Assembly: GCA_029862185.1 (NCBI GenBank)
Contig: JAOTXX010000005.1
Location: 1 to 64,000, forward strand
Length of the DNA stretch: 64,000 bases
Direction: 5' to 3'
Source: Myxococcales bacterium
GTDB taxonomy: Bacteria; Myxococcota_A; Polyangia; Polyangiales; Houyiibacteriaceae
Positions 1 to 64,000 of this stretch are shown here, one piece after another (within the stretch, counting starts at the first letter, position 1; each line of letters begins with the position of its first letter). The notes under the pieces are model-generated. The model saw nothing but the letters and a program-made list of their open reading frames with translations. It did not search any database and was not told where the DNA came from. The translations under genes were made by a program, and so were the position numbers.

Positions 1-917
1 AGACGATAGGCGATGAGCTTGTTCGTGTCGCCGAGAAGAACGTACGTGACGACCTGGCATTCCTGCGCGCTCAGTCCCCGCGGGTCGAACACCTTTGGGG
101 GGTTGGGCCTGGCAAGCACGAACCGCCGACCATCGCTGTCAAACCAATCCACCACGCTCCAACGTCCACGTACGAGCGCCTTCCAGGTTTCCAACGCTTT
201 GCGGGGGTCGTCTTTGCGTAGCTTTCCACGCGCTCTGTCGACCTGCCGCGCGGCTTTGCGCAAGATCTCCGCAGCGCTGCGGTCCTTGACGGGCCCGATG
301 GCCTGGACGATCCGGAGGTCGTTCGCGTCGAGCACAGCCTCGGCGCCGTAGGGAAGCTCACGTGCATCGTCATCCAAATCGTCTTCACTACGAATCAGCG
401 CACGACGAAGACGATAGGCGGCGGCGATGTGGGCGCCGAGCATCTGCCAGCGCTCGCGCGCCTTGGCACCGAGCGTCATCGTCTCTGCGAGCGGGGCGCT
501 GATGTCGACTCCGACGCCGTCCGGGTCGATCGCGGTGATGCCAAACACGTCCACCCAGCCGAACTCGCCGAGAAGCGCACGGAGCTCTTTAGGATGGTCT
601 CGTGCAATCTTGCTCCAGGTGCCGGCGTAGCCCGGTGGTGTGACCGCTCGTACGAACTCGGGGGACAGCGTTTGAGTAGCAGCAATGAACCGCTGGGGGA
701 AATCGGGCGAAATCGACCGGAGTTGCATGTCGTGAATGACCGCATCTCGACCACCGCCGCCTTCCGGCCGAATGAACCCAAAGCCGAACACGCCCAGGCC
801 GTGCTCGATCATCGGCGCCGCGGCATCCATCAGGCCCGAAAGCCAATCTGCGTTCGACTTCTCGAGGTCGTAGGCGATTTCGATCAGATCGATCGCGTCT
901 GAAGTAACCGGGTCCAT
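1..917 (-). CDS. LuxR-family transcriptional regulator (C-terminal end outside window)
   Basis: Open frame of 305 codons read from an ATG at 917 down to the window edge without a stop, so the gene is cut. The N-terminal 200 residues look like a GAF/PAS-type sensory region (for example 'GLGVFGFGFIRPEGGGG') that I cannot assign. The last visible residues, 'DPRGLSAQECQVVTYVLLGD' followed by TNKLIAYRL, match the start of a LuxR/GerE helix-turn-helix (normally 'LTPRERQVLxLVAxGxSNKEIAxxL'). It is therefore probably a one-component DNA-binding regulator whose recognition helix lies just outside the window. It runs in the same direction as the nqr operon, 51 bases after the CBS gene; no terminator is obvious between them. 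Target genes cannot be inferred. Confidence 0.7.
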   Translation of the reverse strand, partial: MDPVTSDAIDLIEIAYDLEKSNADWLSGLMDAAAPMIEHGLGVFGFGFIRPEGGGGRDAVIHDMQLRSISPDFPQRFIAATQTLSPEFVRAVTPPGYAGTWSKIARDHPKELRALLGEFGWVDVFGITAIDPDGVGVDISAPLAETMTLGAKARERWQMLGAHIAAAYRLRRALIRSEDDLDDDARELPYGAEAVLDANDLRIVQAIGPVKDRSAAEILRKAARQVDRARGKLRKDDPRKALETWKALVRGRWSVVDWFDSDGRRFVLARPNPPKVFDPRGLSAQECQVVTYVLLGDTNKLIAYR

Positions 918-968
918 TGGCCTGAGGCACCGTGTCAGAACCTCACACCGCCTTCAATACGTATTTGT

Positions 969-1388
969 TTACCCCGACCCATGCAGATCAAATGCGCGGA
1001 TCACCGCCCGCAGCACGTCTCTTCTCACGACCACGCCGACGACCTGGTTGTCTTCGATGACCGGGTACCGCCTGCGTTTCGTTTCGATGAAGCGCGTGGC
1101 TACGTCGAGTAGGTTGTCGTCCGCATTAACGGCTTCGACGTCGCGAGTCATGTAGTCCGCGACGCATCCTCCTCGCTCCCCGTGATACCCGGCAACCAGC
1201 GCGGCCCTCAAGAAGTCTCGCTCGGTGAGAAGGCCGATGAGGTTTCCGCGTGCGTCGACCACGGGTGCTCCCGTAATACGTCTGTCGACCAAGGTGGACA
1301 CCGCGTCGAGCAGATCGGTGTCGCTCGTGAAGATCACCGGCTTGGTGACCATGATGTCGCGGACTCGCATTTCTTTGACCGTGCTCAT
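969..1388 (-). CDS. CBS-domain pair protein coupled to nqrM
   Basis: About 139 residues forming two CBS motifs (a Bateman module): 'VRDIMVTKPVIFTSDTDLLD' begins the first and 'VADYMTRDVEAVNADDNLLD' the second. CBS pairs bind adenine nucleotides and usually regulate a partner protein. There is no transmembrane or enzyme domain. I chose the ATG at 1388 because it overlaps the nqrM stop as ATGA; a longer reading from 1442 would run through nqrM in another frame. It is the last gene of the nqr operon, so an energy-sensing role for the Na+ pump or its assembly is a reasonable inference, but nothing in the sequence proves a partner. Confidence 0.85.
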   Translation of the reverse strand: MSTVKEMRVRDIMVTKPVIFTSDTDLLDAVSTLVDRRITGAPVVDARGNLIGLLTERDFLRAALVAGYHGERGGCVADYMTRDVEAVNADDNLLDVATRFIETKRRRYPVIEDNQVVGVVVRRDVLRAVIRAFDLHGSG

Positions 1389-1567
1389 GCTGCTCGGTTC
1401 CTCGGACAGCCATCGCTTGCAGCGCGGCCGCACGCCCCACATCCTGTTCCATCGGGATTATTGAGCCCGCCGCATGTGCCGCGAATGCCGCCTCGACCGG
1501 AAAGCAGCCCGACGCTCAAGCCGCTCAGGGCAAGCGCGAACACGAAAAAGCTGAGCACATAGGTCAT
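1385..1567 (-). CDS. nqrM: Na+-NQR maturation protein NqrM
   Basis: A 60-residue protein with one N-terminal membrane helix ('MTYVLSFFVFALALSGLSVG') followed by a short Cys-rich tail containing 'GTCGGLNNPDGTGCGACGR'. This is the layout of NqrM (formerly DUF539), which is thought to deliver iron to the NqrD/NqrE cysteine site and is needed for assembly of the Na+-pumping NADH:quinone reductase. The ATG at 1567 lies 4 bases after the nqrF stop; an upstream in-frame start at 1615 would add unlike residues overlapping nqrF. The stop overlaps the ATG of the CBS gene. The NqrM family usually shows four Cys; four are visible here. Confidence 0.9.
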   Translation of the reverse strand: MTYVLSFFVFALALSGLSVGLLSGRGGIRGTCGGLNNPDGTGCGACGRAASDGCPRNRAA

Positions 1568-1571
1568 CCCT

Positions 1572-2798
1572 TCAACTCCCAAAATCGTCGAACATGACGC
1601 TCTCCTCGGGAACACCGAGATCCCTGAGCATCCCTTGAACCGCAGAAATCATCAAGGGTGGACCGCACATGTAGTATTCGCAGTCCTCGGGCGCTTTGTG
1701 TTCCCGGAGGTGCATGTCGTACGCCACCTGGTGAATGAAACCCGTAGGGCCGTCCCAGCCGTCGTCGTCTCTGGGCTCCGAAAGCGCCGCCACATACATG
1801 AAGTTCGGGTGCTCATCGGCCAGGCGCTGGAACTCTTCGTGATAGAAAAGGTCGCGCTTGCTTCGAACGCCGAACCAGAACGAAATCTTGCGCTTGGTGT
1901 TGAGGCGCTTGAGCTGATCGAAGATGTGCGACCGAAGTGGCGCCATGCCCGTGCCTCCCCCAATGAACACCATTTCGTTTTCGGTTTCCCTCGCGAAGAA
2001 CTCTCCGTAGGGTCCGGCGATCGTGACTTTGTCTCCAGGCTTCAGGCTGAACAGATAAGACGAGACGATGCCCGGCCGCACGTTCGGCCCCGCGCCCGGC
2101 GGTGGCAGAGCGATGCCGACGTTGAGGAGGATAATTCCGGTTTCCTCCGGGTAGTTGGCCATCGAGTAGGCTCGGGTCGTCTTGGCCTTGCAGCCCGCTT
2201 CGAACCTCCAGAGCTTGTACTCATCCCAGGTGTCACGGTACGCCCCCTCGATGTCGAAATCGGAGAACTTCGCCTGGTACGGCGGGCACTCGACCTGGAT
2301 GTAGCCTCCCGCCCGAAACGGCACCTCCTCGCCAGCCGGAAGCTCGAGGCAAATCTCTTTGATGAACGTGCTGAGACCGTGTGTCGATCGCACTTCACAC
2401 TCCCATTTTCGAACACCAAAGACCTCCTCGGGAATCTCCACACGGATGTCATCTCGAACCGAGACCTGGCAGGCGAGCCGAACGTGCTGCGACGCCTCAT
2501 TGCGTGAAACCATGGACTCTTCGGTAGGCAGCAGCGGGCCTCCCCCATGGAGCACCTTGACCCTGCACTGACCGCAGGTCCCTTTGCCGCCGCAGCCAGC
2601 CGGCAGGTAGAGGCCGGTGTTCGCCAGGGCAACCAAGAGCTTTGCGCCCGCGGATACGTCGAAGTCCTTGTCGCCGTTGACGAGCATGTGAACGCTGCCG
2701 GTTTCGACCAGCTTCGAGCGCGCAGCCAAAATCAACGCTGACAGCGAGACGACGATGCCGGTGAACACGGCCACGGCCAGGACGATTTGAAGTGCCAC
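1572..2798 (-). CDS. nqrF: Na+-translocating NADH:quinone reductase subunit F
   Basis: 408 residues, the normal NqrF length. One N-terminal membrane helix (about residues 3-25) anchors a cytoplasmic ferredoxin domain with a [2Fe-2S] set Cys69, Cys75, Cys78 and Cys110 ('CGGKGTCGQC'), followed by a ferredoxin-NADP reductase-like module. The FAD motif is 'RAYSMANYPEE' and the nucleotide site is 'MVFIGGGTGMAPLRS'. The C-terminus 'YYMCGPPLMISAV' is typical of NADH-binding flavoproteins. NqrF is the electron entry point: it oxidises NADH and passes electrons to NqrD/E, NqrC and NqrB. It follows nqrE by 12 bases and precedes nqrM. Confidence 0.97.
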   Translation of the reverse strand: MALQIVLAVAVFTGIVVSLSALILAARSKLVETGSVHMLVNGDKDFDVSAGAKLLVALANTGLYLPAGCGGKGTCGQCRVKVLHGGGPLLPTEESMVSRNEASQHVRLACQVSVRDDIRVEIPEEVFGVRKWECEVRSTHGLSTFIKEICLELPAGEEVPFRAGGYIQVECPPYQAKFSDFDIEGAYRDTWDEYKLWRFEAGCKAKTTRAYSMANYPEETGIILLNVGIALPPPGAGPNVRPGIVSSYLFSLKPGDKVTIAGPYGEFFARETENEMVFIGGGTGMAPLRSHIFDQLKRLNTKRKISFWFGVRSKRDLFYHEEFQRLADEHPNFMYVAALSEPRDDDGWDGPTGFIHQVAYDMHLREHKAPEDCEYYMCGPPLMISAVQGMLRDLGVPEESVMFDDFGS

Positions 2799-2810
2799 GC
2801 GCCTGTCCTC

Positions 2811-3419
2811 CTAGAGTTGAATCCCTGCAAAGGCCATGAAGCCCAGCGACATCAGACCGACGATGATGAAGGTGATCCCGAGGCCTTGGAGGCCAGCGGG
2901 CACGTCGCTGTACTTGAGCTTCTCCCGAATGCCGGCGAGTGCGACCAGAGCCAGCGCCCATCCAAATCCGCTCCCTACTCCGTACACTACGCTTTCGCCC
3001 ATCGTGTAATCGCGACTCACGGAAAACAGGCTGCCGCCGAGGATCGCGCAGTTCACCGTGATCAGAGGCAAGTAGATGCCGAGCGCATGGAAAAGCTTCG
3101 GGAAATACTTGTCGAGCAGCATTTCGAGGATTTGCACCATCGCGGCGATGACGCCGATATAGGTGACCAAGCCGAGGAAGCTCAGGTCGATGTCCGGGAG
3201 CCCCGCCCATGCGAGCGCGCCCTCTTTGAGGACATAGTTGTAAAGGAAGGTGTTCGCCGGAACGGTGATGAGCTGAACGCCGACCACCGCCGCCCCGAGG
3301 CCCAAGGCGGTTTCGATCCGCTTGGAGACCGCGAGAAACGTGCACATCCCGAGGAAGAACGAAAGCGCCAGGTTCTCGACGAAAACGGCCTTGATGAAGA
3401 GCTCGGCGTAGCTGCCCAT
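2811..3419 (-). CDS. nqrE: Na+-NQR subunit E
   Basis: 202 residues, six predicted membrane helices, and the two conserved cysteines that bind the membrane Fe-S site with NqrD (Cys26 in '[10 protein letters not shown]' and Cys124 in '[10 protein letters not shown]'). I start at the ATG at 3419, which shares one base with the nqrD stop (TGATG). A GTG at 3422 is directly upstream and in frame, so the exact start could differ by one codon. NqrE and NqrD are inverted-topology homologues (RnfA/RnfE family) that carry electrons across the membrane. Confidence 0.96.
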
Positions 3420-4081
3420 CACAAGGCCTCCGTTCGATGTACTTCGTGAATCCGGAACTCGGGTTTTTCGACCTGCTCAGCCTTCCAAGTTCGTACAGCC
3501 CAGATGATCAGGCCAATCACGAAGAACGCGCTCGGCGGTAGGAGCATCATCCCGTTGGGCTTGTACCAGCCGCCGTCGGCCGCGTTCGGGAAGATCGTGT
3601 AGCCGAGCAGCGTCCCCGCGCCGAGGAGCTCGCGGCTCGTCGCCACGAGAATCAGAATCGTGCTGTAGCCGAGGCCGTTCCCGATGCCGTCGAGGAAGCT
3701 CAAGCCAACCGGATTCTTCGAAGCGAAGCTCTCGGTCCGGCCGAGGACGATGCAGTTGGTGATGATCAGGCCCACGAAGACCGAAAGCTCACGACTCGTC
3801 TCGAACGCAAACGCCTTCAAGGACTCGTCGACGACGATCACCAGCGAGGCAATGATCGTCATCTGCACGATGATGCGGATACTGCTTGGAAGAACGTGGC
3901 GAATCGCGCTGACCGCCGCGTTCGACAAGGCGGCAACTACGGTGAGGGCAACGCACATGTAGAGGGACGGCAGGAGCGACGTGGTCACGGCGAGCGCCGA
4001 GCAGATGCCGAGCACATGCAGGGTGACGGGATTGTCATCGACGATGGGTTTCAAAAGAGCGCGCTTGGTTGCGGTGCTCAT
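3419..4081 (-). CDS. nqrD: Na+-NQR subunit D
   Basis: 220 residues with six membrane helices and the paired cysteines of the NqrD/E iron site (Cys27 in 'HVLGICSAL', Cys110 in '[12 protein letters not shown]'). The ATG overlaps the nqrC stop (ATGA at 4078-4081) and the stop overlaps nqrE, so translation is coupled in both directions. The role is electron transfer from the NqrF [2Fe-2S] cluster to the NqrC flavin in the Na+-pumping complex. Confidence 0.96.
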
Positions 4082-4878
4082 GGGCTTTCTCCTGCCTCGA
4101 TGTTCTCGAGGAATGGCCCATAGCCGTGATCGCCGAGCCAGTACTTGATGATGTTCGAGACGCCGTTCCCCGTGAGCGTCGCGCCGGAGACCCCATCGAC
4201 GTGGTAGTCGGCGAGCGGGTCGTCGGCAGAGACGCGGCCCTTGACGACTCGAAGCTCGAGCGCGCCGGAATCATCGAACGTCCGCTTCCCGCGCCAGAGC
4301 TCACGCCACGCTGGCTTCACGATGAAGTCCCCTAGGCCGGGAGTTTCCCCATGCGCGTAAAAGGTGATGTCCGAAACGGTGTTGCCATCGGCTTCGAGAG
4401 CGAGAAAGCCATAGAGGGTCGACCAGAGCCCATAGCCGGAAATCGGAAGGATGATTCTGTTGATCTCGCCGTCCCGGCGAACGAGATACACCAGCGCATG
4501 CTTGGCGCGGCGCCCCACCTTGGCCACGTCGATCTCGCTGGGGATCTCGACGCTCTGGGCGGGAACCTTTGCGGCCGCTAGCGGATCATAGACTTCCGGA
4601 TCGATGTCGTCGGCGTAGGCGCCGGTTTCGAGGTCGATGACGCGTGGCTCGATGCTCTCGAAAAGCTCGTCGACCTCGGCCTCCGGAGCCCATAGCCCTG
4701 CGACCTCGAGGATGTTTCGGCGCATCTCGACCATCGCGTTCTCGACCTGTCGCGGCTTGAGCAGGATGGCGGCCGAGGCCACCAGCGACGAGCAGAGCAG
4801 GCTGACGAAAAGCGCGACGAGCAGGGTCCGAGCGACCGTGTCAGGTCTGGCGCCGGATGTTCGGGAAGGCTCAGGCAC
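4078..4878 (-). CDS. nqrC: Na+-NQR subunit C
   Basis: 266 residues from a GTG at 4878. This start is preferred because it has an AGGAGG ribosome site ten bases upstream and overlaps the nqrB stop by eight bases; a longer frame from 4962 runs through nqrB. One N-terminal membrane helix (around '[19 protein letters not shown]') is followed by a periplasmic FMN-binding domain. The covalent FMN site is the Thr of 'DGVSGATLT' near residue 234, the type of motif recognised by the flavin transferase ApbE. No apbE gene is present in this window, so it must lie elsewhere. Confidence 0.95.
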
Positions 4879-6085
4879 TTCGGCGCAACCTCCTGCTGAC
4901 GTTGGCCCGCATGACGAAGTGGTCGATGGTGGGCGCAAAGATGTTGGCGAAGAGGATCGCAAGCATGATTCCCTCCGGGAACGCGATGTTGACCACGCGG
5001 ATGACGACGGTAATCGCTCCGATCAGAACCCCGAAGACCCAGCGGCCGGGGTTGGTGATGCAGGCGCTCACTGGGTCGGTCGCCATGAACACCATTCCGA
5101 AAGCAAAGCCGCCAAGCACGAGATGCCAGTACCAGGGCATGGCGAACATCGGGTTCGAATCGGAGCCGACCGCGTTGAGGAGCATGGCGGTGGCGAACAT
5201 GCCTAGCATGACGCCTGCGATGATCCGCCAGGACGCCACACCGGTGTACACGATGAAGACGCCGCCGAGGAGGCACGCGACGGCTGAAGTCTCGCCAAGC
5301 GAGCCCTGGATGTTTCCGACAAATGCATCCATCCACGTGACGCCCTGACTGACGATGCCGGCGGTGCCGCTTTCTGCGCCTATCGCGAGCGGCGTCGCGC
5401 CGGTGATCACGTCGATCGGGGGTGTCCAGACCGACTCGCCGGACATCTCGACGGGATACGCGAAGTAGAGGAACGCGCGGCCCGCAAGCGCAGGGTTCAT
5501 GAAGTTCTTGCCCGTCCCGCCAAAGACTTCCTTCGCCATGACCACGCCAAACGAAATCCCGATGGCCACCTGCCAGAGGGGAGTCGTAGCGGGCAAGGTC
5601 AGGGCGTAAAGAATCGAGGTGACGAAAAACCCTTCGTTGACCTCGTGGTTGCGAATGCCGGCGAACAGGACTTCCCATACGCCGCCCGCCGCCAAGGTGA
5701 CGGCGTAGATCGGAACGAAGTAGAGGAGCCCATAGAAGGTCGCGGCGCCGACGCTCTGCGGGTCGTGGCCGATTCCCATCGCGGCCATCAGAGCGCCTCG
5801 CCAATCGCTCGGCGCGGGCAAGCCGAGCTGCTCGATCGCGAGGTTCGCCTGGTAGCCCGTGTTCCACATGCCAAAAAGCGCACAGGGCAAAACCCCGAGG
5901 ACGACCAGGCCCATGACACGCTTGAGATCGATCGCGTCGCGCGCGTGCGGCGCATGGCGCGACACGTCCGGAGGCGAGTAGAAGAGCGTGTCGAGCATCT
6001 CGTAGATCGCCTGAAAGCTCTCGAAGCGCCCGCCCTTTTCAAAATGGGGCTCGACTTTGTCGAGGAGTTTTCGCAGAGGACGCAT
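4871..6085 (-). CDS. nqrB: Na+-NQR subunit B
   Basis: 404 residues, multi-pass membrane protein, starting at the ATG at 6085 that overlaps the nqrA stop (TGATG). The beginning 'MRPLRKLLDKVEPHFEKGG' and the covalent FMN motif 'DVITGATPL' (Thr near residue 231) are diagnostic. NqrB carries FMN, riboflavin and the quinone site, and is the main Na+ channel of the complex. The apparent 516-residue frame upstream of 6085 is nqrA read in the wrong frame. Confidence 0.96.
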   Translation of the reverse strand: MRPLRKLLDKVEPHFEKGGRFESFQAIYEMLDTLFYSPPDVSRHAPHARDAIDLKRVMGLVVLGVLPCALFGMWNTGYQANLAIEQLGLPAPSDWRGALMAAMGIGHDPQSVGAATFYGLLYFVPIYAVTLAAGGVWEVLFAGIRNHEVNEGFFVTSILYALTLPATTPLWQVAIGISFGVVMAKEVFGGTGKNFMNPALAGRAFLYFAYPVEMSGESVWTPPIDVITGATPLAIGAESGTAGIVSQGVTWMDAFVGNIQGSLGETSAVACLLGGVFIVYTGVASWRIIAGVMLGMFATAMLLNAVGSDSNPMFAMPWYWHLVLGGFAFGMVFMATDPVSACITNPGRWVFGVLIGAITVVIRVVNIAFPEGIMLAILFANIFAPTIDHFVMRANVSRRLRRSA

Positions 6086-7434
6086 CAGCCGCTCTTCTCG
6101 ATTATGTCTAGGTTTGCTCGGAGAAACTCGCCGTACTCGTACTTGCTGCAGCAAACGAAGGAGCAGAGCGCGAGGTCTTCTTCTTCGAGCTCCAGGCAGC
6201 CGAGTGCTTTGGCGGTTTCGGTGTCTTCGACGATGAGCGCTTTCAGCAACGGCGCGGGCAGAATGTCGAGCGGCATGACTTTCTCGAAGTTGCCGATGGG
6301 AATCATGGCGCGGGGGCTGCCGTTCTGACTGGTGCTGAGCGGAAAGCGGTAGCGCCGAGGACGTAGCGAGGCGACGAAGGCGCGGATCGACGAGTATCGA
6401 TCGGAGCCCGGTGCGATCCATCGCAGGAAGTGACGGCTTCGGTCCTCTGCAAGCACGCTGAGCTGTACGTCATACGGGCCGATATACCGCGCATGCCCCG
6501 CAGCGCGTCGTCCACCGAGAATCGAGCCGGAGATCACGCGGCATTCGCCACGCTCGATCTCTCCCTTCAAGAGGTCTTCGGTGCTTGCGCCGATGCGTGT
6601 GCGCAGCAGACGCGGCTTCTTCACCAACGGACCTCCCAATGCGATCACCCGCTCGGTGGAGATTCGGCCGGTCGCGAACAGCGAGCCAATGGCGATCACG
6701 TCTTGGTAGCCCAGGTACCAAACGCTTTTGTTTTCACCAACGGGGTCGAGGAAATGGATGTGGGTCCCTGGCAGGCCAGCAGGATGCGGGCCTTCGAACG
6801 TCGCCGAGCTCACCGATGCGAGATTCGGAAGCTCAAAGCCGTGCCCCGGGGACTGACAAACGTGAACCTTGCCCTCGGTCAGCCGGCTGAGCACGGCCAC
6901 GCCATCGTGGAACTCCTGAGCACGGTCCGCGATGATCAGGCGTGGGTCGCCGGCGAGCGGGTTGGTGTCGACCGCGGTGACGAAGATGGAATGCGGTGAG
7001 GCGTCGGCGTTGGGAACCTTTCCAAACGGCCGCGCGCGCAGCGAGGTCCACAGGCCGGAGGATTGCAGGACCGCTCGCACCGCGTCGCGATCGAGTTGGG
7101 TGAGCTCAGTCCGCTCATGCGAAGGAAAGATTTCTTGTTCAACACCGTCCAAGCGAACGACCACCGATTGCAGCGACCTCCGAGCCCCACGATGGATCGC
7201 CACGATTTCCCCGCAGCCAGGCGACGTGAACATCACTTCCGGGTTGTTCTTGTCGATGAGCAAGGGTTGCCCAAGGCGGACGCGGTGACCGACATCCACC
7301 TTGAGCCGAGGCTGCAAGCCGACGAAGTCCATGGCGACCAAGGCAACCCAGCCGACCGGGTTCGCGTCTTCGATGCGCCGTTCCGGTGCGCCCGAAATGG
7401 GGATGTCGAGTCCTCTGCGGATGCGAACGTGCAT
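6085..7434 (-). CDS. nqrA: Na+-NQR subunit A
   Basis: 449 residues, soluble subunit, starting 'MHVRIRRGLDIPISGAPE' as NqrA does. It contains the barrel-sandwich/RnfC-like folds of the family; 'VMFTSPGCGEIVAIHRGARR' is the usual lipoyl-like segment. NqrA docks on the cytoplasmic side of NqrB and was once assigned a quinone site. It is the first gene of an eight-gene operon (nqrABCDEF, nqrM, CBS gene) in which every junction up to nqrE overlaps or touches. The upstream 113 bases separate it from a divergent lipoprotein gene; I see no convincing sigma-54 or strong sigma-70 box there. Confidence 0.95.
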   Translation of the reverse strand: MHVRIRRGLDIPISGAPERRIEDANPVGWVALVAMDFVGLQPRLKVDVGHRVRLGQPLLIDKNNPEVMFTSPGCGEIVAIHRGARRSLQSVVVRLDGVEQEIFPSHERTELTQLDRDAVRAVLQSSGLWTSLRARPFGKVPNADASPHSIFVTAVDTNPLAGDPRLIIADRAQEFHDGVAVLSRLTEGKVHVCQSPGHGFELPNLASVSSATFEGPHPAGLPGTHIHFLDPVGENKSVWYLGYQDVIAIGSLFATGRISTERVIALGGPLVKKPRLLRTRIGASTEDLLKGEIERGECRVISGSILGGRRAAGHARYIGPYDVQLSVLAEDRSRHFLRWIAPGSDRYSSIRAFVASLRPRRYRFPLSTSQNGSPRAMIPIGNFEKVMPLDILPAPLLKALIVEDTETAKALGCLELEEEDLALCSFVCCSKYEYGEFLRANLDIIEKSG

Positions 7435-7547
7435 TCCAGTCAGCGGAGTCTAGCCCAAACTCCCGCTACGGAAAGTGCGAAACGAGGCGCAAAACATGCG
7501 TCTAGTCGGGAGGTGTGCGCGCTCTGCAAACATGGTAGGGATCCGTC

Positions 7548-8069
7548 ATGCGCTGGTTCGTTTGCGGATGCGTTCTCGTAGCTTTGGTAAGCTGCAAAGA
7601 GGAGGTTTATTTCATCCCGGGAACGGGAGTGTTGCCAGAATGCAACGAAGCTCCGGTCATTGATTTGAACGGCACCCTCTGGTTCGATCAAGGCACCGTT
7701 ACGATTCGGAGCTCGGGTTGCCCCGATGCGATGCCCAACGATGAATTCGAGTCCTGCGCCCTCAACTGGGCGTTCAGCCAGAACGGCAACGACCTGAGCA
7801 TCGTCGTCGACGAGGAATATCGTTTGGAGGGGCGTCTGTGCGACGACCAACTCTATCTACGCGGCGGCTGGTGGTTGCCCGTGAGGGACGAGGAGGGCTT
7901 CTGCTATGAAGACGACTCCGCCGAAGAGGTGGGCATCCAAGCGGAAGGCAACGTCCTCACGGTCTCGCCGGTTGAGCAAATGATGACCGGGACCTTGTCT
8001 GTCCAAGGTCGATGCGCCGGCGACTATGCAGTCACGTTCCGGCCAGTGAACGACCCATCTCTGAACTAG
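7548..8069 (+). CDS. hypothetical lipoprotein
   Basis: 173 residues. The N-terminus 'MRWFVCGCVLVALVSCKEE' is a lipoprotein signal with a lipobox ending at Cys16 (LVSC). The mature part has six more cysteines and alternating polar/hydrophobic segments suggestive of a small beta-rich secreted domain; I do not recognise a family. It is transcribed away from nqrA and ends 13 bases before the convergent CBS gene. No function can be given. Confidence 0.75.
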   Translation: MRWFVCGCVLVALVSCKEEVYFIPGTGVLPECNEAPVIDLNGTLWFDQGTVTIRSSGCPDAMPNDEFESCALNWAFSQNGNDLSIVVDEEYRLEGRLCDDQLYLRGGWWLPVRDEEGFCYEDDSAEEVGIQAEGNVLTVSPVEQMMTGTLSVQGRCAGDYAVTFRPVNDPSLN

Positions 8070-8082
8070 CGGGTGCTCCGCC

Positions 8083-8499
8083 TCACGCTCCGGGGGCTAA
8101 GTTCCCCTGAAGCACGCGCAGCAGATCGATGTAGCTCACGATTCCGAGCAGGTCGCCGGTGTCGAGATCGGCCACCGGAATCGCGCCCACGCGATGCAAG
8201 AGCATCAGCTCCAACACTTCGCGAACGTTGGTCTCGGGATCGACCTTGACCGTGCTGGTGTTCATGAAGCTGCCGACGGTCGCCGAACGCGCGCCCTCGA
8301 CAGCCTCCATGGCGTCGTCGTCCGGGGCCCCAGAGAAACCTCGTAGGTCGCGGTCGCTGATGATGCCGACGAGCTCACGGCCACGGACCACCGGAAGGTG
8401 CCGGACATCGAGCTCGTAGAGCAGCCCCAGCGCTTCGGCTACGGACATGAGCTCCGTCGCCGTCGCGGGTTTTTCGGTCATGATGTCTTTTACGAGCAC
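8083..8499 (-). CDS. CBS-domain pair protein
   Basis: 138 residues made of two CBS motifs and little else: 'VKDIMTEKPATATELMSVAE' starts the first, 'VGSFMNTSTVKVDPETNVRE' the second, each ending with 'GIISDRDL' or 'GIVSYIDL'. It likely binds AMP/ATP or a related ligand. It lies 33 bases downstream of the YwiC-like gene on the same strand and could be co-transcribed with it. It is one of four CBS genes in the window. Confidence 0.85.
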   Translation of the reverse strand: MLVKDIMTEKPATATELMSVAEALGLLYELDVRHLPVVRGRELVGIISDRDLRGFSGAPDDDAMEAVEGARSATVGSFMNTSTVKVDPETNVREVLELMLLHRVGAIPVADLDTGDLLGIVSYIDLLRVLQGNLAPGA

Positions 8500-8532
8500 A
8501 GGCTTCTCCTCTCCGGGTCGTCCGCGACCGGG

Positions 8533-9384
8533 CTAGAACATGGGGAACGGTAGGGTCGGTTCGACCGCATTGAAATCCTGTATGATCTTTAGCGTGGTGA
8601 CCACCGCTATCAGCGAACCAAGATTTGCGGCGACCAGGCTCCAGCCCATGAGTCGGAGCCGGCGAGCGGTCGGCCGAAGGGCAGCCACTGCCAGCACGAC
8701 GAGCGCCACGGGCATCGCCGCCGCGAGAATCGAGAGCCCATCCCGGGACCCGCTGAGCCCGACGACCCCGACGATGATGGCCACGGCGCAAACCAGAATT
8801 AGGACCCCCCGCTTGAAAGCCACGCGTCGGAAGTCTTCGTCGGTCTTGGCCTTGGTCCGGGCGACGGTCAGCCGCACGGCGGCGGTCCCCAAAATGGAGG
8901 TCGTCAGCCAGAGCAGCGCAACGGAGAGCGTCACGGTGCGCCCCAAGCCCGCGGAAAGGCCCAGGGGGATCGCAATGGAGGAGAGCGTGGCGGCTGCCAA
9001 GCCTTCTCCAAACATGCTGCGCTCGAGCCCCTGGATGGCGAGCATCACGAGGGTGACGCCTAGCAGCAGAGGCACGACGATGGCGTATTGAACCTGCGTC
9101 GACGCAAGCACGAGCCCCGCAATGCCCGCGCCGAGAGCCACCAGCGAGAACACCAGTAGAGCGCGTTTCGCGCGGTCGCTCTCCTCGCGCTGCATGCGGG
9201 TGCCCCGCTGCCCAAACAAGACCAGCAGTGGCTCGTTTGCGAGGAACGCGCCAACCGCACCAATGCCAAGGAGCCAGGTCGAGGTCGTGGGTGTGCCGCC
9301 CAGAAGAACGGAGACGATCGGAAACAGCAGCTCGGCGTAGGCGCCGTGCTCCCTCGGGACCATCTTGCGTTGTGCGGTGCCCAT
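8533..9384 (-). CDS. YwiC-like family membrane protein
   Basis: 283 residues with about eight to ten predicted membrane helices. The N-terminal 'MVPREHGAYAELLFPIVSVL' carries the 'REHGA' signature of the YwiC-like family (named after Bacillus YwiC, linked to the anaerobic/nitrate region there). Biochemical function is unknown. The gene is divergent from the TauE/SafE gene that opens the cbb3 locus, with a 162-base gap, which suggests shared control at this junction; I found no sigma-54-type box in that gap. Confidence 0.8.
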   Translation of the reverse strand: MGTAQRKMVPREHGAYAELLFPIVSVLLGGTPTTSTWLLGIGAVGAFLANEPLLVLFGQRGTRMQREESDRAKRALLVFSLVALGAGIAGLVLASTQVQYAIVVPLLLGVTLVMLAIQGLERSMFGEGLAAATLSSIAIPLGLSAGLGRTVTLSVALLWLTTSILGTAAVRLTVARTKAKTDEDFRRVAFKRGVLILVCAVAIIVGVVGLSGSRDGLSILAAAMPVALVVLAVAALRPTARRLRLMGWSLVAANLGSLIAVVTTLKIIQDFNAVEPTLPFPMF

Positions 9385-9546
9385 CGATCAGGGGAATAGC
9401 ACCCGCTGACCCACGATCCATCGTATTTTCTCGGTGCCCGAACGGGCGGCGCGCAATATCTGCGTATTCGGGTATAAGTGACCCCGCGCATGGCGGAAGG
9501 CGAGTTGTAGCGTGTCCCCTTCAAGGATCGACCCTAGAGCGAGCGT

Positions 9547-10275
9547 ATGTGGACAGCGGTAATTGCTGGGGCCGCCGCAGGGCTCGCATCGGTTCCGCAT
9601 TGCACGGCGATGTGCGGGCCCTTGGCTGCATACGCGTGCAGTGGAAAGCCAGGAGCATCCGGGCAAAGCCGCTACCAGCTCGGCCGCTTCATCAGCTACT
9701 CGGTGCTCGGCGCAGTCGCCGGCACCATCGGGGGCGCAACCGCGGTTAGCCTTCCTCATGCATGGGGCAGCGCGCTGTTGAGCTGGTCATTGGCGCTGGG
9801 GCTAGGCTTGGCAGCGTTTCGCCTTTGGCGCCGCCCCGGCCAGCCCCTGGTCACCCTGCACGCCAAGAAAGACGAGCAAGCGCCGACCCTGGTTTCCCGC
9901 GCGCTTGGAGGCCTCGGACGCCATCCCTTCTTCGTTGGTCTCGGCACCGCGCTGCTTCCGTGCGGGGCGTTGGCCGCGGCAGTCCTGATCGCCGCGTCGA
10001 CCGGGTCCACCGCGCTCGGCTCGCTGAGCATGGTTGCGTTCGCCGTGGTGAGCGGCGTGGGCCTGGTGGGCGCCACCTGGCTTTTCGAGCGATTCGCTCG
10101 ACGACCTCGACCAACGACATCGCGGATCGTTGCCGTCGTTCTCGCGCTCGGCTCGATTCTGTTCGTGATTCGTCCCGTGCATGCCTTGCGCACGGGCGAT
10201 ACCTCTTCCTGTCATACGCCCGGAGCGGACGAAGTCGGCCACGACGCGCATCATCCGCATTCCCACGCACCGTGA
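9547..10275 (+). CDS. TauE/SafE-family membrane protein of the cbb3 assembly locus
   Basis: 242 residues, six or more membrane helices, with the 'PHCTAMCGP' signature near residue 18 typical of the SafE/UreH-like branch found beside cytochrome and copper-handling genes. A second metal-type pair occurs in 'ALLPCGALAAAVLI', and the C-terminal tail is His-rich (HDAHHPHSHAP), which suggests metal binding. It overlaps ccoI by four bases (GTGA), so it is the first gene of the oxidase operon. A role in copper or thiol handling during cbb3 assembly is inferred from position, not proven. Confidence 0.8.
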   Translation: MWTAVIAGAAAGLASVPHCTAMCGPLAAYACSGKPGASGQSRYQLGRFISYSVLGAVAGTIGGATAVSLPHAWGSALLSWSLALGLGLAAFRLWRRPGQPLVTLHAKKDEQAPTLVSRALGGLGRHPFFVGLGTALLPCGALAAAVLIAASTGSTALGSLSMVAFAVVSGVGLVGATWLFERFARRPRPTTSRIVAVVLALGSILFVIRPVHALRTGDTSSCHTPGADEVGHDAHHPHSHAP

Positions 10276-12680
10276 CTGCCCCGGAGCCAGTCGTTTGCGA
10301 GATTCGCCCCGGGCGGTCGATGCCGTCGGTGCCGCGCTGCATTCACTGCGCGCAGCCGATGGTGAACGACACATTCGCTCCGTACTGCTGTCGTGGCTGC
10401 CGCGCCGTCCACGCAATCCTGACCAAGGCGGGCCTCACCCGGTACTACGACCTGCGCCGTGGACCGGGTCTTCCTCCAGCGGATCTCGAATCCCGCCGAA
10501 TCGATCACAAGTGGCTGGAGCTCATCGAAGAGGCGCGCCTGGCGGAGCGCGGGGTCACGCGGGTGGAGCTCGACATCCAGGGAATCCACTGCGCGGCGTG
10601 CGTGTGGCTGATCGAAGAGCTCTTCCGACGCCACGGCGGCACACAGACCGGCCTGATGTCGATCAACCCCGCGCTCGGCCGAGTCGAGCTTCGCGTCTCC
10701 CCCGCGTTCCCGCTCGTTGATTGGGTCGATTCGGTTGAGAGCCTTGGATACCTGTTGGGCCCTGCGCGATCGAGCGGTGCTCGGGCTTCGGACGACTTGC
10801 TGATGCGGGTCGGCATCTGCGTCGCGCTCGCCGCCAATGTCATGCTCTTCGGCGCTGCCATATATTTGGGCCTCCGCGACGGGCCGATCTACGTGCTGCT
10901 CAACCAGTTGAGCTATGCCGCTGGTGTTCTTGCCGTCCTGGTGGGGGGGTCGGTGTTCATCGGTTCTGCATTCCGCGCGGTTCGTAGACGCGTGCTGCAC
11001 CTCGACGTGCCGATCGCCCTCGGTATCGTCCTCGCGTTTGCAGGCTCGACCTACTCGTTCTTCTTTGCCTCTGGGCACGCGGCTTACATCGACACGCTCA
11101 CGGTCTTCATCGCGCTCATGCTCGTTGGCCGCTGGCTTCAACAGCGCATGTTGGAGCGCAATCGCGCCCAACTCCTCGCCGACGATGGAACCCAAAGCTT
11201 GCTGACGCGCGAGATCAAAGATGGTGTCGTTCGCATCGTGCATTGCATCGGCATTCACGAGGGGGACCGCTTGCTGATCGCTCCCGGGGATCTGGTTCCC
11301 GTAGATCTCCGAGTTCTCGACCGCGCGGCGAGTTGCTCACTCGACTGGATCGACGGTGAAAGCCGGCCGCGGCGGTTCGACCAGGGACAAACCGTGCCAG
11401 CGGGCGCCTTCAACCTGGGTGAGCGGGCTTTCTCGGGCGTTGCCACCACCGACTTTGCCGCGTCGTCCCTAGTTGGTTTGCTGGGACGCGACCCCGCCAC
11501 CAAGGGCGATGGGCCCTTGACCACACGCTGGTGGTCAAGGCTGTCGCGGTTCTACGTGATTGGCGTCGTTGGACTTGCCGCTGCAGGCATCAGCTACTGG
11601 TGGTGGCGAACCGGAGAGCCGCTCTTCGCGATCGAGGTGGGCACGGCGGTCTTGGTTGTCACCTGCCCCTGCGCGTTTGGTATCGCCGCACCGCTCGCGT
11701 ATGAGCTCGTGCTCACGCAGTTGCGCCGTGCGGGCGTGTTCGTGCGCGTCGGTGACTTCCTCGATCGGGTTCGCTCAATCACACAGATCGTGTTCGACAA
11801 GACCGGCACGCTCACGACCGGCATGCTCGAAGTCGCAAACCCAGCCGCTCTCGAATCGCTCTCGGAGCGAGACATCACCTTGCTCTACAGCATCGCGGCC
11901 CGAAGCGCGCATCCAAAAAGCGTTGCGGTTCGGCGAGCGCTAGAAGGGCACCCGGCGGCGCGTTTCATCGAGCTCGACACCAAAGAACAGACCGGTTACG
12001 GCACGAGCGCCGAGCATGACGGCCAAGAACTGAGACTGGGGTCGCCGGGTTGGGCCGCCAATATTTCTGCAAACGGGGGCGATGTCGTCTTCACGATCGA
12101 TGGCGACGTTCGGGTCGCACTGCACACCGACGAGCAGCTGCGCCCGGGCGCACGGGCTGAAATCGATCGGCTCGACGCAGAGGGCTACGAGCTGGTCATT
12201 CTCAGCGGCGATTCGCAGTCGCGCGTCGTCAGCCTCGGCGCCGGCTTGGGGATGGAGGAGGAGCGTTGCATCGGCGGTCAGAATCCAGAACAAAAGGCGG
12301 CCTACGTGCGAGCGCACGAGCCGGCACGAACTCTGCTGGTCGGCGACGGTTTGAACGACCAGATCGCCATGCGAGCGGCGGCCTGTTCGGGCACACCCGC
12401 AGTGAATCGACCGTTCATGGCCTCACGATGTGATTTTTATTTCGTGTCTCCGGGCTTGCGCCCCGTGGCGCAAGTTCTGCGTGCGTCCGACACGCTCGCG
12501 CATGTCGTGCGTCGCATCCTTGCTTTCGCAATTGCCTACAATTTGGTCGCCGTATCTCTCGCATTGGCCGGTTTGATGCGGCCGTGGGTCGCAGCTGTGC
12601 TAATGCCGCTCAGCTCGCTCATCACACTCGCCTACACGGTGATGATGCTGTCGCGAGAAAGGTTCCGATGGAGATCTTGA
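10272..12680 (+). CDS. ccoI: cbb3 oxidase copper-transporting P-type ATPase CcoI/FixI
   Basis: About 802 residues from GTG 10272, which overlaps the previous stop as GTGA; ATG 10320 is an alternative. Domain order: a Cys-rich metal-binding segment ('CIHCAQP', then 'YCCRGC'), a heavy-metal-associated domain ('GIHCAACVWLIEELF'), eight membrane helices, the CPC ion motif ('TCPCAFGIAAPL'), phosphorylation site 'DKTGTLTTG', the HP motif in 'RSAHPKS' and 'VGDGLNDQIA'. The actuator motif reads DGES instead of TGES. This is the Cu+ exporter that supplies the copper B centre of cbb3 oxidase. The frame extends upstream to 9762, but that part overlies the TauE gene and is not protein-like. Confidence 0.95.
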   Translation: MTAPEPVVCEIRPGRSMPSVPRCIHCAQPMVNDTFAPYCCRGCRAVHAILTKAGLTRYYDLRRGPGLPPADLESRRIDHKWLELIEEARLAERGVTRVELDIQGIHCAACVWLIEELFRRHGGTQTGLMSINPALGRVELRVSPAFPLVDWVDSVESLGYLLGPARSSGARASDDLLMRVGICVALAANVMLFGAAIYLGLRDGPIYVLLNQLSYAAGVLAVLVGGSVFIGSAFRAVRRRVLHLDVPIALGIVLAFAGSTYSFFFASGHAAYIDTLTVFIALMLVGRWLQQRMLERNRAQLLADDGTQSLLTREIKDGVVRIVHCIGIHEGDRLLIAPGDLVPVDLRVLDRAASCSLDWIDGESRPRRFDQGQTVPAGAFNLGERAFSGVATTDFAASSLVGLLGRDPATKGDGPLTTRWWSRLSRFYVIGVVGLAAAGISYWWWRTGEPLFAIEVGTAVLVVTCPCAFGIAAPLAYELVLTQLRRAGVFVRVGDFLDRVRSITQIVFDKTGTLTTGMLEVANPAALESLSERDITLLYSIAARSAHPKSVAVRRALEGHPAARFIELDTKEQTGYGTSAEHDGQELRLGSPGWAANISANGGDVVFTIDGDVRVALHTDEQLRPGARAEIDRLDAEGYELVILSGDSQSRVVSLGAGLGMEEERCIGGQNPEQKAAYVRAHEPARTLLVGDGLNDQIAMRAAACSGTPAVNRPFMASRCDFYFVSPGLRPVAQVLRASDTLAHVVRRILAFAIAYNLVAVSLALAGLMRPWVAAVLMPLSSLITLAYTVMMLSRERFRWRS

Positions 12681-12868
12681 TCTTACTGATTTTCGTTTGC
12701 GTAATATTGGTTGGCGTCGCTGTCGCGTTCTTCGCGTGGACCGTGCGGCAAGGAACTTTTGATCAAGCCGATCGCCTTGCACTGCTCCCGCTTGACGATG
12801 AGAAGCCCGTGACCCCAACGACGGAGAGGGAAGAGGACGAGTATGGAAACCCAGCGGATCGTTTATAA
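12668..12868 (+). CDS. ccoS: cbb3 oxidase assembly protein CcoS
   Basis: 66 residues with one N-terminal membrane helix ('[20 protein letters not shown]') then '[20 protein letters not shown]', close to the CcoS signature in which a tryptophan and 'GQFDDLDxPA' follow the helix. It overlaps the end of ccoI by 13 bases and the start of ccoNO by 26, a very compact arrangement. CcoS is needed for cofactor insertion into CcoN. Confidence 0.9.
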
Positions 12869-15188
12869 CGACAAGGTCGTCCGCCAGTTCTTGTGGGCGT
12901 CGGTGCTGTTCGGCATCGTCGGCATGTTGGTGGGTGTCATCATCGCACTGCAGTTGGCCTACTGGCCGGCCAACCTGCCCCCGTATTTGTCGTTCGGCCG
13001 TCTGAGGCCCTTGCACACCAACGCGGTCATCTTCGCGTTCGTGGGCAACATGCTCTTCGCGGGCGTCTATTACTCGACGCAGCGGTTGGCGAAAGCGCGA
13101 CTCGCGTCGGACATCTTGTCGTCGGTTCACTTCTGGGGCTGGCAGCTGATCATCATCGCGGCGGCGGTCACCCTCCCACTCGGCATCACCGCAGCCAAGG
13201 AATACGCCGAGCTCGAATGGCCGATCGACATTGCGATCGCGCTCATTTGGGTCGTCTTCGCGGTGAACTTCTTTTGGACGCTCGCCCAGCGACGCGAGAA
13301 GCATTTGTACGTCGCGATTTGGTTCTACATCGCTACGATCATCACCGTTGCGGTTCTGCACATCGTGAACAGCGTCGCAATCCCTGTCAGCATGTTCAAG
13401 AGCTACTCGGTGTTCGCCGGCGTTCAGGATGCGCTCGTACAGTGGTGGTACGGCCACAACGCGGTGGCCTTCTTCCTCACGACGCCGATTCTCGGCATCA
13501 TGTACTACTTCCTCCCGAAGGCTGCCGAACGGCCAGTCTTTTCGTACCGACTCTCGATCGTCCACTTCTGGGGCCTCGTCTTCCTCTACATTTGGGCTGG
13601 TCCTCACCACTTGCTCTACACGGCCTTGCCCGACTGGGCTCAGAGCCTGGGCATGGTCTTCAGCTTGATGCTTTGGGCGCCGAGTTGGGGCGGCATGCTG
13701 AACGGCCTACTCACGCTCCGGGGCGCCTGGGACAAGCTCCGCACCGACCCCGTCCTGAAGTTCCTCGCAGCCGGCGTGACCTTCTACGGCATGGCCACGT
13801 TCGAAGGCCCGCTTCTCAGCATCAAGAGCGTCAGCGGCCTGGCCCACTACACCGACTGGATCATCGGACACGTGCACAGTGGCGCCCTAGGCTGGAACGG
13901 CCTGATGGCAGCCGGCATGTTCTACTGGCTGGTTCCAAGGCTCTACGGCACCAAGCTCCACTCGCGATCGGCCGCGAACTTCCATTTCTGGATCGCGACC
14001 GTGGGCATTCTCATCTACGCCATTTCGATGTGGGTCGCTGGCATCACCCAGGGCCTGATGTGGCGTGCAGTCAGCGAGACCGGCGGGCTTCTCTACCCGA
14101 ACTTCGTGGAAACCTACCTCGCGATTCGGCCGATGTACTGGGCGCGCCTCGTCTCTGGGCTCATCTACTTCGCCGGCATCATCCTGATGGCCTGGAACCT
14201 CATCGCGACCGCGAGGAGCGGAGCCCCGGTGGACGGCGAGGTCGAAGTTGCGGTGGTCACCGAGCCTCGGGCGCGCGAAATCCCCTGGCCGAAGCTCATC
14301 TTCGGTCAGCCGGTCATCGCGTCGATCATCATCGTGGCGTTGCTCTTCGGAATGGCCCTCTTCGACGGCTTGATGAGCACCGTTCTTGCGATCGCCGCGA
14401 TCATGTGGGGCGTCGCTGCGATTGCCGTATCGATGCGAAATCGCAGTGACGAGAAGATATCCTGGCACCACGCCATCGAAGGACGTGCCGGCGTATTCAC
14501 GGTTCTCGTCGTCATCGGCGTCTTGGTTGGAGGCGTCGCCGAGATAATCCCGATGGTCATCTCCGTGCCCGAGACGATCCGCACCACGAAGAACGTTCCC
14601 TACACGCCTCTCGAGCTCGAAGGCCGCGATGTCTTCATCCGAGAAGGTTGCTACACCTGCCACTCGCAGATGATTCGTCCCTTCACCTGGGAGACCGCTC
14701 GCTACGGCGAGGTCTCCACGATGGACGACTCGATCTTCGACCACCCGTTCCAGTGGGGCTCCCGCCGCATCGGTCCGGACCTGGCGCGCGTCGGTGGCAA
14801 GTACTCCGACGTCTGGCACTACAAGCACATGATCAACCCGCGCGAGATTTCGGTTGGCTCGAACATGCCGCCCTACCCGCACCTCTCGAAGGAAACGATC
14901 GACTTCGCGAGCACGCAGGTGAAGCTGCGAGCCATGCGCAACATCGGTGTCCCGTACCGGGCAGATCAAATTCAACTGGCGGAACAGAGCGCGCAATCGG
15001 CGGCATCCGCGATTGCGGCAGGCCTGGCCAAGGACGCTGGGGTCGCCGTCTGCGATGAGCCGGCTGAGAGCTGCGAGCTCGTGGTCAATAGCCGATTGGT
15101 CGCGCTCATCTCGTACCTGCAGCGTTTGGGCCGTGTGCCTGAGAGCGAAACCCTCGCTGCCGTCGGCGCGAAAGAGGTGGCGAAATGA
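12843..15188 (+). CDS. ccoNO: cbb3 cytochrome c oxidase, fused subunits I and II (CcoNO)
   Basis: 781 residues. Residues 1-470 are CcoN: haem and copper ligands appear at His58 ('[10 protein letters not shown]'), His205 ('YGHNAVAFF'), His255/256 ('[10 protein letters not shown]') and His343/345 ('[13 protein letters not shown]'). Residues about 485-530 add two extra membrane helices as a linker. From about 550 the protein is CcoO: a membrane anchor, then a c-type haem site Cys603-Cys606-His607 in '[14 protein letters not shown]', with '[10 protein letters not shown]' as the probable Met ligand region. Fusing catalytic subunit and monohaem subunit ensures equal amounts. The ATG at 12843 has a purine-rich GAGG site upstream. 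Confidence 0.95.
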
Positions 15189-15370
15189 GCCGATTTGCTT
15201 CGGAGTTTTTCGAACAAAGCCCCGTGCTGCTCTATCCGTTGCTCGCACTGGGTTTGTTCTTCATCGTGTTTCTCGTCGTCATCGTTCGCGTGATGCGGAT
15301 GAAGAGCTCCGAGGTGAACGAATACGCACGCATTCCGCTCGAAGAGGAGTCGGAGGTACCCCATGAGTGA
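15185..15370 (+). CDS. ccoQ: cbb3 oxidase small subunit CcoQ
   Basis: 61 residues with one membrane helix ('[20 protein letters not shown]') and a charged C-terminal tail, in the usual place for CcoQ/FixQ. It begins in an ATGA overlap with ccoNO and overlaps ccoP by eight bases. CcoQ stabilises the oxidase. Sequence similarity in this family is low, so the call rests on size, topology and position. Confidence 0.8.
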
Positions 15371-15932
15371 TGAGAAACGAACCGACGAAATCCAAGGCGA
15401 AATCCTCCACGTCTATGACGACATCGAGGAAGCCGACAACAATCTCCCGACATGGTGGCTGCTGACGTTCTACGGGGCGGTCGCGTTCGGGCTCGTGTAC
15501 TGGTTCTACTACCACGAATACGGCATCGGGAAGCTACAGCCCGAGGTGTACAACGAACAAATGGCGGCCGTCGCGGCGGAGCGCTCCATCGTGACCGACG
15601 AGTCACTCGAAGCCCTGATGCAAGACGAGACCGCGGTCGCCGCAGGCCAGAAGATCTTCACGACGCAGTGCTATGCCTGCCACGATCAGGGGCAGGGCCG
15701 TGTAGGTTTAGGGTCGAACCTCACGGACGAATACTGGGTTCACGGCGGAGCGCCGACCGACATCCACAGCACCGTCACCAATGGTATTCCCGAGAAGGGC
15801 ATGACTCCCTGGGGAGCCATCCTCGGTGAGGAAGGCGTGAGCCAAGTCACCGCGTACGTGTTGACGATGCGCAACACGAACCTCGAAGGCGGTAAGCCCG
15901 TCGAAGAGAACGCGAAGGTCTGGGAACCCTGA
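15363..15932 (+). CDS. ccoP: cbb3 oxidase subunit III (CcoP), single-haem form
   Basis: 189 residues, much shorter than the usual roughly 290-310. The N-terminal CcoP region is intact ('DNNLPTWWLLTFYGAVAFGL' leading into one membrane helix, then 'YWFYYHEYG'). Only one c-type haem site follows: Cys103-Cys106-His107 ('CYACH') with the Met ligand in 'EKGMTPWG' at 147. Canonical CcoP has two haem domains, so one is missing. The C-terminus ends cleanly with no remnant of a second domain, so this looks like a natural short form rather than a damaged gene. Confidence 0.9.
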   Translation: MSDEKRTDEIQGEILHVYDDIEEADNNLPTWWLLTFYGAVAFGLVYWFYYHEYGIGKLQPEVYNEQMAAVAAERSIVTDESLEALMQDETAVAAGQKIFTTQCYACHDQGQGRVGLGSNLTDEYWVHGGAPTDIHSTVTNGIPEKGMTPWGAILGEEGVSQVTAYVLTMRNTNLEGGKPVEENAKVWEP

Positions 15933-15976
15933 AGCAAACTTGCCGAAAGGGCTTCCGACCCTAAAGACAGCACACG

Positions 15977-17365
15977 ATGACGACACAGCTGCCCGTCGTT
16001 GAAGAACACGCTAGCTCACTGCGTTCCGACGGCAGTCGCAACTACGTGCATCCGGCCGATGTGAAGGGCCGGTTCACCAGCCTCCGTTACGCGATCTTCA
16101 GCGTGCTGATCGCGATCTACGTTCTGTTGCCCTTCGTCAAAATCGGAGGGCATCCGGCGGTCTTCCTGGACATCGTGAACCGGCGTTTCTACTTGTTCGG
16201 CGGCGTGTTCAACGCGCAGGACTTCTGGCTCGTATTCTTCCTGCTAAGCGGCGTCGGGCTAACGCTGCTGATCGTCACCGCAATCAAAGGGCGCTTGTGG
16301 TGTGGCTACGCCTGCCCGCACACGGTATTTCTCGAAGGCGTGTTTCGACGCATCGAGCGTCTGATCGAAGGGCCGAGAGCAGACCGGCTGAGGCGCAACG
16401 CCGCCGGGCTCAGCTTCGACAAAGTCTGGCGCAAACTGCTCAAGCACAGCGTGTACGTCGTGCTCGCGCTTCTCCTCTCGCATGTGTTCATCAGCTACTT
16501 CGTCTCGCTTCCGTCGCTCGTCGAAATGGTGCGGAGGAGCCCCTCCGAGCACCCGACCGCGTTCACTTGGGTGATCGTGATGTCGGCCATCCTATACTTC
16601 AACTTCAGCTGGTTCCGCGAGCAGTTGTGTCTGATCATTTGTCCCTACGGCCGTCTGCAGTCGGCAATGACAGATCGAGACACGATGGTCATCGGCTACG
16701 ACTTCAACCGAGGCGAGCCTAGGGGCAAGGCCAACGATCCGAACAACGGCGACTGCGTCGACTGTAAGCGCTGTGTGGTCGTCTGCCCTACCGGCATCGA
16801 CATCCGCAACGGGCTGCAGATGGAATGCGTCGGTTGTGCCGCTTGCGTCGACGCCTGCGATGAAATCATGACGAAAGTCGGCCGACCGGAAGGTCTGGTT
16901 CGCTACGACTCGCTCCATGGTCTGGAGGGCAAGCCCAAGCACTTCGGGCGGCCTCGCCTGTTCTTCTACGGGGGGATCGCCACGCTCTGGCTGCTCGGCA
17001 CCGCGCTCGCGTTCTCGCAAAACACCGCGTTCGAGGCCAACGTGCTGCGCCTCGAGGGCGCACCGTTCATGGTCGTCGACTCGGGGGTGCGAAACTCTTT
17101 GCGGGTGCATCTGGTCAACAAGACCGGCGACAAGCAGACCTTTGCCATCGAGCCTGAGTCCGAAAGCGGCATCGAATACATCATCCCTCAGAGGCGCATC
17201 GAGCTCGAATCGCTTGGCAGCACCTATCTGCCGATTCTTGCAATCCTGCCCAAAGACCAGATGCGCCCTGGCCTCGAGTTGAAGCTCACCATCTCGATGG
17301 AGGGCCGGGACGACTCCAAGGGCAGCCGTGTCGTCGGGGCCCCCTTCGTCGGACCAAGCCACTAA
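15977..17365 (+). CDS. ccoG: cbb3 oxidase accessory protein CcoG (FixG, polyferredoxin)
   Basis: 462 residues. N-terminal membrane part with 'WCGYACPHTVFLEGVFRRIE', then two ferredoxin-like 4Fe-4S sets ('CVDCKRCVVVCPTGIDIRNG' and 'CVGCAACVDACDEIM'), and a C-terminal periplasmic immunoglobulin-like domain. CcoG reduces Cu2+ for delivery to the oxidase copper site. It sits 44 bases after ccoP and ends the oxidase locus; ccoH, often next to ccoG, is not present here. The convergent USP gene begins to be read only ten bases after the stop. Confidence 0.95.
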   Translation: MTTQLPVVEEHASSLRSDGSRNYVHPADVKGRFTSLRYAIFSVLIAIYVLLPFVKIGGHPAVFLDIVNRRFYLFGGVFNAQDFWLVFFLLSGVGLTLLIVTAIKGRLWCGYACPHTVFLEGVFRRIERLIEGPRADRLRRNAAGLSFDKVWRKLLKHSVYVVLALLLSHVFISYFVSLPSLVEMVRRSPSEHPTAFTWVIVMSAILYFNFSWFREQLCLIICPYGRLQSAMTDRDTMVIGYDFNRGEPRGKANDPNNGDCVDCKRCVVVCPTGIDIRNGLQMECVGCAACVDACDEIMTKVGRPEGLVRYDSLHGLEGKPKHFGRPRLFFYGGIATLWLLGTALAFSQNTAFEANVLRLEGAPFMVVDSGVRNSLRVHLVNKTGDKQTFAIEPESESGIEYIIPQRRIELESLGSTYLPILAILPKDQMRPGLELKLTISMEGRDDSKGSRVVGAPFVGPSH

Positions 17366-17375
17366 AGCTCAGGCG

Positions 17376-17786
17376 TCAGGGCACCGACATCACGATCGCA
17401 CCGCTCTTGTTCACGAGCTCGTGAGAGACGCTGCCAAGCAGTGTGCGTGCTACCGCGCCTTTTCCTGTCGTACCGCAGAGAATTAGCGGCGCGTCGAGCT
17501 CGCGCGCCAGAGCCACGATTGCATCCGCAGGATGGCCGGCCACCGCGTGGCACCGAATCTGTAGGTCGTCCGTCTTGATGGTCCCGCAGGTTCGCATCTC
17601 GAGGAGCTGACCGAGGTCCTCGAGCTCCTTGCCCAGAGTGGACCCATTGGATTCACCCGAGTCGAGGACCGTCACGATGTGGACGTCTGCCTCGAGTTGA
17701 CGACCCATGAAGACGCCGAGCTCGAACGCACGACGCGCCGGATCGGAGAAGTCATAGGCCACAAGCAAACGTGGAATCAACGACAC
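17376..17786 (-). CDS. universal stress protein (single UspA domain)
   Basis: 136 residues, one UspA fold. Start 'MSLIPRLLVAYDFSDPARRA' and nucleotide loop 'GTTGKGAVARTLLGS' fit the G-x2-G-x9-G-S pattern of ATP-binding USPs. Three bases separate it from the stop of the next USP gene upstream, so the two form an operon. USPs of this kind act in stationary-phase, hypoxic or energy-limited cells; the specific partner is unknown. Confidence 0.9.
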   Translation of the reverse strand: MSLIPRLLVAYDFSDPARRAFELGVFMGRQLEADVHIVTVLDSGESNGSTLGKELEDLGQLLEMRTCGTIKTDDLQIRCHAVAGHPADAIVALARELDAPLILCGTTGKGAVARTLLGSVSHELVNKSGAIVMSVP

Positions 17787-17789
17787 TAG

Positions 17790-18269
17790 CTATTCTCCAT
17801 CCTTCGGCTTGTGGTCACATCGGCCACGCACGACCAAGACCGGACAGGGTGCGTGACGTACGACACGCTCCGCGACGCTACCGAGGAACGCGCGGGACAG
17901 GCCGCTTCGACCATGGGAGCCGAGAATCACGAGGTCAGCGCCCTCGTCCTCGGCCATCTCGACCAGGGCCCGACCCGGAGAGGGGTGCTGAACCACGCTC
18001 AACTCCACCTCGGCGACCCCTTGGAGCAGCTCCGCGGTCTTGCCGGTAAGGGTCTCGCGAATCGCTTCCTCGATTTCGACTCGAATGCTGCGCTCTAGAA
18101 GGTCCGGACGCGACCAGACGACCGGTGGCACGTTGGGCGTGGGGTCGAAGACATGAGTGACCAGCACTCGCGAGTTGAAGGTCTTGGCGTAGAGGGCCGC
18201 GGCCCGAAGCGCCTCGTCCGAGATGTCCGAGAAATCGGTACCGACGAGAATGGTCTGTGGCTGGTCCAT
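17790..18269 (-). CDS. universal stress protein (single UspA domain)
   Basis: 159 residues from the ATG at 18269 (a GAAGGG ribosome site lies seven bases upstream). 'TILVGTDFSDISDEALRAAA' opens the fold and 'GSHGRSGLSRAFLGS' is the ATP loop. The reading frame extends far upstream to 18854, but that part lies opposite the hemerythrin-like gene and is not real. It is divergent from the hemerythrin-like gene across a 202-base control region. Confidence 0.9.
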   Translation of the reverse strand: MDQPQTILVGTDFSDISDEALRAAALYAKTFNSRVLVTHVFDPTPNVPPVVWSRPDLLERSIRVEIEEAIRETLTGKTAELLQGVAEVELSVVQHPSPGRALVEMAEDEGADLVILGSHGRSGLSRAFLGSVAERVVRHAPCPVLVVRGRCDHKPKDGE

Positions 18270-18370
18270 GCTTGTACCCTTCACTATCAAGCTTCGTGCC
18301 AGACGATAGACACGGCTTTTGCTCTGCGAGCATAGCGAAAACGACGCAGGTTCTGCGAATGTTTCGGGAG

Positions 18371-18386
18371 TGGCGCAGAACTTGCG
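18371..18386 (+). promoter_or_regulatory. sigma-54-type -24/-12 element (distal copy) upstream of hemerythrin-like gene
   Basis: TGGCGC-AGAAC-TTGCG: the GG and GC pairs have exactly the sigma-54 spacing (ten bases between). One departure from consensus at the fifth base. It lies 47 bases upstream of a second, better copy, so the gene may have tandem promoters or this one may be inactive. Confidence 0.45.
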
Positions 18387-18417
18387 TTTCCGCCGGCGTG
18401 AAATGCTGCTAAACCAT

Positions 18418-18433
18418 TGGCGCGGTACTTGCA
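18418..18433 (+). promoter_or_regulatory. sigma-54-type -24/-12 promoter for hemerythrin-like/USP unit
   Basis: TGGCGC-GGTAC-TTGCA matches the TGGCAC-N5-TTGCW consensus except for one base and has correct GG/GC spacing. The predicted transcript would start near 18444 and include the AGGAGG ribosome site at 18461 before the ATG at 18472, a sound geometry. Confidence 0.6.
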
Positions 18434-18471
18434 CAAAAACCCAACGCACGGATGCCCTACAGGAGGACGAG

Positions 18472-18933
18472 ATGAGCGACGAAGCCCTGATGCCTTCCGA
18501 GGTTCGTCGAAAGGTGCTGAGCCAGCACCGGGAGATCGAGCAAATGCTCTCGGAGCTCGAGGCCGGGGTTGCCAAGCTCGGAGAAGGAAGCGTGGACGCC
18601 GCACAGGTCAAGCGTGCCGCATATGCGCTTCGCGGCATCCTGGAGCTGCACATGAACTTCGAAGAGGCCCACATGGTGCCCGCCATCCACGACGCCGATG
18701 GCTTTGGCCCTGAGCGGGTTCGCCACCTATACGCCGAGCACGCCGAACAACGTCGAGAGCTGGACCGGCTCGTGGATGCGATCCGGGAGGCCAGCTCGCC
18801 AGATGGCCTCGTCTCGAGCGTGAACAAGCTCGCCGAGATGCTGCGCATCGACATCGAACAAGAAGAGCGCGAGTACGTGACCGAGAAGCTTCTGAGCGAT
18901 AGCCTGATCCCCAGTGACCCATTCGGCGGCTAA
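18472..18933 (+). CDS. hemerythrin-like (HHE) domain protein
   Basis: 153 residues from an ATG five bases after a perfect AGGAGG. All-helical, with the iron-ligand pattern His19 ('LSQHREIEQ'), His60-x3-Glu64 ('LELHMNFEEAHMVP') and His85/His90 ('RHLYAEHAEQRR'). The last helix has 'DIEQEEREYV', acidic where many hemerythrins have His-x3-Asp, so the diiron set may be incomplete. Family members bind O2 or NO or protect or repair iron sites. It is followed 32 bases later by a two-domain USP gene, probably in one transcript driven by the sigma-54-type element above. Confidence 0.85.
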   Translation: MSDEALMPSEVRRKVLSQHREIEQMLSELEAGVAKLGEGSVDAAQVKRAAYALRGILELHMNFEEAHMVPAIHDADGFGPERVRHLYAEHAEQRRELDRLVDAIREASSPDGLVSSVNKLAEMLRIDIEQEEREYVTEKLLSDSLIPSDPFGG

Positions 18934-18965
18934 CCAGCCCCGATTGAGAGGACGGATAAGCCCAA

Positions 18966-19859
18966 ATGCAGATCAAACAGATCCTGGTCCCAACCGATTT
19001 TTCGGAGAATGCGCAGCACGCCCTGAGCTACGCCACCGAGCTTGCCAAGCGGTGCTCGGCCAAGCTCCATCTTCTACATACGCCGGTGATTCCGACGTAT
19101 CTGCTGATGGACCTCTCCTACAGCCCGGGTCCGGAGGCGGTCACACGCATCCTCAACGAGTCCCAAGACGCTCTCGATGAGCAGGCCAAAGGCCTCGCAG
19201 CCGCCGGCTTGGAGTACTTCACGGTGATTCGCGAGGGAACGGTCCACGAGGTGATTCGCGATTATGCGAAAGAACACGACGTCGACCTGGTCGTTGTCGG
19301 CACCCACGGTCGCGGTGGTGTTGCGAAGCTGATGTATGGCAGCGTAACCGAGCGCGTGATCAAGACGGTCCACACACCGATCATCGTCATCCCACCAGAA
19401 GGAGGCAAGATGCCGAGCTCAATCGTCGTTGCCTACGACTTCTCGGCTCCGGCGAAGCGCGCTGCCGAGGTGGCCCGAGCGATCCACGGCTCTTTTCCAG
19501 GGCCGCTGCACATGGTTCACAGCTACTTGGACGTGTGGGGCGAGTATACCGACCGGGGCGCAGTCGTTGGAGAGGCCGCTGAGAAGCGCCGCCAAGCCCT
19601 CCATCTCGGGCTCGAAGAGATGCTCAGGACCGAATCGGCGGAGCTTTTTCCGAGCGACGCGAAAGGCATCGAGACCCACGTCGTCACCGGAGACCCGGCC
19701 GCGGGCCTTCTAGGAGTCGCCGAAGACGCGGGAGCGACACTGATCTGCGCAGGCACGACGGGCAAGAGCGGCATCGAGCGGCTCCTCATCGGCAGCGTGG
19801 CGAGGCGACTTCTTCATGACAGCAAGGTGCCGCTCCTTCTCACCCACGACGACGGTTGA
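18966..19859 (+). CDS. tandem universal stress protein (two UspA domains)
   Basis: 297 residues with two UspA repeats. Domain 1 (1-145) opens 'IKQILVPTDFSENAQHALSY' and has ATP loop 'GTHGRGGVAKLMYGS'. Domain 2 (about 152-297) opens 'SSIVVAYDFSAPAKRAAEV' and has loop 'GTTGKSGIERLLIGS'. Domain 2 resembles the single-domain USP at 17376 ('LLVAYDFSDPARRA'), suggesting local duplication. It lies in the same direction and close behind the hemerythrin-like gene. Confidence 0.9.
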   Translation: MQIKQILVPTDFSENAQHALSYATELAKRCSAKLHLLHTPVIPTYLLMDLSYSPGPEAVTRILNESQDALDEQAKGLAAAGLEYFTVIREGTVHEVIRDYAKEHDVDLVVVGTHGRGGVAKLMYGSVTERVIKTVHTPIIVIPPEGGKMPSSIVVAYDFSAPAKRAAEVARAIHGSFPGPLHMVHSYLDVWGEYTDRGAVVGEAAEKRRQALHLGLEEMLRTESAELFPSDAKGIETHVVTGDPAAGLLGVAEDAGATLICAGTTGKSGIERLLIGSVARRLLHDSKVPLLLTHDDG

Positions 19860-19908
19860 AGGCTCAGCAGCTTGAATGAGCGCCCGGACGGCGCATGATA
19901 GGGACGTG

Positions 19909-20712
19909 ATGCTGGGGCGGGTCTTTGCACTAGGGTTGGCGATTGCGCTCACAAGCGGTTGCGACTGCGAACTGAAGCGCGCCGCTCAGGACCCGGCAAC
20001 GCCAGATCGCTTCGACAAAGTGATGCAGGAGCACGCTGCGCTCTCGCTCGTCGCGCGAAACGCTCTGATCCGAGGGGACCTCCCGATCGCCCAACAGTCG
20101 ATGCGCAAGCTTGCGTTTTTCATGGAACACGTGCCCTTTCCCAAAGAGGGCCAGGAATACGCGCGGATCACTCGGGAGCTCGTGATCGAGGTGCAAGAGG
20201 CTGCCGACCTCGAAGAAGCATGCATGGCCTTCGCCCTGCTCTCCAACGCGTGCGGTCAATGCCACCATGCCCTCGACCGAGGGCCACCAATGAAGCTCGA
20301 ACCGGCGCCGGAAGGACAAGACCTGAAGATGCACATGAGGCGCCATTATTCGGCGGTAGAACGAATGTGGGAGGCGCTGTTGAGCGACTCGACGTCAGCG
20401 TTCCAAGCTGCCGCAAAAATTCTAGCTGAGTCGCCGCTTCACGGGCCCACATCGCCAGACAGCGAGAGGCCCCCGGGCGCGACCCGCCTCGCTTACGAGG
20501 TGCACGACTTGGCGTTCGCCGCCGCTGTCGAGGGCCAAGCTCGAGAGGACGAGTACGTGCCAAAGCCGGGGGAAGCCCTGGAGGGCAAGCCCACTACGCG
20601 AGGCCAAGCCGAGATCTTTGGGCGACTCCTGTCGGCCTGCAGCCAGTGCCATCGCTTGATCGACGTGGAACCGGAAATGACCCCCAGCGAGCGCCGCCGG
20701 GAGGCGCCATGA
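19909..20712 (+). CDS. di-haem c-type cytochrome-like lipoprotein
   Basis: 267 residues from ATG 19909, chosen because it gives a clean lipoprotein signal ('MLGRVFALGLAIALTSGC', lipid Cys18); an upstream ATG at 19876 would bury it. Two CxxCH haem sites occur: Cys115-Cys118-His119 (CGQCH) and Cys244-Cys247-His248 (CSQCH). The rest is mostly helical with 'HMRRHYSAVERMWEALL', a pattern seen in four-helix cytochromes c' and related proteins. I do not recognise a named family. It is likely a membrane-anchored periplasmic electron carrier or sensor. Its stop overlaps the next lipoprotein gene (ATGA). Confidence 0.75.
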   Translation: MLGRVFALGLAIALTSGCDCELKRAAQDPATPDRFDKVMQEHAALSLVARNALIRGDLPIAQQSMRKLAFFMEHVPFPKEGQEYARITRELVIEVQEAADLEEACMAFALLSNACGQCHHALDRGPPMKLEPAPEGQDLKMHMRRHYSAVERMWEALLSDSTSAFQAAAKILAESPLHGPTSPDSERPPGATRLAYEVHDLAFAAAVEGQAREDEYVPKPGEALEGKPTTRGQAEIFGRLLSACSQCHRLIDVEPEMTPSERRREAP

Positions 20713-21011
20713 GCGCGGTCGCCCGAACCTCGATCATCGCCGCCTTCATCCTGTTGATCTTGGCGCTGGACTCCGCCTGCGCGACGGGTCGAGTGCGGGG
20801 CGCCCAGGGGACCGAAATGCAACAAGAGCAAGAGTACCAGCCCAGCAGTAAAGTGGACCCGCCCGAAGGCAATGTCGACCGCACTTCAGGACCAGTCACC
20901 TTGCCGACCCCCCCTCCGGTCCTCGAAGTCGACCTCGAACGGAGACGCCCCGCACCGGGCTCCGCGCCCGAACCCGAGCCAAAACCCAAGCCCGGGAACG
21001 ACCCGGAATAG
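20709..21011 (+). CDS. small Pro-rich lipoprotein
   Basis: 100 residues beginning in an ATGA overlap with the di-haem lipoprotein. The signal 'SIIAAFILLILALDSAC' ends in a plausible lipobox (DSAC). The mature part is low in structure, rich in Pro and Glu ('APGSAPEPEPKPKPGNDPE'), like a flexible spacer. No family recognised. The frame before 20709 overlaps the upstream gene and is discarded. Confidence 0.6.
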   Translation: MSAVARTSIIAAFILLILALDSACATGRVRGAQGTEMQQEQEYQPSSKVDPPEGNVDRTSGPVTLPTPPPVLEVDLERRRPAPGSAPEPEPKPKPGNDPE

Positions 21012-21021
21012 AAAAGGCGAG

Positions 21022-22290
21022 ATGTCCAAACTCTGCACCGCTGACGAAGCGGTCAACCACATCAACTCCAATCAGCGCGTCTTCGTCCACGGAGGCGCGG
21101 CCACCCCGACGGCCCTGGTCGATGCCCTCGTTCGAGATGCGCGTCGCCTTCACGACGTCGAGCTGATCCACCTTCACACCTCCGGCGACGCCGCCTACGC
21201 CAAGCCGGAGCACGCGCGCTCGTTTCGCGTGGCAAACCTGTTCGTCGGCCACAACATGCGCCACCATCTGGATGGCAATCGGGTCGACTACCTGCCGTGC
21301 TTTCTTTCGGAGATCCCGCAGTTGTTCCGGTCTGGCCGCAGAGCGCTCGACGCGGCTCTCGTTCAGGTCTCGCCACCGGACAAGCGAGGCTACTGCAGTC
21401 TTGGTGTCTCGGTGGACATAGCCAGGGCGGCGGTCGATTCTGCCAAAATCGTCATCGCTCAGGTCAACCGGAACATGCCGCGGGTGCATGGTGACGGCTT
21501 CGTGCACATCGACCAGCTCGATTGGCTGGTCGAACACGACGAGCCCCTCCCCGAGGTCCCGGCGACGGCGCCGAGCGCCGAAGAACAGGCGATCGGCCAT
21601 CATGCTGCGGAGCTCGTCGAAGATGGCGCCACCCTTCAGATGGGGATTGGAGCCGTCCCCGACGCGGTCTTGGCCTCACTCAAAGGTCATCGCCATCTAG
21701 GCGTTCACACGGAGATGTGGTCCGACGGCTTGCTGCCGTTGCTCGAATGCGGTGCGGTCGACAACAGCCAAAAAGTCATTCACCCGGGCCGAACGGTCTC
21801 CGGTTTCGTCGTCGGGACGCGCCGCGTCTACGACTACATCGACGACAATCCGACCATCGCTCAGTACGATATCGGCTACGTCAACCGGGTGTCGGTCATC
21901 AACCGGAACCCCAAGGTCACCGCGATCAACTCGGCTGTCGAAATCGACCTCACCGGGCAGGTCTGCGCCGACTCCATCGGCCATCGCGTCATCTCCGGGG
22001 TCGGCGGCCAAATGGATTTCATCCGCGGCGCGATGACCTCGGAGCGGGGCAAGCCCATCATCGCCCTGACGAGCCGGACTCGCAAAGGAGCTCCGCGAAT
22101 CGTGCCTACCCTTCGGCCGGGGGCCGGTGTGGTGACCACGCGGGCGCACGTTCAGTTCATCATCACGGAGAACGGCGCGGTCGACCTGTACGGCAAGACC
22201 TTGAACGAACGCGCGCAGCTGCTCATCTCCATCGCCCATCCCAACGATCAAGAGGCCCTGGCGCGTGCGTGGCGCGAGACCCGCGCGTAA
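21022..22290 (+). CDS. acetyl-CoA hydrolase/transferase family protein
   Basis: 422 residues, the size of the Cat1/4-hydroxybutyrate CoA-transferase family. Two NagB/RpiA-like halves; the catalytic Glu is expected in 'GVHTEMWSDGLLPLLECG', and the CoA loop near 'GVGGQMDFIRGAMTSERGKP'. It would move CoA between acetyl-CoA (or a similar acyl-CoA) and an acid, or hydrolyse it, linking to acetate or short-chain acid formation. ATG 21022 follows the previous stop by ten bases. Substrate cannot be told from sequence. Presence beside stress and storage genes suggests a role in energy limitation (inference). Confidence 0.85.
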   Translation: MSKLCTADEAVNHINSNQRVFVHGGAATPTALVDALVRDARRLHDVELIHLHTSGDAAYAKPEHARSFRVANLFVGHNMRHHLDGNRVDYLPCFLSEIPQLFRSGRRALDAALVQVSPPDKRGYCSLGVSVDIARAAVDSAKIVIAQVNRNMPRVHGDGFVHIDQLDWLVEHDEPLPEVPATAPSAEEQAIGHHAAELVEDGATLQMGIGAVPDAVLASLKGHRHLGVHTEMWSDGLLPLLECGAVDNSQKVIHPGRTVSGFVVGTRRVYDYIDDNPTIAQYDIGYVNRVSVINRNPKVTAINSAVEIDLTGQVCADSIGHRVISGVGGQMDFIRGAMTSERGKPIIALTSRTRKGAPRIVPTLRPGAGVVTTRAHVQFIITENGAVDLYGKTLNERAQLLISIAHPNDQEALARAWRETRA

Positions 22291-22391
22291 GCCGAAGGCG
22301 CAGCCATTTCGCTCCTGGGGCGCGGCCCTGCAGATGTTGCGCCGCACCACGGCTCATGTTGACGAATTATGACGGAAAGATGCAGCTCCAC

Positions 22392-22408
22392 GTGCCAGCC
22401 TTTGGCAC
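22392..22408 (+). promoter_or_regulatory. inverted repeat GTGCCA-N5-TGGCAC upstream of glycogen operon
   Basis: Perfect six-base arms (seven if the flanking C/G pair is counted) around GCCTT. The right arm is the -24 element of the promoter at 22403. The same arrangement, with spacer GACCT, is found at 37847-37863 in front of the NtrC-type regulator. It may be a protein-binding site overlapping the promoter, or opposed -24 elements. Confidence 0.45.
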
Positions 22409-22418
22409 GCCTCCTGCT
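22403..22418 (+). promoter_or_regulatory. sigma-54-type -24/-12 promoter for the glycogen operon
   Basis: TGGCAC-GCCTC-CTGCT: the -24 half (TGGCACG) is a perfect match and the GG/GC spacing is exact. The predicted start near 22429 leaves a leader of about 40 bases containing the AAAGGGG ribosome site of the debranching-enzyme gene. Confidence 0.6.
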
Positions 22419-22468
22419 TTGGGAGCTGCTTTCGACCCTTCGCGGAATTGGGTCTAAAGGGGGTTACT

Positions 22469-24460
22469 GTGATTTTGCCAACCTGGTTCCCATCTCGGTC
22501 CGACAGCGCGTCGGGGCTGCGCCTCCTCAGCAAGGCGCAGGGAAGCGAAGAAGACACCCTCGGAGCCGCCGCGACCACTCCGGCCGCTGAGTGGCTGACC
22601 GTCAATTCACGCGGTTCGTTTGCGATGGGAACGATCGATCGATGCCCTCGCCGGAAGTACCACGGGCTTCTGACCGTCCGGGAGCCAGGGGTCGGCGAGC
22701 CGCTTAACATGGTCGCCGAGGTCGAGGAGTGGCTCACGATCGGCGATCAAAGAGTCGCCCTGCACAGCTACAACTGGGGCAACACCGTCGAGCCGAACGG
22801 CGTCGACTACCTGAACCGCTTCGAGCCGTTGCCGCGTTGGACCTACGAGTTTGGCGGCGTCACGTTCACGCGGGAGCTCTGGCTCGAAGACGACGCCGAC
22901 GCGGTCTGGATTCGGTACACGATCGAAGGGCTCAGCGAGCCGGCCGACCTGCGGCTTCGTCCGCTGATCCGTTGCCGGCCGATCCACGAGCTGACCGTTG
23001 CAAATCCCTTCATGAACGGGGAGCTCGACGTCGAAGACGGCGAGTCGCTTCGCGTGGCCATGCACCCCTACAAGAACGTACCGGCCCTCATCACGAGTCT
23101 GCATGGCGCCCCAGGCGTCTTTCGCCCGGACGGCCACTGGTACGAAGGCGTTCACTACGAATGGGAACGCGAGCGCGGTTACGAGGATGCGGAGGACCTC
23201 TTCACACCGGGCGAATTCCGCCTCGAGGTCGACCATGATCGCGCGTTCTGCCTTCGACTCGGGACGACGCCGGCAGCCAGCCACGAGCCGCAGGTGCTCA
23301 GCTCGGTGCTGGGCTCACGCCGCTCGTTCGTTCAAGAGCTCGACGACGCGGCCGACGCGTACCTGGTCGAGCTTTCGGGGGATCGCACCGGAGTCATCGC
23401 CGGCTATCCCTGGTTTGGAGAATGGGGGCGGGATTCTTTGATCGCCCTGCCCGGCCTCTGCCTAGCCCGCAACGACGTCGATCGGGCCCTTGCGATACTC
23501 GAGTCACTCGCGGATCGCCTGGTGAACGGCCTCGTCCCCAATATTCCGCAAAGCGGTGACGTGCCGCCGAACGCAGAGTCGATCGACGCCTCGCTTCTCT
23601 TCATCCGAGCGACGGCCCTCACCGCCAAGCGAACGCGGAGCCGGCGCCTCACCGCCCTCCAAGAGGTCTGCCTCGACCTGATCGAGCGAATCGGCGGCGG
23701 CGCAGATCCCCGCGTGCACGTCGACGCGCAGGGTTTTCTCCTCGTCGATCATGGGCCCTGGGCGCTCACCTGGATGGACGCGCTCGTGGACGGTTGGCCG
23801 GTGACCCCTCGTCAGGGCTACGCGGTCGACCTGAACGCCCTCTGGCTTTCCGGGCTCACGACCGCGCTTCGCTGGGCGAAGAAACTTCGTCCGGCCTTTC
23901 GGGAAAAGTGGGGCGAAACCGCGAAGAAACTGTCCGATCATTTCGAGGAAAGATTCTGGCTTCAAGATCAGGGCTTCTTGACCGATACACACGATGGAAA
24001 CCACCCTGACGGACGGCTGCGGCCGAATCAGCTCTGGGCCCTCTCTCTGCCCGGCGTCCCGATCGACAAGGCCCACAAGAAACGGGCGCTCGCTGCGGTG
24101 CGTGAAAAGCTGCTCACCCGGGTGGGCCTGCGGACACTCTCGCCGGACGACCCCGGCTATCAACCGTTCTACCGCGGCGGGCAGTCGGAGCGGGACCGCG
24201 CCTACCATCAGGGAACCGTCTGGCCATGGCTTCTCGGCCTTTATGCCGATGCGGTCGAGGCGATCGAAGGCCCCCAGGCGGCTACAGAAGAGATGATTCC
24301 CGTGCTCGCATCACTTTCCGCGCACCTTCGGACCGAAGGGTGCATCGGACAGATCAGCGAGGTCTTCGATGGGGACGCGCCCCACCGCCCCGGAGGCGCG
24401 CCCGCACAAGCCTGGAGTGTGGCGGAGGTCCTGCGGGTCGCTAAGATGGCGAGTCCATGA
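22469..24460 (+). CDS. amylo-alpha-1,6-glucosidase (glycogen debranching enzyme)
   Basis: About 663 residues. I prefer GTG 22469, five bases after AAAGGGG; a TTG at 22448 would add seven residues. The N-terminal domain holds the family motif 'NSRGSFAMGTIDRC' followed by 'RRKYHGLL'; the C-terminal (alpha/alpha)6 glucosidase domain starts near 'AGYPWFGEWGRDSLIALPGL', where acidic residues of this GDE family act, and continues with 'YHQGTVWPWLLGLYADAV'. It removes alpha-1,6 branch stubs from glycogen. First gene of a four-gene operon; its stop overlaps the next ATG (ATGA). Confidence 0.92.
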   Translation: MILPTWFPSRSDSASGLRLLSKAQGSEEDTLGAAATTPAAEWLTVNSRGSFAMGTIDRCPRRKYHGLLTVREPGVGEPLNMVAEVEEWLTIGDQRVALHSYNWGNTVEPNGVDYLNRFEPLPRWTYEFGGVTFTRELWLEDDADAVWIRYTIEGLSEPADLRLRPLIRCRPIHELTVANPFMNGELDVEDGESLRVAMHPYKNVPALITSLHGAPGVFRPDGHWYEGVHYEWERERGYEDAEDLFTPGEFRLEVDHDRAFCLRLGTTPAASHEPQVLSSVLGSRRSFVQELDDAADAYLVELSGDRTGVIAGYPWFGEWGRDSLIALPGLCLARNDVDRALAILESLADRLVNGLVPNIPQSGDVPPNAESIDASLLFIRATALTAKRTRSRRLTALQEVCLDLIERIGGGADPRVHVDAQGFLLVDHGPWALTWMDALVDGWPVTPRQGYAVDLNALWLSGLTTALRWAKKLRPAFREKWGETAKKLSDHFEERFWLQDQGFLTDTHDGNHPDGRLRPNQLWALSLPGVPIDKAHKKRALAAVREKLLTRVGLRTLSPDDPGYQPFYRGGQSERDRAYHQGTVWPWLLGLYADAVEAIEGPQAATEEMIPVLASLSAHLRTEGCIGQISEVFDGDAPHRPGGAPAQAWSVAEVLRVAKMASP

Positions 24461-25965
24461 AGATCTTGATGCTGGGCTGGGAGTATCCTCCCCATATTAG
24501 CGGCGGGCTCGGGACTGCTTGCGAGGGGCTGACGACTGCGCTTGCGAGACGTGGCATCGAGATCGACTTCCTCGTGCCGAGGCTCTTCGGCGAGGAAGAT
24601 GCGCCGCACATGCAAATCTTGGGGGCGGCGTCCGCGGATTCGATGCCGGGGGCTCGGACTCCGGCCCCAACGCCAGTCCAGGTTCCCCTCGCACCACACG
24701 ATCCGCTCAGCCGATTGATCACCGCAGAGCCCGCGCTCGCCACCGACCCGATCTTCACGGCCGCGGCCGAGGCCGAGGCCGCCCGTGCCGGAGCAGCGGC
24801 GCTAGGCGAGCCAGGAGTTCGGATGATCCAGGTGCCGGCGATGCTGAAACCGTACCTGGACCAAAAGACGTACCGGGAGCTCATCGCGACAGGCGCGCTT
24901 CACGAAACTGCCATTGCCGAGATCCTGGCGTCGAAGATCTTGCATCCGTTGCCTGGTCCTCCGGGCGAGATGACCAGGCTCGAGCATGCTCACGTTCCGG
25001 GCGCGGACTTCTCGTATTCTCAAGAGTCGTCGAGCGGGGCGCATTATGGCGAGGACTTGTTTTCCGAGGTGGCTCGCTATGCCATGTCGGCCACCCGCCG
25101 CGTTCAGGGTCGCAAGTACGACCTGGTGCATGCGCACGACTGGATGACCTTCCCCGCGGGTGTCGAAATCGCGCACCGTGCTGGAGCCCCACTGCTCGTT
25201 CATGTGCACAGCCTCGAATACGATCGGGCAGGACATGGAGCCGATCGGGACATCGTCTCGGTGGAGCATCAAGGGCTCGAGGCCGCCACGCGGGTCATCG
25301 CGGTGAGCTACTACACACGCAACCTCATCAGCCGAGTCCACGGAACATCGCTCGACAAGATCTCGGTCGTACACAACGGAGTGTACGCGCGCGAAACGGT
25401 GCAAGCGTACACCGAGCAGCGCAGCTCCAAGGGGCCTGTCGTGCTTTTCCTCGGGCGAGTGACGTTTCAAAAGGGGCCGGAGTACTTCGTCCAAGCCGCC
25501 GCCCGCGTTCTGGAGCAGGTCCCCGATGCGGTGTTCATCATGGCGGGCTCCGGAGACATGCTTCCGCGGATGAAAGCCATGGTCGAGGAGCTCGGCATCA
25601 CCAAATCGTTCCGTTTTCCTGGTTTCGTTCGGGGCGCAGAGCTCGAGCGCACATTTTCGACCGCCGACGTGTACGTCATGCCGTCGGTTTCAGAGCCCTT
25701 CGGCATCGCTCCGCTCGAAGCGATGAGTTACGACCGACCGGTCATCGTGTCGAAGCAGTCCGGCGTATCCGAGGTGCTGCGCAACGCTCTCAAAGTCGAC
25801 TTCTGGGACGTCGACAAAATGGCCAGCCAAATCGTTGCCCTCCTGGAGCTTCCGGAATTGCGACGGGTCATCGTCGAACGAGCCCGGGAAGAGATCCGGC
25901 ACATCCACTGGGATGCCGCCGCCGAAACACTCATTCCAGTCTACGAGTCCGTCCTGCGCGGATGA
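24457..25965 (+). CDS. glycosyltransferase family 4, glycogen-synthase-like
   Basis: 502 residues, GT-B fold. N-terminus 'MKILMLGWEYPPHISGGLG' is the glycogen-synthase-like KxGGL-type loop; a Pro/Ala-rich insert occupies about residues 60-130. The C-terminal half has the sugar-nucleotide motif 'SEPFGIAPLEAM' (E-x7-E type). Such enzymes beside GDE and GH57 genes are thought to make or extend alpha-1,4-glucan from NDP-glucose. It overlaps the debranching gene by four bases and precedes the GH57 gene by eight. Confidence 0.88.
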   Translation: MKILMLGWEYPPHISGGLGTACEGLTTALARRGIEIDFLVPRLFGEEDAPHMQILGAASADSMPGARTPAPTPVQVPLAPHDPLSRLITAEPALATDPIFTAAAEAEAARAGAAALGEPGVRMIQVPAMLKPYLDQKTYRELIATGALHETAIAEILASKILHPLPGPPGEMTRLEHAHVPGADFSYSQESSSGAHYGEDLFSEVARYAMSATRRVQGRKYDLVHAHDWMTFPAGVEIAHRAGAPLLVHVHSLEYDRAGHGADRDIVSVEHQGLEAATRVIAVSYYTRNLISRVHGTSLDKISVVHNGVYARETVQAYTEQRSSKGPVVLFLGRVTFQKGPEYFVQAAARVLEQVPDAVFIMAGSGDMLPRMKAMVEELGITKSFRFPGFVRGAELERTFSTADVYVMPSVSEPFGIAPLEAMSYDRPVIVSKQSGVSEVLRNALKVDFWDVDKMASQIVALLELPELRRVIVERAREEIRHIHWDAAAETLIPVYESVLRG

Positions 25966-25973
25966 GGTGAGCC

Positions 25974-27176
25974 ATGCCGTCGGTCTGTTTCTATTTCGAA
26001 GTCCACCAACCTTATCGCCTGAAGCCCTATGGAGCGCTTCAGGTGGGTCGCGACCACAATTACTTCGACGAAAAGCTCAACGCCGAGGTTCTCCGCAAGG
26101 TGGCGAAGAAGTGCTATTTGCCGGCCAACGAGTCGATGCTTCGCCTCATCGAGCGGACCGATGGCCGCTTTCGTGTTTCGTACGCCGTGACGGGTGTGGC
26201 GATCGAGCAGATGAAGCTTTACGCGCCCGAGGTGCTCGACAGCTTCGTGCGGCTCGCAAAGACCGGCGCGGTCGAGCTCATTGCGGAGACTTATTACCAC
26301 AGTCTCGCGGCCCTGTACGACAAGGACGAGTACGGGGAGCAAATCGAGATGGAGCTGAAGCTCATCAAGTCGGAATTTGGGCAGGTGCCGCGCGTCTTCC
26401 GAAACACCGAGCTCATCTACAACGACGAGATCGGCCAGTTGATCGCGGACCAGGGCTTCGACGCGATGATCATCGAGGGTGCAGATGACGTTCTCGATTG
26501 GAGAAGCCCGAACTTCGTCTACCGCGTACCCGGCCGCGAGATGAAGTTGCTGGCAAAGAACTACAAGCTTTCCGACGACATTGCCTTCCGCTTCTCGAAC
26601 AAGGCTTGGGCCGATTATCCGCTCACTGCGGAGAAGTTTGCCGGTTGGGTCCATGGGCAGAGCGGTGCCGGCGATGTGATCAACCTGTTCATGGACTACG
26701 AGACATTTGGCGAGCATCAGTGGAAAGAAACGGGAATCTTCGACTTCCTCAGGCGCCTGCCGGACCTGCTCTTCACACATCCGCACTGGGACATCCTCAC
26801 GCCGAGCCAGGTCATCGATCGCTATCCGGCGCTTGGGGAGCTCCCGTTCCACCGAACGGTTTCCTGGGCCGACGAGGCTCGTGACGTCAGCGCCTGGCAA
26901 GGCAACGCGATGCAGCAGCGGGCGCTCGCCGAGATCTATTCACTGGGCAGCGCCGTCCGGAGACGCAATAATTCTCACTTGCTGGCCCTCTGGCGGCGCT
27001 TGCAGACTTCAGACCATTTCTACTACATGGCTACGAAATCTGACTCCGATGCGGCGGTGCATGACTACTTCAGTCCTTACGACGGGCCCTACGATGCCTT
27101 CATCCACTACATGAACGTCATGAAAGACTTGAACCTCTCGGTGCTAGCCCCGGCAGAGAAACAAATCCGGCTATGA
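25974..27176 (+). CDS. glycoside hydrolase family 57 (alpha-amylase type)
   Basis: 400 residues with GH57 motifs in order: 'FYFEVHQPYRL' (motif 1, HQP), 'FRNTELIYND' (probable nucleophile Glu), 'VNLFMDYETFGEHQW'-like segment (probable acid/base Asp; in the sequence 'INLFMDYETFGEHQW'). The length fits the short alpha-amylase-like GH57 branch rather than the longer GH57 branching enzymes. It should act on internal alpha-1,4 bonds of glycogen or maltodextrin in the cytoplasm, as no signal peptide is present. Stop overlaps the next ATG. Confidence 0.9.
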   Translation: MPSVCFYFEVHQPYRLKPYGALQVGRDHNYFDEKLNAEVLRKVAKKCYLPANESMLRLIERTDGRFRVSYAVTGVAIEQMKLYAPEVLDSFVRLAKTGAVELIAETYYHSLAALYDKDEYGEQIEMELKLIKSEFGQVPRVFRNTELIYNDEIGQLIADQGFDAMIIEGADDVLDWRSPNFVYRVPGREMKLLAKNYKLSDDIAFRFSNKAWADYPLTAEKFAGWVHGQSGAGDVINLFMDYETFGEHQWKETGIFDFLRRLPDLLFTHPHWDILTPSQVIDRYPALGELPFHRTVSWADEARDVSAWQGNAMQQRALAEIYSLGSAVRRRNNSHLLALWRRLQTSDHFYYMATKSDSDAAVHDYFSPYDGPYDAFIHYMNVMKDLNLSVLAPAEKQIRL

Positions 27177-30100
27177 GCAAGGCTGTCTTCTTCGAGATCT
27201 CTTGGGAGGTCTGCAACATGGTTGGCGGTATCCACACCGTGCTGGCCAGCCGTGTCCCAGAGGTGCAACAACGCCATGGGGAAGACGGGTACATCACGAT
27301 CGGGCCGGACGTCCCGCGGGGTGAAGGCGTCGCGCCGGAGTTTCGACCAGACATTTGGGATCGCAAGCTTGCGGACTCGCTCCAAGACCACGAGGTGGGC
27401 GTGGAAATGGGGCGCTGGTTGGTTCCAGGAGAGCCGCGTTGTCTGCTGATCAACCAGTCGCGCTTGTATCAGCGCAAGGACGAGATCCTCGGACGGTACT
27501 GGGAGCGCTACGAGCTCGATTCCTTGTTCGGAGCGTGGGACTACTACGATCCGGTGCTGTTCGGGCACGGCGCAGGCATGATCATCGAGCACATCCGTGA
27601 TCGCTACCTGCTTCCCGCGCGACAGACGGCGATCGTTCAGGCGCACGAGTGGATGTCGGCTAGCGCGATCCTACACCTACAGACCGCCGCGCCCGAAATC
27701 GGAACCGTGTTCACCACACACGCCACGATACTCGGCCGATCACTCGCAGCACTGCGAGCGGATCCCAACTTCTACGCATCGCTACCAAGCATCGAGCCCG
27801 AGGGCGCGGCCAAGGAGCTGAACGTGTCGTCGAAGCACTCGATGGAATCGGTGGCGGCGCAGGAAGCGGATGTGTTCACGACGGTCAGCGAGATCACCGC
27901 TTTGGAGTGCGAACATCTCCTAGGGAGAAAGCCGGACGTGATCTTGCTCAATGGCTTCGGCGCCAGGCCGGTGGAGCCGGAGCAGCGGCAGCGCGCGCGC
28001 GAGGAGCTCTTCAAGCTCGCCGAGCTCACGACGGGTGACCAGTACGATCGCGAGAACACTCTCATCTTCGCGCTCGCCGGCCGATATGAGTACATCAACA
28101 AGGGCGTGGACGTGTACCTCGACGCCGCGGCGGGCCTCCAAAAAGAGCTCGAATCGCGCCACGGGAAGCGAGTGCTCGTCTACGCGATGCTGCCCGCGGG
28201 CCACGCCGAGCCCAAACGTCTGCTCTGGGAGCGCTCCCATGGTGCTTCCGCCGGACCCCCACTGCGATGCACGCACGACCTCGTCGACGAGGCCAACGAC
28301 CCGATCACGAACCAGCTGAACGCGCTGGGCTTGCGTAACGCGCCGGGGGCTCCTGTGCACGTGGTGCACGTACCGATCTATCTCGACGGAACCGATCCGC
28401 TCATCCGTCACAAGTACTGGGACCTGCTTCCGGGCGCCGATCTCGGCGTCTTCCCGTCGTTCTACGAGCCATGGGGGTATACGCCGCTCGAAGCGGTGGC
28501 GTTTGGTGTCCCTGCGGTCACGACGGACCGCGCTGGGTTCGGTCGCTGGGTTGCGGCGCAGGGCGATGGGGACCGTACTGGTGTCAAGGTGCTCAAGCGT
28601 GAAGGTGTAACCACCACGGAAGTCACCGAGTCGCTGAAGGCCGCACTGCTCGAGTTCATCGATTTCCCGGCGATCGACCGTACGTCGCTTGGTGAAGCCT
28701 GTTTGAGAACCGCGGCCCTGACCGACTGGTCTAACTTCATGGTGAACTACGAGGAGGCGCACCGTCTCGCCCTCGCAGCGGGCGCTGCGCGTCGCAAAGA
28801 GTTGCCGATGGAGCGCTTGAGCGTCCCTTCGATGCCCGCGCCGTCTTCCGATTCCTCCGGTGTATTTGGCCTCTTCGTGAAGCCTCCCGTGGAGGAAGGA
28901 GAAGAGGGGGCTCCGTACACCCGAACCTTCGTTGTGGCGAACGCGCTTCCCGACGAGCTGCAAGCCCTGAGGGAGATCGCGTCCAATCTCTGGTGGCGTT
29001 GGCACCCCGAGGTCGGCGCGCTCTTCAAACGAATCGATCCGGCACTCTGGTTCAAGGTCGAGGAGAACCCGCATGCGCTCCTCGACCAGGTGAAGCCCGA
29101 TCGGCTCATGGCTGCGGCGGACGACGCGGAGTACGTCGCAGACCTCGGGCGGCTCCACCGAGAGATGATCGAGTCGACGGAAACGCAGGACGTACGAATC
29201 GCTTATTTTTGCATGGAGTTTGGACTCGCCGGCTTCTTGAAGCTCTACTCGGGAGGGCTCGGAATTCTCTCAGGCGACCACCTCAAGGCGGCAAGCGATT
29301 TGAACCTGCCCCTCTGCGCGGTCGGCCTCGCCTACCACGACGGATACTTCCACCAGATCATCGATCGTGACGGTCGACAGGAGGACCTCGGGGACACCAA
29401 CGATTTCGAGAACCCTCCGTTCGAGCCCGTCATGGTCGGGCGGTTCTCGCCGCTGCGAGTGACGGTCCCGCTGCCCACCGGCCCGGTACAAGTACAGGCC
29501 TGGCAATTGAAGGTCGGCAGGGTGCCGCTCTTCCTGCTCGATACCAACCTGCCGGAAAACAAGCCCGAAGACCGCGCGATCACCAACCGCTTGTACGGCG
29601 GGGACACCGCGCACCGTCTGCGACAGGAGATGGTCCTAGGCCTCGGAGGCTACCAACTGCTCACCGAGCTCGACATCGAACCGGATGTTTTTCACATGAA
29701 CGAAGGCCACAGCGCCTTCCTGCTCCTCGCGCGCGCAGCTCACCTGATCAAGAGGCACGGCCTCCGGTCTCAAGAGGCGTTCGAGTACATCCGAAATACG
29801 ACCGTATTCACCACGCACACGCCCGTGCCGGCCGGACATGACCATTTTCCCGAGGAGATGATACGCCCGTACCTGGCGCGATTCGAGCACGTGCTCCGCA
29901 TGGATTGGCCCCGTCTGCTCGCGATCGGAAATACGCCGAATAGCGCGGCCAACGAGTTCGGAACGACCGCGCTCGCCGTACGAAACGCGGGGCGAATCAA
30001 CGGGGTCAGCGCCAAGCACGGCGAAGTCGCGCGTGAGATGTTCCTTCAGTTCTTTCCGGAGTTCGATGACCCCGACGACGTGCCTTGCACGAGCATCACC

Positions 30101-31429
30101 AACGGCGTGCACGTTTCGACTTGGCTCGCACCTCGATGGCAACGGCTGATGGAACGGCAAATGGGGCACGACTGGCGTAACCAGATCGACGACCCTGATA
30201 GCTGGGAGTGGATGCGCGACCACGATCCAGCCGATCTCTGGGCGACGCATCGCGAGCTCCGCGCGGACTACGTCGATTGGCTAAAAGAGCACCTAACCGA
30301 GACCTGGACCCGACGGCGCGAGGACCTCTCTTTGCTCCGCGATATGCTCTCGAGGCTCGACGAAGATCGCATGTTCATCGGTTTCGCTCGACGGTTCGCA
30401 CCCTACAAACGTGCGGACTTGCTCCTGGACGAACCCGAACGGCTCGCCAAGCTGCTCAATGGCAATCCCGGCGCAACGATCATCTACGCTGGCAAGGCCC
30501 ATCCGGCCGACGGCCACGGGCAAGCACTATTACAGCGGGTCTACCAAGCTACGAAGCACCCGGATCTGGTAGGTCGGGTCATCTTCATGGAGGGCTACGC
30601 GATCGATTCGGCACGTCGAATGGTGGCTGGCTGCGATGTGTGGTTGAACACGCCTACGCGTCCGCTCGAGGCGAGCGGGACTTCCGGCATGAAGGCCGCC
30701 ATGAACGGCTGCCTGAACCTCAGCGTCGACGATGGCTGGTGGCTCGAGGGCTACGAAGAGAACAACGGCTGGGTGATCGACCTACCGGCGACCTCGATTC
30801 ACGACCCGAGCGCCTACGACCGCGCCGTGACGATGGCACTCCTCGAAGGCGAGATCCTGCCTAGCTACCACGATCGAAACGCCGACGGGGTCCCGGTGGC
30901 CTGGGTCGACCGGATGAAGGCCAGCATGTCGAGCATCATTCCGCGGTTCTCCGCTCGACGGATGGTCACCGACTATGCCGACAACTTCTACGAGCCAGCG
31001 ATGCGAGATGCGGTCGCCCTGCGCGACTCGAACTACCGGCCACTGTTCGCTTTGGCGGACCTGGCCGAGGCGATCCGAAGCCACTGGAACGAGATCGCGA
31101 TGGAAAGCGTCCGCTTCGGCGGCTTGAGCGGCAACGAGCTGGTCGTCGGCACGACGGTCTCTACCGAGCTTTCCCTCCATCACCCGGGGCTCGACGCCAG
31201 AGAGTTGGTGGTCGAAGCCGTGGTGACCTATGGCAGCCGGCTTCACGACCTCTCGTCGAGAATCGTCGTCCCATTCGAATCGGAGGACGGCGAAGGGCGG
31301 AGCACCTGGCGGGGCGCCTTTACCGTGAGGGCCAGCGGCGGCCACGAGCTGCGGTTCCGAGTCAGGCCGAAGGATCGGAGCCCACTACGGCCAGCAGCTC
31401 TCGGCATGCACATCCAAAAGTGGCTGTGA
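27173..31429 (+). CDS. fused GT3 glycogen synthase and GT35 alpha-glucan phosphorylase
   Basis: 1418 residues, two enzymes in one chain. Residues 1 to about 560 resemble eukaryotic-type GT3 glycogen synthase ('FFEISWEVCNMVGGIHTVL', then 'FPSFYEPWGYTPLEAVAFG'). After a linker near 560-590, the rest is a short-type alpha-glucan phosphorylase: 'YFCMEFGLAGFLKLYSGGLG' and the PLP lysine in 'EASGTSGMKAAMNGCLNLSV'. A final beta-rich domain covers the last hundred residues or so. GT3 would add glucose from UDP- or ADP-glucose, GT35 would release glucose-1-phosphate. The polypeptide closes the glycogen operon, in ATGA overlap with GH57. Confidence 0.9.
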   Translation: MSKAVFFEISWEVCNMVGGIHTVLASRVPEVQQRHGEDGYITIGPDVPRGEGVAPEFRPDIWDRKLADSLQDHEVGVEMGRWLVPGEPRCLLINQSRLYQRKDEILGRYWERYELDSLFGAWDYYDPVLFGHGAGMIIEHIRDRYLLPARQTAIVQAHEWMSASAILHLQTAAPEIGTVFTTHATILGRSLAALRADPNFYASLPSIEPEGAAKELNVSSKHSMESVAAQEADVFTTVSEITALECEHLLGRKPDVILLNGFGARPVEPEQRQRAREELFKLAELTTGDQYDRENTLIFALAGRYEYINKGVDVYLDAAAGLQKELESRHGKRVLVYAMLPAGHAEPKRLLWERSHGASAGPPLRCTHDLVDEANDPITNQLNALGLRNAPGAPVHVVHVPIYLDGTDPLIRHKYWDLLPGADLGVFPSFYEPWGYTPLEAVAFGVPAVTTDRAGFGRWVAAQGDGDRTGVKVLKREGVTTTEVTESLKAALLEFIDFPAIDRTSLGEACLRTAALTDWSNFMVNYEEAHRLALAAGAARRKELPMERLSVPSMPAPSSDSSGVFGLFVKPPVEEGEEGAPYTRTFVVANALPDELQALREIASNLWWRWHPEVGALFKRIDPALWFKVEENPHALLDQVKPDRLMAAADDAEYVADLGRLHREMIESTETQDVRIAYFCMEFGLAGFLKLYSGGLGILSGDHLKAASDLNLPLCAVGLAYHDGYFHQIIDRDGRQEDLGDTNDFENPPFEPVMVGRFSPLRVTVPLPTGPVQVQAWQLKVGRVPLFLLDTNLPENKPEDRAITNRLYGGDTAHRLRQEMVLGLGGYQLLTELDIEPDVFHMNEGHSAFLLLARAAHLIKRHGLRSQEAFEYIRNTTVFTTHTPVPAGHDHFPEEMIRPYLARFEHVLRMDWPRLLAIGNTPNSAANEFGTTALAVRNAGRINGVSAKHGEVAREMFLQFFPEFDDPDDVPCTSITNGVHVSTWLAPRWQRLMERQMGHDWRNQIDDPDSWEWMRDHDPADLWATHRELRADYVDWLKEHLTETWTRRREDLSLLRDMLSRLDEDRMFIGFARRFAPYKRADLLLDEPERLAKLLNGNPGATIIYAGKAHPADGHGQALLQRVYQATKHPDLVGRVIFMEGYAIDSARRMVAGCDVWLNTPTRPLEASGTSGMKAAMNGCLNLSVDDGWWLEGYEENNGWVIDLPATSIHDPSAYDRAVTMALLEGEILPSYHDRNADGVPVAWVDRMKASMSSIIPRFSARRMVTDYADNFYEPAMRDAVALRDSNYRPLFALADLAEAIRSHWNEIAMESVRFGGLSGNELVVGTTVSTELSLHHPGLDARELVVEAVVTYGSRLHDLSSRIVVPFESEDGEGRSTWRGAFTVRASGGHELRFRVRPKDRSPLRPAALGMHIQKWL

Positions 31430-31462
31430 AAGCTTGAGGTCAGTAAGTCGCGCTTGGGGCGG

Positions 31463-32227
31463 TCATTTCATGACCCTGGCGAAATCGAGCCCGCCAACAA
31501 TCCCGGTCACCCCTCGATCGTTCTCGATCAAGATGCGGCGAACGCTCATCGCCAAGGCTTGCTCCGCAGCTCGGCCGAGACCCATCCCGGCAGGGAGGAT
31601 CAAGATGCAGACGTTCATCACGTATTCGACCGCGGTAGTCGGGGCCAGTCGGCGCGCTTGCAGAGCGCACGCCTGATCGAAGATGCCGACCGGGAAGTCT
31701 CCTTCGACCACGACCAGACCATGCTTGTTGGATAGATCAAGGCGATCGACGGCCATGGCGATCGGATCGTCGGCCTTGACCTTGACCACGGAGCCCGAGG
31801 CAATCTCGGAAATCGGCGTCTTGATGCGCTTATCCCCAACCGCTCGCATCAGGTCGCGTGTAGAGATGACGCCCTCGGGCTTACCGGCGCTGGTGACGAA
31901 GATGCGGTGAACGTGCTTCTTCAGCATCAGCTTGGCGACCGCAGCCACGGGCGCATCGTTTGGAACCTGGAGCACCGGGGATTGCATGATCTCCTCGACC
32001 GGGCGATCGGGAACGCGAAAGGTCACGCCATGGCTGAACACTGCTGCGTGCAGGAGATCGGTCCGCGAGACTACGCCCTTGAGCTCACCGGCGTCGTTGA
32101 CGACACCGAGAGCAGAGACGCCTTGCTCCGTGAACATCGCGTCGGCGGCAACGAGGCTTTCGCCGATGTGAATCGTCTCGACCGGGCTAGTCATGTATTC
32201 GGTCACGGGCATTTCGAAGTTGGCCAT
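31463..32227 (-). CDS. four-CBS-domain regulatory protein
   Basis: 254 residues with four successive CBS motifs, the first two best conserved ('VTEYMTSPVETIHIGESLVA' and 'VEEIMQSPVLQVPNDAPVAA'), the third starting 'ISEIASGSVVKVKADDPIAM' and the fourth degenerate. Two Bateman modules in one chain can bind two or more adenine nucleotides. It ends the DUF5335-host attachment-CBS operon, 45 bases after the host-attachment-like gene, and is convergent with the glycogen operon. Confidence 0.85.
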   Translation of the reverse strand: MANFEMPVTEYMTSPVETIHIGESLVAADAMFTEQGVSALGVVNDAGELKGVVSRTDLLHAAVFSHGVTFRVPDRPVEEIMQSPVLQVPNDAPVAAVAKLMLKKHVHRIFVTSAGKPEGVISTRDLMRAVGDKRIKTPISEIASGSVVKVKADDPIAMAVDRLDLSNKHGLVVVEGDFPVGIFDQACALQARRLAPTTAVEYVMNVCILILPAGMGLGRAAEQALAMSVRRILIENDRGVTGIVGGLDFARVMK

Positions 32228-32272
32228 CTCATCTACCTTTCGCTGTCGTGCTCTCGACGAACGAGCGCCCGG

Positions 32273-32722
32273 TCAAATGACGATCGCTTCACCGAGATGT
32301 TGGATCAGCTCGGCCTCGGTGCTGGTCGCGAGGTCTTTGTCAACGGAGCCGATCACCAGCTGCGAAGTCGGTCCATCGAGCGCGGAACGCAGCAATCCCA
32401 AGAATCGCGGAGGCGCGACGAGAACCAGGCGGTCAAACTGATTTTGCACACGTCCGTGCCGGAGCTTGTTGGCGAGCGTTCTTGAAAAGTCGGAGACCAC
32501 CCTATCGTGCGGGCTCTCGCTTTGTCCCATCGAAGCGCGGCGCGGGTCACCGCTGTTTTTGCGAAACGAGCGTCCGGGACGATCGGAGTCGATGTCCCGA
32601 TCGCGCGCCCGGCCTTCAGGATGGTCGATCGATTGGACCAGAGCCAAGCCCTGGCCGATCCCATCGTTCGCGAACAATCGCGCGCCGGCCTCGTGTGCCA
32701 CCAAGATCCAAGTTCTTCCCAT
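32273..32722 (-). CDS. host attachment protein family (baeRF-like)
   Basis: 149 residues. 'WILVAHEAGARLFANDG' near the start and 'DHPEGRARDRDIDSDRPGRS' near residues 33-52 match the 'protein required for attachment to host cells' family, named from Agrobacterium. The core looks like the release-factor eRF1 domain-2 fold seen in bacterial archaeo-eukaryotic RF1 relatives, so a ribosome- or RNA-related role is possible. In free-living bacteria these genes often sit with USP and CBS stress genes, as here. True function unknown. Confidence 0.8.
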   Translation of the reverse strand: MGRTWILVAHEAGARLFANDGIGQGLALVQSIDHPEGRARDRDIDSDRPGRSFRKNSGDPRRASMGQSESPHDRVVSDFSRTLANKLRHGRVQNQFDRLVLVAPPRFLGLLRSALDGPTSQLVIGSVDKDLATSTEAELIQHLGEAIVI

Positions 32723-32745
32723 CTTCAGACCTCCGTAGCCGCAAG

Positions 32746-33081
32746 TCAGGAAGCAGGCAACGAGGGGAGCGGCCGGAGCTCGATAATTTGCTTCGTCCCG
32801 TCCTGGGCAATGACCTCGATGCTCGATAGCCTCCCAGCCTCTTCTCGAACGAAGATTTGCTTCGGCTTGGGCATCCGGTGGGAGATATTCGCCGCATCCA
32901 CTTCGAGAGCTTCGTCATTCGGGTCGTAACTAATCCCGACCAAGACACTGTCCTCGCTCTCTGGCTGCACGCCGATACTTTCGCCCATGATCGAAATGCC
33001 TACCCGCATCGTGGGGAGGTGCTTTGAAACCTCGTCGAAGTACCGTTGCCATTCCGGTCTCTCTAGCTTTCGTGTCGTCAT
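32746..33081 (-). CDS. DUF5335-like protein
   Basis: 111 residues: 'ERPEWQRYFDEVSKHLP' at the start, then two-layer beta strands ending 'LSSIEVIAQDGTKQIIELRP'. The arrangement (W-x-x-F/Y-F near the start, 'ISHRMPKPKQIFVREE' in the middle) resembles DUF5335, a family of unknown function. GGGAGG lies five bases before the ATG. First gene of a three-gene unit (with the host-attachment-like and four-CBS genes) with a good sigma-54-type element upstream. Confidence 0.65.
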   Translation of the reverse strand: MTTRKLERPEWQRYFDEVSKHLPTMRVGISIMGESIGVQPESEDSVLVGISYDPNDEALEVDAANISHRMPKPKQIFVREEAGRLSSIEVIAQDGTKQIIELRPLPSLPAS

Positions 33082-33111
33082 CGTTGCCTCCCGTACTGAT
33101 GCTCATTAGGA

Positions 33112-33127
33112 AGCAAACCTCGTGCCC
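33112..33127 (-). promoter_or_regulatory. sigma-54-type -24/-12 promoter for DUF5335/host-attachment/CBS unit
   Basis: Minus strand GGGCAC-GAGGT-TTGCT: one mismatch in the -24 half, perfect -12 half, exact GG/GC spacing. The predicted start near 33101 gives a 20-base leader that contains the GGGAGG ribosome site. Confidence 0.6.
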
Positions 33128-33283
33128 AGTTGGGGGCCCCTGCTTCGGCTGCCGTTTCGAACGAGTGACGCAAACGATGCGCGAATTGGGCACGTCGCGA
33201 TAGAATTGCGCGCGACCGAAGCCGAGCGCATGGGCGGGAGCTCCCCGAAGGGTATACTTCTAGCCTCGCTGCTCAGGAATGTG

Positions 33284-34825
33284 ATGGGAACGCTGAAAGC
33301 GGATCTCGAAGCCAGCGGCTTCGAGCTGATCGAGACACATATCTCTTGGATCTTCTTGGGTGCCGAGGAGGTGTTCAAGGTGAAAAGACCCGTCGACTTG
33401 GGCTTCCTCGACTTCACGACGCTCGAGAAGCGCCGCGCCGCGTGCGACGCGGAGCTGCAGCTGAACCGGCGGCTCGCGCCAGACGTCTACCTCGACGTGG
33501 TGCCGATCACGGTCGACGCTTCGGGTGTTCACCGGATCGCAGGAGCCGGCAAGGCCGTGGACTGGGCCGTTCGGATGCGTCGTCTCGCCATTGATAGGCG
33601 GGCGGACGAGCTCTTGCGAGCAGGTTTGTTGACGCCGAAACACATCGACGCGCTCGCGGCCCACATCGCGCGATTCCACGACAGCGTGCGCTGCGACGCG
33701 GAAACGTCCAAGCACGGTGACATCGAGATGATCCGCAGAAACGTGGCGGAGAACTTCGAACAAACCCGGGACTCGATCGGGGCCTATCTGACGCTGGAGC
33801 AATCCCACGGGATCGAGGCGTGGCAAGTGCAGACACTCAGCAACGACGCTCCTTTTGTAGCGAGAATCGGTGCCAGGCGTGTCCGAGACGGACACGGGGA
33901 CTTGAGGCTCGAGCACGTGTACTTCGAGTCCGAAAAGTCTATTTCGATCATCGACTGCATCGAGTTCAACGACCGCTTCCGCTACGGAGACGTCTGCGCG
34001 GACATCGCGTTCTTGTCGATGGACCTTGCCTGGCACGGGCGGGTGGACCTCGCAGAGCGGTTTCTCGCCCGGTATGCACGCGAATCGAACGACTATGAGC
34101 TCTATTCGGTGGTCAACTTCTACGAGAGCTACCGCGCTTTCGTGCGCGGGAAGGTTGCCTCACTGCTCGCCGCGGATACCGAGGCCTCCCCTGAGGCAAG
34201 GGAGCGGGCGCGGCTGGAGGCCCGCCGCTACTTCCTTCTAGCGTTGGCGTTCGAGCGCCCACCGCTCGTGCCACCGCGGCTCGTCGCCGTCGGAGGGATG
34301 ATCGCCGCTGGGAAGAGCCAGACCTCGGCAACGATCGGTGACTTGCTCGCCGCTCCAGTGCTTAGCTCGGACCGGACGCGGAAGCAGCTGATGGACCGAG
34401 AGCCGACCGAACCGCTCCCAGGCGGAGCTTGGTCCGGATCTTACTCGCCAAGCGCTACCCAAGCCGTATACGGGGCGATCTTGAGGCTTGCCGACATCGT
34501 ACTCTCGTCCGGACGTCCGGTCGTGATCGACGCTTCGTTTCGCACCGGGGCGATGCGAGATGCTGCCCGCCGCTTGGCGAGCCAGCACGGAGTCCCCTTC
34601 TTGCTGGTCGAGTGCAGAGCCCCCCGCGCTCTGATTTTGGATCGTCTTGCCGCGCGCGAAAGCGGGGGGCCGCATGAGAGCGACGCGAGAACCGACCTGT
34701 TGGAGGAGTTTGAAAAGCGCTTCGAGCCGATCGAGGAGCTCCGGGAGTCCGAGCATCTACGAGTGGACACCTCGCGATCCCTGCACGAGATCCGGAGCGT
34801 GCTCGAAGCGACATTCAACGGCTAG
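33284..34825 (+). CDS. bifunctional phosphotransferase-like/P-loop kinase-like protein
   Basis: 513 residues from ATG 33284 (AGGA just upstream). The N-terminal half resembles aminoglycoside-phosphotransferase-like kinases: 'GHGDLRLEHVYFE' (catalytic HGD) and 'IIDCIEFNDRFRYGDVCADI'. The C-terminal third has a Walker A site 'VGGMIAAGKSQTSATIG' and looks like a small-molecule or nucleotide kinase ('VVIDASFRTGAMR'). This two-part architecture is widespread in proteobacteria and often found with USP genes; no substrate is known. Antibiotic resistance should not be assumed. Its stop overlaps the convergent USP gene within a CTAG. Confidence 0.82.
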   Translation: MGTLKADLEASGFELIETHISWIFLGAEEVFKVKRPVDLGFLDFTTLEKRRAACDAELQLNRRLAPDVYLDVVPITVDASGVHRIAGAGKAVDWAVRMRRLAIDRRADELLRAGLLTPKHIDALAAHIARFHDSVRCDAETSKHGDIEMIRRNVAENFEQTRDSIGAYLTLEQSHGIEAWQVQTLSNDAPFVARIGARRVRDGHGDLRLEHVYFESEKSISIIDCIEFNDRFRYGDVCADIAFLSMDLAWHGRVDLAERFLARYARESNDYELYSVVNFYESYRAFVRGKVASLLAADTEASPEARERARLEARRYFLLALAFERPPLVPPRLVAVGGMIAAGKSQTSATIGDLLAAPVLSSDRTRKQLMDREPTEPLPGGAWSGSYSPSATQAVYGAILRLADIVLSSGRPVVIDASFRTGAMRDAARRLASQHGVPFLLVECRAPRALILDRLAARESGGPHESDARTDLLEEFEKRFEPIEELRESEHLRVDTSRSLHEIRSVLEATFNG

Positions 34826-35730
34826 CGCTGAAGTCGCGGACGAACCGCGAGAACCGGAACCGGCGCATAGCGAAGGCAGTATTGCGAGGCACTGCCAAGC
34901 ATCATGCCGCGGAGCCTGCCTTGACCCCTGCAGCCGACAAATACCAGGTCTGCGTTGATGCTCGCCGCCGCATTGCAGATCGTCTTTCCTATCGACCCAT
35001 CCAAGACCTGTACGGTCGTGCTCGGCTTCAGGCCCTCGGTCACGATGAGCTGCTCGAGGCGCGAGCGTGCCGTGGACGAGAGGCCTTCGAGCACACTTGG
35101 CCACTCCGTCGGCATCCGACTCTCGGTGATCGGGTGCGGTACGACATGGAGCAGTGACACCTCGCCGTCGATCGCGCTGGCCACATCGCGCGCCCAGCGA
35201 ACGGCCTCGACCCCGTGCAAAGAAAAATCGACGCCCACGGCGATACGCGCTCCGCTGTAGTCTGCGCGAAGACGCCCACACGAAACCAGCACCGAGCAAG
35301 GGGCTTGTGCCAAGACGCGTTCCGCCGTCGAGCCAAGCAAGCGTTCGGGCAGGCCGATGGCTCCGACGGGATCCCCCACGGCTATCAGGTCGGCATTGAC
35401 CGAAACTGCGGTGCGCAAGATCGTCTCCCAGGGACGGCCTTCTTCGCAAGACGTCTGGCAACTCAGGCCCAGGTCTTCGCATGCCTTGCGCTCGCGTTCG
35501 AGCTCTTGTAGCGAGTTCTCGAAGCGCCCCTTCAATCGCTCGCGAAGCGCTTGAGCAGCGGACCGCGCGCCGACGGGCAGGTCGGGCCACGCATGCTCCA
35601 ACCCCATCTCGCTCGCATGCACCAGCCAAAGGGTTGCGCGGCTCGCCCGGGCAGTCGCAATCGCAAGCCGCATCGCGCGATGGCCAGACTCCCCGAGGTC
35701 GGTCCCCACAACGATGGTCTTGATGGCCAT
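34822..35730 (-). CDS. tandem universal stress protein (two UspA domains)
   Basis: 302 residues. Domain 1 opens 'KTIVVGTDLGESGHRAMRLA' and closes with 'GDPVGAIGLPERLLGST'; domain 2 opens 'ARIAVGVDFSLHGVEAVRWA' and has the ATP-type loop 'GCRGQGRLRGMMLGS'. No ribosome site is visible before the ATG, and a sigma-54-like element ends 14 bases upstream, so the transcript could be nearly leaderless (inference). Confidence 0.88.
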   Translation of the reverse strand: MAIKTIVVGTDLGESGHRAMRLAIATARASRATLWLVHASEMGLEHAWPDLPVGARSAAQALRERLKGRFENSLQELERERKACEDLGLSCQTSCEEGRPWETILRTAVSVNADLIAVGDPVGAIGLPERLLGSTAERVLAQAPCSVLVSCGRLRADYSGARIAVGVDFSLHGVEAVRWARDVASAIDGEVSLLHVVPHPITESRMPTEWPSVLEGLSSTARSRLEQLIVTEGLKPSTTVQVLDGSIGKTICNAAASINADLVFVGCRGQGRLRGMMLGSASQYCLRYAPVPVLAVRPRLQR

Positions 35731-35744
35731 GGGGCGAATCTTAC

Positions 35745-35760
35745 ACCAAGCACCGTGCCA
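35745..35760 (-). promoter_or_regulatory. weak sigma-54-like element upstream of tandem USP gene
   Basis: Minus strand TGGCAC-GGTGC-TTGGT: perfect -24 half (TGGCACG) but the invariant C of the -12 GC pair is G. Predicted start only about four bases before the ATG. Listed because of the pattern shared with neighbouring genes. Confidence 0.3.
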
Positions 35761-35799
35761 TTTCGATGCGGCACATGCGACGGCTCCGCGGTCGTCGGT

Positions 35800-36231
35800 T
35801 TACAGGCCGGGATCGGAGAGGGTCTGAATCGCATATTCGACGAAATCCGAGTCGGTTAACATGCCCACGAGCCGCCCATCCTCGACCACGGGAACACAAC
35901 CGTATGCATGCGACCGAAGGATCAACGCAGCTTCCAGGGCAGGCGTATCGGGATACACCGTGCGCACCTCTTTCGTCATGACCCATCGGGCTTCGATCCA
36001 GCGGTTCATGTGGGCCTGTTCGGTCGACAAGGCCCCAGAGAGACTCCCTTCCTGACTGCGCAGGACATCCCGGTGCGAAATGAGCCCCAGCAGGTGCCCA
36101 GACTCCTCCACGACGGCCACGTGGCGGATATGGCTCGCCTGCATCAGCTGGATGGCCTCCCGAAGGGGGCTCGCCGGACCAACGGTCTTCACCGGCTGCG
36201 TCATGAGATCTCGGACCAAGAGCTGCGCCAT
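35800..36231 (-). CDS. CBS-domain pair protein
   Basis: 143 residues from ATG 36231 with two CBS motifs: 'VRDLMTQPVKTVGPASPLRE' and 'ARWVMTKEVRTVYPDTPALE', each followed by the 'GLISHRDV' or 'GMLTDSDF' close. About 20 residues between them ('GALSTEQAHMNRWIEARWV') form a longer linker than usual. A longer frame to 36279 would span the promoter-like element. Divergent from the wax ester synthase gene. Confidence 0.85.
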   Translation of the reverse strand: MAQLLVRDLMTQPVKTVGPASPLREAIQLMQASHIRHVAVVEESGHLLGLISHRDVLRSQEGSLSGALSTEQAHMNRWIEARWVMTKEVRTVYPDTPALEAALILRSHAYGCVPVVEDGRLVGMLTDSDFVEYAIQTLSDPGL

Positions 36232-36244
36232 GCCCCGTATTCCA

Positions 36245-36260
36245 AGCATGTTCCATGCCA
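36245..36260 (-). promoter_or_regulatory. sigma-54-type -24/-12 element upstream of CBS gene
   Basis: Minus strand TGGCAT-GGAAC-ATGCT with exact GG/GC spacing and two departures from consensus. The predicted start would lie about three bases before the ATG at 36231, so either the transcript is nearly leaderless or the match is fortuitous. Confidence 0.4.
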
Positions 36261-36379
36261 TTGGCAACCTGAACACCATCGGGTGAATATTTTGCGCTTG
36301 CTAAGATCGGAAACGCATAATATTCGCTGCTACAGGGTGTCTGACGCCCGTGTGTTGGGTTATTGGCTACCAGATACGT

Positions 36380-36395
36380 GGGCTTACATCTTGCT
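36380..36395 (+). promoter_or_regulatory. weak sigma-54-like element upstream of wax ester synthase
   Basis: GGGCTT-ACATC-TTGCT: good -12 half and correct spacing, poor -24 half. Ends 15 bases before the ATG, where no ribosome site is visible. Confidence 0.3.
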
Positions 36396-36410
36396 AGACA
36401 TCTCCACGCT

Positions 36411-37838
36411 ATGCCGGAAACATTCTACGAGCGATTGAGCGCTCTGGACGCGACGTTCCTGGACGTCGAGAGCAAGTCCGCCCCGATGCACGTGGGCGCC
36501 GCTCTAATTTTCGATGCGAAGCCTCTCACGCTCGAGCACGGAGGCCTCGATATCGAACGACTCACTCGATACACCAAGGCGGCGGTGGACTCGATTCCCC
36601 GCTACCGACAGCGGGTGGAGTGGATCCCGGGGTATGGACACCCGGTCTGGGTCGATGACGACCGTTTCAACATGCACTTCCATCTGCGCCACACGCGCTT
36701 GCCTCTGCCCGGCGATGAGCGTTCGCTCAAACGGCTGGTGGGTCGGCTCTTTTCGCAGCATCTCGATCGAAGCAGGCCATTGTGGGAATTCTGGGTGGTC
36801 GAGGGCGTCGAGAACGACTGCTTTGCCCTGATTATCAAAGTGCACCACTGCATGGTGGACGGCATCGCCGGCGTTGAGCTGCTGCAAGCCTTGTTGACAG
36901 TCAGTCCCGACGCCCCGGAGCGCGATCCACAGGAATGGAAGCCACGCCCGGCTCCGAGCCGCACACAGCTTCTCGTCGGTGAAACCAACCACCGCATCGA
37001 CGGCCTTCGCAAGCTAAGCCACTTCTTGCCGCGGGTTCGGCAGAACTTCCAGGGCCTATCGAGCTTGCTCCGATCAGGCATGAAGCCAGCTCCGAGGACG
37101 ATTTTTACCGAGCAGGATATCAGCCCCTACCGCCGATTCGATTGGGTTCGATTCGCGCTCGACGACGTGAAGGCGGTCAAGAACAGCCTGGGTGGAACGA
37201 TCAACGACGTGGTCGTCGCTACGGTAACCGGCGCCGTACGTCGCTTCCTCTTGCGGCGGGGCTCGGACGTCGACTCGATGGAAGGGTTTCGAACTGCTCT
37301 GCCGGTGAACATTCGCAAAGCCGGTGGTTCGACGGTTGGCAATCAGGTAGCTCTGCTTCTCGCCGATCTGCCGGTGTCCGAACCAGACCCCCTCGAGCGC
37401 CTGAGGAAAGTCATCCATGTGACGACCGAGCTGAAGAAGGAGTCGAACCAAACGGGCGGCGCCGAGCTGATCGAAGAAGTCGCAGACCTCACGACCAAAC
37501 GTATCGTGTCAGAGCTCTACTTGGTCGCGATGAAGCTACGCACTTACAACTTGATCATCACAAACGTGCCTGGGCCGCCCTTCCCCCTTTACCTGCTCAG
37601 CTCCCCCATGAAGGCGATCTATCCGATGGTTCCGCTGATGCAGAACCAGAATCTGGGCATCGCATTGTTCAGCTACGCCGGCGGGCTTCACTTTGGATTG
37701 AACGCGGACTGGGAGTCTTTTCCCGACGTCCACGAGTTTGTCGAGGATCTCGAAGCTTCGTTCGCGGAGTACAAGCAGCTCGCCGACGCCCGCTCGGCAG
37801 GACTCTCGGGAAGCGAAGACGCTACCGCCCGCGCCTAG
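36411..37838 (+). CDS. wax ester synthase/diacylglycerol acyltransferase (WS/DGAT)
   Basis: 475 residues from ATG 36411, starting 'MPETFYERLSALDATFLDVE' like actinobacterial and marine WS/DGATs. The catalytic HHxxxDG motif is His145-His146...Asp150 ('KVHHCMVDGIAGVEL'); later conserved segments are 'LGGTINDVVVATVTGAVRRF' and 'NLIITNVPGPPFPLYLLS'. It esterifies acyl-CoA with a fatty alcohol or diacylglycerol to make storage wax or triacylglycerol. The gene lies between a CBS gene and an NtrC-type regulator, so storage-lipid synthesis may answer to the same signal. Confidence 0.9.
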   Translation: MPETFYERLSALDATFLDVESKSAPMHVGAALIFDAKPLTLEHGGLDIERLTRYTKAAVDSIPRYRQRVEWIPGYGHPVWVDDDRFNMHFHLRHTRLPLPGDERSLKRLVGRLFSQHLDRSRPLWEFWVVEGVENDCFALIIKVHHCMVDGIAGVELLQALLTVSPDAPERDPQEWKPRPAPSRTQLLVGETNHRIDGLRKLSHFLPRVRQNFQGLSSLLRSGMKPAPRTIFTEQDISPYRRFDWVRFALDDVKAVKNSLGGTINDVVVATVTGAVRRFLLRRGSDVDSMEGFRTALPVNIRKAGGSTVGNQVALLLADLPVSEPDPLERLRKVIHVTTELKKESNQTGGAELIEEVADLTTKRIVSELYLVAMKLRTYNLIITNVPGPPFPLYLLSSPMKAIYPMVPLMQNQNLGIALFSYAGGLHFGLNADWESFPDVHEFVEDLEASFAEYKQLADARSAGLSGSEDATARA

Positions 37839-37846
37839 AAATCGAA

Positions 37847-37863
37847 GTGCCAGACCTTGGCAC
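37847..37863 (+). promoter_or_regulatory. inverted repeat GTGCCA-N5-TGGCAC upstream of NtrC-type regulator
   Basis: Perfect six-base arms around GACCT; the right arm is the -24 half of the element at 37858. Same design as 22392-22408 upstream of the glycogen operon. It begins nine bases after the wax ester synthase stop, so it could also act as a small hairpin there, but no T-run follows. Confidence 0.45.
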
Positions 37864-37873
37864 ATCAACTGCA
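37858..37873 (+). promoter_or_regulatory. sigma-54-type -24/-12 element upstream of NtrC-type regulator
   Basis: TGGCAC-ATCAA-CTGCA with exact GG/GC spacing. It would start transcription about three bases before ATG 37887; if translation instead begins at GTG 37962 (AAAGG four bases upstream), the leader would be a normal 78 bases. Suggests autoregulation. Confidence 0.5.
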
Positions 37874-37886
37874 AAGCAGAGTAATC

Positions 37887-39314
37887 ATGACTAGTGTAAA
37901 CACCGCATCCAACTTCTCCGACTCCGCCAAACGCGCAAACGTCGCAAACTCGAAAGGTCGCGTGTTGATCGTCGACGACGAAGCGAACGCGCGAAATGCG
38001 CTCGCGGAGCTCCTCGACGATGCCGGCTATTCCGTGAGCACCGCTGCCGACGGCCGTACGGCGCTACTGCAGTTGGAGCAGGTCGATCCCGATGTCGTCT
38101 TGACCGACCTCAAGATGCCGGGGATGGATGGCTTGTCGCTGATCGAACGCGGACGGCCGATGTCGCCCCATACCACGTTCATCGTGATGACGGCGTTCGC
38201 AACCATCGACACCGCTGTCAAAGCGATCAAGCTCGGTGCCGAGAGCTATCTCACCAAGCCCCTCGAGCTCGATGCCGTGATGGCGATCGTCGACCGCGCA
38301 CTTGATCGGACCCGTCTGTCACGGGAAGCCGCGCAGCTTCGCGAACGATTCGAGGAGCGCTTTCAACTTGGCAACATCCTGGGCGAGCACCCCTCGATGC
38401 AGCGCCTGATGAAAAACATCGCGCAAGTCGCTCGGAGTCGAGCGACCGTGCTGATCCATGGCGAAACCGGCACTGGCAAGGAGCTGATGGCCGCGGCCAT
38501 ACACCAGAACTCGAAGCGCAAAGACAAGCCCTTCATCAAGCTCAACTGCGCATCCTTGAGCGAAACACTGCTCGAGTCTGAGCTCTTTGGTCACGAACGC
38601 GGCTCGTTCACCGGCGCGGTGACGCGGCGCGAGGGGCGGTTCAAGCAGGCCGATGGCGGGACGCTCTTTCTCGACGAGGTGAGCGAAATCCCAGCCAGCG
38701 TCCAAATCAAGCTTCTGCGTTTCCTTCAAGAGCGCGAATTCGAGCGGGTCGGAGGAAATGAAACACTCAAAGTCGATGTCCGAGTCGTGGCGGCCACGAA
38801 CCGCAACTTGAAGCAACGGGTCGACGACGGAAGGTTCCGCGAGGACCTCTACTACAGGCTCAAGGTAGTCCAGCTCGACGTGCCGCCGCTCCGGGTTCGA
38901 CGAAGCGACATTCCTTTGTTGGCCCATGCGTTTCTACGCAAGTACGCTGGGGAGAACGACCGCTCGGTGCAAGGTCTATCCGAAGAAGCGTTGCAGCACC
39001 TGATGATCTATCCCTGGCCCGGCAACGTTCGAGAGCTGGAAAACGCGATCGAACGAGCCGTGGTCATGTGCGAAAACGAGCTGATCCAACGCGACGACTT
39101 GCCCACCTCCGCTCACGGGGACCTCCAAAACGGTTCGGTCTTGGCGCTGATTCCAGGCATCACGATGTCCGAGCTCGAACGGGTCGCGATCCTACGGACG
39201 CTGGATGCAGTAGACGGTTCCACCGCGCGCGCAGCCGAGATCCTCGGCATCAGCCAGCGAAAGATCCAATACCGAGTCAAGGAATGGGGCTATCAAACCG
39301 CAATGCTCGACTAA
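37887..39314 (+). CDS. NtrC-family sigma-54-dependent response regulator
   Basis: 475 residues: receiver domain (Asp30/31, phospho-acceptor Asp74 in 'VLTDLKMPGMDGL', Lys in 'SYLTKPLEL'), AAA+ domain (Walker A 'GETGTGKELMAAA', sigma-54 contact loop 'GSFTGA', a common variant of GAFTGA), 'LFLDEVSEIPASVQIKLLRF', and a Fis-type helix-turn-helix 'STARAAEILGISQRKIQYRV'. A GTG at 37962 is a possible later start; the first 25 residues are low complexity. It lies tail-to-tail with the globin-coupled histidine kinase, its probable partner, and can activate only sigma-54 promoters. Confidence 0.93.
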   Translation: MTSVNTASNFSDSAKRANVANSKGRVLIVDDEANARNALAELLDDAGYSVSTAADGRTALLQLEQVDPDVVLTDLKMPGMDGLSLIERGRPMSPHTTFIVMTAFATIDTAVKAIKLGAESYLTKPLELDAVMAIVDRALDRTRLSREAAQLRERFEERFQLGNILGEHPSMQRLMKNIAQVARSRATVLIHGETGTGKELMAAAIHQNSKRKDKPFIKLNCASLSETLLESELFGHERGSFTGAVTRREGRFKQADGGTLFLDEVSEIPASVQIKLLRFLQEREFERVGGNETLKVDVRVVAATNRNLKQRVDDGRFREDLYYRLKVVQLDVPPLRVRRSDIPLLAHAFLRKYAGENDRSVQGLSEEALQHLMIYPWPGNVRELENAIERAVVMCENELIQRDDLPTSAHGDLQNGSVLALIPGITMSELERVAILRTLDAVDGSTARAAEILGISQRKIQYRVKEWGYQTAMLD

Positions 39315-40492
39315 GTCCCCGTCGGAATCCAAAACGACGCGCAGGTGCCGCCTTCGGGGAGCGAGGTCAGCTTCGCCGCTCCCCCGTGCAAGTCGACGAT
39401 GCGCTTGACGATCGCAAGGCCAAGCCCCGTGCCAGCCTCCTTGGTGGTGACGAAGGATTCGAATGCCCGCCCGACGATCTCGCTCCGCAGGCCGGGACCG
39501 CTGTCGATCACCGCGACTTCCCACCGGTTATCGCTGAGCATCCGACTGGCGATCCGAATGCTCGGCTGACGGCAGCTGGCCACTGCTTCGACCGCATTGG
39601 TGATCAGGTTGTTGACGACCTGTTTGAGGCGGTCGCGTTCCGCAAGAAGGACGCAGGATACCGAATCGACGTCTTCGATGAACTCGATCCCCTGCGATTC
39701 GATCTCCGGACGTCGCAGCTCCAGTACCTCGCCGAGCAGCGTGCTTGCATTGCAACGGATCGGCTCCATCCGTTGCGCGCGCGCCAGGTTCAGGAAATCG
39801 TCGAGCAAGACTGACAAGCGCCGGAGCTCGTCCTGCACGACGTTGGTTCGCCTTTCGATCTTCCGGCGCGTCGATGCGTCCTCGACCTTGGAGGCCGTGC
39901 GTCGAAGCACATCGAGCTGAAGCTTGGCAGCGTTGAGAGGATTTCGTACCTCGTGGGCCAACCCTGCCGTCAGCCTTCCCATCACCGCCAGCGACTCCGC
40001 TTCGGCAGTCTTCTTGAGCACGTAATCCTCTCGGTAGGTCTCGAGCATGATGGCGAGCTCGATGTCGCAAATCTGGTCGATGACGCTGTGATCGTCGAAG
40101 ACCCCGAGGCCGTCCGGAGACGAATCGGATACCGCGCGATGAAGCCCGATTCGGATCAGATTCATCGCGCTGAGCATGTAGCGCTGCTCGAGCCCAACCA
40201 TCACGTGAACGCGGCCGATTTGGGCTCGCTTCTCGTAGTACGCAGCGTCGTACGGTCCAGTGAAAAGCCCTTCGAGCCAATGCAGCAAGGAAGCCCGGAG
40301 GCGCCGGATCTGGTCTTCGCTCGTGAGGATGGCGCGGGTGCCCGGGTCCTTGAGGATGGCCTCGTAGAATCGGTCGACGACGCGTTGGTGATAGGGCTCC
40401 ATGCGTGTGCGCATCGCCTGCAGGCGACGGGCGCACGCGGCGTCGAACCCCACGTAGTCCCTGAGCAGCGGGAGAAGGCTGGCGTCGGCCAT
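39311..40492 (-). CDS. globin-coupled sensor histidine kinase
   Basis: 393 residues. Residues 1-160 form a protoglobin-type sensor: 'MEPYHQRVVDRFYEAILKDP' and the proximal-His candidate His96 in 'RAQIGRVHVMVGLEQRYML'. A short coiled segment leads to the kinase core with phospho-His180 ('GRLTAGLAHEVRNPLNAAKL'), N box 'NNLITNAVEA', 'VIDSGPGL' and 'TGLGLAIVKRIVDLHGG'. No membrane helices, so it should sense cytoplasmic O2 or NO through haem. Stops of kinase and NtrC-type gene overlap by four bases, convergent. A TTGACA at 40522-40527 with a poor -10 (TAGCCA) lies just upstream. Confidence 0.88.
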   Translation of the reverse strand: MADASLLPLLRDYVGFDAACARRLQAMRTRMEPYHQRVVDRFYEAILKDPGTRAILTSEDQIRRLRASLLHWLEGLFTGPYDAAYYEKRAQIGRVHVMVGLEQRYMLSAMNLIRIGLHRAVSDSSPDGLGVFDDHSVIDQICDIELAIMLETYREDYVLKKTAEAESLAVMGRLTAGLAHEVRNPLNAAKLQLDVLRRTASKVEDASTRRKIERRTNVVQDELRRLSVLLDDFLNLARAQRMEPIRCNASTLLGEVLELRRPEIESQGIEFIEDVDSVSCVLLAERDRLKQVVNNLITNAVEAVASCRQPSIRIASRMLSDNRWEVAVIDSGPGLRSEIVGRAFESFVTTKEAGTGLGLAIVKRIVDLHGGAAKLTSLPEGGTCASFWIPTGT

Positions 40493-40549
40493 TCGGCCTG
40501 GCTAAGGAACTGGGACCCTCCTGTCAAGGGCTGGCAGGCCGAAACCCCT

Positions 40550-41026
40550 TCAAAAAGCGGCGAGCGCAGGAAGCCTGACCATGCTCACCGGACAGGGAGC
40601 GTCCGCGGCTAGCCTCCGGACGTCGATTGGACTGAGCTGGTCCGCGCCGCCGCTCAGCTGAATGCCAAGCAGAATCAAGTCCACGCCGGAACGCTTGGCA
40701 CTCTGCACTACGTAGTCAGGCCAGTGCCCCTCTTCGTAGAGCTCGGCGCGGCAGCGAACACCGCGATCGGCGCACCATTGCCGTTGCCGCTCCAGGAGCT
40801 GCCCCTCCTGGCGAAGCCTGGCCTCGACTCGGTCGCGCCAGCCATCCGCATTGTCACGCATCGAAGGGGGAGGCTCAGAGCGCCGACTCCCACCACCCCC
40901 ATAGGTCGACACCAAGACCACCTCGCCGTCGGTAGGGCCTGCAATGAGCGCAGCGAAGCTCACGAGCTTGTAGCTCGCGGATGTCAAATCGGTAACCGTG
41001 AGAACGCTCGTAGCCATTTGGAACAT
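40550..41026 (-). CDS. universal stress protein-like protein
   Basis: 158 residues (149-155 if a later ATG such as 41017 is used). UspA-like fold: 'VLTVTDLTSASYKLVSFAAL' at the start and 'RSGVDLILLGIQLSGG' in the nucleotide region, but the G-x2-G-x9-G-S/T loop is absent, placing it in the branch that does not bind ATP. The middle (residues 48-75) is Arg/Glu-rich. It has the best sigma-54-type element in the window directly upstream. Confidence 0.75.
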   Translation of the reverse strand: MFQMATSVLTVTDLTSASYKLVSFAALIAGPTDGEVVLVSTYGGGGSRRSEPPPSMRDNADGWRDRVEARLRQEGQLLERQRQWCADRGVRCRAELYEEGHWPDYVVQSAKRSGVDLILLGIQLSGGADQLSPIDVRRLAADAPCPVSMVRLPALAAF

Positions 41027-41045
41027 GGAACCCAGTCAAAGCTCC

Positions 41046-41061
41046 AGCAAGGTGCGTGCCA
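41046..41061 (-). promoter_or_regulatory. sigma-54-type -24/-12 promoter, full consensus match
   Basis: Minus strand TGGCACG-CACC-TTGCT: every consensus base (TGGCACG-N4-TTGCW) matches. Predicted start near 41035, upstream of the USP-like gene. Confidence 0.65.
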
Positions 41062-41174
41062 TTCCAGAAACCCCCCGCAAGAGCCCGTTGATCCCTCGCC
41101 GTTCGGCAACGCTTGCGGGCAAAGCTCCAAATACGCAGTTTTTGCGCGCGACGATCCGAAGGCTAAGCTCGCGC

Positions 41175-41900
41175 ATGGGTGATTCCCGGCGTCACCGTGG
41201 GCCGCATCCCACCGATGCACAATTATTCTCCATACAGGCGCTCCCGGCGTTGACCGCGGCGGTCGCGGACCTGAGCTGGCTCCGGACGCGAGGGTACGCC
41301 GATGCGTCGGCGGTCAAGCTCGTCGGGGATCGATATCGATTGCGGAATCGTCAACGCACTGCGGCAAAGAGGTGTGCCTGCTCGGACTCGGCGCAGCGGG
41401 ACCGAGCATCGAGGCAATGCGACCCGGAAATGATGAACGCGCGTCATCTGTTCATCGACGGCCTCAACGTGATCACTACGATCGAGGTGGCCTTGGCCAG
41501 GGGGGTGTTGCTGCTCGGCCGCGACGCTTGCCTGCGAGACATGGCGAGCTTCCATGGCAGCTATCGCCTGGTGCAGGAGACCGAGCGAGCCGTCGAAATC
41601 CTCGTCGACGTCGTCGATTCGCTGCGGCCGTCGGAGGTGACGGTGTACATCGACCGCCCGGTTTCGAACTCAGGCCGCCTCGCCGAGATTGTACGGACGA
41701 CGGCAGCCAGGAAAGGGGCGCCCATCCAAGCGACGACGGCGGACCGGGTAGACGAATTGCTGAAAGCTTCGACTGTGGTGGTTGCAAGCGCCGACAGCGC
41801 GATCCTCGATGAATGCGGCGACTGGCTGAACCTGGCGCGAATCGCGGTCGAGCGTCATCAGGCCGAGCTCGAGCCGCTCTGGCTATTGAACTTGTCTTGA
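41175..41900 (+). CDS. DUF434 family protein
   Basis: 241 residues. The N-terminal part 'LTAAVADLSWLRTRGYADAS' followed by 'AVKLVGDRYRLRNRQRTAAK' is typical of DUF434; the C-terminal part ('HLFIDGLNVITTIEVALARG', then 'RPSEVTVYIDRPVSNSGRLA') looks like a Rossmann/PIN-like fold with an acidic 'IDGLNV' opening and 'ASADSAILDECGDW'. The family is often annotated as unknown; PIN-like features suggest a nucleotide or RNA role but I would not claim it. ATG 41175 chosen because upstream residues lie across the USP promoter. Confidence 0.72.
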   Translation: MGDSRRHRGPHPTDAQLFSIQALPALTAAVADLSWLRTRGYADASAVKLVGDRYRLRNRQRTAAKRCACSDSAQRDRASRQCDPEMMNARHLFIDGLNVITTIEVALARGVLLLGRDACLRDMASFHGSYRLVQETERAVEILVDVVDSLRPSEVTVYIDRPVSNSGRLAEIVRTTAARKGAPIQATTADRVDELLKASTVVVASADSAILDECGDWLNLARIAVERHQAELEPLWLLNLS

Positions 41901-42053
41901 GGTCCCGCCCTGTTGGAGGAGGTCTAGGGTGGCATGCACCACCCGGCTCCGCGTTGGCTCGATCACGGCTTCCAAGTGCTCGCAGTCGAGCTCGATGATG
42001 GTGGCAGACGTGCACTTGCTGGCGAGGCTCGCGACCGCTTCGAACCTCGACAT
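41883..42053 (-). CDS. possible small protein, 56 residues
   Basis: An ATG-TAG frame between the flavoprotein gene and the convergent DUF434 gene, overlapping the latter's end by 18 bases. Codon third positions are almost all G or C, as in real genes here, and the middle reads 'SATIIELDCEHLEAVIEPTR'. No ribosome site is clear and no family is recognised. It would follow the flavoprotein stop by about 22 bases on the same strand. Without comparative data it may be chance. Confidence 0.3.
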   Translation of the reverse strand: MSRFEAVASLASKCTSATIIELDCEHLEAVIEPTRSRVVHATLDLLQQGGTSRQVQ

Positions 42054-42075
42054 CGACCTGGCGAACGCCCAAGAC

Positions 42076-43281
42076 TCAAGAATCTACGATCTTCAGGGCC
42101 TCATCAAGTCCGCCGCGCTTTCCAATCAGCATGCGAAGCTGGACGAGCTTGGGGGGCTGGTTGAAGGCCACCGCACCAACCACGCGGCCGGCGCGGCTGT
42201 AGAGGGCGATGAGCTTCTCGTCGCCGGGCCCTCGCCTGGCGATGGTGAGCTCATCCCCAGGTTTGGGCTTGCCCGCGGCCTGAATTTTGATGTCGAACTG
42301 GTCGGACCAGAACATCGGAACCGACTCGAACGGTTTCGCTTCGCCCGGCGCGGCGAGCAGCGTCGAGACGGCGTGACGCGCCTGCTCGACGGCGTTGGTC
42401 CAATGCTCGACCCGCATGCGCTCCTCGAACAGCGGGTTGTACCAGCTCGCGACGTCCCCGGCGGCGACGACGCCAGGCACGTTGGTTGCGAGGGTTTCGT
42501 CACACCGCACGCCGTCCTCGACGTCTACTTCAGAGCCGTCGAGCCAGGACACCGAAGGAGTGACCCCAATGCCAACCACGACCAGGTCGCAATCCACTCT
42601 GCTGCCATCGTCGAGCCACACGCTTTCGACTAGGTGCCCGCCGCCAAACCGATCGACTCGCCGTCCGCAGAGCACGCGTACCCCGCGACGCTCGTGTGCT
42701 CCTTGCAGAATTCGTCCAAGCCGAGGCCCCAAGCTCTGCGCAAACGGGGTCTCCAAGGCTTCGATCATGGTGACTTCGAGGCCTAGTTGCCGGGCCGACG
42801 CCGCGACCTCGGCGCCGATGAAACCAGCACCGATCACGGCGACCCGAGCTCTGCGCTGCAGCGCAGCGCGAATTGCCAACGCGTCATCGAGCGTCCGAAG
42901 CACGTGAATGCCCTGGAGCGACGGCTGATTCGGAAGCACACGCACCTCACTGCCGGTCGCAATGATCAAGCCATCGTACGGAACCACCTCGCCGCTTTGG
43001 AGCAGGATTTCGCCGGCACCTGAGTCGAGCGACTGAGCGCGCTGCCCGAGCTTCAGCTCGACGTTCAACTCGTCGTAGCTTTTCCGCCGAAGCGCCAGGC
43101 GCTCTTGGTCCGCCTCGCCGCGGATCACTTCTTTCGAGAGTGGCGGTCGATCGTAAGGGCGATGCTTCTCCTCACCGATTAAGACGACCTCGCCTTCGAA
43201 CTTCGCGCGCCGAATGAATTCGACGGCCCGCAGGCCCGCCAGGGACGCCCCAACGACGGCAATCCGCTTCATGCCGTTCAT
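42076..43281 (-). CDS. FAD-dependent ferredoxin reductase-like oxidoreductase
   Basis: 401 residues, two Rossmann folds of the pyridine-nucleotide-disulfide oxidoreductase class: FAD site 'RIAVVGASLAGLRAVEFIRR', NAD(P)H site 'RVAVIGAGFIGAEVAASARQ', second FAD motif 'NVPGVVAAGDVASWYN'. 'YDRPPLSKEVIRG' and the C-terminal domain fit reductases of Rieske-type or ferredoxin-linked oxygenases (BphA4/rubredoxin reductase branch). No ferredoxin or oxygenase gene is adjacent, so the electron acceptor is unknown. The ATG overlaps the stop of the histone-like gene (ATGA); ATG 43272 is an alternative. Confidence 0.88.
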   Translation of the reverse strand: MNGMKRIAVVGASLAGLRAVEFIRRAKFEGEVVLIGEEKHRPYDRPPLSKEVIRGEADQERLALRRKSYDELNVELKLGQRAQSLDSGAGEILLQSGEVVPYDGLIIATGSEVRVLPNQPSLQGIHVLRTLDDALAIRAALQRRARVAVIGAGFIGAEVAASARQLGLEVTMIEALETPFAQSLGPRLGRILQGAHERRGVRVLCGRRVDRFGGGHLVESVWLDDGSRVDCDLVVVGIGVTPSVSWLDGSEVDVEDGVRCDETLATNVPGVVAAGDVASWYNPLFEERMRVEHWTNAVEQARHAVSTLLAAPGEAKPFESVPMFWSDQFDIKIQAAGKPKPGDELTIARRGPGDEKLIALYSRAGRVVGAVAFNQPPKLVQLRMLIGKRGGLDEALKIVDS

Positions 43282-43700
43282 CGATCGAAGGGATCATTTT
43301 TGTGATTGCTGATGGCAATCGCTTGCGTGACGAGGGTTTTGAGGTCTTTGGCGGCCCCCCGAAACACCTGAAAGAGGCCCGAAACCAGCTCAGCGGGATC
43401 CTGAGGCACCCCCTCCAGATACGAGGGCGGACGGGAAGAGGGCGCTTTCGCGGACACTGGCGCTGGCGCTGACGCCGCCGCCGACACTGGCGCTGGCGCC
43501 GACGCCTTCACCGCTTTCTTCTTCGCCCTCGGCTTCGCGGGCACGGTCGCTCGGCTCGCCGTCCCTTTGCTCTTTGTCGCGCGCACCGCGCGCTCTTTAC
43601 GGGGCGCCTTGCTCGCTCGCTTCTTAGCGGGCGCCTTGCTCGCTCGCTTCTTCGCCGCCTTCTTCGTGGTTCTTTTCTTCGGCGTTCGCTTCGTCGCCAT
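43278..43700 (-). CDS. histone H1-like Lys/Ala-rich protein with conserved C-terminal helix
   Basis: 140 residues. The first 70 are a basic Lys/Arg/Ala/Pro tail ('KKAAKKRASKAPAKKRASKA') like bacterial histone-H1 (Hc1/AlgP-like) proteins; then an Ala/Pro linker ('APAPVSAAASAPAPVSA'), and a 45-residue C-terminal region ('DPAELVSGLFQVFRGAAKDL') predicted as an amphipathic helix. The tail could bind DNA, polyphosphate or another polyanion; the helix could be a membrane or granule-binding element (phasin-like, speculative). Coupled to the flavoprotein gene by ATGA. ATG 43700 chosen since the upstream frame is not protein-like. Confidence 0.7.
   Translation of the reverse strand: MATKRTPKKRTTKKAAKKRASKAPAKKRASKAPRKERAVRATKSKGTASRATVPAKPRAKKKAVKASAPAPVSAAASAPAPVSAKAPSSRPPSYLEGVPQDPAELVSGLFQVFRGAAKDLKTLVTQAIAISNHKNDPFDR
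43453..43498. repeat. imperfect 30-base tandem repeat inside histone-like gene
   Basis: A 16-base core (GACACTGGCGCTGGCG) occurs at 43453 and again at 43483, encoding repeated Ala/Pro-rich linker (APAPVSA). Length could vary between strains. Confidence 0.7.
43604..43652. repeat. 27-base tandem repeat inside histone-like gene
   Basis: A 22-base core starting GCGCCTTGCTCGCTCGCTTC occurs at 43604 and 43631 and encodes the nine-residue basic repeat AKKRASKAP. Such repeats arise by slippage and change tail length. Confidence 0.75.
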
Positions 43701-43762
43701 GGCGCCTCCCAGATCGAGCACCTTATCCGAAACGGTGCAGAGGGCAAGCGCGTACGATGCGC

Positions 43763-44287
43763 CTAGCGATCGACGACGTACACGAACTCGAGTTGCTCGG
43801 GACGCGCGGGCGGTTTGAGCGCTTCGGGAATCAAACCCACTTCTTGATAACCCACCGCTTCGAGCACACCGATCATCAGCGTGTCGCGAGTCGGCACCTG
43901 TGCGAACACGTACTGAAGCGGCGTACGCGCCGCATGACGAATCGCGTGGGTCGCCAACATGCGACCGAGCGCGGAGCTCTGCCGCCCGAGACAAGTGGTC
44001 GCGTGAGCGGTCAGACGCCGATTCGCCGGATCGGCGGTCGCCGCCAACAGCATCTCCCAGCCCACCATGGCGCCGTGCCCGTTTTCGGCAATCCAGAACT
44101 GAAAGACATCGTCTTGTGATTTGAGGGCGCGCTCGAAAAAGCGGTTCAACCGCATTGCGTTGGGCAGCAGGCCGTCCCAGTACTCGGCATGATTCTCGCA
44201 GAGCTGAACGATCCCACCGAGGTCAGCAACCCCTCCCTGTCGGATCAATAGCCGGTTAGCCGACGGTATCGTGGACGTACGAAGCAC
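43763..44287 (-). CDS. GNAT-family acetyltransferase
   Basis: About 174 residues from GTG 44287; the start is uncertain (TTG 44248 would also leave the fold intact, and no ATG or ribosome site is obvious). 'LIRQGGVADLGGIVQLCENH' is the beta1-alpha1 opening, 'ENGHGAMVGWEMLL' the central strands, and the C-terminal half contains the acetyl-CoA region near 'HAIRHAARTPLQYVFAQV'. Substrate unknown. The conserved Q/R-x2-G-x-G/A motif is not clear, so this may be a divergent member. Confidence 0.65.
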   Translation of the reverse strand: MLRTSTIPSANRLLIRQGGVADLGGIVQLCENHAEYWDGLLPNAMRLNRFFERALKSQDDVFQFWIAENGHGAMVGWEMLLAATADPANRRLTAHATTCLGRQSSALGRMLATHAIRHAARTPLQYVFAQVPTRDTLMIGVLEAVGYQEVGLIPEALKPPARPEQLEFVYVVDR

Positions 44288-44366
44288 CGGATCAGCGAGT
44301 ATGCGCCCGGATGGCGCGCTTGGACAATCCCCATGATCCCGAATCGAAAAAACGGGAGATCTTGGG

Positions 44367-47081
44367 CTACTCGACGGAGGGGCAGCTGAGCGGGTTCGAG
44401 GCCGCCGCGTTGTTCTCGTCATCGCATTCGTTGTACTGCTGGCCGCCCATCCCGTCCTCGTCCGCGGTAGCCGAAACGACGATCGCGCCGATCGAGGGTC
44501 CATCCGGGATCACGAACACGGCCTCGAGCTGCTCGGACTGCCCCGGGAGCAACCATCCGGAAGTCGCAACCGTGCCGAGGTCGAAGAGCCGCCCATCGTC
44601 GCTGGTCACGACCACGTGAGTGAGAATGCCGGGCGGAACGCTCAACGAGCCATCGTTCCCTACGACGATCGCCAAGACGAAACGGCTCGCGTCACAATCG
44701 AGCCTCGAAATCCCGCGTACGACGAAGTCGGGAGCATCGAAGAGCCCTCCGGGTTGAACGTTCTGCCGGAAGTTATTGAGCCTAGAGCGTGTCCAGTTCG
44801 TCTCCGGAACGCGCGGAATCTGACCATCCTCGGTGACGTTGGTGACGCTGTAGCCGTGCTGGTTCCAAATGCGTCGGGTTCGGACCCAGTTGTTCTCGGC
44901 ATCCTCCCAAATCTCGATGCCACCCAGACCGGGATTGGTATTCGGCTCGGGAATGACGACCTCGGACTTCCCGTCGTTGTCGACGTCGACCACGATCGGC
45001 ATTTCCACTCGCGTGTTGCTGCTGTGGGTGGGGTCCTCATACAGGATGGTGCCGTCTGACCCTCGGAAGATGCGGAACGTCGTTTCGTCCGCATACACCA
45101 CCTCGGCAAAGCCATCTCCTTCGAAGTCGAAGACACTGGACCCGGTCGCACGGCTCGAGCAGTCGTCGTTCTCGACCATCCAGCGGACCCACTCGCGCTC
45201 GCACTCGGGGGGTAGCGGGTCCCCCGTACACTGGAAATCGAAAACCACGTAGGCGGTCGAGCTCGCTGTGCCGACCTCGGCAAATCCATCGCCGTCGAAG
45301 TCCGCCACGGTCGGCGGCCCGCTTTCGTTCGCACCCGCCGTGTCGACCACGACCTGCGAACCCCCGCTCATGATCGGATTCCCTCCTGAGTCGAAGGCGG
45401 GCAGATGCAGCGCTCCGCCACAGAGAATCCGCTCCGGCGGAAGAAGGTCCCCGTCCTCGTCATACAGCGGGGCAGAGGGCACGTAGGCGGCCGGCGAGTA
45501 CGTGGGCTCGGCAACGTCCGCCGGGGCGCCAGGAATGCGAATTGGCAGCGGAATTCCTGAAACCGGGGACCCATCGTGGTCGAGAATGAAGAGCTCGCCC
45601 TGCCGAATGATCACGACTTCGCCGTCGTCGTCGCCATCGAAATTGCCGACGGCATTGTAGCCGTCGCAATCGAGTGACCCCCCGCAGCTAGAGTTGATCG
45701 TCGTGTACTCGTAGGTCCAACGCTGGCTCCCGTCGTAGTTGTAGACCGTGTTCCCGGCGATCACTTCCTGGAGGCCATCCCGATCGAGATCTGCGACGGT
45801 CGACACGGGACCGAGGAACGCGTTGTTTCCGATTCCGAGATTGGACCCGGGGGTCGCGGATTCGAGATCACGCCCATCCCAGGCAAGCGCCTCGGCCGGC
45901 AAGTCGGCGTCGTTCGGTCCCTTCCCCGTGAGACCATCGAGCACGACGTTACCGACGATGACTTCAGGCCTTCCATCGGCATTCAAGTCGGCAATCGACG
46001 GTTGAGCGCCGCCGCGGGTATGCTGGTTGTTCGGAAGCGCGTCGTTCTGCCACATGACGTCCCAGAGCGAGCCGTCGTCTGCGGTACGCCGCCAGGCGAT
46101 GGTGCCCCCGTTCTTGAAAGTGGCGACGATTTCCGGGGCACGCTCCGCGCTCAGATCGCCAGGATGCAGGTTTCCCAGCGCGATCCCCGTGGAATTCCCA
46201 ATCCAATCGTCCGCGCCTAGACCTTTGAGCGTGGCGTGCGTGTTCATCGTTCCATCGCCGTTGCAGGCGCCGGATACGACTCTCAGCACACCTCGGCTGG
46301 TGCAACAGCCGTCCGCAGTACGGTTGAAGCTCACGAACACGATGTCCGGGGTATCGAACACGTCAGTGACGCCATCTCCATTGTCGTCGGTGAGATTCGC
46401 CACCGACGGCGTCATTACGACGTCGCCCATGCTGGCGAGCTCGATGGCTTCGGCGCTGGCGCCCGGCGGCGCCACGGGAGGCGTCCACCTGCAGGCAATC
46501 GTCGGTGCAAAGTCCCCCACTGGAGGTCGATACTCGCAGACGTCTACGGACGCCCGCGGAATGCACACCCCGAGACTCGGCTCGCAGAGCTCGTCAATCT
46601 CGCAATCCTCGCTGAACGTGCAGTCGTTGAGAAGCGGAACGCAAGCGCCGCCGATACAGCCGTCGCCGTTCGCACAGCAAAGCTCATCCTCATTTCCGCA
46701 GAGCAGCGAGGGGTCATCGCATTGCGCGACGCACGCTCCGTCGAAACACATCTCCGTGCTTTCGCAGCAGACCCCGTTGCAGTCGACGTCGTCTCCGCAA
46801 TCCGTGACGCAGCTCCCGTCCTGGCAGACCGCGCCTGCGCCACAGCACTGAGCCGTCCCACCGAATACACAGGCGGCTTGGTCGCCGCAGATCGAAGTGC
46901 ATAGACCCTCCGGAGAACACTCTTGTCCAAACGGGCAGTTGCAGCCGAAGAGAATGCCGCCATCGGGGCTGGGCGTCCCGCCGCTTCCCCCCGTGCCGAG
47001 ACGAGGGGGAAAGCTCGTTGAAGCATCTCCACAGCCAGCCACGGCAATGCAAAGCAGGGCCACAGAAATCGAGGCGCGCAT
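44367..47081 (-). CDS. Cys-rich FG-GAP/VCBS-repeat lipoprotein
   Basis: 904 residues. Signal 'MRASISVALLCIAVAGC' has a lipobox (VAGC). Residues 25-170 carry many Cys in EGF-like or Dickkopf-type spacing ('CGDDVDCNGVCCESTEMC'). The middle 600 residues hold Ca2+-type FG-GAP repeats such as 'DLNADGRPEVIVG', 'DLDRDGLQEVIAGN', 'DFDGDGFAEVGTAS' and 'DVDNDGKSEVVIPE', probably a seven-bladed propeller. The C-terminal 120 residues form an immunoglobulin/CARDB-like domain. This architecture is common in myxobacteria and suggests a surface adhesin or ligand binder. The frame upstream of 47081 is not coding. Confidence 0.85.
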   Translation of the reverse strand: MRASISVALLCIAVAGCGDASTSFPPRLGTGGSGGTPSPDGGILFGCNCPFGQECSPEGLCTSICGDQAACVFGGTAQCCGAGAVCQDGSCVTDCGDDVDCNGVCCESTEMCFDGACVAQCDDPSLLCGNEDELCCANGDGCIGGACVPLLNDCTFSEDCEIDELCEPSLGVCIPRASVDVCEYRPPVGDFAPTIACRWTPPVAPPGASAEAIELASMGDVVMTPSVANLTDDNGDGVTDVFDTPDIVFVSFNRTADGCCTSRGVLRVVSGACNGDGTMNTHATLKGLGADDWIGNSTGIALGNLHPGDLSAERAPEIVATFKNGGTIAWRRTADDGSLWDVMWQNDALPNNQHTRGGAQPSIADLNADGRPEVIVGNVVLDGLTGKGPNDADLPAEALAWDGRDLESATPGSNLGIGNNAFLGPVSTVADLDRDGLQEVIAGNTVYNYDGSQRWTYEYTTINSSCGGSLDCDGYNAVGNFDGDDDGEVVIIRQGELFILDHDGSPVSGIPLPIRIPGAPADVAEPTYSPAAYVPSAPLYDEDGDLLPPERILCGGALHLPAFDSGGNPIMSGGSQVVVDTAGANESGPPTVADFDGDGFAEVGTASSTAYVVFDFQCTGDPLPPECEREWVRWMVENDDCSSRATGSSVFDFEGDGFAEVVYADETTFRIFRGSDGTILYEDPTHSSNTRVEMPIVVDVDNDGKSEVVIPEPNTNPGLGGIEIWEDAENNWVRTRRIWNQHGYSVTNVTEDGQIPRVPETNWTRSRLNNFRQNVQPGGLFDAPDFVVRGISRLDCDASRFVLAIVVGNDGSLSVPPGILTHVVVTSDDGRLFDLGTVATSGWLLPGQSEQLEAVFVIPDGPSIGAIVVSATADEDGMGGQQYNECDDENNAAASNPLSCPSVE

Positions 47082-47096
47082 ATTTTGAAATATAAG

Positions 47097-47108
47097 TGTA
47101 ATATTACA
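47097..47108. promoter_or_regulatory. 12-base perfect palindrome between divergent genes
   Basis: TGTAATATTACA in an unusually AT-rich patch (47080-47112) between the FG-GAP lipoprotein and the aldehyde dehydrogenase gene. It may be an operator or simply an AT-rich promoter. The remaining bases to 47206 show no other motif besides the AGGAG ribosome site before 47207. Confidence 0.35.
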
Positions 47109-47206
47109 GTTATGCCAACTCGAGGAGCTGCTTGCGTTTGGACGCCTGCTCGGTAGAACATGTTTCAGTCGTGCCCCCGGGGCCGCGAAGAAACAGGAGC
47201 AGACCG

Positions 47207-48748
47207 ATGGCCATCGTTGAACCACTCTCTCCAACGCCCGAGGGGCGCCGCAGGCTCGGGATTCGGAGCCCGGCAACGCGCGAATCCGTGGGCGAGATCC
47301 TCGTCAATGGCCAGGCCGACGTGGAAGCTGCGATCGCCAACGCGCGAGACGCGCAGCGGGAGTGGGCCCGGATGCCGGTAGCGGAACGTGCGCGCATCGT
47401 TCGAGGGGCGATCGACGTTCTGGTGGAGAAGCGCGAAGAGGTGGTGAAGACGATCATCGACGAGACGGGCAAGACGAAGCTCGAGTCGTTGATCATGGAA
47501 GTCCTTCCGGCCTGCGACTACGTCAACTTCTGGTGCGGGCGCGCGGTCAAGGAGCTCTCGGACGAGAAGCGAAAGCTCCACGGTTATTTGCGTCCTTACA
47601 AGAAGCTCATGATGCACTACCGACCGCTTGGTGTTGTCGGCATCATCACCCCATGGAACGGCCCCTTTTCCTTGGCGGTGAACCCCACGGTGCAGGCAAT
47701 TCTCGCCGGCAACGCGGTCATCTTGAAGCCCTCGGAAGTTGCGCCGTACTCGGGCGACTGGGCGATCCGACTGCTGCGGGAAGCGGGGGTGCCCGAGGGC
47801 GTCGTGCAGACCTTGCACGGTGATGGCGAAACGGGAGCGGCCCTCGTCCGCGGCGGAGTGCAGAAAATCTCGTTTACCGGTAGCGTTCGAACCGGCAAGA
47901 AGATCGCGGCGGCCTGCGCCGAGCAGCTGATTCCGTACACGCTAGAGCTCGGGGGAAAAGACGCGATGATCGTCTGCGAGGACGCCGACCTCGAACGCGC
48001 TGCCGGAGGCGCGGTGTTCAACTCCATGTTGAATTCGGGCCATGTGTGCATGGGTGTAGAGCGGGTCTACGTGGTCGAAAGCGTAGCCGAAGAGTTCGAA
48101 GAGCGCGTGAAGAAGATCGTCAGCGAGCTCCGATACGGCTCTGGGGATGACGTCGACGTGGGTTCGGTGTTCTGGGATCGCCAATTGCCGATCATCGAGC
48201 GCCATATCGAGGACGCGAAAGCGAAAGGCGCCGAGATCGTCGTCGGTGGCGAATCCGACACACGCAATGGCCTTTTCTACAAGCCGACCTTCGTGCGCAA
48301 GGTCGATCACACCATGGAGCTGATGCGGGAAGAAACCTTTGGTCCCATCGTCTCGGTCATGCGTGTCGCGGATGAAGAAGAGGCGATTCGTCTTGCCAAC
48401 GATTCACAATACGGGCTCAGCGGCAGCGTCTGGACGAGAAACATTCACAAGGGCATCGAGATTGCAAAGCGACTCGAAACGGGGTCGGTCGTGATCAACG
48501 ATGCGTCGATGGCCTATGGCGCACCCGAAGCGCCGTTCGGCGGCATGAAGGACAGCGGTGTGGGCCAGGTCAACGGACTCGGAGGGCTTCGCGGATATAC
48601 CCATCAGCAGCCGATTTTCATCGATCGCTGGGCAGCCAAGAAAGAGCGAGTTTGGTACCCGCACACCGCGAAAACCGTGGAGGAAATCGATGGAATGATT
48701 CGATTCATCTATGGGAGCGCGCTCAAGAAGCTCGGCTTCTTTTCGTGA
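47207..48748 (+). CDS. NAD(P)-dependent aldehyde dehydrogenase
   Basis: 513 residues from ATG 47207, with AGGAG eight bases upstream. ALDH superfamily motifs: 'GIITPWNGPFSLAVNPTVQA' (cofactor and oxyanion), 'ELGGKDAMIVCEDADLERAA' (catalytic Glu), 'NSGHVCMGVERVYV' (catalytic Cys), 'EETFGPIVSVMRV'. The C-terminal extension ends in a hydrophobic segment ('MIRFIYGSALKKLGFFS'), typical of membrane-associated long-chain or broad-substrate ALDHs. It oxidises aldehydes to acids; the neighbouring wax-ester and esterase genes make fatty aldehydes plausible substrates (inference). Confidence 0.9.
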   Translation: MAIVEPLSPTPEGRRRLGIRSPATRESVGEILVNGQADVEAAIANARDAQREWARMPVAERARIVRGAIDVLVEKREEVVKTIIDETGKTKLESLIMEVLPACDYVNFWCGRAVKELSDEKRKLHGYLRPYKKLMMHYRPLGVVGIITPWNGPFSLAVNPTVQAILAGNAVILKPSEVAPYSGDWAIRLLREAGVPEGVVQTLHGDGETGAALVRGGVQKISFTGSVRTGKKIAAACAEQLIPYTLELGGKDAMIVCEDADLERAAGGAVFNSMLNSGHVCMGVERVYVVESVAEEFEERVKKIVSELRYGSGDDVDVGSVFWDRQLPIIERHIEDAKAKGAEIVVGGESDTRNGLFYKPTFVRKVDHTMELMREETFGPIVSVMRVADEEEAIRLANDSQYGLSGSVWTRNIHKGIEIAKRLETGSVVINDASMAYGAPEAPFGGMKDSGVGQVNGLGGLRGYTHQQPIFIDRWAAKKERVWYPHTAKTVEEIDGMIRFIYGSALKKLGFFS

Positions 48749-48774
48749 GCGGGTTCGTCCCCTATAGTTGAGAC

Positions 48775-49818
48775 ATGGCCCGTCCCCGTGACTCGCTCAT
48801 GCCGTTGGTGCGCAACGGCGTGGACAAGGCAGCGAATCGCCTTTCGCATGTCGGTTACGGCGTCCTTCCCTGGCTCGTTCAAAGTTGGCGCGGGGTTCAC
48901 GTCCAACACAACGTTCCGTACCGCAACACGCGCAGGCGCTCGCACCTCCTGGATATCTACCGGGGCAGGGACGCCGTTGGCTCGTTGCCGACGATCATCT
49001 ACATTCACGGTGGTGCCTTCTCGATGATGTCCAAAGACACCCATCGGATCATGGCATACGTCCTGGCGGCCCAGGGCTATCAGGTATTCAACATCAACTA
49101 CCGGCTCGGCCCCGTACACGCCTATCCGAAGCCCCTAAAGGATGCGATCGCGGCTTTCGAGTGGGTGCTCGACAATGGCGCCAAGTACGGTGCCGATACC
49201 ACGCGGCTGGCCATCATTGGAGAGTCCGCCGGCGCAAACCTCACCGCGGCGCTGGCCTATTGCGCAACCCACCCACGCCCGGAACCCTTCACCCGGAGCA
49301 TCTTCGAGCGTCATGCGAAGATCGCCTGCGTCGCTCCCTTGTACGGTTTGCTCGACGTTCATGACGTCCGGCGCTTCTGGCGTGACCCAGAAAAGAGCCG
49401 GCGCATGGCAAGCTGGATCAAGGGCGAGATACGAGGCACCGCCTATTCGTACCTGGGCCGGCGTGTGAAGCGAGCGCTTCAGTTTCCACTGGCCAGCCCA
49501 CTGCGCCTGTTTGAAAGGCCGCCTGTTCCAGGGAGTCGGCCGCTCCCGCCGTTCTTCACTACCGTCGGCACGGCGGATCCGCTCTTGGGAGACACCATTC
49601 GCTTGAACGACGCGCTTGCGAAACGCGACACCGACTGCGAGATGCACGTCTTCCGCGGGGAGATCCACGCCTTCAACGTCCTGCTCTGGCGCGCCGCTGC
49701 GCGCGAGCAATGGGGCGCTCTCTTTGATTTCCTCGACAAGCACATGCACGGCAGTTCGGCGGAAGCGCCCAAACATGCGCCACACTACGTTTCGCTGGCC
49801 GAGACGTTTGCCGAGTAG
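48775..49818 (+). CDS. alpha/beta hydrolase, HSL-type esterase/lipase
   Basis: 347 residues. HSL-family oxyanion motif 'IYIHGGAFSMM', nucleophile elbow 'IIGESAGANLTAAL', acid 'VGTADPLLGD' and His in 'FRGEIHAFNVLLW'. No signal peptide, but 'LSHVGYGVLPWLVQSW' may be a short membrane-associated start. It likely cleaves short- to medium-chain esters. It follows the aldehyde dehydrogenase by 26 bases, likely one transcript, and overlaps the convergent BrkB-like gene by 34 bases. Confidence 0.85.
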   Translation: MARPRDSLMPLVRNGVDKAANRLSHVGYGVLPWLVQSWRGVHVQHNVPYRNTRRRSHLLDIYRGRDAVGSLPTIIYIHGGAFSMMSKDTHRIMAYVLAAQGYQVFNINYRLGPVHAYPKPLKDAIAAFEWVLDNGAKYGADTTRLAIIGESAGANLTAALAYCATHPRPEPFTRSIFERHAKIACVAPLYGLLDVHDVRRFWRDPEKSRRMASWIKGEIRGTAYSYLGRRVKRALQFPLASPLRLFERPPVPGSRPLPPFFTTVGTADPLLGDTIRLNDALAKRDTDCEMHVFRGEIHAFNVLLWRAAAREQWGALFDFLDKHMHGSSAEAPKHAPHYVSLAETFAE

Positions 49819-50687
49819 TCGCGGGTTTCGACCACTTCGGCAAAAGGTAGCGGCTCGATCGCTCTTCCACGCCGTCGCGCCCAGGCTCGTGTGAACACCG
49901 CGCCCATCAGGAAGATCTGCGTCGTATAGTAGATCCACAGAAGCAAGACGATCAGCGATCCAGCCGCTCCGTAAACCGACGCCGGGCTTGCGTAGCCGAG
50001 GTAGATGCCGATCAAAAAGGAGCCGCCTAGGACGAACAGGCAAGTCACCGCGGCGCCCACCCAGACGTCACGCCAGGCGATGACGGCGTCCGGAAGCCAG
50101 CGGTAGACCAGGGCGATCAAGGGGGCCATGACCGCAAAAGCGCTGGCAAATTCGGCCAAAGTCAGCATGTAGCGGCTGTCGCCGAAGAGGTGGGCGGCCG
50201 CTGCGGCGCCGGAGTGCAGCAAGACCAAAGCGATCAGCGAGCTTCCGAACACTAAAACCATTGCAAAGGCGAGCAGTCTCCGCTCTACCAAATGCAAGGT
50301 CTCGGAACGACTGGAGTGCACCAAGAGCTTGGGTCGAATGCCCCACATGTGATTGAGCGCGCGCCGGAGCATGGAGAACAGGCGCGCGGAGATGTAGAGC
50401 ATGAAGATCGCGCCGATTACGGGAGCTGCGAAGCTCGTCGCCTCATCGCCGAGCTTGACGATCGTGTCGATGAGGAAGGCGGCCAGGTCGGGCCCGAGAA
50501 AGGCCCCGACCTGCCCGACGAGCTCCTCCCGGGCCGCCGACTCCGACATGACCAGCGAGGCGATCAGCAAGGCGACGACACCGAGCGGAGCAATCGCCAA
50601 CGACGCGTAGAAGGCGATTGCCCCGGAGAGCAATCGCCCATCATGCGACGCGAAGTAGCGCCAAGTCTCGATCAAGAGCGAGACCAT
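49785..50687 (-). CDS. YihY/BrkB family membrane protein
   Basis: 300 residues with six membrane helices. Opening 'ETWRYFASHDGRLLSGAIAF' and 'IYLGYASPASVYGAAGSLIV' are the family's conserved segments. Once called ribonuclease BN in error, the family is a predicted inner-membrane transporter of unknown substrate. Overlaps the esterase gene's end; six bases separate it from the ahcY stop, so it may be the last gene of the SAH-cycle unit. Confidence 0.85.
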   Translation of the reverse strand: MVSLLIETWRYFASHDGRLLSGAIAFYASLAIAPLGVVALLIASLVMSESAAREELVGQVGAFLGPDLAAFLIDTIVKLGDEATSFAAPVIGAIFMLYISARLFSMLRRALNHMWGIRPKLLVHSSRSETLHLVERRLLAFAMVLVFGSSLIALVLLHSGAAAAAHLFGDSRYMLTLAEFASAFAVMAPLIALVYRWLPDAVIAWRDVWVGAAVTCLFVLGGSFLIGIYLGYASPASVYGAAGSLIVLLLWIYYTTQIFLMGAVFTRAWARRRGRAIEPLPFAEVVETRDYSANVSASET

Positions 50688-50693
50688 CGTGAC

Positions 50694-52022
50694 TCAGTAG
50701 CGGTAGTAGCTCGGCTTGAACGGACCCTGTGGTGAGATCCCGAGGTACTCGGACTGGGCCGGCGTGAGCTTGGTGAGCTTGGCGCCGAGCTGCCCGAGAT
50801 GGAGCTCAGCGACCTTTTCGTCGAGCTCCTTCGAGAGCACGTAGACCTTTCCGTCTTCGTAGCGATCGCGCTCGGTCCAGAGTGAAATCTGGGCGAGAAC
50901 CTGGTTGCTGAACGAGTTGCTCATCACGAAGCTCGGGTGGCCGGTGGCGCAGCCGAGGTTCACCAGGCGACCGCGGGCAAGCACGATGATGCGCTTACCG
51001 TCGGGGAAGATGAAGTGGTCGACCTGCGGCTTGATCTCGTCTTCGGTGACCCCGTTGGACGGGTCGGTGAGCCATGCGATCTGAATCTCGGAATCGAAGT
51101 GACCGATGTTGCAGAGGATGGCCTCGTTCTTCATCTGCTTCATGTGCTCGCCGGTGACGACGTCGCAACAGCCGGTCGCCGTGACGAAGATGTCGGCGAT
51201 CGGAGCGGCCTCTTCCATCGTGACGACCTGCAGGCCCTCCATCGTCGCCTGGAGCGCGCAAATAGGATCGATTTCGGTCACCAGGACGCGAGCGCCCGCG
51301 CGGGCCATCGCTTGGACGCAACCCTTGCCCACGTCGCCGTAGCCGGCGACGACCACCACCTTGCCGGCGATCATCACATCGGTCGCTCGCTTGATGCCGT
51401 CGACGAGCGACTCGCGGCAGCCATAGAGGTTGTCGAACTTCGACTTGGTCACCGAGTCGTTTACGTTGATCGCAGGGCACTTGAGCGTGCCGTCGCGTTC
51501 CATGTCATAGAGCCGATGCACGCCGGTCGTGGTCTCTTCGGAGAGGCCGAGGATGCGATCGGGGCCTTCGAATAGTTCCGGATACCGCTCGTGGACAATC
51601 GCCGTCAGATCACCCCCGTCGTCGAGCAGAATGTTCGGCGCCTTGCCGCCGTCGAATGCGCGTATCTGCTGGTGGATGCACCAGTCGTACTCCTCCTCGG
51701 TCTCCCCCTTCCAAGCGAAGACGGGAACGCCGGTCGCAGCGATGGCGGCAGCCGCATGGTCTTGAGTCGAGTAGATGTTGCAGCTCGTCCAAGTGACCTC
51801 CGCGCCGAGATCGCGAAGCGTCTCGATCAGAACGGCCGTCTGAATCGTCATGTGAAGGCAACCTGCAATCCGGGCTCCAGCGAGCGGCTTTTGAGCGCCG
51901 TACTCTCGTCGAAGCGCCATCAGGCCTGGCATCTCGTGCTCGGCGATTGCGATTTCCTTTCGTCCCCAGTCGGCCAATGAAAGGTCGGCAACTTTGTGCT
52001 TCAAATCTGGATTTGGGCTCAT
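50694..52022 (-). CDS. ahcY: adenosylhomocysteinase (S-adenosylhomocysteine hydrolase)
   Basis: 442 residues from ATG 52022; the extra 17 residues of a longer frame have no family match. NAD+ motif '[20 protein letters not shown]', substrate motif '[16 protein letters not shown]', and the C-terminal 'FKPSYYRY' that reaches the neighbouring subunit's NAD site. It splits S-adenosylhomocysteine to adenosine and homocysteine, relieving product inhibition of methyltransferases. Only 14 bases separate it from the ArsR-methyltransferase gene upstream, so there is no room for an SAH riboswitch between them. Confidence 0.97.
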
Positions 52023-52036
52023 GATTGTCTTGTCTC

Positions 52037-53011
52037 CTATTTCGGTCCACGTCGCGCTGCGAGCACCTGCCACTTCAAATGGGCGTCAGGCCCAGGCCCG
52101 TAGCGCGCCGCGGGAATTTCAAATACGTCGGGATGAATCAACCCGGCTGATTTCGCGAAACCAGAAAGCTCACGGCGGTCGAATCCGAGCCAAAGGTCGG
52201 CCTGGCGCTCGCGCATGAGCTCGTCATCGTGGGAGCAGTAGTCGATGACCACCGCCTGGCCGCCGGGGCGAACGAGCGAGGCCAAAAGCGAGACCACCTG
52301 CTGGGGTTTCGGTGCGTGGTGGAGCAGACGCACGGCGAACACCGCGTCGGCCCCGCCGAGCTCGCAAACCCGATCCGAGACGGCTGGATCATCGTACTCC
52401 GCCTGAATGAGCTCGACGTGATCGTAGCCATGGCTCGACAGCCTGCGCTGGGCGGCCGCAAGTTGCTTTTCGGAGCGGTCGACTGCGATGACACGGTCGA
52501 ACAAAGGCGCCAGCAGCTCGACGAGCGCACCGTCGCCGGTGCCGAGATCGACCGCGAGAGAACGCCGAGGCAGCAGGGTGCGAATTGCGGTGAGGTACGC
52601 GGACCATTCGGACACCGACCTTGGCGATGTATCGTCCGCAGGTTGCTCGAAGAACGCACGCGCCTCTTCGTCGCGCGCTTTGATCACGGTGGCGACGCGC
52701 TCGAGGCTGCCATCTTCGCTGCAAAGCGCGCGGCCGGATCGGATCGCGTCGGCCAAAAGGGGATCCCCGTTCAAGTCGGGCGACAACCGCGCAAACGCGC
52801 GCGTTCCTTGACGGCGTACGGCAACCAGCCCCGCCTCCCGGAGCAGCTTCAAGTGCTTGGAGACGTTCGGCTGCGCTTCCCGCGTGAGCTCCGCGAGCTC
52901 GCCGATCGAGAGCTCGTCTTCAGAGGTGAGGCCGAGCAAACGGAGCCGCCGTGGCTCGCCGAGAAGTCGGTAGAGCTCCCAGCGAGGGGATTCGGCGAGG
53001 GCCGCAGGCAT
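52037..53011 (-). CDS. ArsR-type regulator fused to a methyltransferase (SAH-cycle regulator)
   Basis: 324 residues. Residues 1-90 are an ArsR-type winged helix ('[20 protein letters not shown]', '[17 protein letters not shown]'). Residues 145-300 are a class I SAM methyltransferase domain ('[20 protein letters not shown]', '[20 protein letters not shown]'). Same-strand and 14 bases from ahcY, so one transcript. ArsR-type regulators that bind S-adenosylhomocysteine (SahR) control such genes in several Proteobacteria; here the methyltransferase domain may serve as the SAH/SAM sensor. Metal-binding Cys of classical ArsR are not evident. Autoregulation is likely (inference). Confidence 0.88.
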
Positions 53012-53083
53012 GAACGATCATATATTCCCTCATTCGCATGGATGCAAGCTAGGGAAGATCACAACTCGTACAAACTTATGAAA
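53012..53083 (-). promoter_or_regulatory. promoter/operator region of the SAH-cycle unit
   Basis: 72 bases upstream of the ArsR-methyltransferase gene. On the minus strand a -10-like TATATG lies in GAGGGAATATATGATCG. The sequence around it is AT-rich, and partly symmetrical, so a regulator site could overlap the promoter. I see no clear dyad strong enough to define an operator. Confidence 0.35.
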
Positions 53084-54106
53084 TTACGCATTTTTCTCTT
53101 TCAATGCGCGTCGGTAGTATTCCTGTGCAAAGTCTCCTCCTCGCTCGCAGGCCTGTTCCAGGAGGGGCACGGCGTCTGCGGGCTTCCCGAGTTCCACGAG
53201 GACGGCGCCCTCGAGAGCGGGATCTGCGCTTCGCTCCCCAGACATCGAGGTCAGGGCTTGATGGGCCTCGCCCGGCTCCCCATTGATGAGCCTACCCCAG
53301 GCCAAGAGGTGAAAGGCCTCATCGAGCTCTTGGGTCGAATCGGCTTTGGCGATGAGCTCGGATGCTGCGCGAATCACGCCCTGGCCGTCGCCGCGCTCCA
53401 GCGCTTCGAACGCTTGCTGCACCAAGCTCAGGGGCGCTGCACTCTGCCCGGACGGTGACGCGAGGCGCTGCCGTTCGATTCGAAAGGCTTGGTAGGTGCT
53501 GAAGGCCAGCAGGAAAAGGAGAATGGTCATCGGGTACTGTCGCAAGGTGATCGTCACCGCGAAGAGCAAGCCAATGACTGCGAACGAAACGTAGCAGGCG
53601 AGCAATCGCCCGCGCGATGGGGCAAGAAGCTCCATGAGCGACGCCACGATGTTGCCGCCGTCGAGCGGCAGCACCGGCAAGAGATTCAAGATCCCCCAAC
53701 CGAGGTTGACGAAGATCAGCGAGCGAAACGCATAGCGTGCAAGGGAAGGGTCGGGAATGCGCAGCGCGTCCATCAGGACCAGGGCGAGCGACCCGATGAA
53801 AATGCCCACGGCGGGACCCGCGGCGCTCACCATCAAGCTTCGCCCGGGGCTCATCGGCTCTTGTTGCTCCCACCAAGTCAGGCCACCGAGGGCGATGAGC
53901 TCGATTCGTGGCTGCCTGCCAAACACCCGACCGACGAAGGCGTGGCCGAGCTCGTGCATGAGGATGCCCTGAAATACGACGACGACCCAGATCAGAAGCC
54001 CCGCCCAGCCCTGTTCGCTGTTCAGCGTCCAAAGCCAGAGCGCCATCAACCAAAACCACAAATGAATGCGGATGGGGATTCGAAACAGGCTGAATTCAAT
54101 ACTCAT
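53084..54106 (-). CDS. site-2 protease family zinc metallopeptidase (M50) with TPR-like tail
   Basis: 340 residues from ATG 54106. About six membrane helices; the zinc motif 'ILMHELGHAFVGRVFGR' (HExxH) and 'LPVLPLDGGNIVASL' (NPDG-like, third ligand Asp) are intact. Residues about 225-340 are helical repeats resembling TPRs ('AVPLLEQACERGGDFAQEYY'). Members cut membrane-bound anti-sigma factors or similar proteins. Substrate unknown; no sigma/anti-sigma pair lies nearby. The extended frame to 54178 overlaps the nth gene and is ignored. Confidence 0.88.
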   Translation of the reverse strand: MSIEFSLFRIPIRIHLWFWLMALWLWTLNSEQGWAGLLIWVVVVFQGILMHELGHAFVGRVFGRQPRIELIALGGLTWWEQQEPMSPGRSLMVSAAGPAVGIFIGSLALVLMDALRIPDPSLARYAFRSLIFVNLGWGILNLLPVLPLDGGNIVASLMELLAPSRGRLLACYVSFAVIGLLFAVTITLRQYPMTILLFLLAFSTYQAFRIERQRLASPSGQSAAPLSLVQQAFEALERGDGQGVIRAASELIAKADSTQELDEAFHLLAWGRLINGEPGEAHQALTSMSGERSADPALEGAVLVELGKPADAVPLLEQACERGGDFAQEYYRRALKEKNA

Positions 54107-54152
54107 CGCTCGGAATATGGGTCGCGGCCGGGCCAACGACCAGTGCCCGCAG

Positions 54153-54806
54153 TCAGCGGCGCCGGGATTCTTCGGCAATTCGCTTCTTGGTCGCCGCCCA
54201 GCCGCAGATCGGACACTGGCGGAGGTCGTGTCCTCGCGCAGGGCAATGCTCGCGGCCGAAGTAGATGATCTGCAGATGACGGCGAATCCAAGTGTCCTCT
54301 GGGAAGAGCTTCTTCAGATCGGCCTCGGTCTTGACGACGTTCTTTCCGTCCGAGAGCCCCCAGCGCGCGGCGAGGCGATGAATGTGCGTGTCGACCGGAA
54401 ACGCGGGTCGTCCGAAGGCCTGACAGACCACGACGGACGCGGTCTTGTGCCCGACACCCGGAAGCGCCTCGAGCGCGTCTATGTCGTCGGGAACCTGGCC
54501 GCCGTGGCGCTCGACCAGCAAGCCGGCCATCGCCTTGAGATTCTTTGCCTTGGTGGGCGCGAGCCCAACCGTGCGGATGCGAGCAAGGATTCGATCGACA
54601 GGCAGGGCAGCCATCGACTCGGGATCCGGAGCCTCGGAAAACAAAGCGGGCGTGACCTCGTTGACCTTCTTGTCCGTGGTCTGCGCGCTCAACAAGACCG
54701 ACACGAGGAGCGTGAACGGATCCCGGTGATCGAGCGGAATCGGAGGCTCGGGGTAGAGCGTGTCGAGGATCTCTCCGATGCGGTCGGCTTTGTCCCGACG
54801 GGTCAT
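54153..54806 (-). CDS. nth: endonuclease III (DNA glycosylase/AP lyase)
   Basis: 217 residues. Helix-hairpin-helix 'ALPGVGHKTASVVV' includes the catalytic Lys; the catalytic Asp is in 'AFPVDTHIHRLA'. It removes oxidised pyrimidines and nicks abasic sites. The usual C-terminal 4Fe-4S pattern (C-x6-C-x2-C-x5-C) is altered: only three Cys in C-x9-C-x2-C ('CPARGHDLRQCPIC') are seen, so the cluster may be bound differently or absent. The next gene (PEBP) is ten bases away and ends in the same direction. Confidence 0.93.
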   Translation of the reverse strand: MTRRDKADRIGEILDTLYPEPPIPLDHRDPFTLLVSVLLSAQTTDKKVNEVTPALFSEAPDPESMAALPVDRILARIRTVGLAPTKAKNLKAMAGLLVERHGGQVPDDIDALEALPGVGHKTASVVVCQAFGRPAFPVDTHIHRLAARWGLSDGKNVVKTEADLKKLFPEDTWIRRHLQIIYFGREHCPARGHDLRQCPICGWAATKKRIAEESRRR

Positions 54807-54815
54807 CGTGGGGCG

Positions 54816-55445
54816 TTACAGCTCTTTGGCATCGGCGTTGATCGTGTACTTCGCGACCATACTCGCTTCGCCGAGGACGTGGCCCTCCATGGCAGCCCGA
54901 ACGTCCCCGGCCGTAAATTTCCCGTCTACACCAAGACGGTCGACGTCGAGCGCATACGCGGTGAACCGGTAGCGATGGACGATGCTGTCGTTGAACGGCG
55001 GACAGGGGCCGTCGTAGCCGAAATAGTCGCCGGCCATGTCGGGATCGGACGCGAACCAGCCTGTGTAGTCATTGATGCCCTGACGGCTGCCCTGAGGACC
55101 CTCGGGTCCACCCTTTCCCGTTGCGGTAACCCCGTCACAGAAGGCTCCCTCGGCGACCGCGGCATCGGGTTGGAGATCGATGAGAACCCAGTGACTGAAG
55201 TCGGTGCGCGGCAGCTCTGCGGGCACGACACGGCCGACCTGATTCACATCGTCGGGCTTGGTCGGCACGTCGCTGTCGATACAGAGGATCGCGATCGATT
55301 GGGTGCCGGGCGGCAGGTCTGACCAAGCCAAGTGAGGGTTGCGATTGTCGGAAAGCTCGATTTGCCCCTCGGCGCTTCTCTTTCCGAATGCGTACTGGAT
55401 TGGGAGGAAATCTCCGTCATTGAAACTGTCACTGCGAAGCTTCAT
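54816..55445 (-). CDS. YbhB/YbcL-family PEBP-like protein
   Basis: 209 residues from ATG 55445. Phosphatidylethanolamine-binding protein fold: 'NPHLAWSDLPPGTQSIAILC' and the 'DxDxP'-type site 'DSDVPTKPDDVNQ', with 'DFSHWVLIDLQPD' and 'GYDGPCPPFNDS' (HRYxF in 'VHRYRFTAYAL'). Longer than E. coli YbhB/YbcL owing to an insert. Role in bacteria unclear; no signal peptide. Lies between nth and a GT4 gene on the same strand. Confidence 0.88.
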   Translation of the reverse strand: MKLRSDSFNDGDFLPIQYAFGKRSAEGQIELSDNRNPHLAWSDLPPGTQSIAILCIDSDVPTKPDDVNQVGRVVPAELPRTDFSHWVLIDLQPDAAVAEGAFCDGVTATGKGGPEGPQGSRQGINDYTGWFASDPDMAGDYFGYDGPCPPFNDSIVHRYRFTAYALDVDRLGVDGKFTAGDVRAAMEGHVLGEASMVAKYTINADAKEL

Positions 55446-55455
55446 GGGGCGAAGA

Positions 55456-56616
55456 TCAGCACCCGTATTGCGCGGTGTCAATCGGTCCGTGTGAGAGGCC
55501 GCGCAGCACGGCTAGGTAGCGTTCCGCCGTGCTTTCCCAGGGGAACGTCGAGGTGACGTACTCGGCGGTGCGTTCGCTTGCGGCGCGCAGGCCTTCGGGG
55601 TCATCGGCTAGAGCTTGAATCCGTCTCGCAAATGCATCCGCGTCTTCGGTCGGTGCGAACCATCCGTTGATGCCTTCGTCGATCACGTCTCGGATGCCTT
55701 CGAGGTCGGCGGCGAGCGTCGGAAGACCACAGGCGCCCGCTTCGAGCATCACGATGCCAAAGCCCTCCATGTCGCCGGGGACGACGATGTTCGGCATGAT
55801 GAACAGCTGGCCTCTTCGGTAGAGCTCGACGAGCTCGTCCTCGGAGATCTTGCCCAGGCAGCGAACACGTCGTTGAAGACCGGAACGTCCAATCGCCGCT
55901 TCGATGTTCTCCCGTTCCGGTCCGTCACCGGCGAGCCAGAAGACGACGCGGTCTGGAAGCTTTGGCATGACGTGCTCGATGAACCAGGCAAATCCCTTGC
56001 GACGGACTTGGCGTCCGACCGTGACCAGGAGGAAGGCATCCTCTGGCAGCGGCGGCGCCCCAGCAATGCGCAGCGTGGCGGGCTCCATGCGCGACGCCGC
56101 CACCCCGTCGAAGCGATCGAGGTCGACCGCGTTAGGAACCACATGCACGCGTTCGCGCGGCAACCCACGCTCAACCAGCTGTTCGCCGGTGGCGCGGCTG
56201 ACCGGCATGACGGCGTCGAGCATTCCGCACAGACGGCGCACCGCCCTTTGATACACCGGGTTCGGATCAGTGACGTCCAGTCCGTGCACGATCGCAGTCA
56301 ACCGGATGCCCTTCTTCTTCAGTGCGGGACCGGCGATGAGAAGCGGAAGTGCGCTCGTCATGCTGGTAAAGAGAATCGTATCGGCCCGATGCGCGTCGGC
56401 CTCGCGCCCAAGCCGAATCGCAAGCGAAGCCAAGAACGGCACCGCCTTGACGTGCACCCACTTCCAACTCGAGCGCAGCGCCAAGGTTCGCATCGCCACG
56501 TCGTCGCGCTTCTCGAGCTCGCGGTGTAGCTCGGTCGCCACGCGCTGCATCCCCCCCATGTTGCTCAAGGGGGCGTCCGGTGGCGGAAACGAGTGGGAGA
56601 CGAACAGGAGTCGCAC
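55456..56616 (-). CDS. glycosyltransferase family 4
   Basis: 386 residues from GTG 56616. GT-B fold: 'LLFVSHSFPPPDAPLSNMGG' at the start, 'VTVGRQVRRKGFAWFIEHVM' in the middle, and the nucleotide-sugar E-x7-E region 'EGFGIVMLEAGACGLPTLAA'. Probably adds a sugar to an envelope glycolipid or polysaccharide; the acceptor is unknown. No polysaccharide operon surrounds it. Its start lies 12 bases after the stop of a ppnP remnant, suggesting that a deletion joined the two. Confidence 0.85.
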   Translation of the reverse strand: MRLLFVSHSFPPPDAPLSNMGGMQRVATELHRELEKRDDVAMRTLALRSSWKWVHVKAVPFLASLAIRLGREADAHRADTILFTSMTSALPLLIAGPALKKKGIRLTAIVHGLDVTDPNPVYQRAVRRLCGMLDAVMPVSRATGEQLVERGLPRERVHVVPNAVDLDRFDGVAASRMEPATLRIAGAPPLPEDAFLLVTVGRQVRRKGFAWFIEHVMPKLPDRVVFWLAGDGPERENIEAAIGRSGLQRRVRCLGKISEDELVELYRRGQLFIMPNIVVPGDMEGFGIVMLEAGACGLPTLAADLEGIRDVIDEGINGWFAPTEDADAFARRIQALADDPEGLRAASERTAEYVTSTFPWESTAERYLAVLRGLSHGPIDTAQYGC

Positions 56617-56628
56617 GAGGACGCGGCC

Positions 56629-56736
56629 CTACTCGTAGTTCCCGGGGGCCATCACGCCCACCGTGGCGCGGAGGGTTTCGGTCTGAAAGCCTATCGACTT
56701 CACCTTGCCGTCGAAGTATTCATTGACGTCCAGCAT
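56629..56736 (-). pseudogene. ppnP: truncated pyrimidine/purine nucleoside phosphorylase (ppnP) remnant
   Basis: A 35-residue frame, ATG 56736 to TAG 56629, reading '[20 protein letters not shown]' then [15 protein letters not shown]. This is the N-terminal third of PpnP/YaiE (normally about 94-105 residues, continuing '...EYxFxTxxPExMTVxSG'). Nothing PpnP-like follows the stop in any frame; the GT4 gene starts 12 bases later. The conserved residues show recent loss rather than chance, so this is best read as a deletion remnant. A functional short peptide cannot be excluded. Confidence 0.75.
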
Positions 56737-56886
56737 CCTCAAGCTCCCGGGATCATCCTCCGGGCGGTTCTCTTGGGGTCATTGTCCATACGCGGCGACG
56801 TAGCACGACCCCGCAGTCATGTCAGCAACGCACTCGCGCTGTCGCTGTCGCTGTCGCTATCACCCCCCAGATGCTATGGACCCCGC
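56737..56886. other. 150-base intergenic region with (GTCGCT)3
   Basis: Between the divergent ppnP remnant and the hydrolase gene. Contains a perfect hexamer run, GTCGCT three times at 56841-56858. No recognisable promoter box, terminator or small gene. Confidence 0.5.
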
Positions 56887-57528
56887 ATGATCATCGAGCA
56901 TTTCTCCGTCGAGCCGCTCGGGTGCAACTGCGTGATTCTCGGCGACGAGGAGCGGGGGACGGGGATCGTCGTCGATCCCGGGGGTGAAGCGCCTCGGATT
57001 CTTGCTCGCCTCGAGGAGCTAGGGCTCAAATGCGAGGGGATCGTTCACACGCACACACACTTCGATCACATCGGTGCGACCAAAGAGGTTCAGGACGGGA
57101 CCAGTGCGCCGATCATGATTCACCAAGAAGATCTGTTCCTCTATGAGGGCGTGCAGATGCAGCTCGATGGTTTTGGGGCACCGTTCCGCGCGCCAGAGAT
57201 GGCGACGGTCGACCGCTTTCTGTCTCACGGCGACACGGTCTTGGCAGGCGCGCTCGAAGCGGATGTCGTTCACACCCCCGGACACTCGCCGGGCAGCATT
57301 TGCCTCACCTTGGAAGCGGATCGACCAATCGTCATCGCGGGCGACACCCTCTTCGCACGTAGCGTCGGCCGCAGCGACCTTTGGGGCGGCAACACCTCGC
57401 AGCTCGTCGACTCGATCAAGCGCAAGCTCTTCGCACTGCCCGATGAAACGCTGGTGATCTGCGGCCACGGGCCGAACACGACGATCGGCGAAGAGCGCCG
57501 CTTGAACCCGTTCGTCGGCGGCGCCTAG
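56887..57528 (+). CDS. metallo-beta-lactamase fold hydrolase (glyoxalase II-like)
   Basis: 213 residues from ATG 56887. Metal motif 'VHTHTHFDHIGATKEV' (HxHxDH), further ligands in 'VVHTPGHSPGSICL' and 'VIAGDTLFARSVGRSDL', and final His in 'VICGHGPNTTIGEE'. The short form without the glyoxalase II C-terminal domain is usually called an MBL-fold hydrolase; many act on thioesters or per-sulfides. The longer frame from 56593 covers intergenic DNA. Its stop shares CTAG with the convergent kinase gene. Confidence 0.9.
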   Translation: MIIEHFSVEPLGCNCVILGDEERGTGIVVDPGGEAPRILARLEELGLKCEGIVHTHTHFDHIGATKEVQDGTSAPIMIHQEDLFLYEGVQMQLDGFGAPFRAPEMATVDRFLSHGDTVLAGALEADVVHTPGHSPGSICLTLEADRPIVIAGDTLFARSVGRSDLWGGNTSQLVDSIKRKLFALPDETLVICGHGPNTTIGEERRLNPFVGGA

Positions 57529-58217
57529 GACTCGTCCCAGAGTTTCAGCGCACCACGAAGCCCCTCTGCCAGAGAGAAAACTCGGACATTCTCGGGGAGC
57601 TCGGATTCAATGTTCGCAGCGTTCCCTCCGCCGAGGTGGAGCCGGTCGTAGTTGAAGATCGGCTCGATCTGCGCGATCGCATCGAGAACACGCGCCGTCC
57701 ATTCGACCCTACCGACGCGTTTGAGCTCGCTGTCGCGCACGAGGTCTTCGTAGGTTTGTCCGTCCCGAAAAGGGTGATGCCCGAGCTCGAGGTTTGGAAC
57801 GAGCACGCCATCGGTGAAAAGCGCGGCTCCCATTCCGGTTCCAAGCGTCAACACCAGCTCCACGCCATCCCCTTGAACCACTCCGAGCCCCTGGAGATCG
57901 ACGTCGTTGACCGCGCGGACGGGGCGCTCGAGGCGATAGGTCAACTTCTCGCTCAATGGAACGCCGTTCCAAAGCTCGTCTCCGAGGTTTGGCGCGTTCC
58001 AGGTCACTCCGTTTTTGACCACACCGGGAAAACCAACCGAAACTCGCTGGTGGGGCGGCAGGGTGTCGGCCATGTCGTGAATCATAGTGAACAGGACTTC
58101 CGGACTCGGTGGATCGGGCGTCGGTCGCGCCAATGTATCCGATAACGGCTCGCCCTGTTCGTCGAGCACGAGGAGCTTGAGGCTCATCCCACCTATGTCG
58201 ACCGCAAGCGTCGTCAT
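57525..58217 (-). CDS. ROK-family polyphosphate glucokinase-like kinase
   Basis: 230 residues, ROK fold. Phosphate-1 motif '[16 protein letters not shown]' (Met where Thr is usual), '[15 protein letters not shown]' and 'NLELGHHPF' match polyphosphate/ATP glucokinases (PPGK). It would make glucose-6-phosphate, using polyphosphate or ATP. ATGA overlap with pgi shows one transcript feeding glycolysis. Donor preference cannot be read from sequence. Confidence 0.82.
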
Positions 58218-59863
58218 TGGTCAGGATTCTTATGCTTTCGATAGTACGAAATCAACTGGTCGGTGGAGCCATCATGCTCCCCGTCGGCTCCACTGAGCTC
58301 GGGAAGAATGACCTTGGCGAGCTGCTTGCCGAGCTCGACGCCGAACTGATCGAAGCTGTAGATGTTCCAGACGACTCCCTGTACGAAGATCTTGTGCTCG
58401 TAGAGCGCGATCAATCGGCCGAGTGCTCTCGGTGTCAGCCGGTCCAAGAAGAAAGTATTGCTCGGACGATTGCCCGCGAAGGTCTTGTGCGGCACGAGCT
58501 CTCGGACCCGCTCCGCAGAAGCACCACTCGCCTCGAGCTCTCCGCGGGCTTCGGCAGAGGTCTTGCCGCGCATCATCGCCTCTGCTTGCGCAATGCAATT
58601 CGCCACTAGGATGTCCTGGTGCTCGCCAATCGGATTCTGGCTCTGCGCCGCTACGATGAAGTCGCAAGGAACCAGATGCGTTCCCTGGTGCAGGAGTTGA
58701 AAGAACGCGTGCTGACCATTCGTGCCCGGTTCACCCCAGACGATCGGCCCCGTCGTGTAGCCGTCGATGATTGCCCCATCGCGCGACGCACTCTTGCCAT
58801 TGCTCTCCATGTCGGCCTGCTGAAGGTACGCTGGAAAGCGATGCAGATACTGGTCGTAAGGCAGCACCGCATGCGAAGGCGCGCCGAAGAAATTGTGATA
58901 CCAGACCCCGAGCATCGCCATGACGACGGGAATGTTTTCGCGGAGCGCAGCCGTTCGGAAGTGCTCGTCGACTTCATACGCTCCGGTGAGCAGCTCTTCG
59001 AAGTTGTCCATACCGACTACGGTGGCGATCGAAAGGCCAATGGCCGACCAGAGTGAGTAGCGGCCGCCCACCCAATCCCAAAACTCGAACATATTCTCTG
59101 GGTCGATTCCAAAGTCCACGACCGCGTCGCGATTGGTGGAAAGCGCGACGAAGTGTTTGGCCACGGCGTCTTCGGTGCCCAGTCGGTCGACGAGCCATCG
59201 GCGTGCAGAGCGGGCGTTCGTGAGGGTCTCTTGGGTGGTGAAGGTCTTGGAGGCCACGATGAAAAGCGTGGTTTCGGGCTGCACCCGGCGCAGCACCTCG
59301 CTCAGGTGGCTGCTATCGACGTTCGACACGAAGTGCGCGCGTAGCCCTTGCTTCCAGTAGGGGCGCAGCGCTTCGGTTACCATCACCGGACCGAGATCGG
59401 AGCCGCCGATTCCGATGTTCACGACATCCGTGATTGCGCGCCCGCTGTGCCCTAGCCAGGCGCCTTCTCGGACCGAGACGGCGAACTTGCGCATCTGCGA
59501 GAGAACACGTCGGACGTCAGGCATGACGTCTGCACCCCCGACCATGACCGGGCGCTCGCCGCGATTGCGAAGGGCCGTATGAAGGACCGACCTCCCCTCG
59601 GTTTCGTTGATCGCCTCGCCAGAAAACATGCGAGCGATCCAATCACGCACTCCGCATTGCTCACAGAGCTCGGCAAGCAGGGTGAGCGTTTGATCGGTGA
59701 TGCGATTCTTGGAAAAGTCGAAAAGAAGGTCACCGAGCATGAGCGAAAGCCGCGATGCTCGTTCCGAATCCTCGCCGAAGAGCTGACGCATCTCGAGGTG
59801 ACCAACCTCCTCGTGATGCGCACGGAGTGCTTTCCAGGCGGCGGTTCGGCTTGGGTCGACCAT
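58214..59863 (-). CDS. pgi: glucose-6-phosphate isomerase
   Basis: 549 residues, the long E. coli-like PGI. Signature 1 '[18 protein letters not shown]', signature 2 '[18 protein letters not shown]'-like region (here '[20 protein letters not shown]' with '[11 protein letters not shown]') and catalytic Glu in '[13 protein letters not shown]'. Interconverts glucose-6-phosphate and fructose-6-phosphate. It is upstream of the glucokinase-like gene, stop to start overlapping by four bases. Confidence 0.96.
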
Positions 59864-59939
59864 CGGCCAATCCTAACCCCGGGAAGCACCAAAGAGAAAC
59901 CCCGCGAGGCCAAAGGCCGACGAGGTATTCTCATGCATG

Positions 59940-59978
59940 CACCGGGGGCGAAGCCCCGTGGCCGACGCAAAGGTCGGC
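59940..59978. terminator. two adjacent hairpins after the pyrophosphatase gene
   Basis: GCCGAC-GCAAAG-GTCGGC (59961-59978, perfect six-base stem) and GGGGC-GAA-GCCCC flanked by CAC/GTG (59940-59960). They lie 12 bases beyond the hppA stop in its direction, between hppA and pgi. No T-run follows on the minus strand, so factor-independent termination is not certain; they may stabilise the transcript end. Confidence 0.45.
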
Positions 59979-59989
59979 TTTCGAGGAGG

Positions 59990-62071
59990 CTAGACGAGCA
60001 GCGGCGCGAGAACGAGCGCCACGATGCTCATCAGCTTCACAAGGATGTTGAGCGACGGACCGGCGGTGTCCTTGAAGGGGTCACCGACGGTGTCACCGAC
60101 AACCGAAGCATTGTGAGCCTCGCTGCCCTTCGGGTGGACCGTACCGTCCTTCATCTTGTAGCCGCCGCTTTCAAAGGACTTTTTGGCGTTGTCCCAAGCA
60201 CCGCCAGCATTCGCCATGAAAAGCGCCATCGTCACGCCCGAGACGGTCACGCCAGCGAGCAAGCCGCCAAGCGGCTCCGCGCCCATGGCGAAACCAACGG
60301 CAACAGGGGTGAGAATGGCAAGCGCGCCGGGCGCGATCATGCGCTTGAGCGACGCCTCGGTGGAGATCTTCACGCAGCGGGCCGTGTCTGGCTTGGCATT
60401 GCCCTCGAGCAGCCCTGGAATCTCATGGAATTGGCGACGAACCTCTTCGATCATGTCCATCGCCGCGACACCGACGGCCTTCATCGCCATCGACGAGAAG
60501 AGGAAGGGGAGCATGCCGCCAAGGAACAGGCCAGCCATGACGAGCGGCTTCGAGATGTCGATGCCCGTGATGCCCGCCGTCTGAGCGAACGCCCCGAACA
60601 GCGCAAGAGCCGTCATGGCCGCCGAGCCAATGGCGAAGCCCTTTCCGATGGCCGCGGTGGTGTTGCCCACGGCGTCGAGTTTGTCGGTGCGCTCACGAAC
60701 TTGGGGATCTTGATGGCTCATCTGGGCAATGCCGCCGGCGTTGTCGGCGATGGGGCCGTAGGCGTCGACTGCGAGCTGAATGCCCGTGGTGGAGAGCATA
60801 CCCAGCGCTGCGATGGCCACGCCGTAGAGGCCGGCGACCTCGGCCGCGATGACCACGCCTCCCGCGATGACGAGGATTGGCAAGGCGGTCGACTGCATGC
60901 CGACACCGAGGCCCGCGATGATGTTCGTCGCGGTACCGGTCTTGCTCTGCTCGGCGATGCTGTCGACCGGAGGCTTGTGCATCGACGTGTAGTAGGAGGT
61001 GATCAGACCGACCGCCACGCCAGCGCCAAGCCCGGCGACGGTCGCCATTCCCACATTGATCCAGGTCACGACTTGGCCGCTCGGATTGGTCGCTCCGCCT
61101 TCGGGCCACATGTAAAACGCGATACCGAACGTCGCGATAGCCATGACACCGGCAGCGCCAAAGGCGCCCATGTCGAGTGCGTGCTGCGGGTTGCCGCCCT
61201 CTTTGGTGCGCACGAAGAACGTGCCCACCATCGAACAAACGATCCCCGCGGCGGCGATGACCAGAGGCATGATGACCGGGCCCACGGTGCTTCCGCTCGA
61301 AACGACGTTGAAGCCGAGCGCCAAGACCATCGCGCCAATGATCGCGCCCACGAAAGACTCGAAAAGATCGGCGCCCATACCGGCGACGTCACCGACGTTG
61401 TCCCCGACGTTGTCGGCGATGACGGCAGGGTTACGGGGGTCATCTTCAGGGAGGCCGGACTCGACTTTGCCGACGAGGTCGGCGCCGACGTCCGCAGCCT
61501 TGGTGTAGATTCCGCCACCGACGCGCGCGAAGAGCGCAATCGAAGAGGCGCCCATCGAGAAACCGGTGATCACGTTGACGGTACGTGCGAGCTCCCAGCC
61601 GAGGACGTTCATGAAGACGATGTAGAGCACGCTGAGACCGATCGTCGCGAGGCCAACAACCGTCATGCCCATGACGGCGCCGCCTGAGAACGCGACGTCG
61701 AGCGCAGGAGATAGGCCGATTCGAGCCGCAGCCGTCGTTCGCACGTTGGCGTTGGTCGCGACCTTCATTCCGATCCAGCCCGCTGCAGCCGAGGAGGCAG
61801 CTCCGACGACGAAGGCGCCCGCGATCTGCCAGCCGCGCTCTGGATCACCGAAGTAGGCAACGCCCAGAATCGCGCCGACGACGAGCACGAAAATCATGAG
61901 CACGCGGTACTCCGCCCGAAGGAACGCCAGTGCGCCCTCCTGAATCAGGCCAGCGATTTCGACCATGGTGGCGTCGCCAGGATCCTGCCGAGAAACCCAG
62001 TTCGCCTTCATCCAGGCGAAGATCAGAGCAAGCACGCCCGCTGCTGGGGCTGCGTAAATCAGATTTTGCAT
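59990..62071 (-). CDS. hppA: membrane-bound proton/sodium-translocating pyrophosphatase (K+-dependent type)
   Basis: 693 residues, about 16 membrane helices. Core motifs '[20 protein letters not shown]', '[20 protein letters not shown]', and the gate Glu in '[12 protein letters not shown]' (Glu238). The selector region reads '[17 protein letters not shown]' with Ala473 and Gly476, the K+-dependent pattern (K+-independent forms have Lys/Thr). All known Na+-pumping PPases are K+-dependent, but so are some H+ pumps, so the ion is not settled. Together with Na+-NQR, a sodium role is attractive. A TTGACC-N16-TAGAAA promoter is seen upstream. Confidence 0.95.
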
Positions 62072-62126
62072 ATCGGCTGAACCTCTATTCGAGCCCGACC
62101 CCGGTTAATCGCTGGCGGGCGGCGCG

Positions 62127-62154
62127 TTTCTACAAGATTTCAAAATCAGGTCAA
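62127..62154 (-). promoter_or_regulatory. sigma-70-type promoter for hppA
   Basis: Minus strand TTGACC at 62149-62154 and TAGAAA at 62127-62132 with a 16-base spacer. About 55 bases before the hppA ATG. Five of six and four of six consensus bases match. Confidence 0.5.
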
Positions 62155-62199
62155 ACGCAGCGGGGCAGTTTCGGTCAGAGGCTTGGAATTACAGCGAAA

Positions 62200-63129
62200 T
62201 CAGCCGGCGCGGACTTCCGCAATGGCATCTTTGGCCGCAGCGAAGTCCGACGGGCCCTGGACGCTGACCCGGCCTACGCGCCTGTCGATCCGGACCAGAA
62301 GGCCGCTCAGAACCCTGCCGGGACCCACTTCGACGAAGAGTGAGACCCCATCGTCGATCATATTGCGAACACTTTCCTCCCAGAGAACCGGCCGGCTGAC
62401 CTGGCGGATCAGCGCGCCCTTTGCGGCAGCGGCATCGCGGATCGGCGTGGCGTCCACATTGACATACACCGGCACTCGCGGATCGGAGAACTCGATCCGG
62501 TCGACGTCTTCGCGTAGCCGGGCTTCGGCCGGCTCCATCAGGCTGGAATGAAATGGGGCGCTGACCGGAAGGGTGCTGGCCCGCGCGCCTGCTTGTTGGA
62601 GCTTTGTGCCGGCCTCGCTCACCGCGGACGTTTCGCCGGCGATGACGATTTGTTGGGGTGAGTTGTAGTTGACGGCCTCGACAAGGCCAGGAACTTCCGC
62701 ACAAATCCGCTCAACGAGCCCCCGGTCGGCTTTGAGCACCGCTGCCATCGAGCCTTCGCCGTAGGGCACCGCCTCCTGCATGTATTGGCCGCGTTTGCGC
62801 ACGAGCCGCACCGCGTCGGCGAGCTCGAGCGTGCCCGCCGCGACGTGCGCGGAGTACTCACCCAGGCTGTGTCCGGCCACGACGTCAAACGAGGCATCGA
62901 GCGCGCGGAGGATGGCAATCGACGCGGTCAAGACCGCAGGCTGGGTATTTGCCGTGAGCTTCAGGTCTTCCTCGGGCCCCTCGAAACAAAGCCGCGACAG
63001 ATCTTCACCGAGCGCCTCGTCGGCTTCTTCGAACACCGCGCGTGCCGCGTCCGATGTGTCGAATGCTTCGCGGCCCATGCCAACCTTCTGGCTGCCCTGA
63101 CCTGGGAATACGAATGCGACCTTGCCCAT
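62200..63129 (-). CDS. fabD: malonyl-CoA:ACP transacylase
   Basis: 309 residues from ATG 63129, starting 'MGKVAFVFPGQGSQKVGMGR'. Active-site Ser in 'VVAGHSLGEYSAHVAAG', Arg and His in 'LVRKRGQYMQEAV' and 'PVSAPFHSSLM'. Transfers malonate to acyl carrier protein for fatty-acid chain elongation. No other fab gene is adjacent in the window; the upstream gene is divergent. The frame beyond 63129 overlies the divergent gene and is not used. Confidence 0.96.
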   Translation of the reverse strand: MGKVAFVFPGQGSQKVGMGREAFDTSDAARAVFEEADEALGEDLSRLCFEGPEEDLKLTANTQPAVLTASIAILRALDASFDVVAGHSLGEYSAHVAAGTLELADAVRLVRKRGQYMQEAVPYGEGSMAAVLKADRGLVERICAEVPGLVEAVNYNSPQQIVIAGETSAVSEAGTKLQQAGARASTLPVSAPFHSSLMEPAEARLREDVDRIEFSDPRVPVYVNVDATPIRDAAAAKGALIRQVSRPVLWEESVRNMIDDGVSLFVEVGPGRVLSGLLVRIDRRVGRVSVQGPSDFAAAKDAIAEVRAG

Positions 63130-63166
63130 GGGCGGCCTGCATAGCACGATCTGTAAAGGGGATCGC

Positions 63167-63631
63167 TTGGAAGAAGAGCCAAACGCAGAAGACAAAGAGC
63201 ACCTGAGCGCGCTTTCGATCGGCCACTTCATCCTGGCCGGAGTCGCCCTGCTCGGGGGGATTCCAACGCTGATGTTTGGTGTCGCCGGCGCGAAGCTCAT
63301 CGATGAGGTCGGAAGTGATTTCTCGATGGCGATGGGTGAAATCTCGGGACAAGCCGGCACCGATGCATTCGGCGGCAGCCCCGAAGCGATGGCTCAGGAC
63401 CTCAACACGCTGATCATGACCATGATCGTCGGCGGGCTCCTCATCGCCACCATCAGCGCCGTGCACCTCGCCGTCGTCGGGGTGCAAATCCGCAAACGCC
63501 GCTGGTGGACGTTTTGCTATCTGACGGGCTGGGGTGAATGCCTCATGTTTCCCTTCGGTACGGTCCTAGGCATCTTCACGATCATCGTCCTTGCGCGACC
63601 TTCGGTGAAGCGACTCTTCGGTGTGGATTGA
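63167..63631 (+). CDS. small membrane protein of unknown function
   Basis: About 154 residues if TTG 63167 is the start (AAAGGGG five bases upstream); ATG 63122 or 63128 would overlap the fabD coding start. Three or four hydrophobic segments ('HFILAGVALLGGIPTLMFGV', 'LIMTMIVGGLLIATISAVHL', 'MFPFGTVLGIFTIIVLARPS'), and a cytoplasmic C-terminus. A tetraspan layout without recognised motif. Divergent from fabD. No function can be assigned. Confidence 0.65.
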   Translation: MEEEPNAEDKEHLSALSIGHFILAGVALLGGIPTLMFGVAGAKLIDEVGSDFSMAMGEISGQAGTDAFGGSPEAMAQDLNTLIMTMIVGGLLIATISAVHLAVVGVQIRKRRWWTFCYLTGWGECLMFPFGTVLGIFTIIVLARPSVKRLFGVD

Positions 63632-63708
63632 CTCGCTCAGTGACTCCCTTGGCGATTGACAAGCGCCCTGCCCGGCCGTAGCCAGTTGTCTGGAGTGGAG
63701 GCGCCGCG

Positions 63709-63963
63709 ATGCTTGAAGCCGAGGTCTTGGAACAGCGAATTCGTGACGGTCTGGGAGAGGTCTCGCATTTGGTGATCACCGACCTGACGGGCACCAAGGA
63801 CCACTGGGAGGCGCTGGTTGTCTCGTCGGCTTTTGTGGGAAAAACCCCCATCGAACAGCACCAAATGGTCTACGCTGCCCTCGGCGAGCTGATGGCCGGG
63901 CCGGTCCACGCACTTGCGCTCAAGACCTACTCGCCCGAGAGTTGGGCCAAGGCAGAGGGATAA
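63709..63963 (+). CDS. BolA/IbaG family protein
   Basis: 84 residues: 'EVLEQRIRDGLGEVSHLVIT' then 'DHWEALVVSSAFVGKTPIEQ' and 'HQMVYAALGELM'. The invariant His region 'TKDHW' of the IbaG branch (His rather than Cys) is present. BolA-type proteins pair with monothiol glutaredoxins around a [2Fe-2S] cluster. The next start codon comes three bases after its stop and opens a probable glutaredoxin. Confidence 0.9.
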   Translation: MLEAEVLEQRIRDGLGEVSHLVITDLTGTKDHWEALVVSSAFVGKTPIEQHQMVYAALGELMAGPVHALALKTYSPESWAKAEG

Positions 63964-63966
63964 ACG

Positions 63967-64000
63967 ATGGAAGAAACCTTGCGAGACCGGATTCAGGGCA
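63967..64000 (+). CDS. start of probable monothiol glutaredoxin (cut by window end)
   Basis: Only eleven residues, 'MEETLRDRIQG', are visible. The opening resembles Grx4/GrxD-type monothiol glutaredoxins, which often follow bolA in this order and spacing. Confirmation needs the following sequence. Confidence 0.4.
   Translation, partial: MEETLRDRIQG

Follow-up and report, generated by a model that had tools for sequence, protein, structure and literature searches.

In textbook glycogen metabolism, the synthase and the phosphorylase are separate proteins that are oppositely regulated. The two activities are combined by name in a single KEGG ortholog group, K16153, “glycogen phosphorylase/synthase” (EC 2.4.1.1 2.4.1.11), which is listed in PMC8307300. 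That name was the only trace of a GT3-GT35 fusion in the literature searched, in which we found no biochemical paper on the fused enzyme and no activity measurement for any fused member. Passages of a 2024 Chem Rev review that cover TreS-Mak fusions (PMC11046441) do not mention it. In a GlgA-GlgB fusion reported from Chlamydiae, the synthase half is functional whereas the branching half is not (PMC7935935), a case that calls for caution here, since the activity of fused halves needs assays.

We analyzed a GT3-GT35 fusion gene in a 64,000-nucleotide stretch of a Myxococcales genome (the window). An earlier note, made from the sequence alone, had placed this gene in an operon with debranching and GH57 enzymes. 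The operon was borne out, and a GT4 gene sits between those two. The order is GH133-GT4-GH57-fusion, with the fusion last and 4-bp overlaps at the GH133/GT4 and GH57/fusion junctions; at the latter, the start of the fusion overlaps the stop of the GH57 gene (ATGA at 27173 to 27176). The features are as follows.

22403 to 22418, forward strand: putative sigma-54-type (-24/-12) promoter before the operon, TGGCACG-N4-CTGCT (11 of 12 consensus letters)
22448 to 24460, forward strand: GH133-type (archaeal-type) glycogen debranching enzyme (PF06202, 313 bits; PF12439, 183 bits)
24457 to 25965, forward strand: GT4 glycosyltransferase (PF00534, 118 bits)
25974 to 27176, forward strand: GH57 glycoside hydrolase (PF03065, 267 bits)
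27173 to 31429, forward strand: GT3-GT35 fusion, glycogen synthase-glycogen phosphorylase, 1418 amino acids (Pfam, NCBIfam, alignments)
27173 to 28807, forward strand: GT3 glycogen synthase half, residues 1 to 545 (PF05693, kept motifs, AlphaFold model)
28826 to 28930, forward strand: predicted flexible linker, residues 552 to 586 (pLDDT below 50, no near-invariant residue)
28946 to 29230, forward strand: DUF3417, N-terminal domain of the phosphorylase, residues 592 to 686 (PF11897)
29198 to 30997, forward strand: GT35 alpha-glucan phosphorylase catalytic region, residues 676 to 1275, with PLP lysine K1174 (TIGR02094)
31088 to 31426, forward strand: C-terminal beta domain, about residues 1306 to 1418 (strands in the model)

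The fusion gene runs from ATG to stop in one frame with zero internal stops, and both family profiles score far over their cut-offs, which confirms the initial reading of a GT3 and a GT35 enzyme in one chain of 1,418 residues. The Pfam profile Glycogen_syn (PF05693) gave 296.5 bits against a cut-off of 27, and the NCBIfam profile TIGR02094 gave 716 bits over residues 676 to 1275 against a cut-off of 191.7. Pfam also recognized DUF3417 (90 bits) and, at residues 839 to 1192, the Phosphorylase profile (91 bits). A phmmer search of the PDB matched residues 5 to 556 to Gsy2p and GYS1 and residues 579 to 1315 to the Segatella copri phosphorylase 9l6i. No regulatory domain was found in the fusion protein.

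Conservation was counted in an alignment of 77 fused proteins. In the GT3 half, which has the E-x7-E motif and the Arg/Lys donor-phosphate contacts of its family, R304, K310, E432, and E440 are kept in all 77 proteins and R189 is kept in 76, the remaining row being a gap; the key residues of the motifs THATxLGR (182 to 189) and GRYEYxNKG (303 to 311) are likewise kept in 76 to 77 of 77. The GT35 half has the PLP lysine and phosphate-site Arg/Lys of its own family: H882 is kept in 77/77 proteins, R1074, Y1078, and K1079 in each of the 75 rows that have letters there, and K1174 in each of the 73 rows that can be read at its position. We take the catalytic and donor-phosphate roles of the GT3 residues to be those of Gsy2p and GYS1, and the PLP-lysine and phosphate-site roles in GT35 to be those of GPb. 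Within the genus, dN/dS is about 0.05 to 0.09 in both catalytic halves and about 0.15 to 0.23 in DUF3417. These ratios indicate that the GT3 and GT35 halves are both under purifying selection, and both look active. The earlier note had described both active-site regions as intact; the catalytic motifs are essentially invariant across the 77 proteins, and loss of essential residues was seen in neither half.

The halves were modelled separately with AlphaFold, from alignments of 52 and 51 sequences, and both models are confident. The best PDB match of the GT3-half model is human GYS1 (8z0a; TM 0.67/0.76). The model of the C-terminal 873 residues aligns with 9l6i over 856 columns (TM 0.90, 35% identity). 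DUF3417 and the C-terminal beta domain are thus parts of the phosphorylase, and 9l6i apparently has the beta domain too. Structure prediction of the linker near residues 560 to 590, proposed at the outset as a check, returned disorder: pLDDT is below 50 for residues 552 to 586 of the first model and for residues 1 to 30 of the second (equivalent to 546 to 575). Residues 546 to 590 include no near-invariant residue among the 77 fused proteins, and the segment that separates residues 545 and 592 ranges from 24 to 49 residues among fused proteins. A linker that is long, not conserved, and predicted to be disordered would fit the tethering that the earlier note proposed.

Gene order and strand of the operon are shared by most fused loci across phyla. 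Conservation was assessed in the 58 fused loci that have 5 kb or more of upstream sequence, which are related rather than independent yet span phyla; GH133, GT4, and GH57 genes lie upstream, on the same strand and within 7 kb, in 49, 49, and 46 of them, respectively. Upstream CoA-transferase and universal stress genes were seen in loci of the host genus only. The GH133 gene scored 277 bits against TIGR01561, below the cut-off of 364, and its true start is likely the GTG at 22469, because coding conservation begins at GTG ATT. The GT4 protein has PDB relatives in 3c4q (E 2e-19) and 6tvp (E 4e-18) and distantly resembles MshA and the maltose-1-phosphate synthase GlgM; for the GH57 protein, a search by sequence found no relative of solved structure.

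The TGGCA..CTGC core of the sigma-54 site is kept in all 10 aligned genus members (window included), where it sits in a diverged intergenic region and its middle letters vary. On one strand, the sigma-54 scan has a background of 0.034 per 750 bp at a score of at least 10. In most loci of other phyla, the site was not detected ahead of the operon. A promoter/terminator scan gave nothing above chance, and for a conserved element at 22357 to 22377, on the upstream side of the sigma-54 site, the window offers no other convincing copy. Control of the operon by sigma-54 is probable in this genome, judging from the conserved site. More sigma-54-type matches were detected on the reverse strand at 41061 to 41046 (a perfect match), 33127 to 33112, and 35760 to 35745, near genes for a sigma-54 response regulator (37857 to 39314) and a protoglobin histidine kinase (39311 to 40492). 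Possibly, these matches mark a low-oxygen or storage regulon that includes universal stress proteins and a wax-ester synthase. A wax ester/triacylglycerol synthase (WS/DGAT) gene, a second storage-compound gene, lies about 5 kb downstream of the operon (36363 to 37838, forward strand), and another WS/DGAT copy was found elsewhere (L188:12424-14196, reverse strand). The same stress-gene neighborhood holds genes for a Host_attach/baeRF12 protein (32273 to 32722, reverse strand) and a DUF434-DUF5616 protein (40998 to 41900, forward strand).

Eight of the 18 other genus members searched have the fusion over residues 1 to 1418 at 81 to 89% identity. A ninth has residues 95 to 1418, its frame cut by the contig end, and the contig is also cut in several further members. 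Among 80 fetched genome loci, the genus loci being largely the same contigs as in the 18-member search, 61 align over at least 1,340 query residues, each as a single ORF except L037. These 61 loci come from at least seven phyla (Myxococcota, Bdellovibrionota, Planctomycetota, Bacteroidota, Thermodesulfobacteriota, Pseudomonadota, and Acidobacteriota). Shorter frames replace the fusion in three MAGs of close relatives (L033, L035, and L037), probably as a result of sequencing or assembly errors. Slightly shorter fusions of about 1,260 amino acids occur in a Caenarcanales MAG and a cyanobacterial MAG (L098 and L103), in which the C-terminal domain is apparently missing and GH133 lies on the opposite strand. 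The distribution is patchy. In 189 genomes of Myxococcota, an intact fusion was found in G112, G162, and G183 and in five members of the genus, counting the window genome; it was found in about 12 of 99 genomes of Planctomycetota and 3 of 97 of Bdellovibrionota (seeds included), and the seed was the only one of 118 Bacteroidota genomes to have it.

In the GT3 tree, a fully supported branch separates 84 fused proteins and four members of Bacteroidales pairs from 14 other GT3s (11 that stand alone and 3 from a different pairing). The Bacteroidales pairs nest inside the Bacteroidota fused group in the GT3 and GT35 trees alike, and a later, secondary split of the Bacteroidales pair is therefore the simplest reading. 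In the GT35 tree, a quick tree with few outgroups, one fused clade has long stand-alone phosphorylases as its sister group; on this topology, either these phosphorylases would have lost GT3 or the fusion would have arisen more than once. Patristic distances of the two halves correlate with an r of 0.95 across 91 fused or paired proteins (none of 999 permutations reached this value), as expected if the halves travelled together.

Long open frames in L174 and L175 had looked like a second type of fusion and proved on inspection to be a pair of neighboring genes divided by a stop. At these loci and a third (L174:4360-8301, reverse strand; L175:4670-8653; L177:4472-8366), a eukaryote-like GT3 gene immediately precedes a short GT35 gene; one in-frame stop parts the two frames in L174 and L175, and the pairing falls outside the fused clade in both trees.

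We infer from the gene content that the GT3 half likely uses UDP-glucose as its donor: GlgC had no match over cut-off in the genome, and a UDPGP-type pyrophosphorylase is present. GalU had no match over cut-off either. The same genome carries a stand-alone GT3 of eukaryotic-type length (C89; L188:6852-8876), which keeps RRDR and matches eukaryotic synthases over nearly the whole GT3 length. We also detected a classical GlgP-MalQ-GlgX cluster (C145), a GlgB-like GH13 enzyme, and a GT5-like GlgA. With these additional genes at hand, the fusion may serve one condition only.

We consider it probable that the fusion is a bifunctional glycogen enzyme, with a linker that holds two independent catalysts to the same glycogen. 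The N-terminal GT3 half would lengthen alpha-1,4-glucan chains, most likely from UDP-glucose, and the C-terminal GT35 half would shorten them with PLP, releasing glucose-1-phosphate by phosphorolysis. On a flexible tether of roughly 35 residues, the two halves would work as independent catalysts, made in equal numbers and both held on the same glycogen particle. The direction of turnover would be set by substrates (UDP-glucose versus phosphate) and by operon-level control, here probably sigma-54, and the operon would contribute a debranching activity (GH133), a glucan enzyme of family GH57, and a GT4 enzyme. The presence of both activities, a benefit from co-localization, and the absence of direct cross-regulation are the parts of this reading that we infer.

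The earlier note had pointed out that a frameshift or an assembly join of two genes could mimic a fusion. The broken frames in L037, L033, and L035 show that MAG errors do occur here, but the same two-domain order, in the same full-length single frame, recurs on many independently assembled contigs from at least seven phyla, which refutes a join or frameshift and makes an artefact extremely improbable. It is also very unlikely that one half alone catalyzes in vivo while the other serves as a glucan-binding platform. The other GT3 and GT35 enzymes in the genome would allow such an arrangement, but the essentially invariant catalytic residues on both sides in 77 proteins and dN/dS values that are about equally low led us to reject a dead half as unlikely.

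Two further readings accept that both halves work. Reciprocal control within one chain, which the earlier note had also proposed and in which ligand binding or conformation of one half inhibits the other and so averts a futile cycle, is suggested by the sharing of one polypeptide by opposing activities and by the persistence of the fusion across phyla. We regard it as unlikely, given that no regulatory domain was found, that the linker is predicted to be disordered and is not conserved, that Bacteroidales have split pairs in separate adjacent genes, and that the eukaryotic Arg cluster (G6P/phosphate control) is not conserved. Slightly less doubtful is chain-length editing, in which both halves would work while glycogen is being synthesized: GT3 would elongate, and GT35 would trim outer chains or add glucose back from glucose-1-phosphate; to a similarly small degree of likelihood, the fusion would then set chain length and not switch between storage and use. 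The phosphorylase reaction is reversible, debranching and GH57 enzymes are co-encoded, and the genome has other glycogen-degrading enzymes, all of which count for editing, but sequence cannot single it out.

If the fusion is such a bifunctional enzyme, its retention across phyla with both sites intact would mean that equal dosage and proximity are tolerated or favored, and it would offer a simple system for asking how a futile cycle is prevented where the eukaryotic switch is lacking. In many uncultured bacteria, the conserved GH133-GT4-GH57-fusion cassette also ties GT4 and GH57 genes to glycogen. We speculate, as a long shot, that the four-gene cassette found across phyla defines a bifunctional class in which the opposing synthase and phosphorylase work at shared chain ends and are genuinely coupled, kinetically or allosterically; if true, this coupling would be a regulatory principle for storage glucans unlike eukaryotic control by phosphorylation and G6P.

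Compared with known systems, the GT3 half has the fold and catalytic motifs of yeast Gsy2p and human GYS1 in common but largely lacks about 78 residues that lie between positions 380 and 459 of Gsy2p (tagged numbering). The regulatory-helix Arg cluster RRQRINQRNR of Gsy2p/GYS1, which marks eukaryotic-type allosteric GT3 enzymes (G6P/phosphorylation switch), is not kept: the fusion has FPAIDRTSLGEACLR where the Arg cluster has KTRRQRINQRNRTER, and the GT3 of the 77 fused proteins has no conserved Arg series. Eukaryotic-style allostery in the GT3 half was rejected because this defining cluster is absent. The C-terminal part resembles Segatella copri glycogen phosphorylase (9l6i) end to end, DUF3417 and C-terminal domain included, but 9l6i is a stand-alone protein without a GT3 half. 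The Bacteroidales Bacteroides finegoldii and Parabacteroides distasonis encode the same two proteins in the same order (GT3 glycogen synthase and glgP), although as two separate annotated CDSs 38 to 73 bp apart. KEGG K16153 is one ortholog group with both activities by name, which fits the domain content of the fusion, and the domains and motifs place both enzymes in one polypeptide. By name and domain content, we therefore assign the fusion to the K16153 type; since that type is already named in KEGG, the fusion protein is not new as a type.
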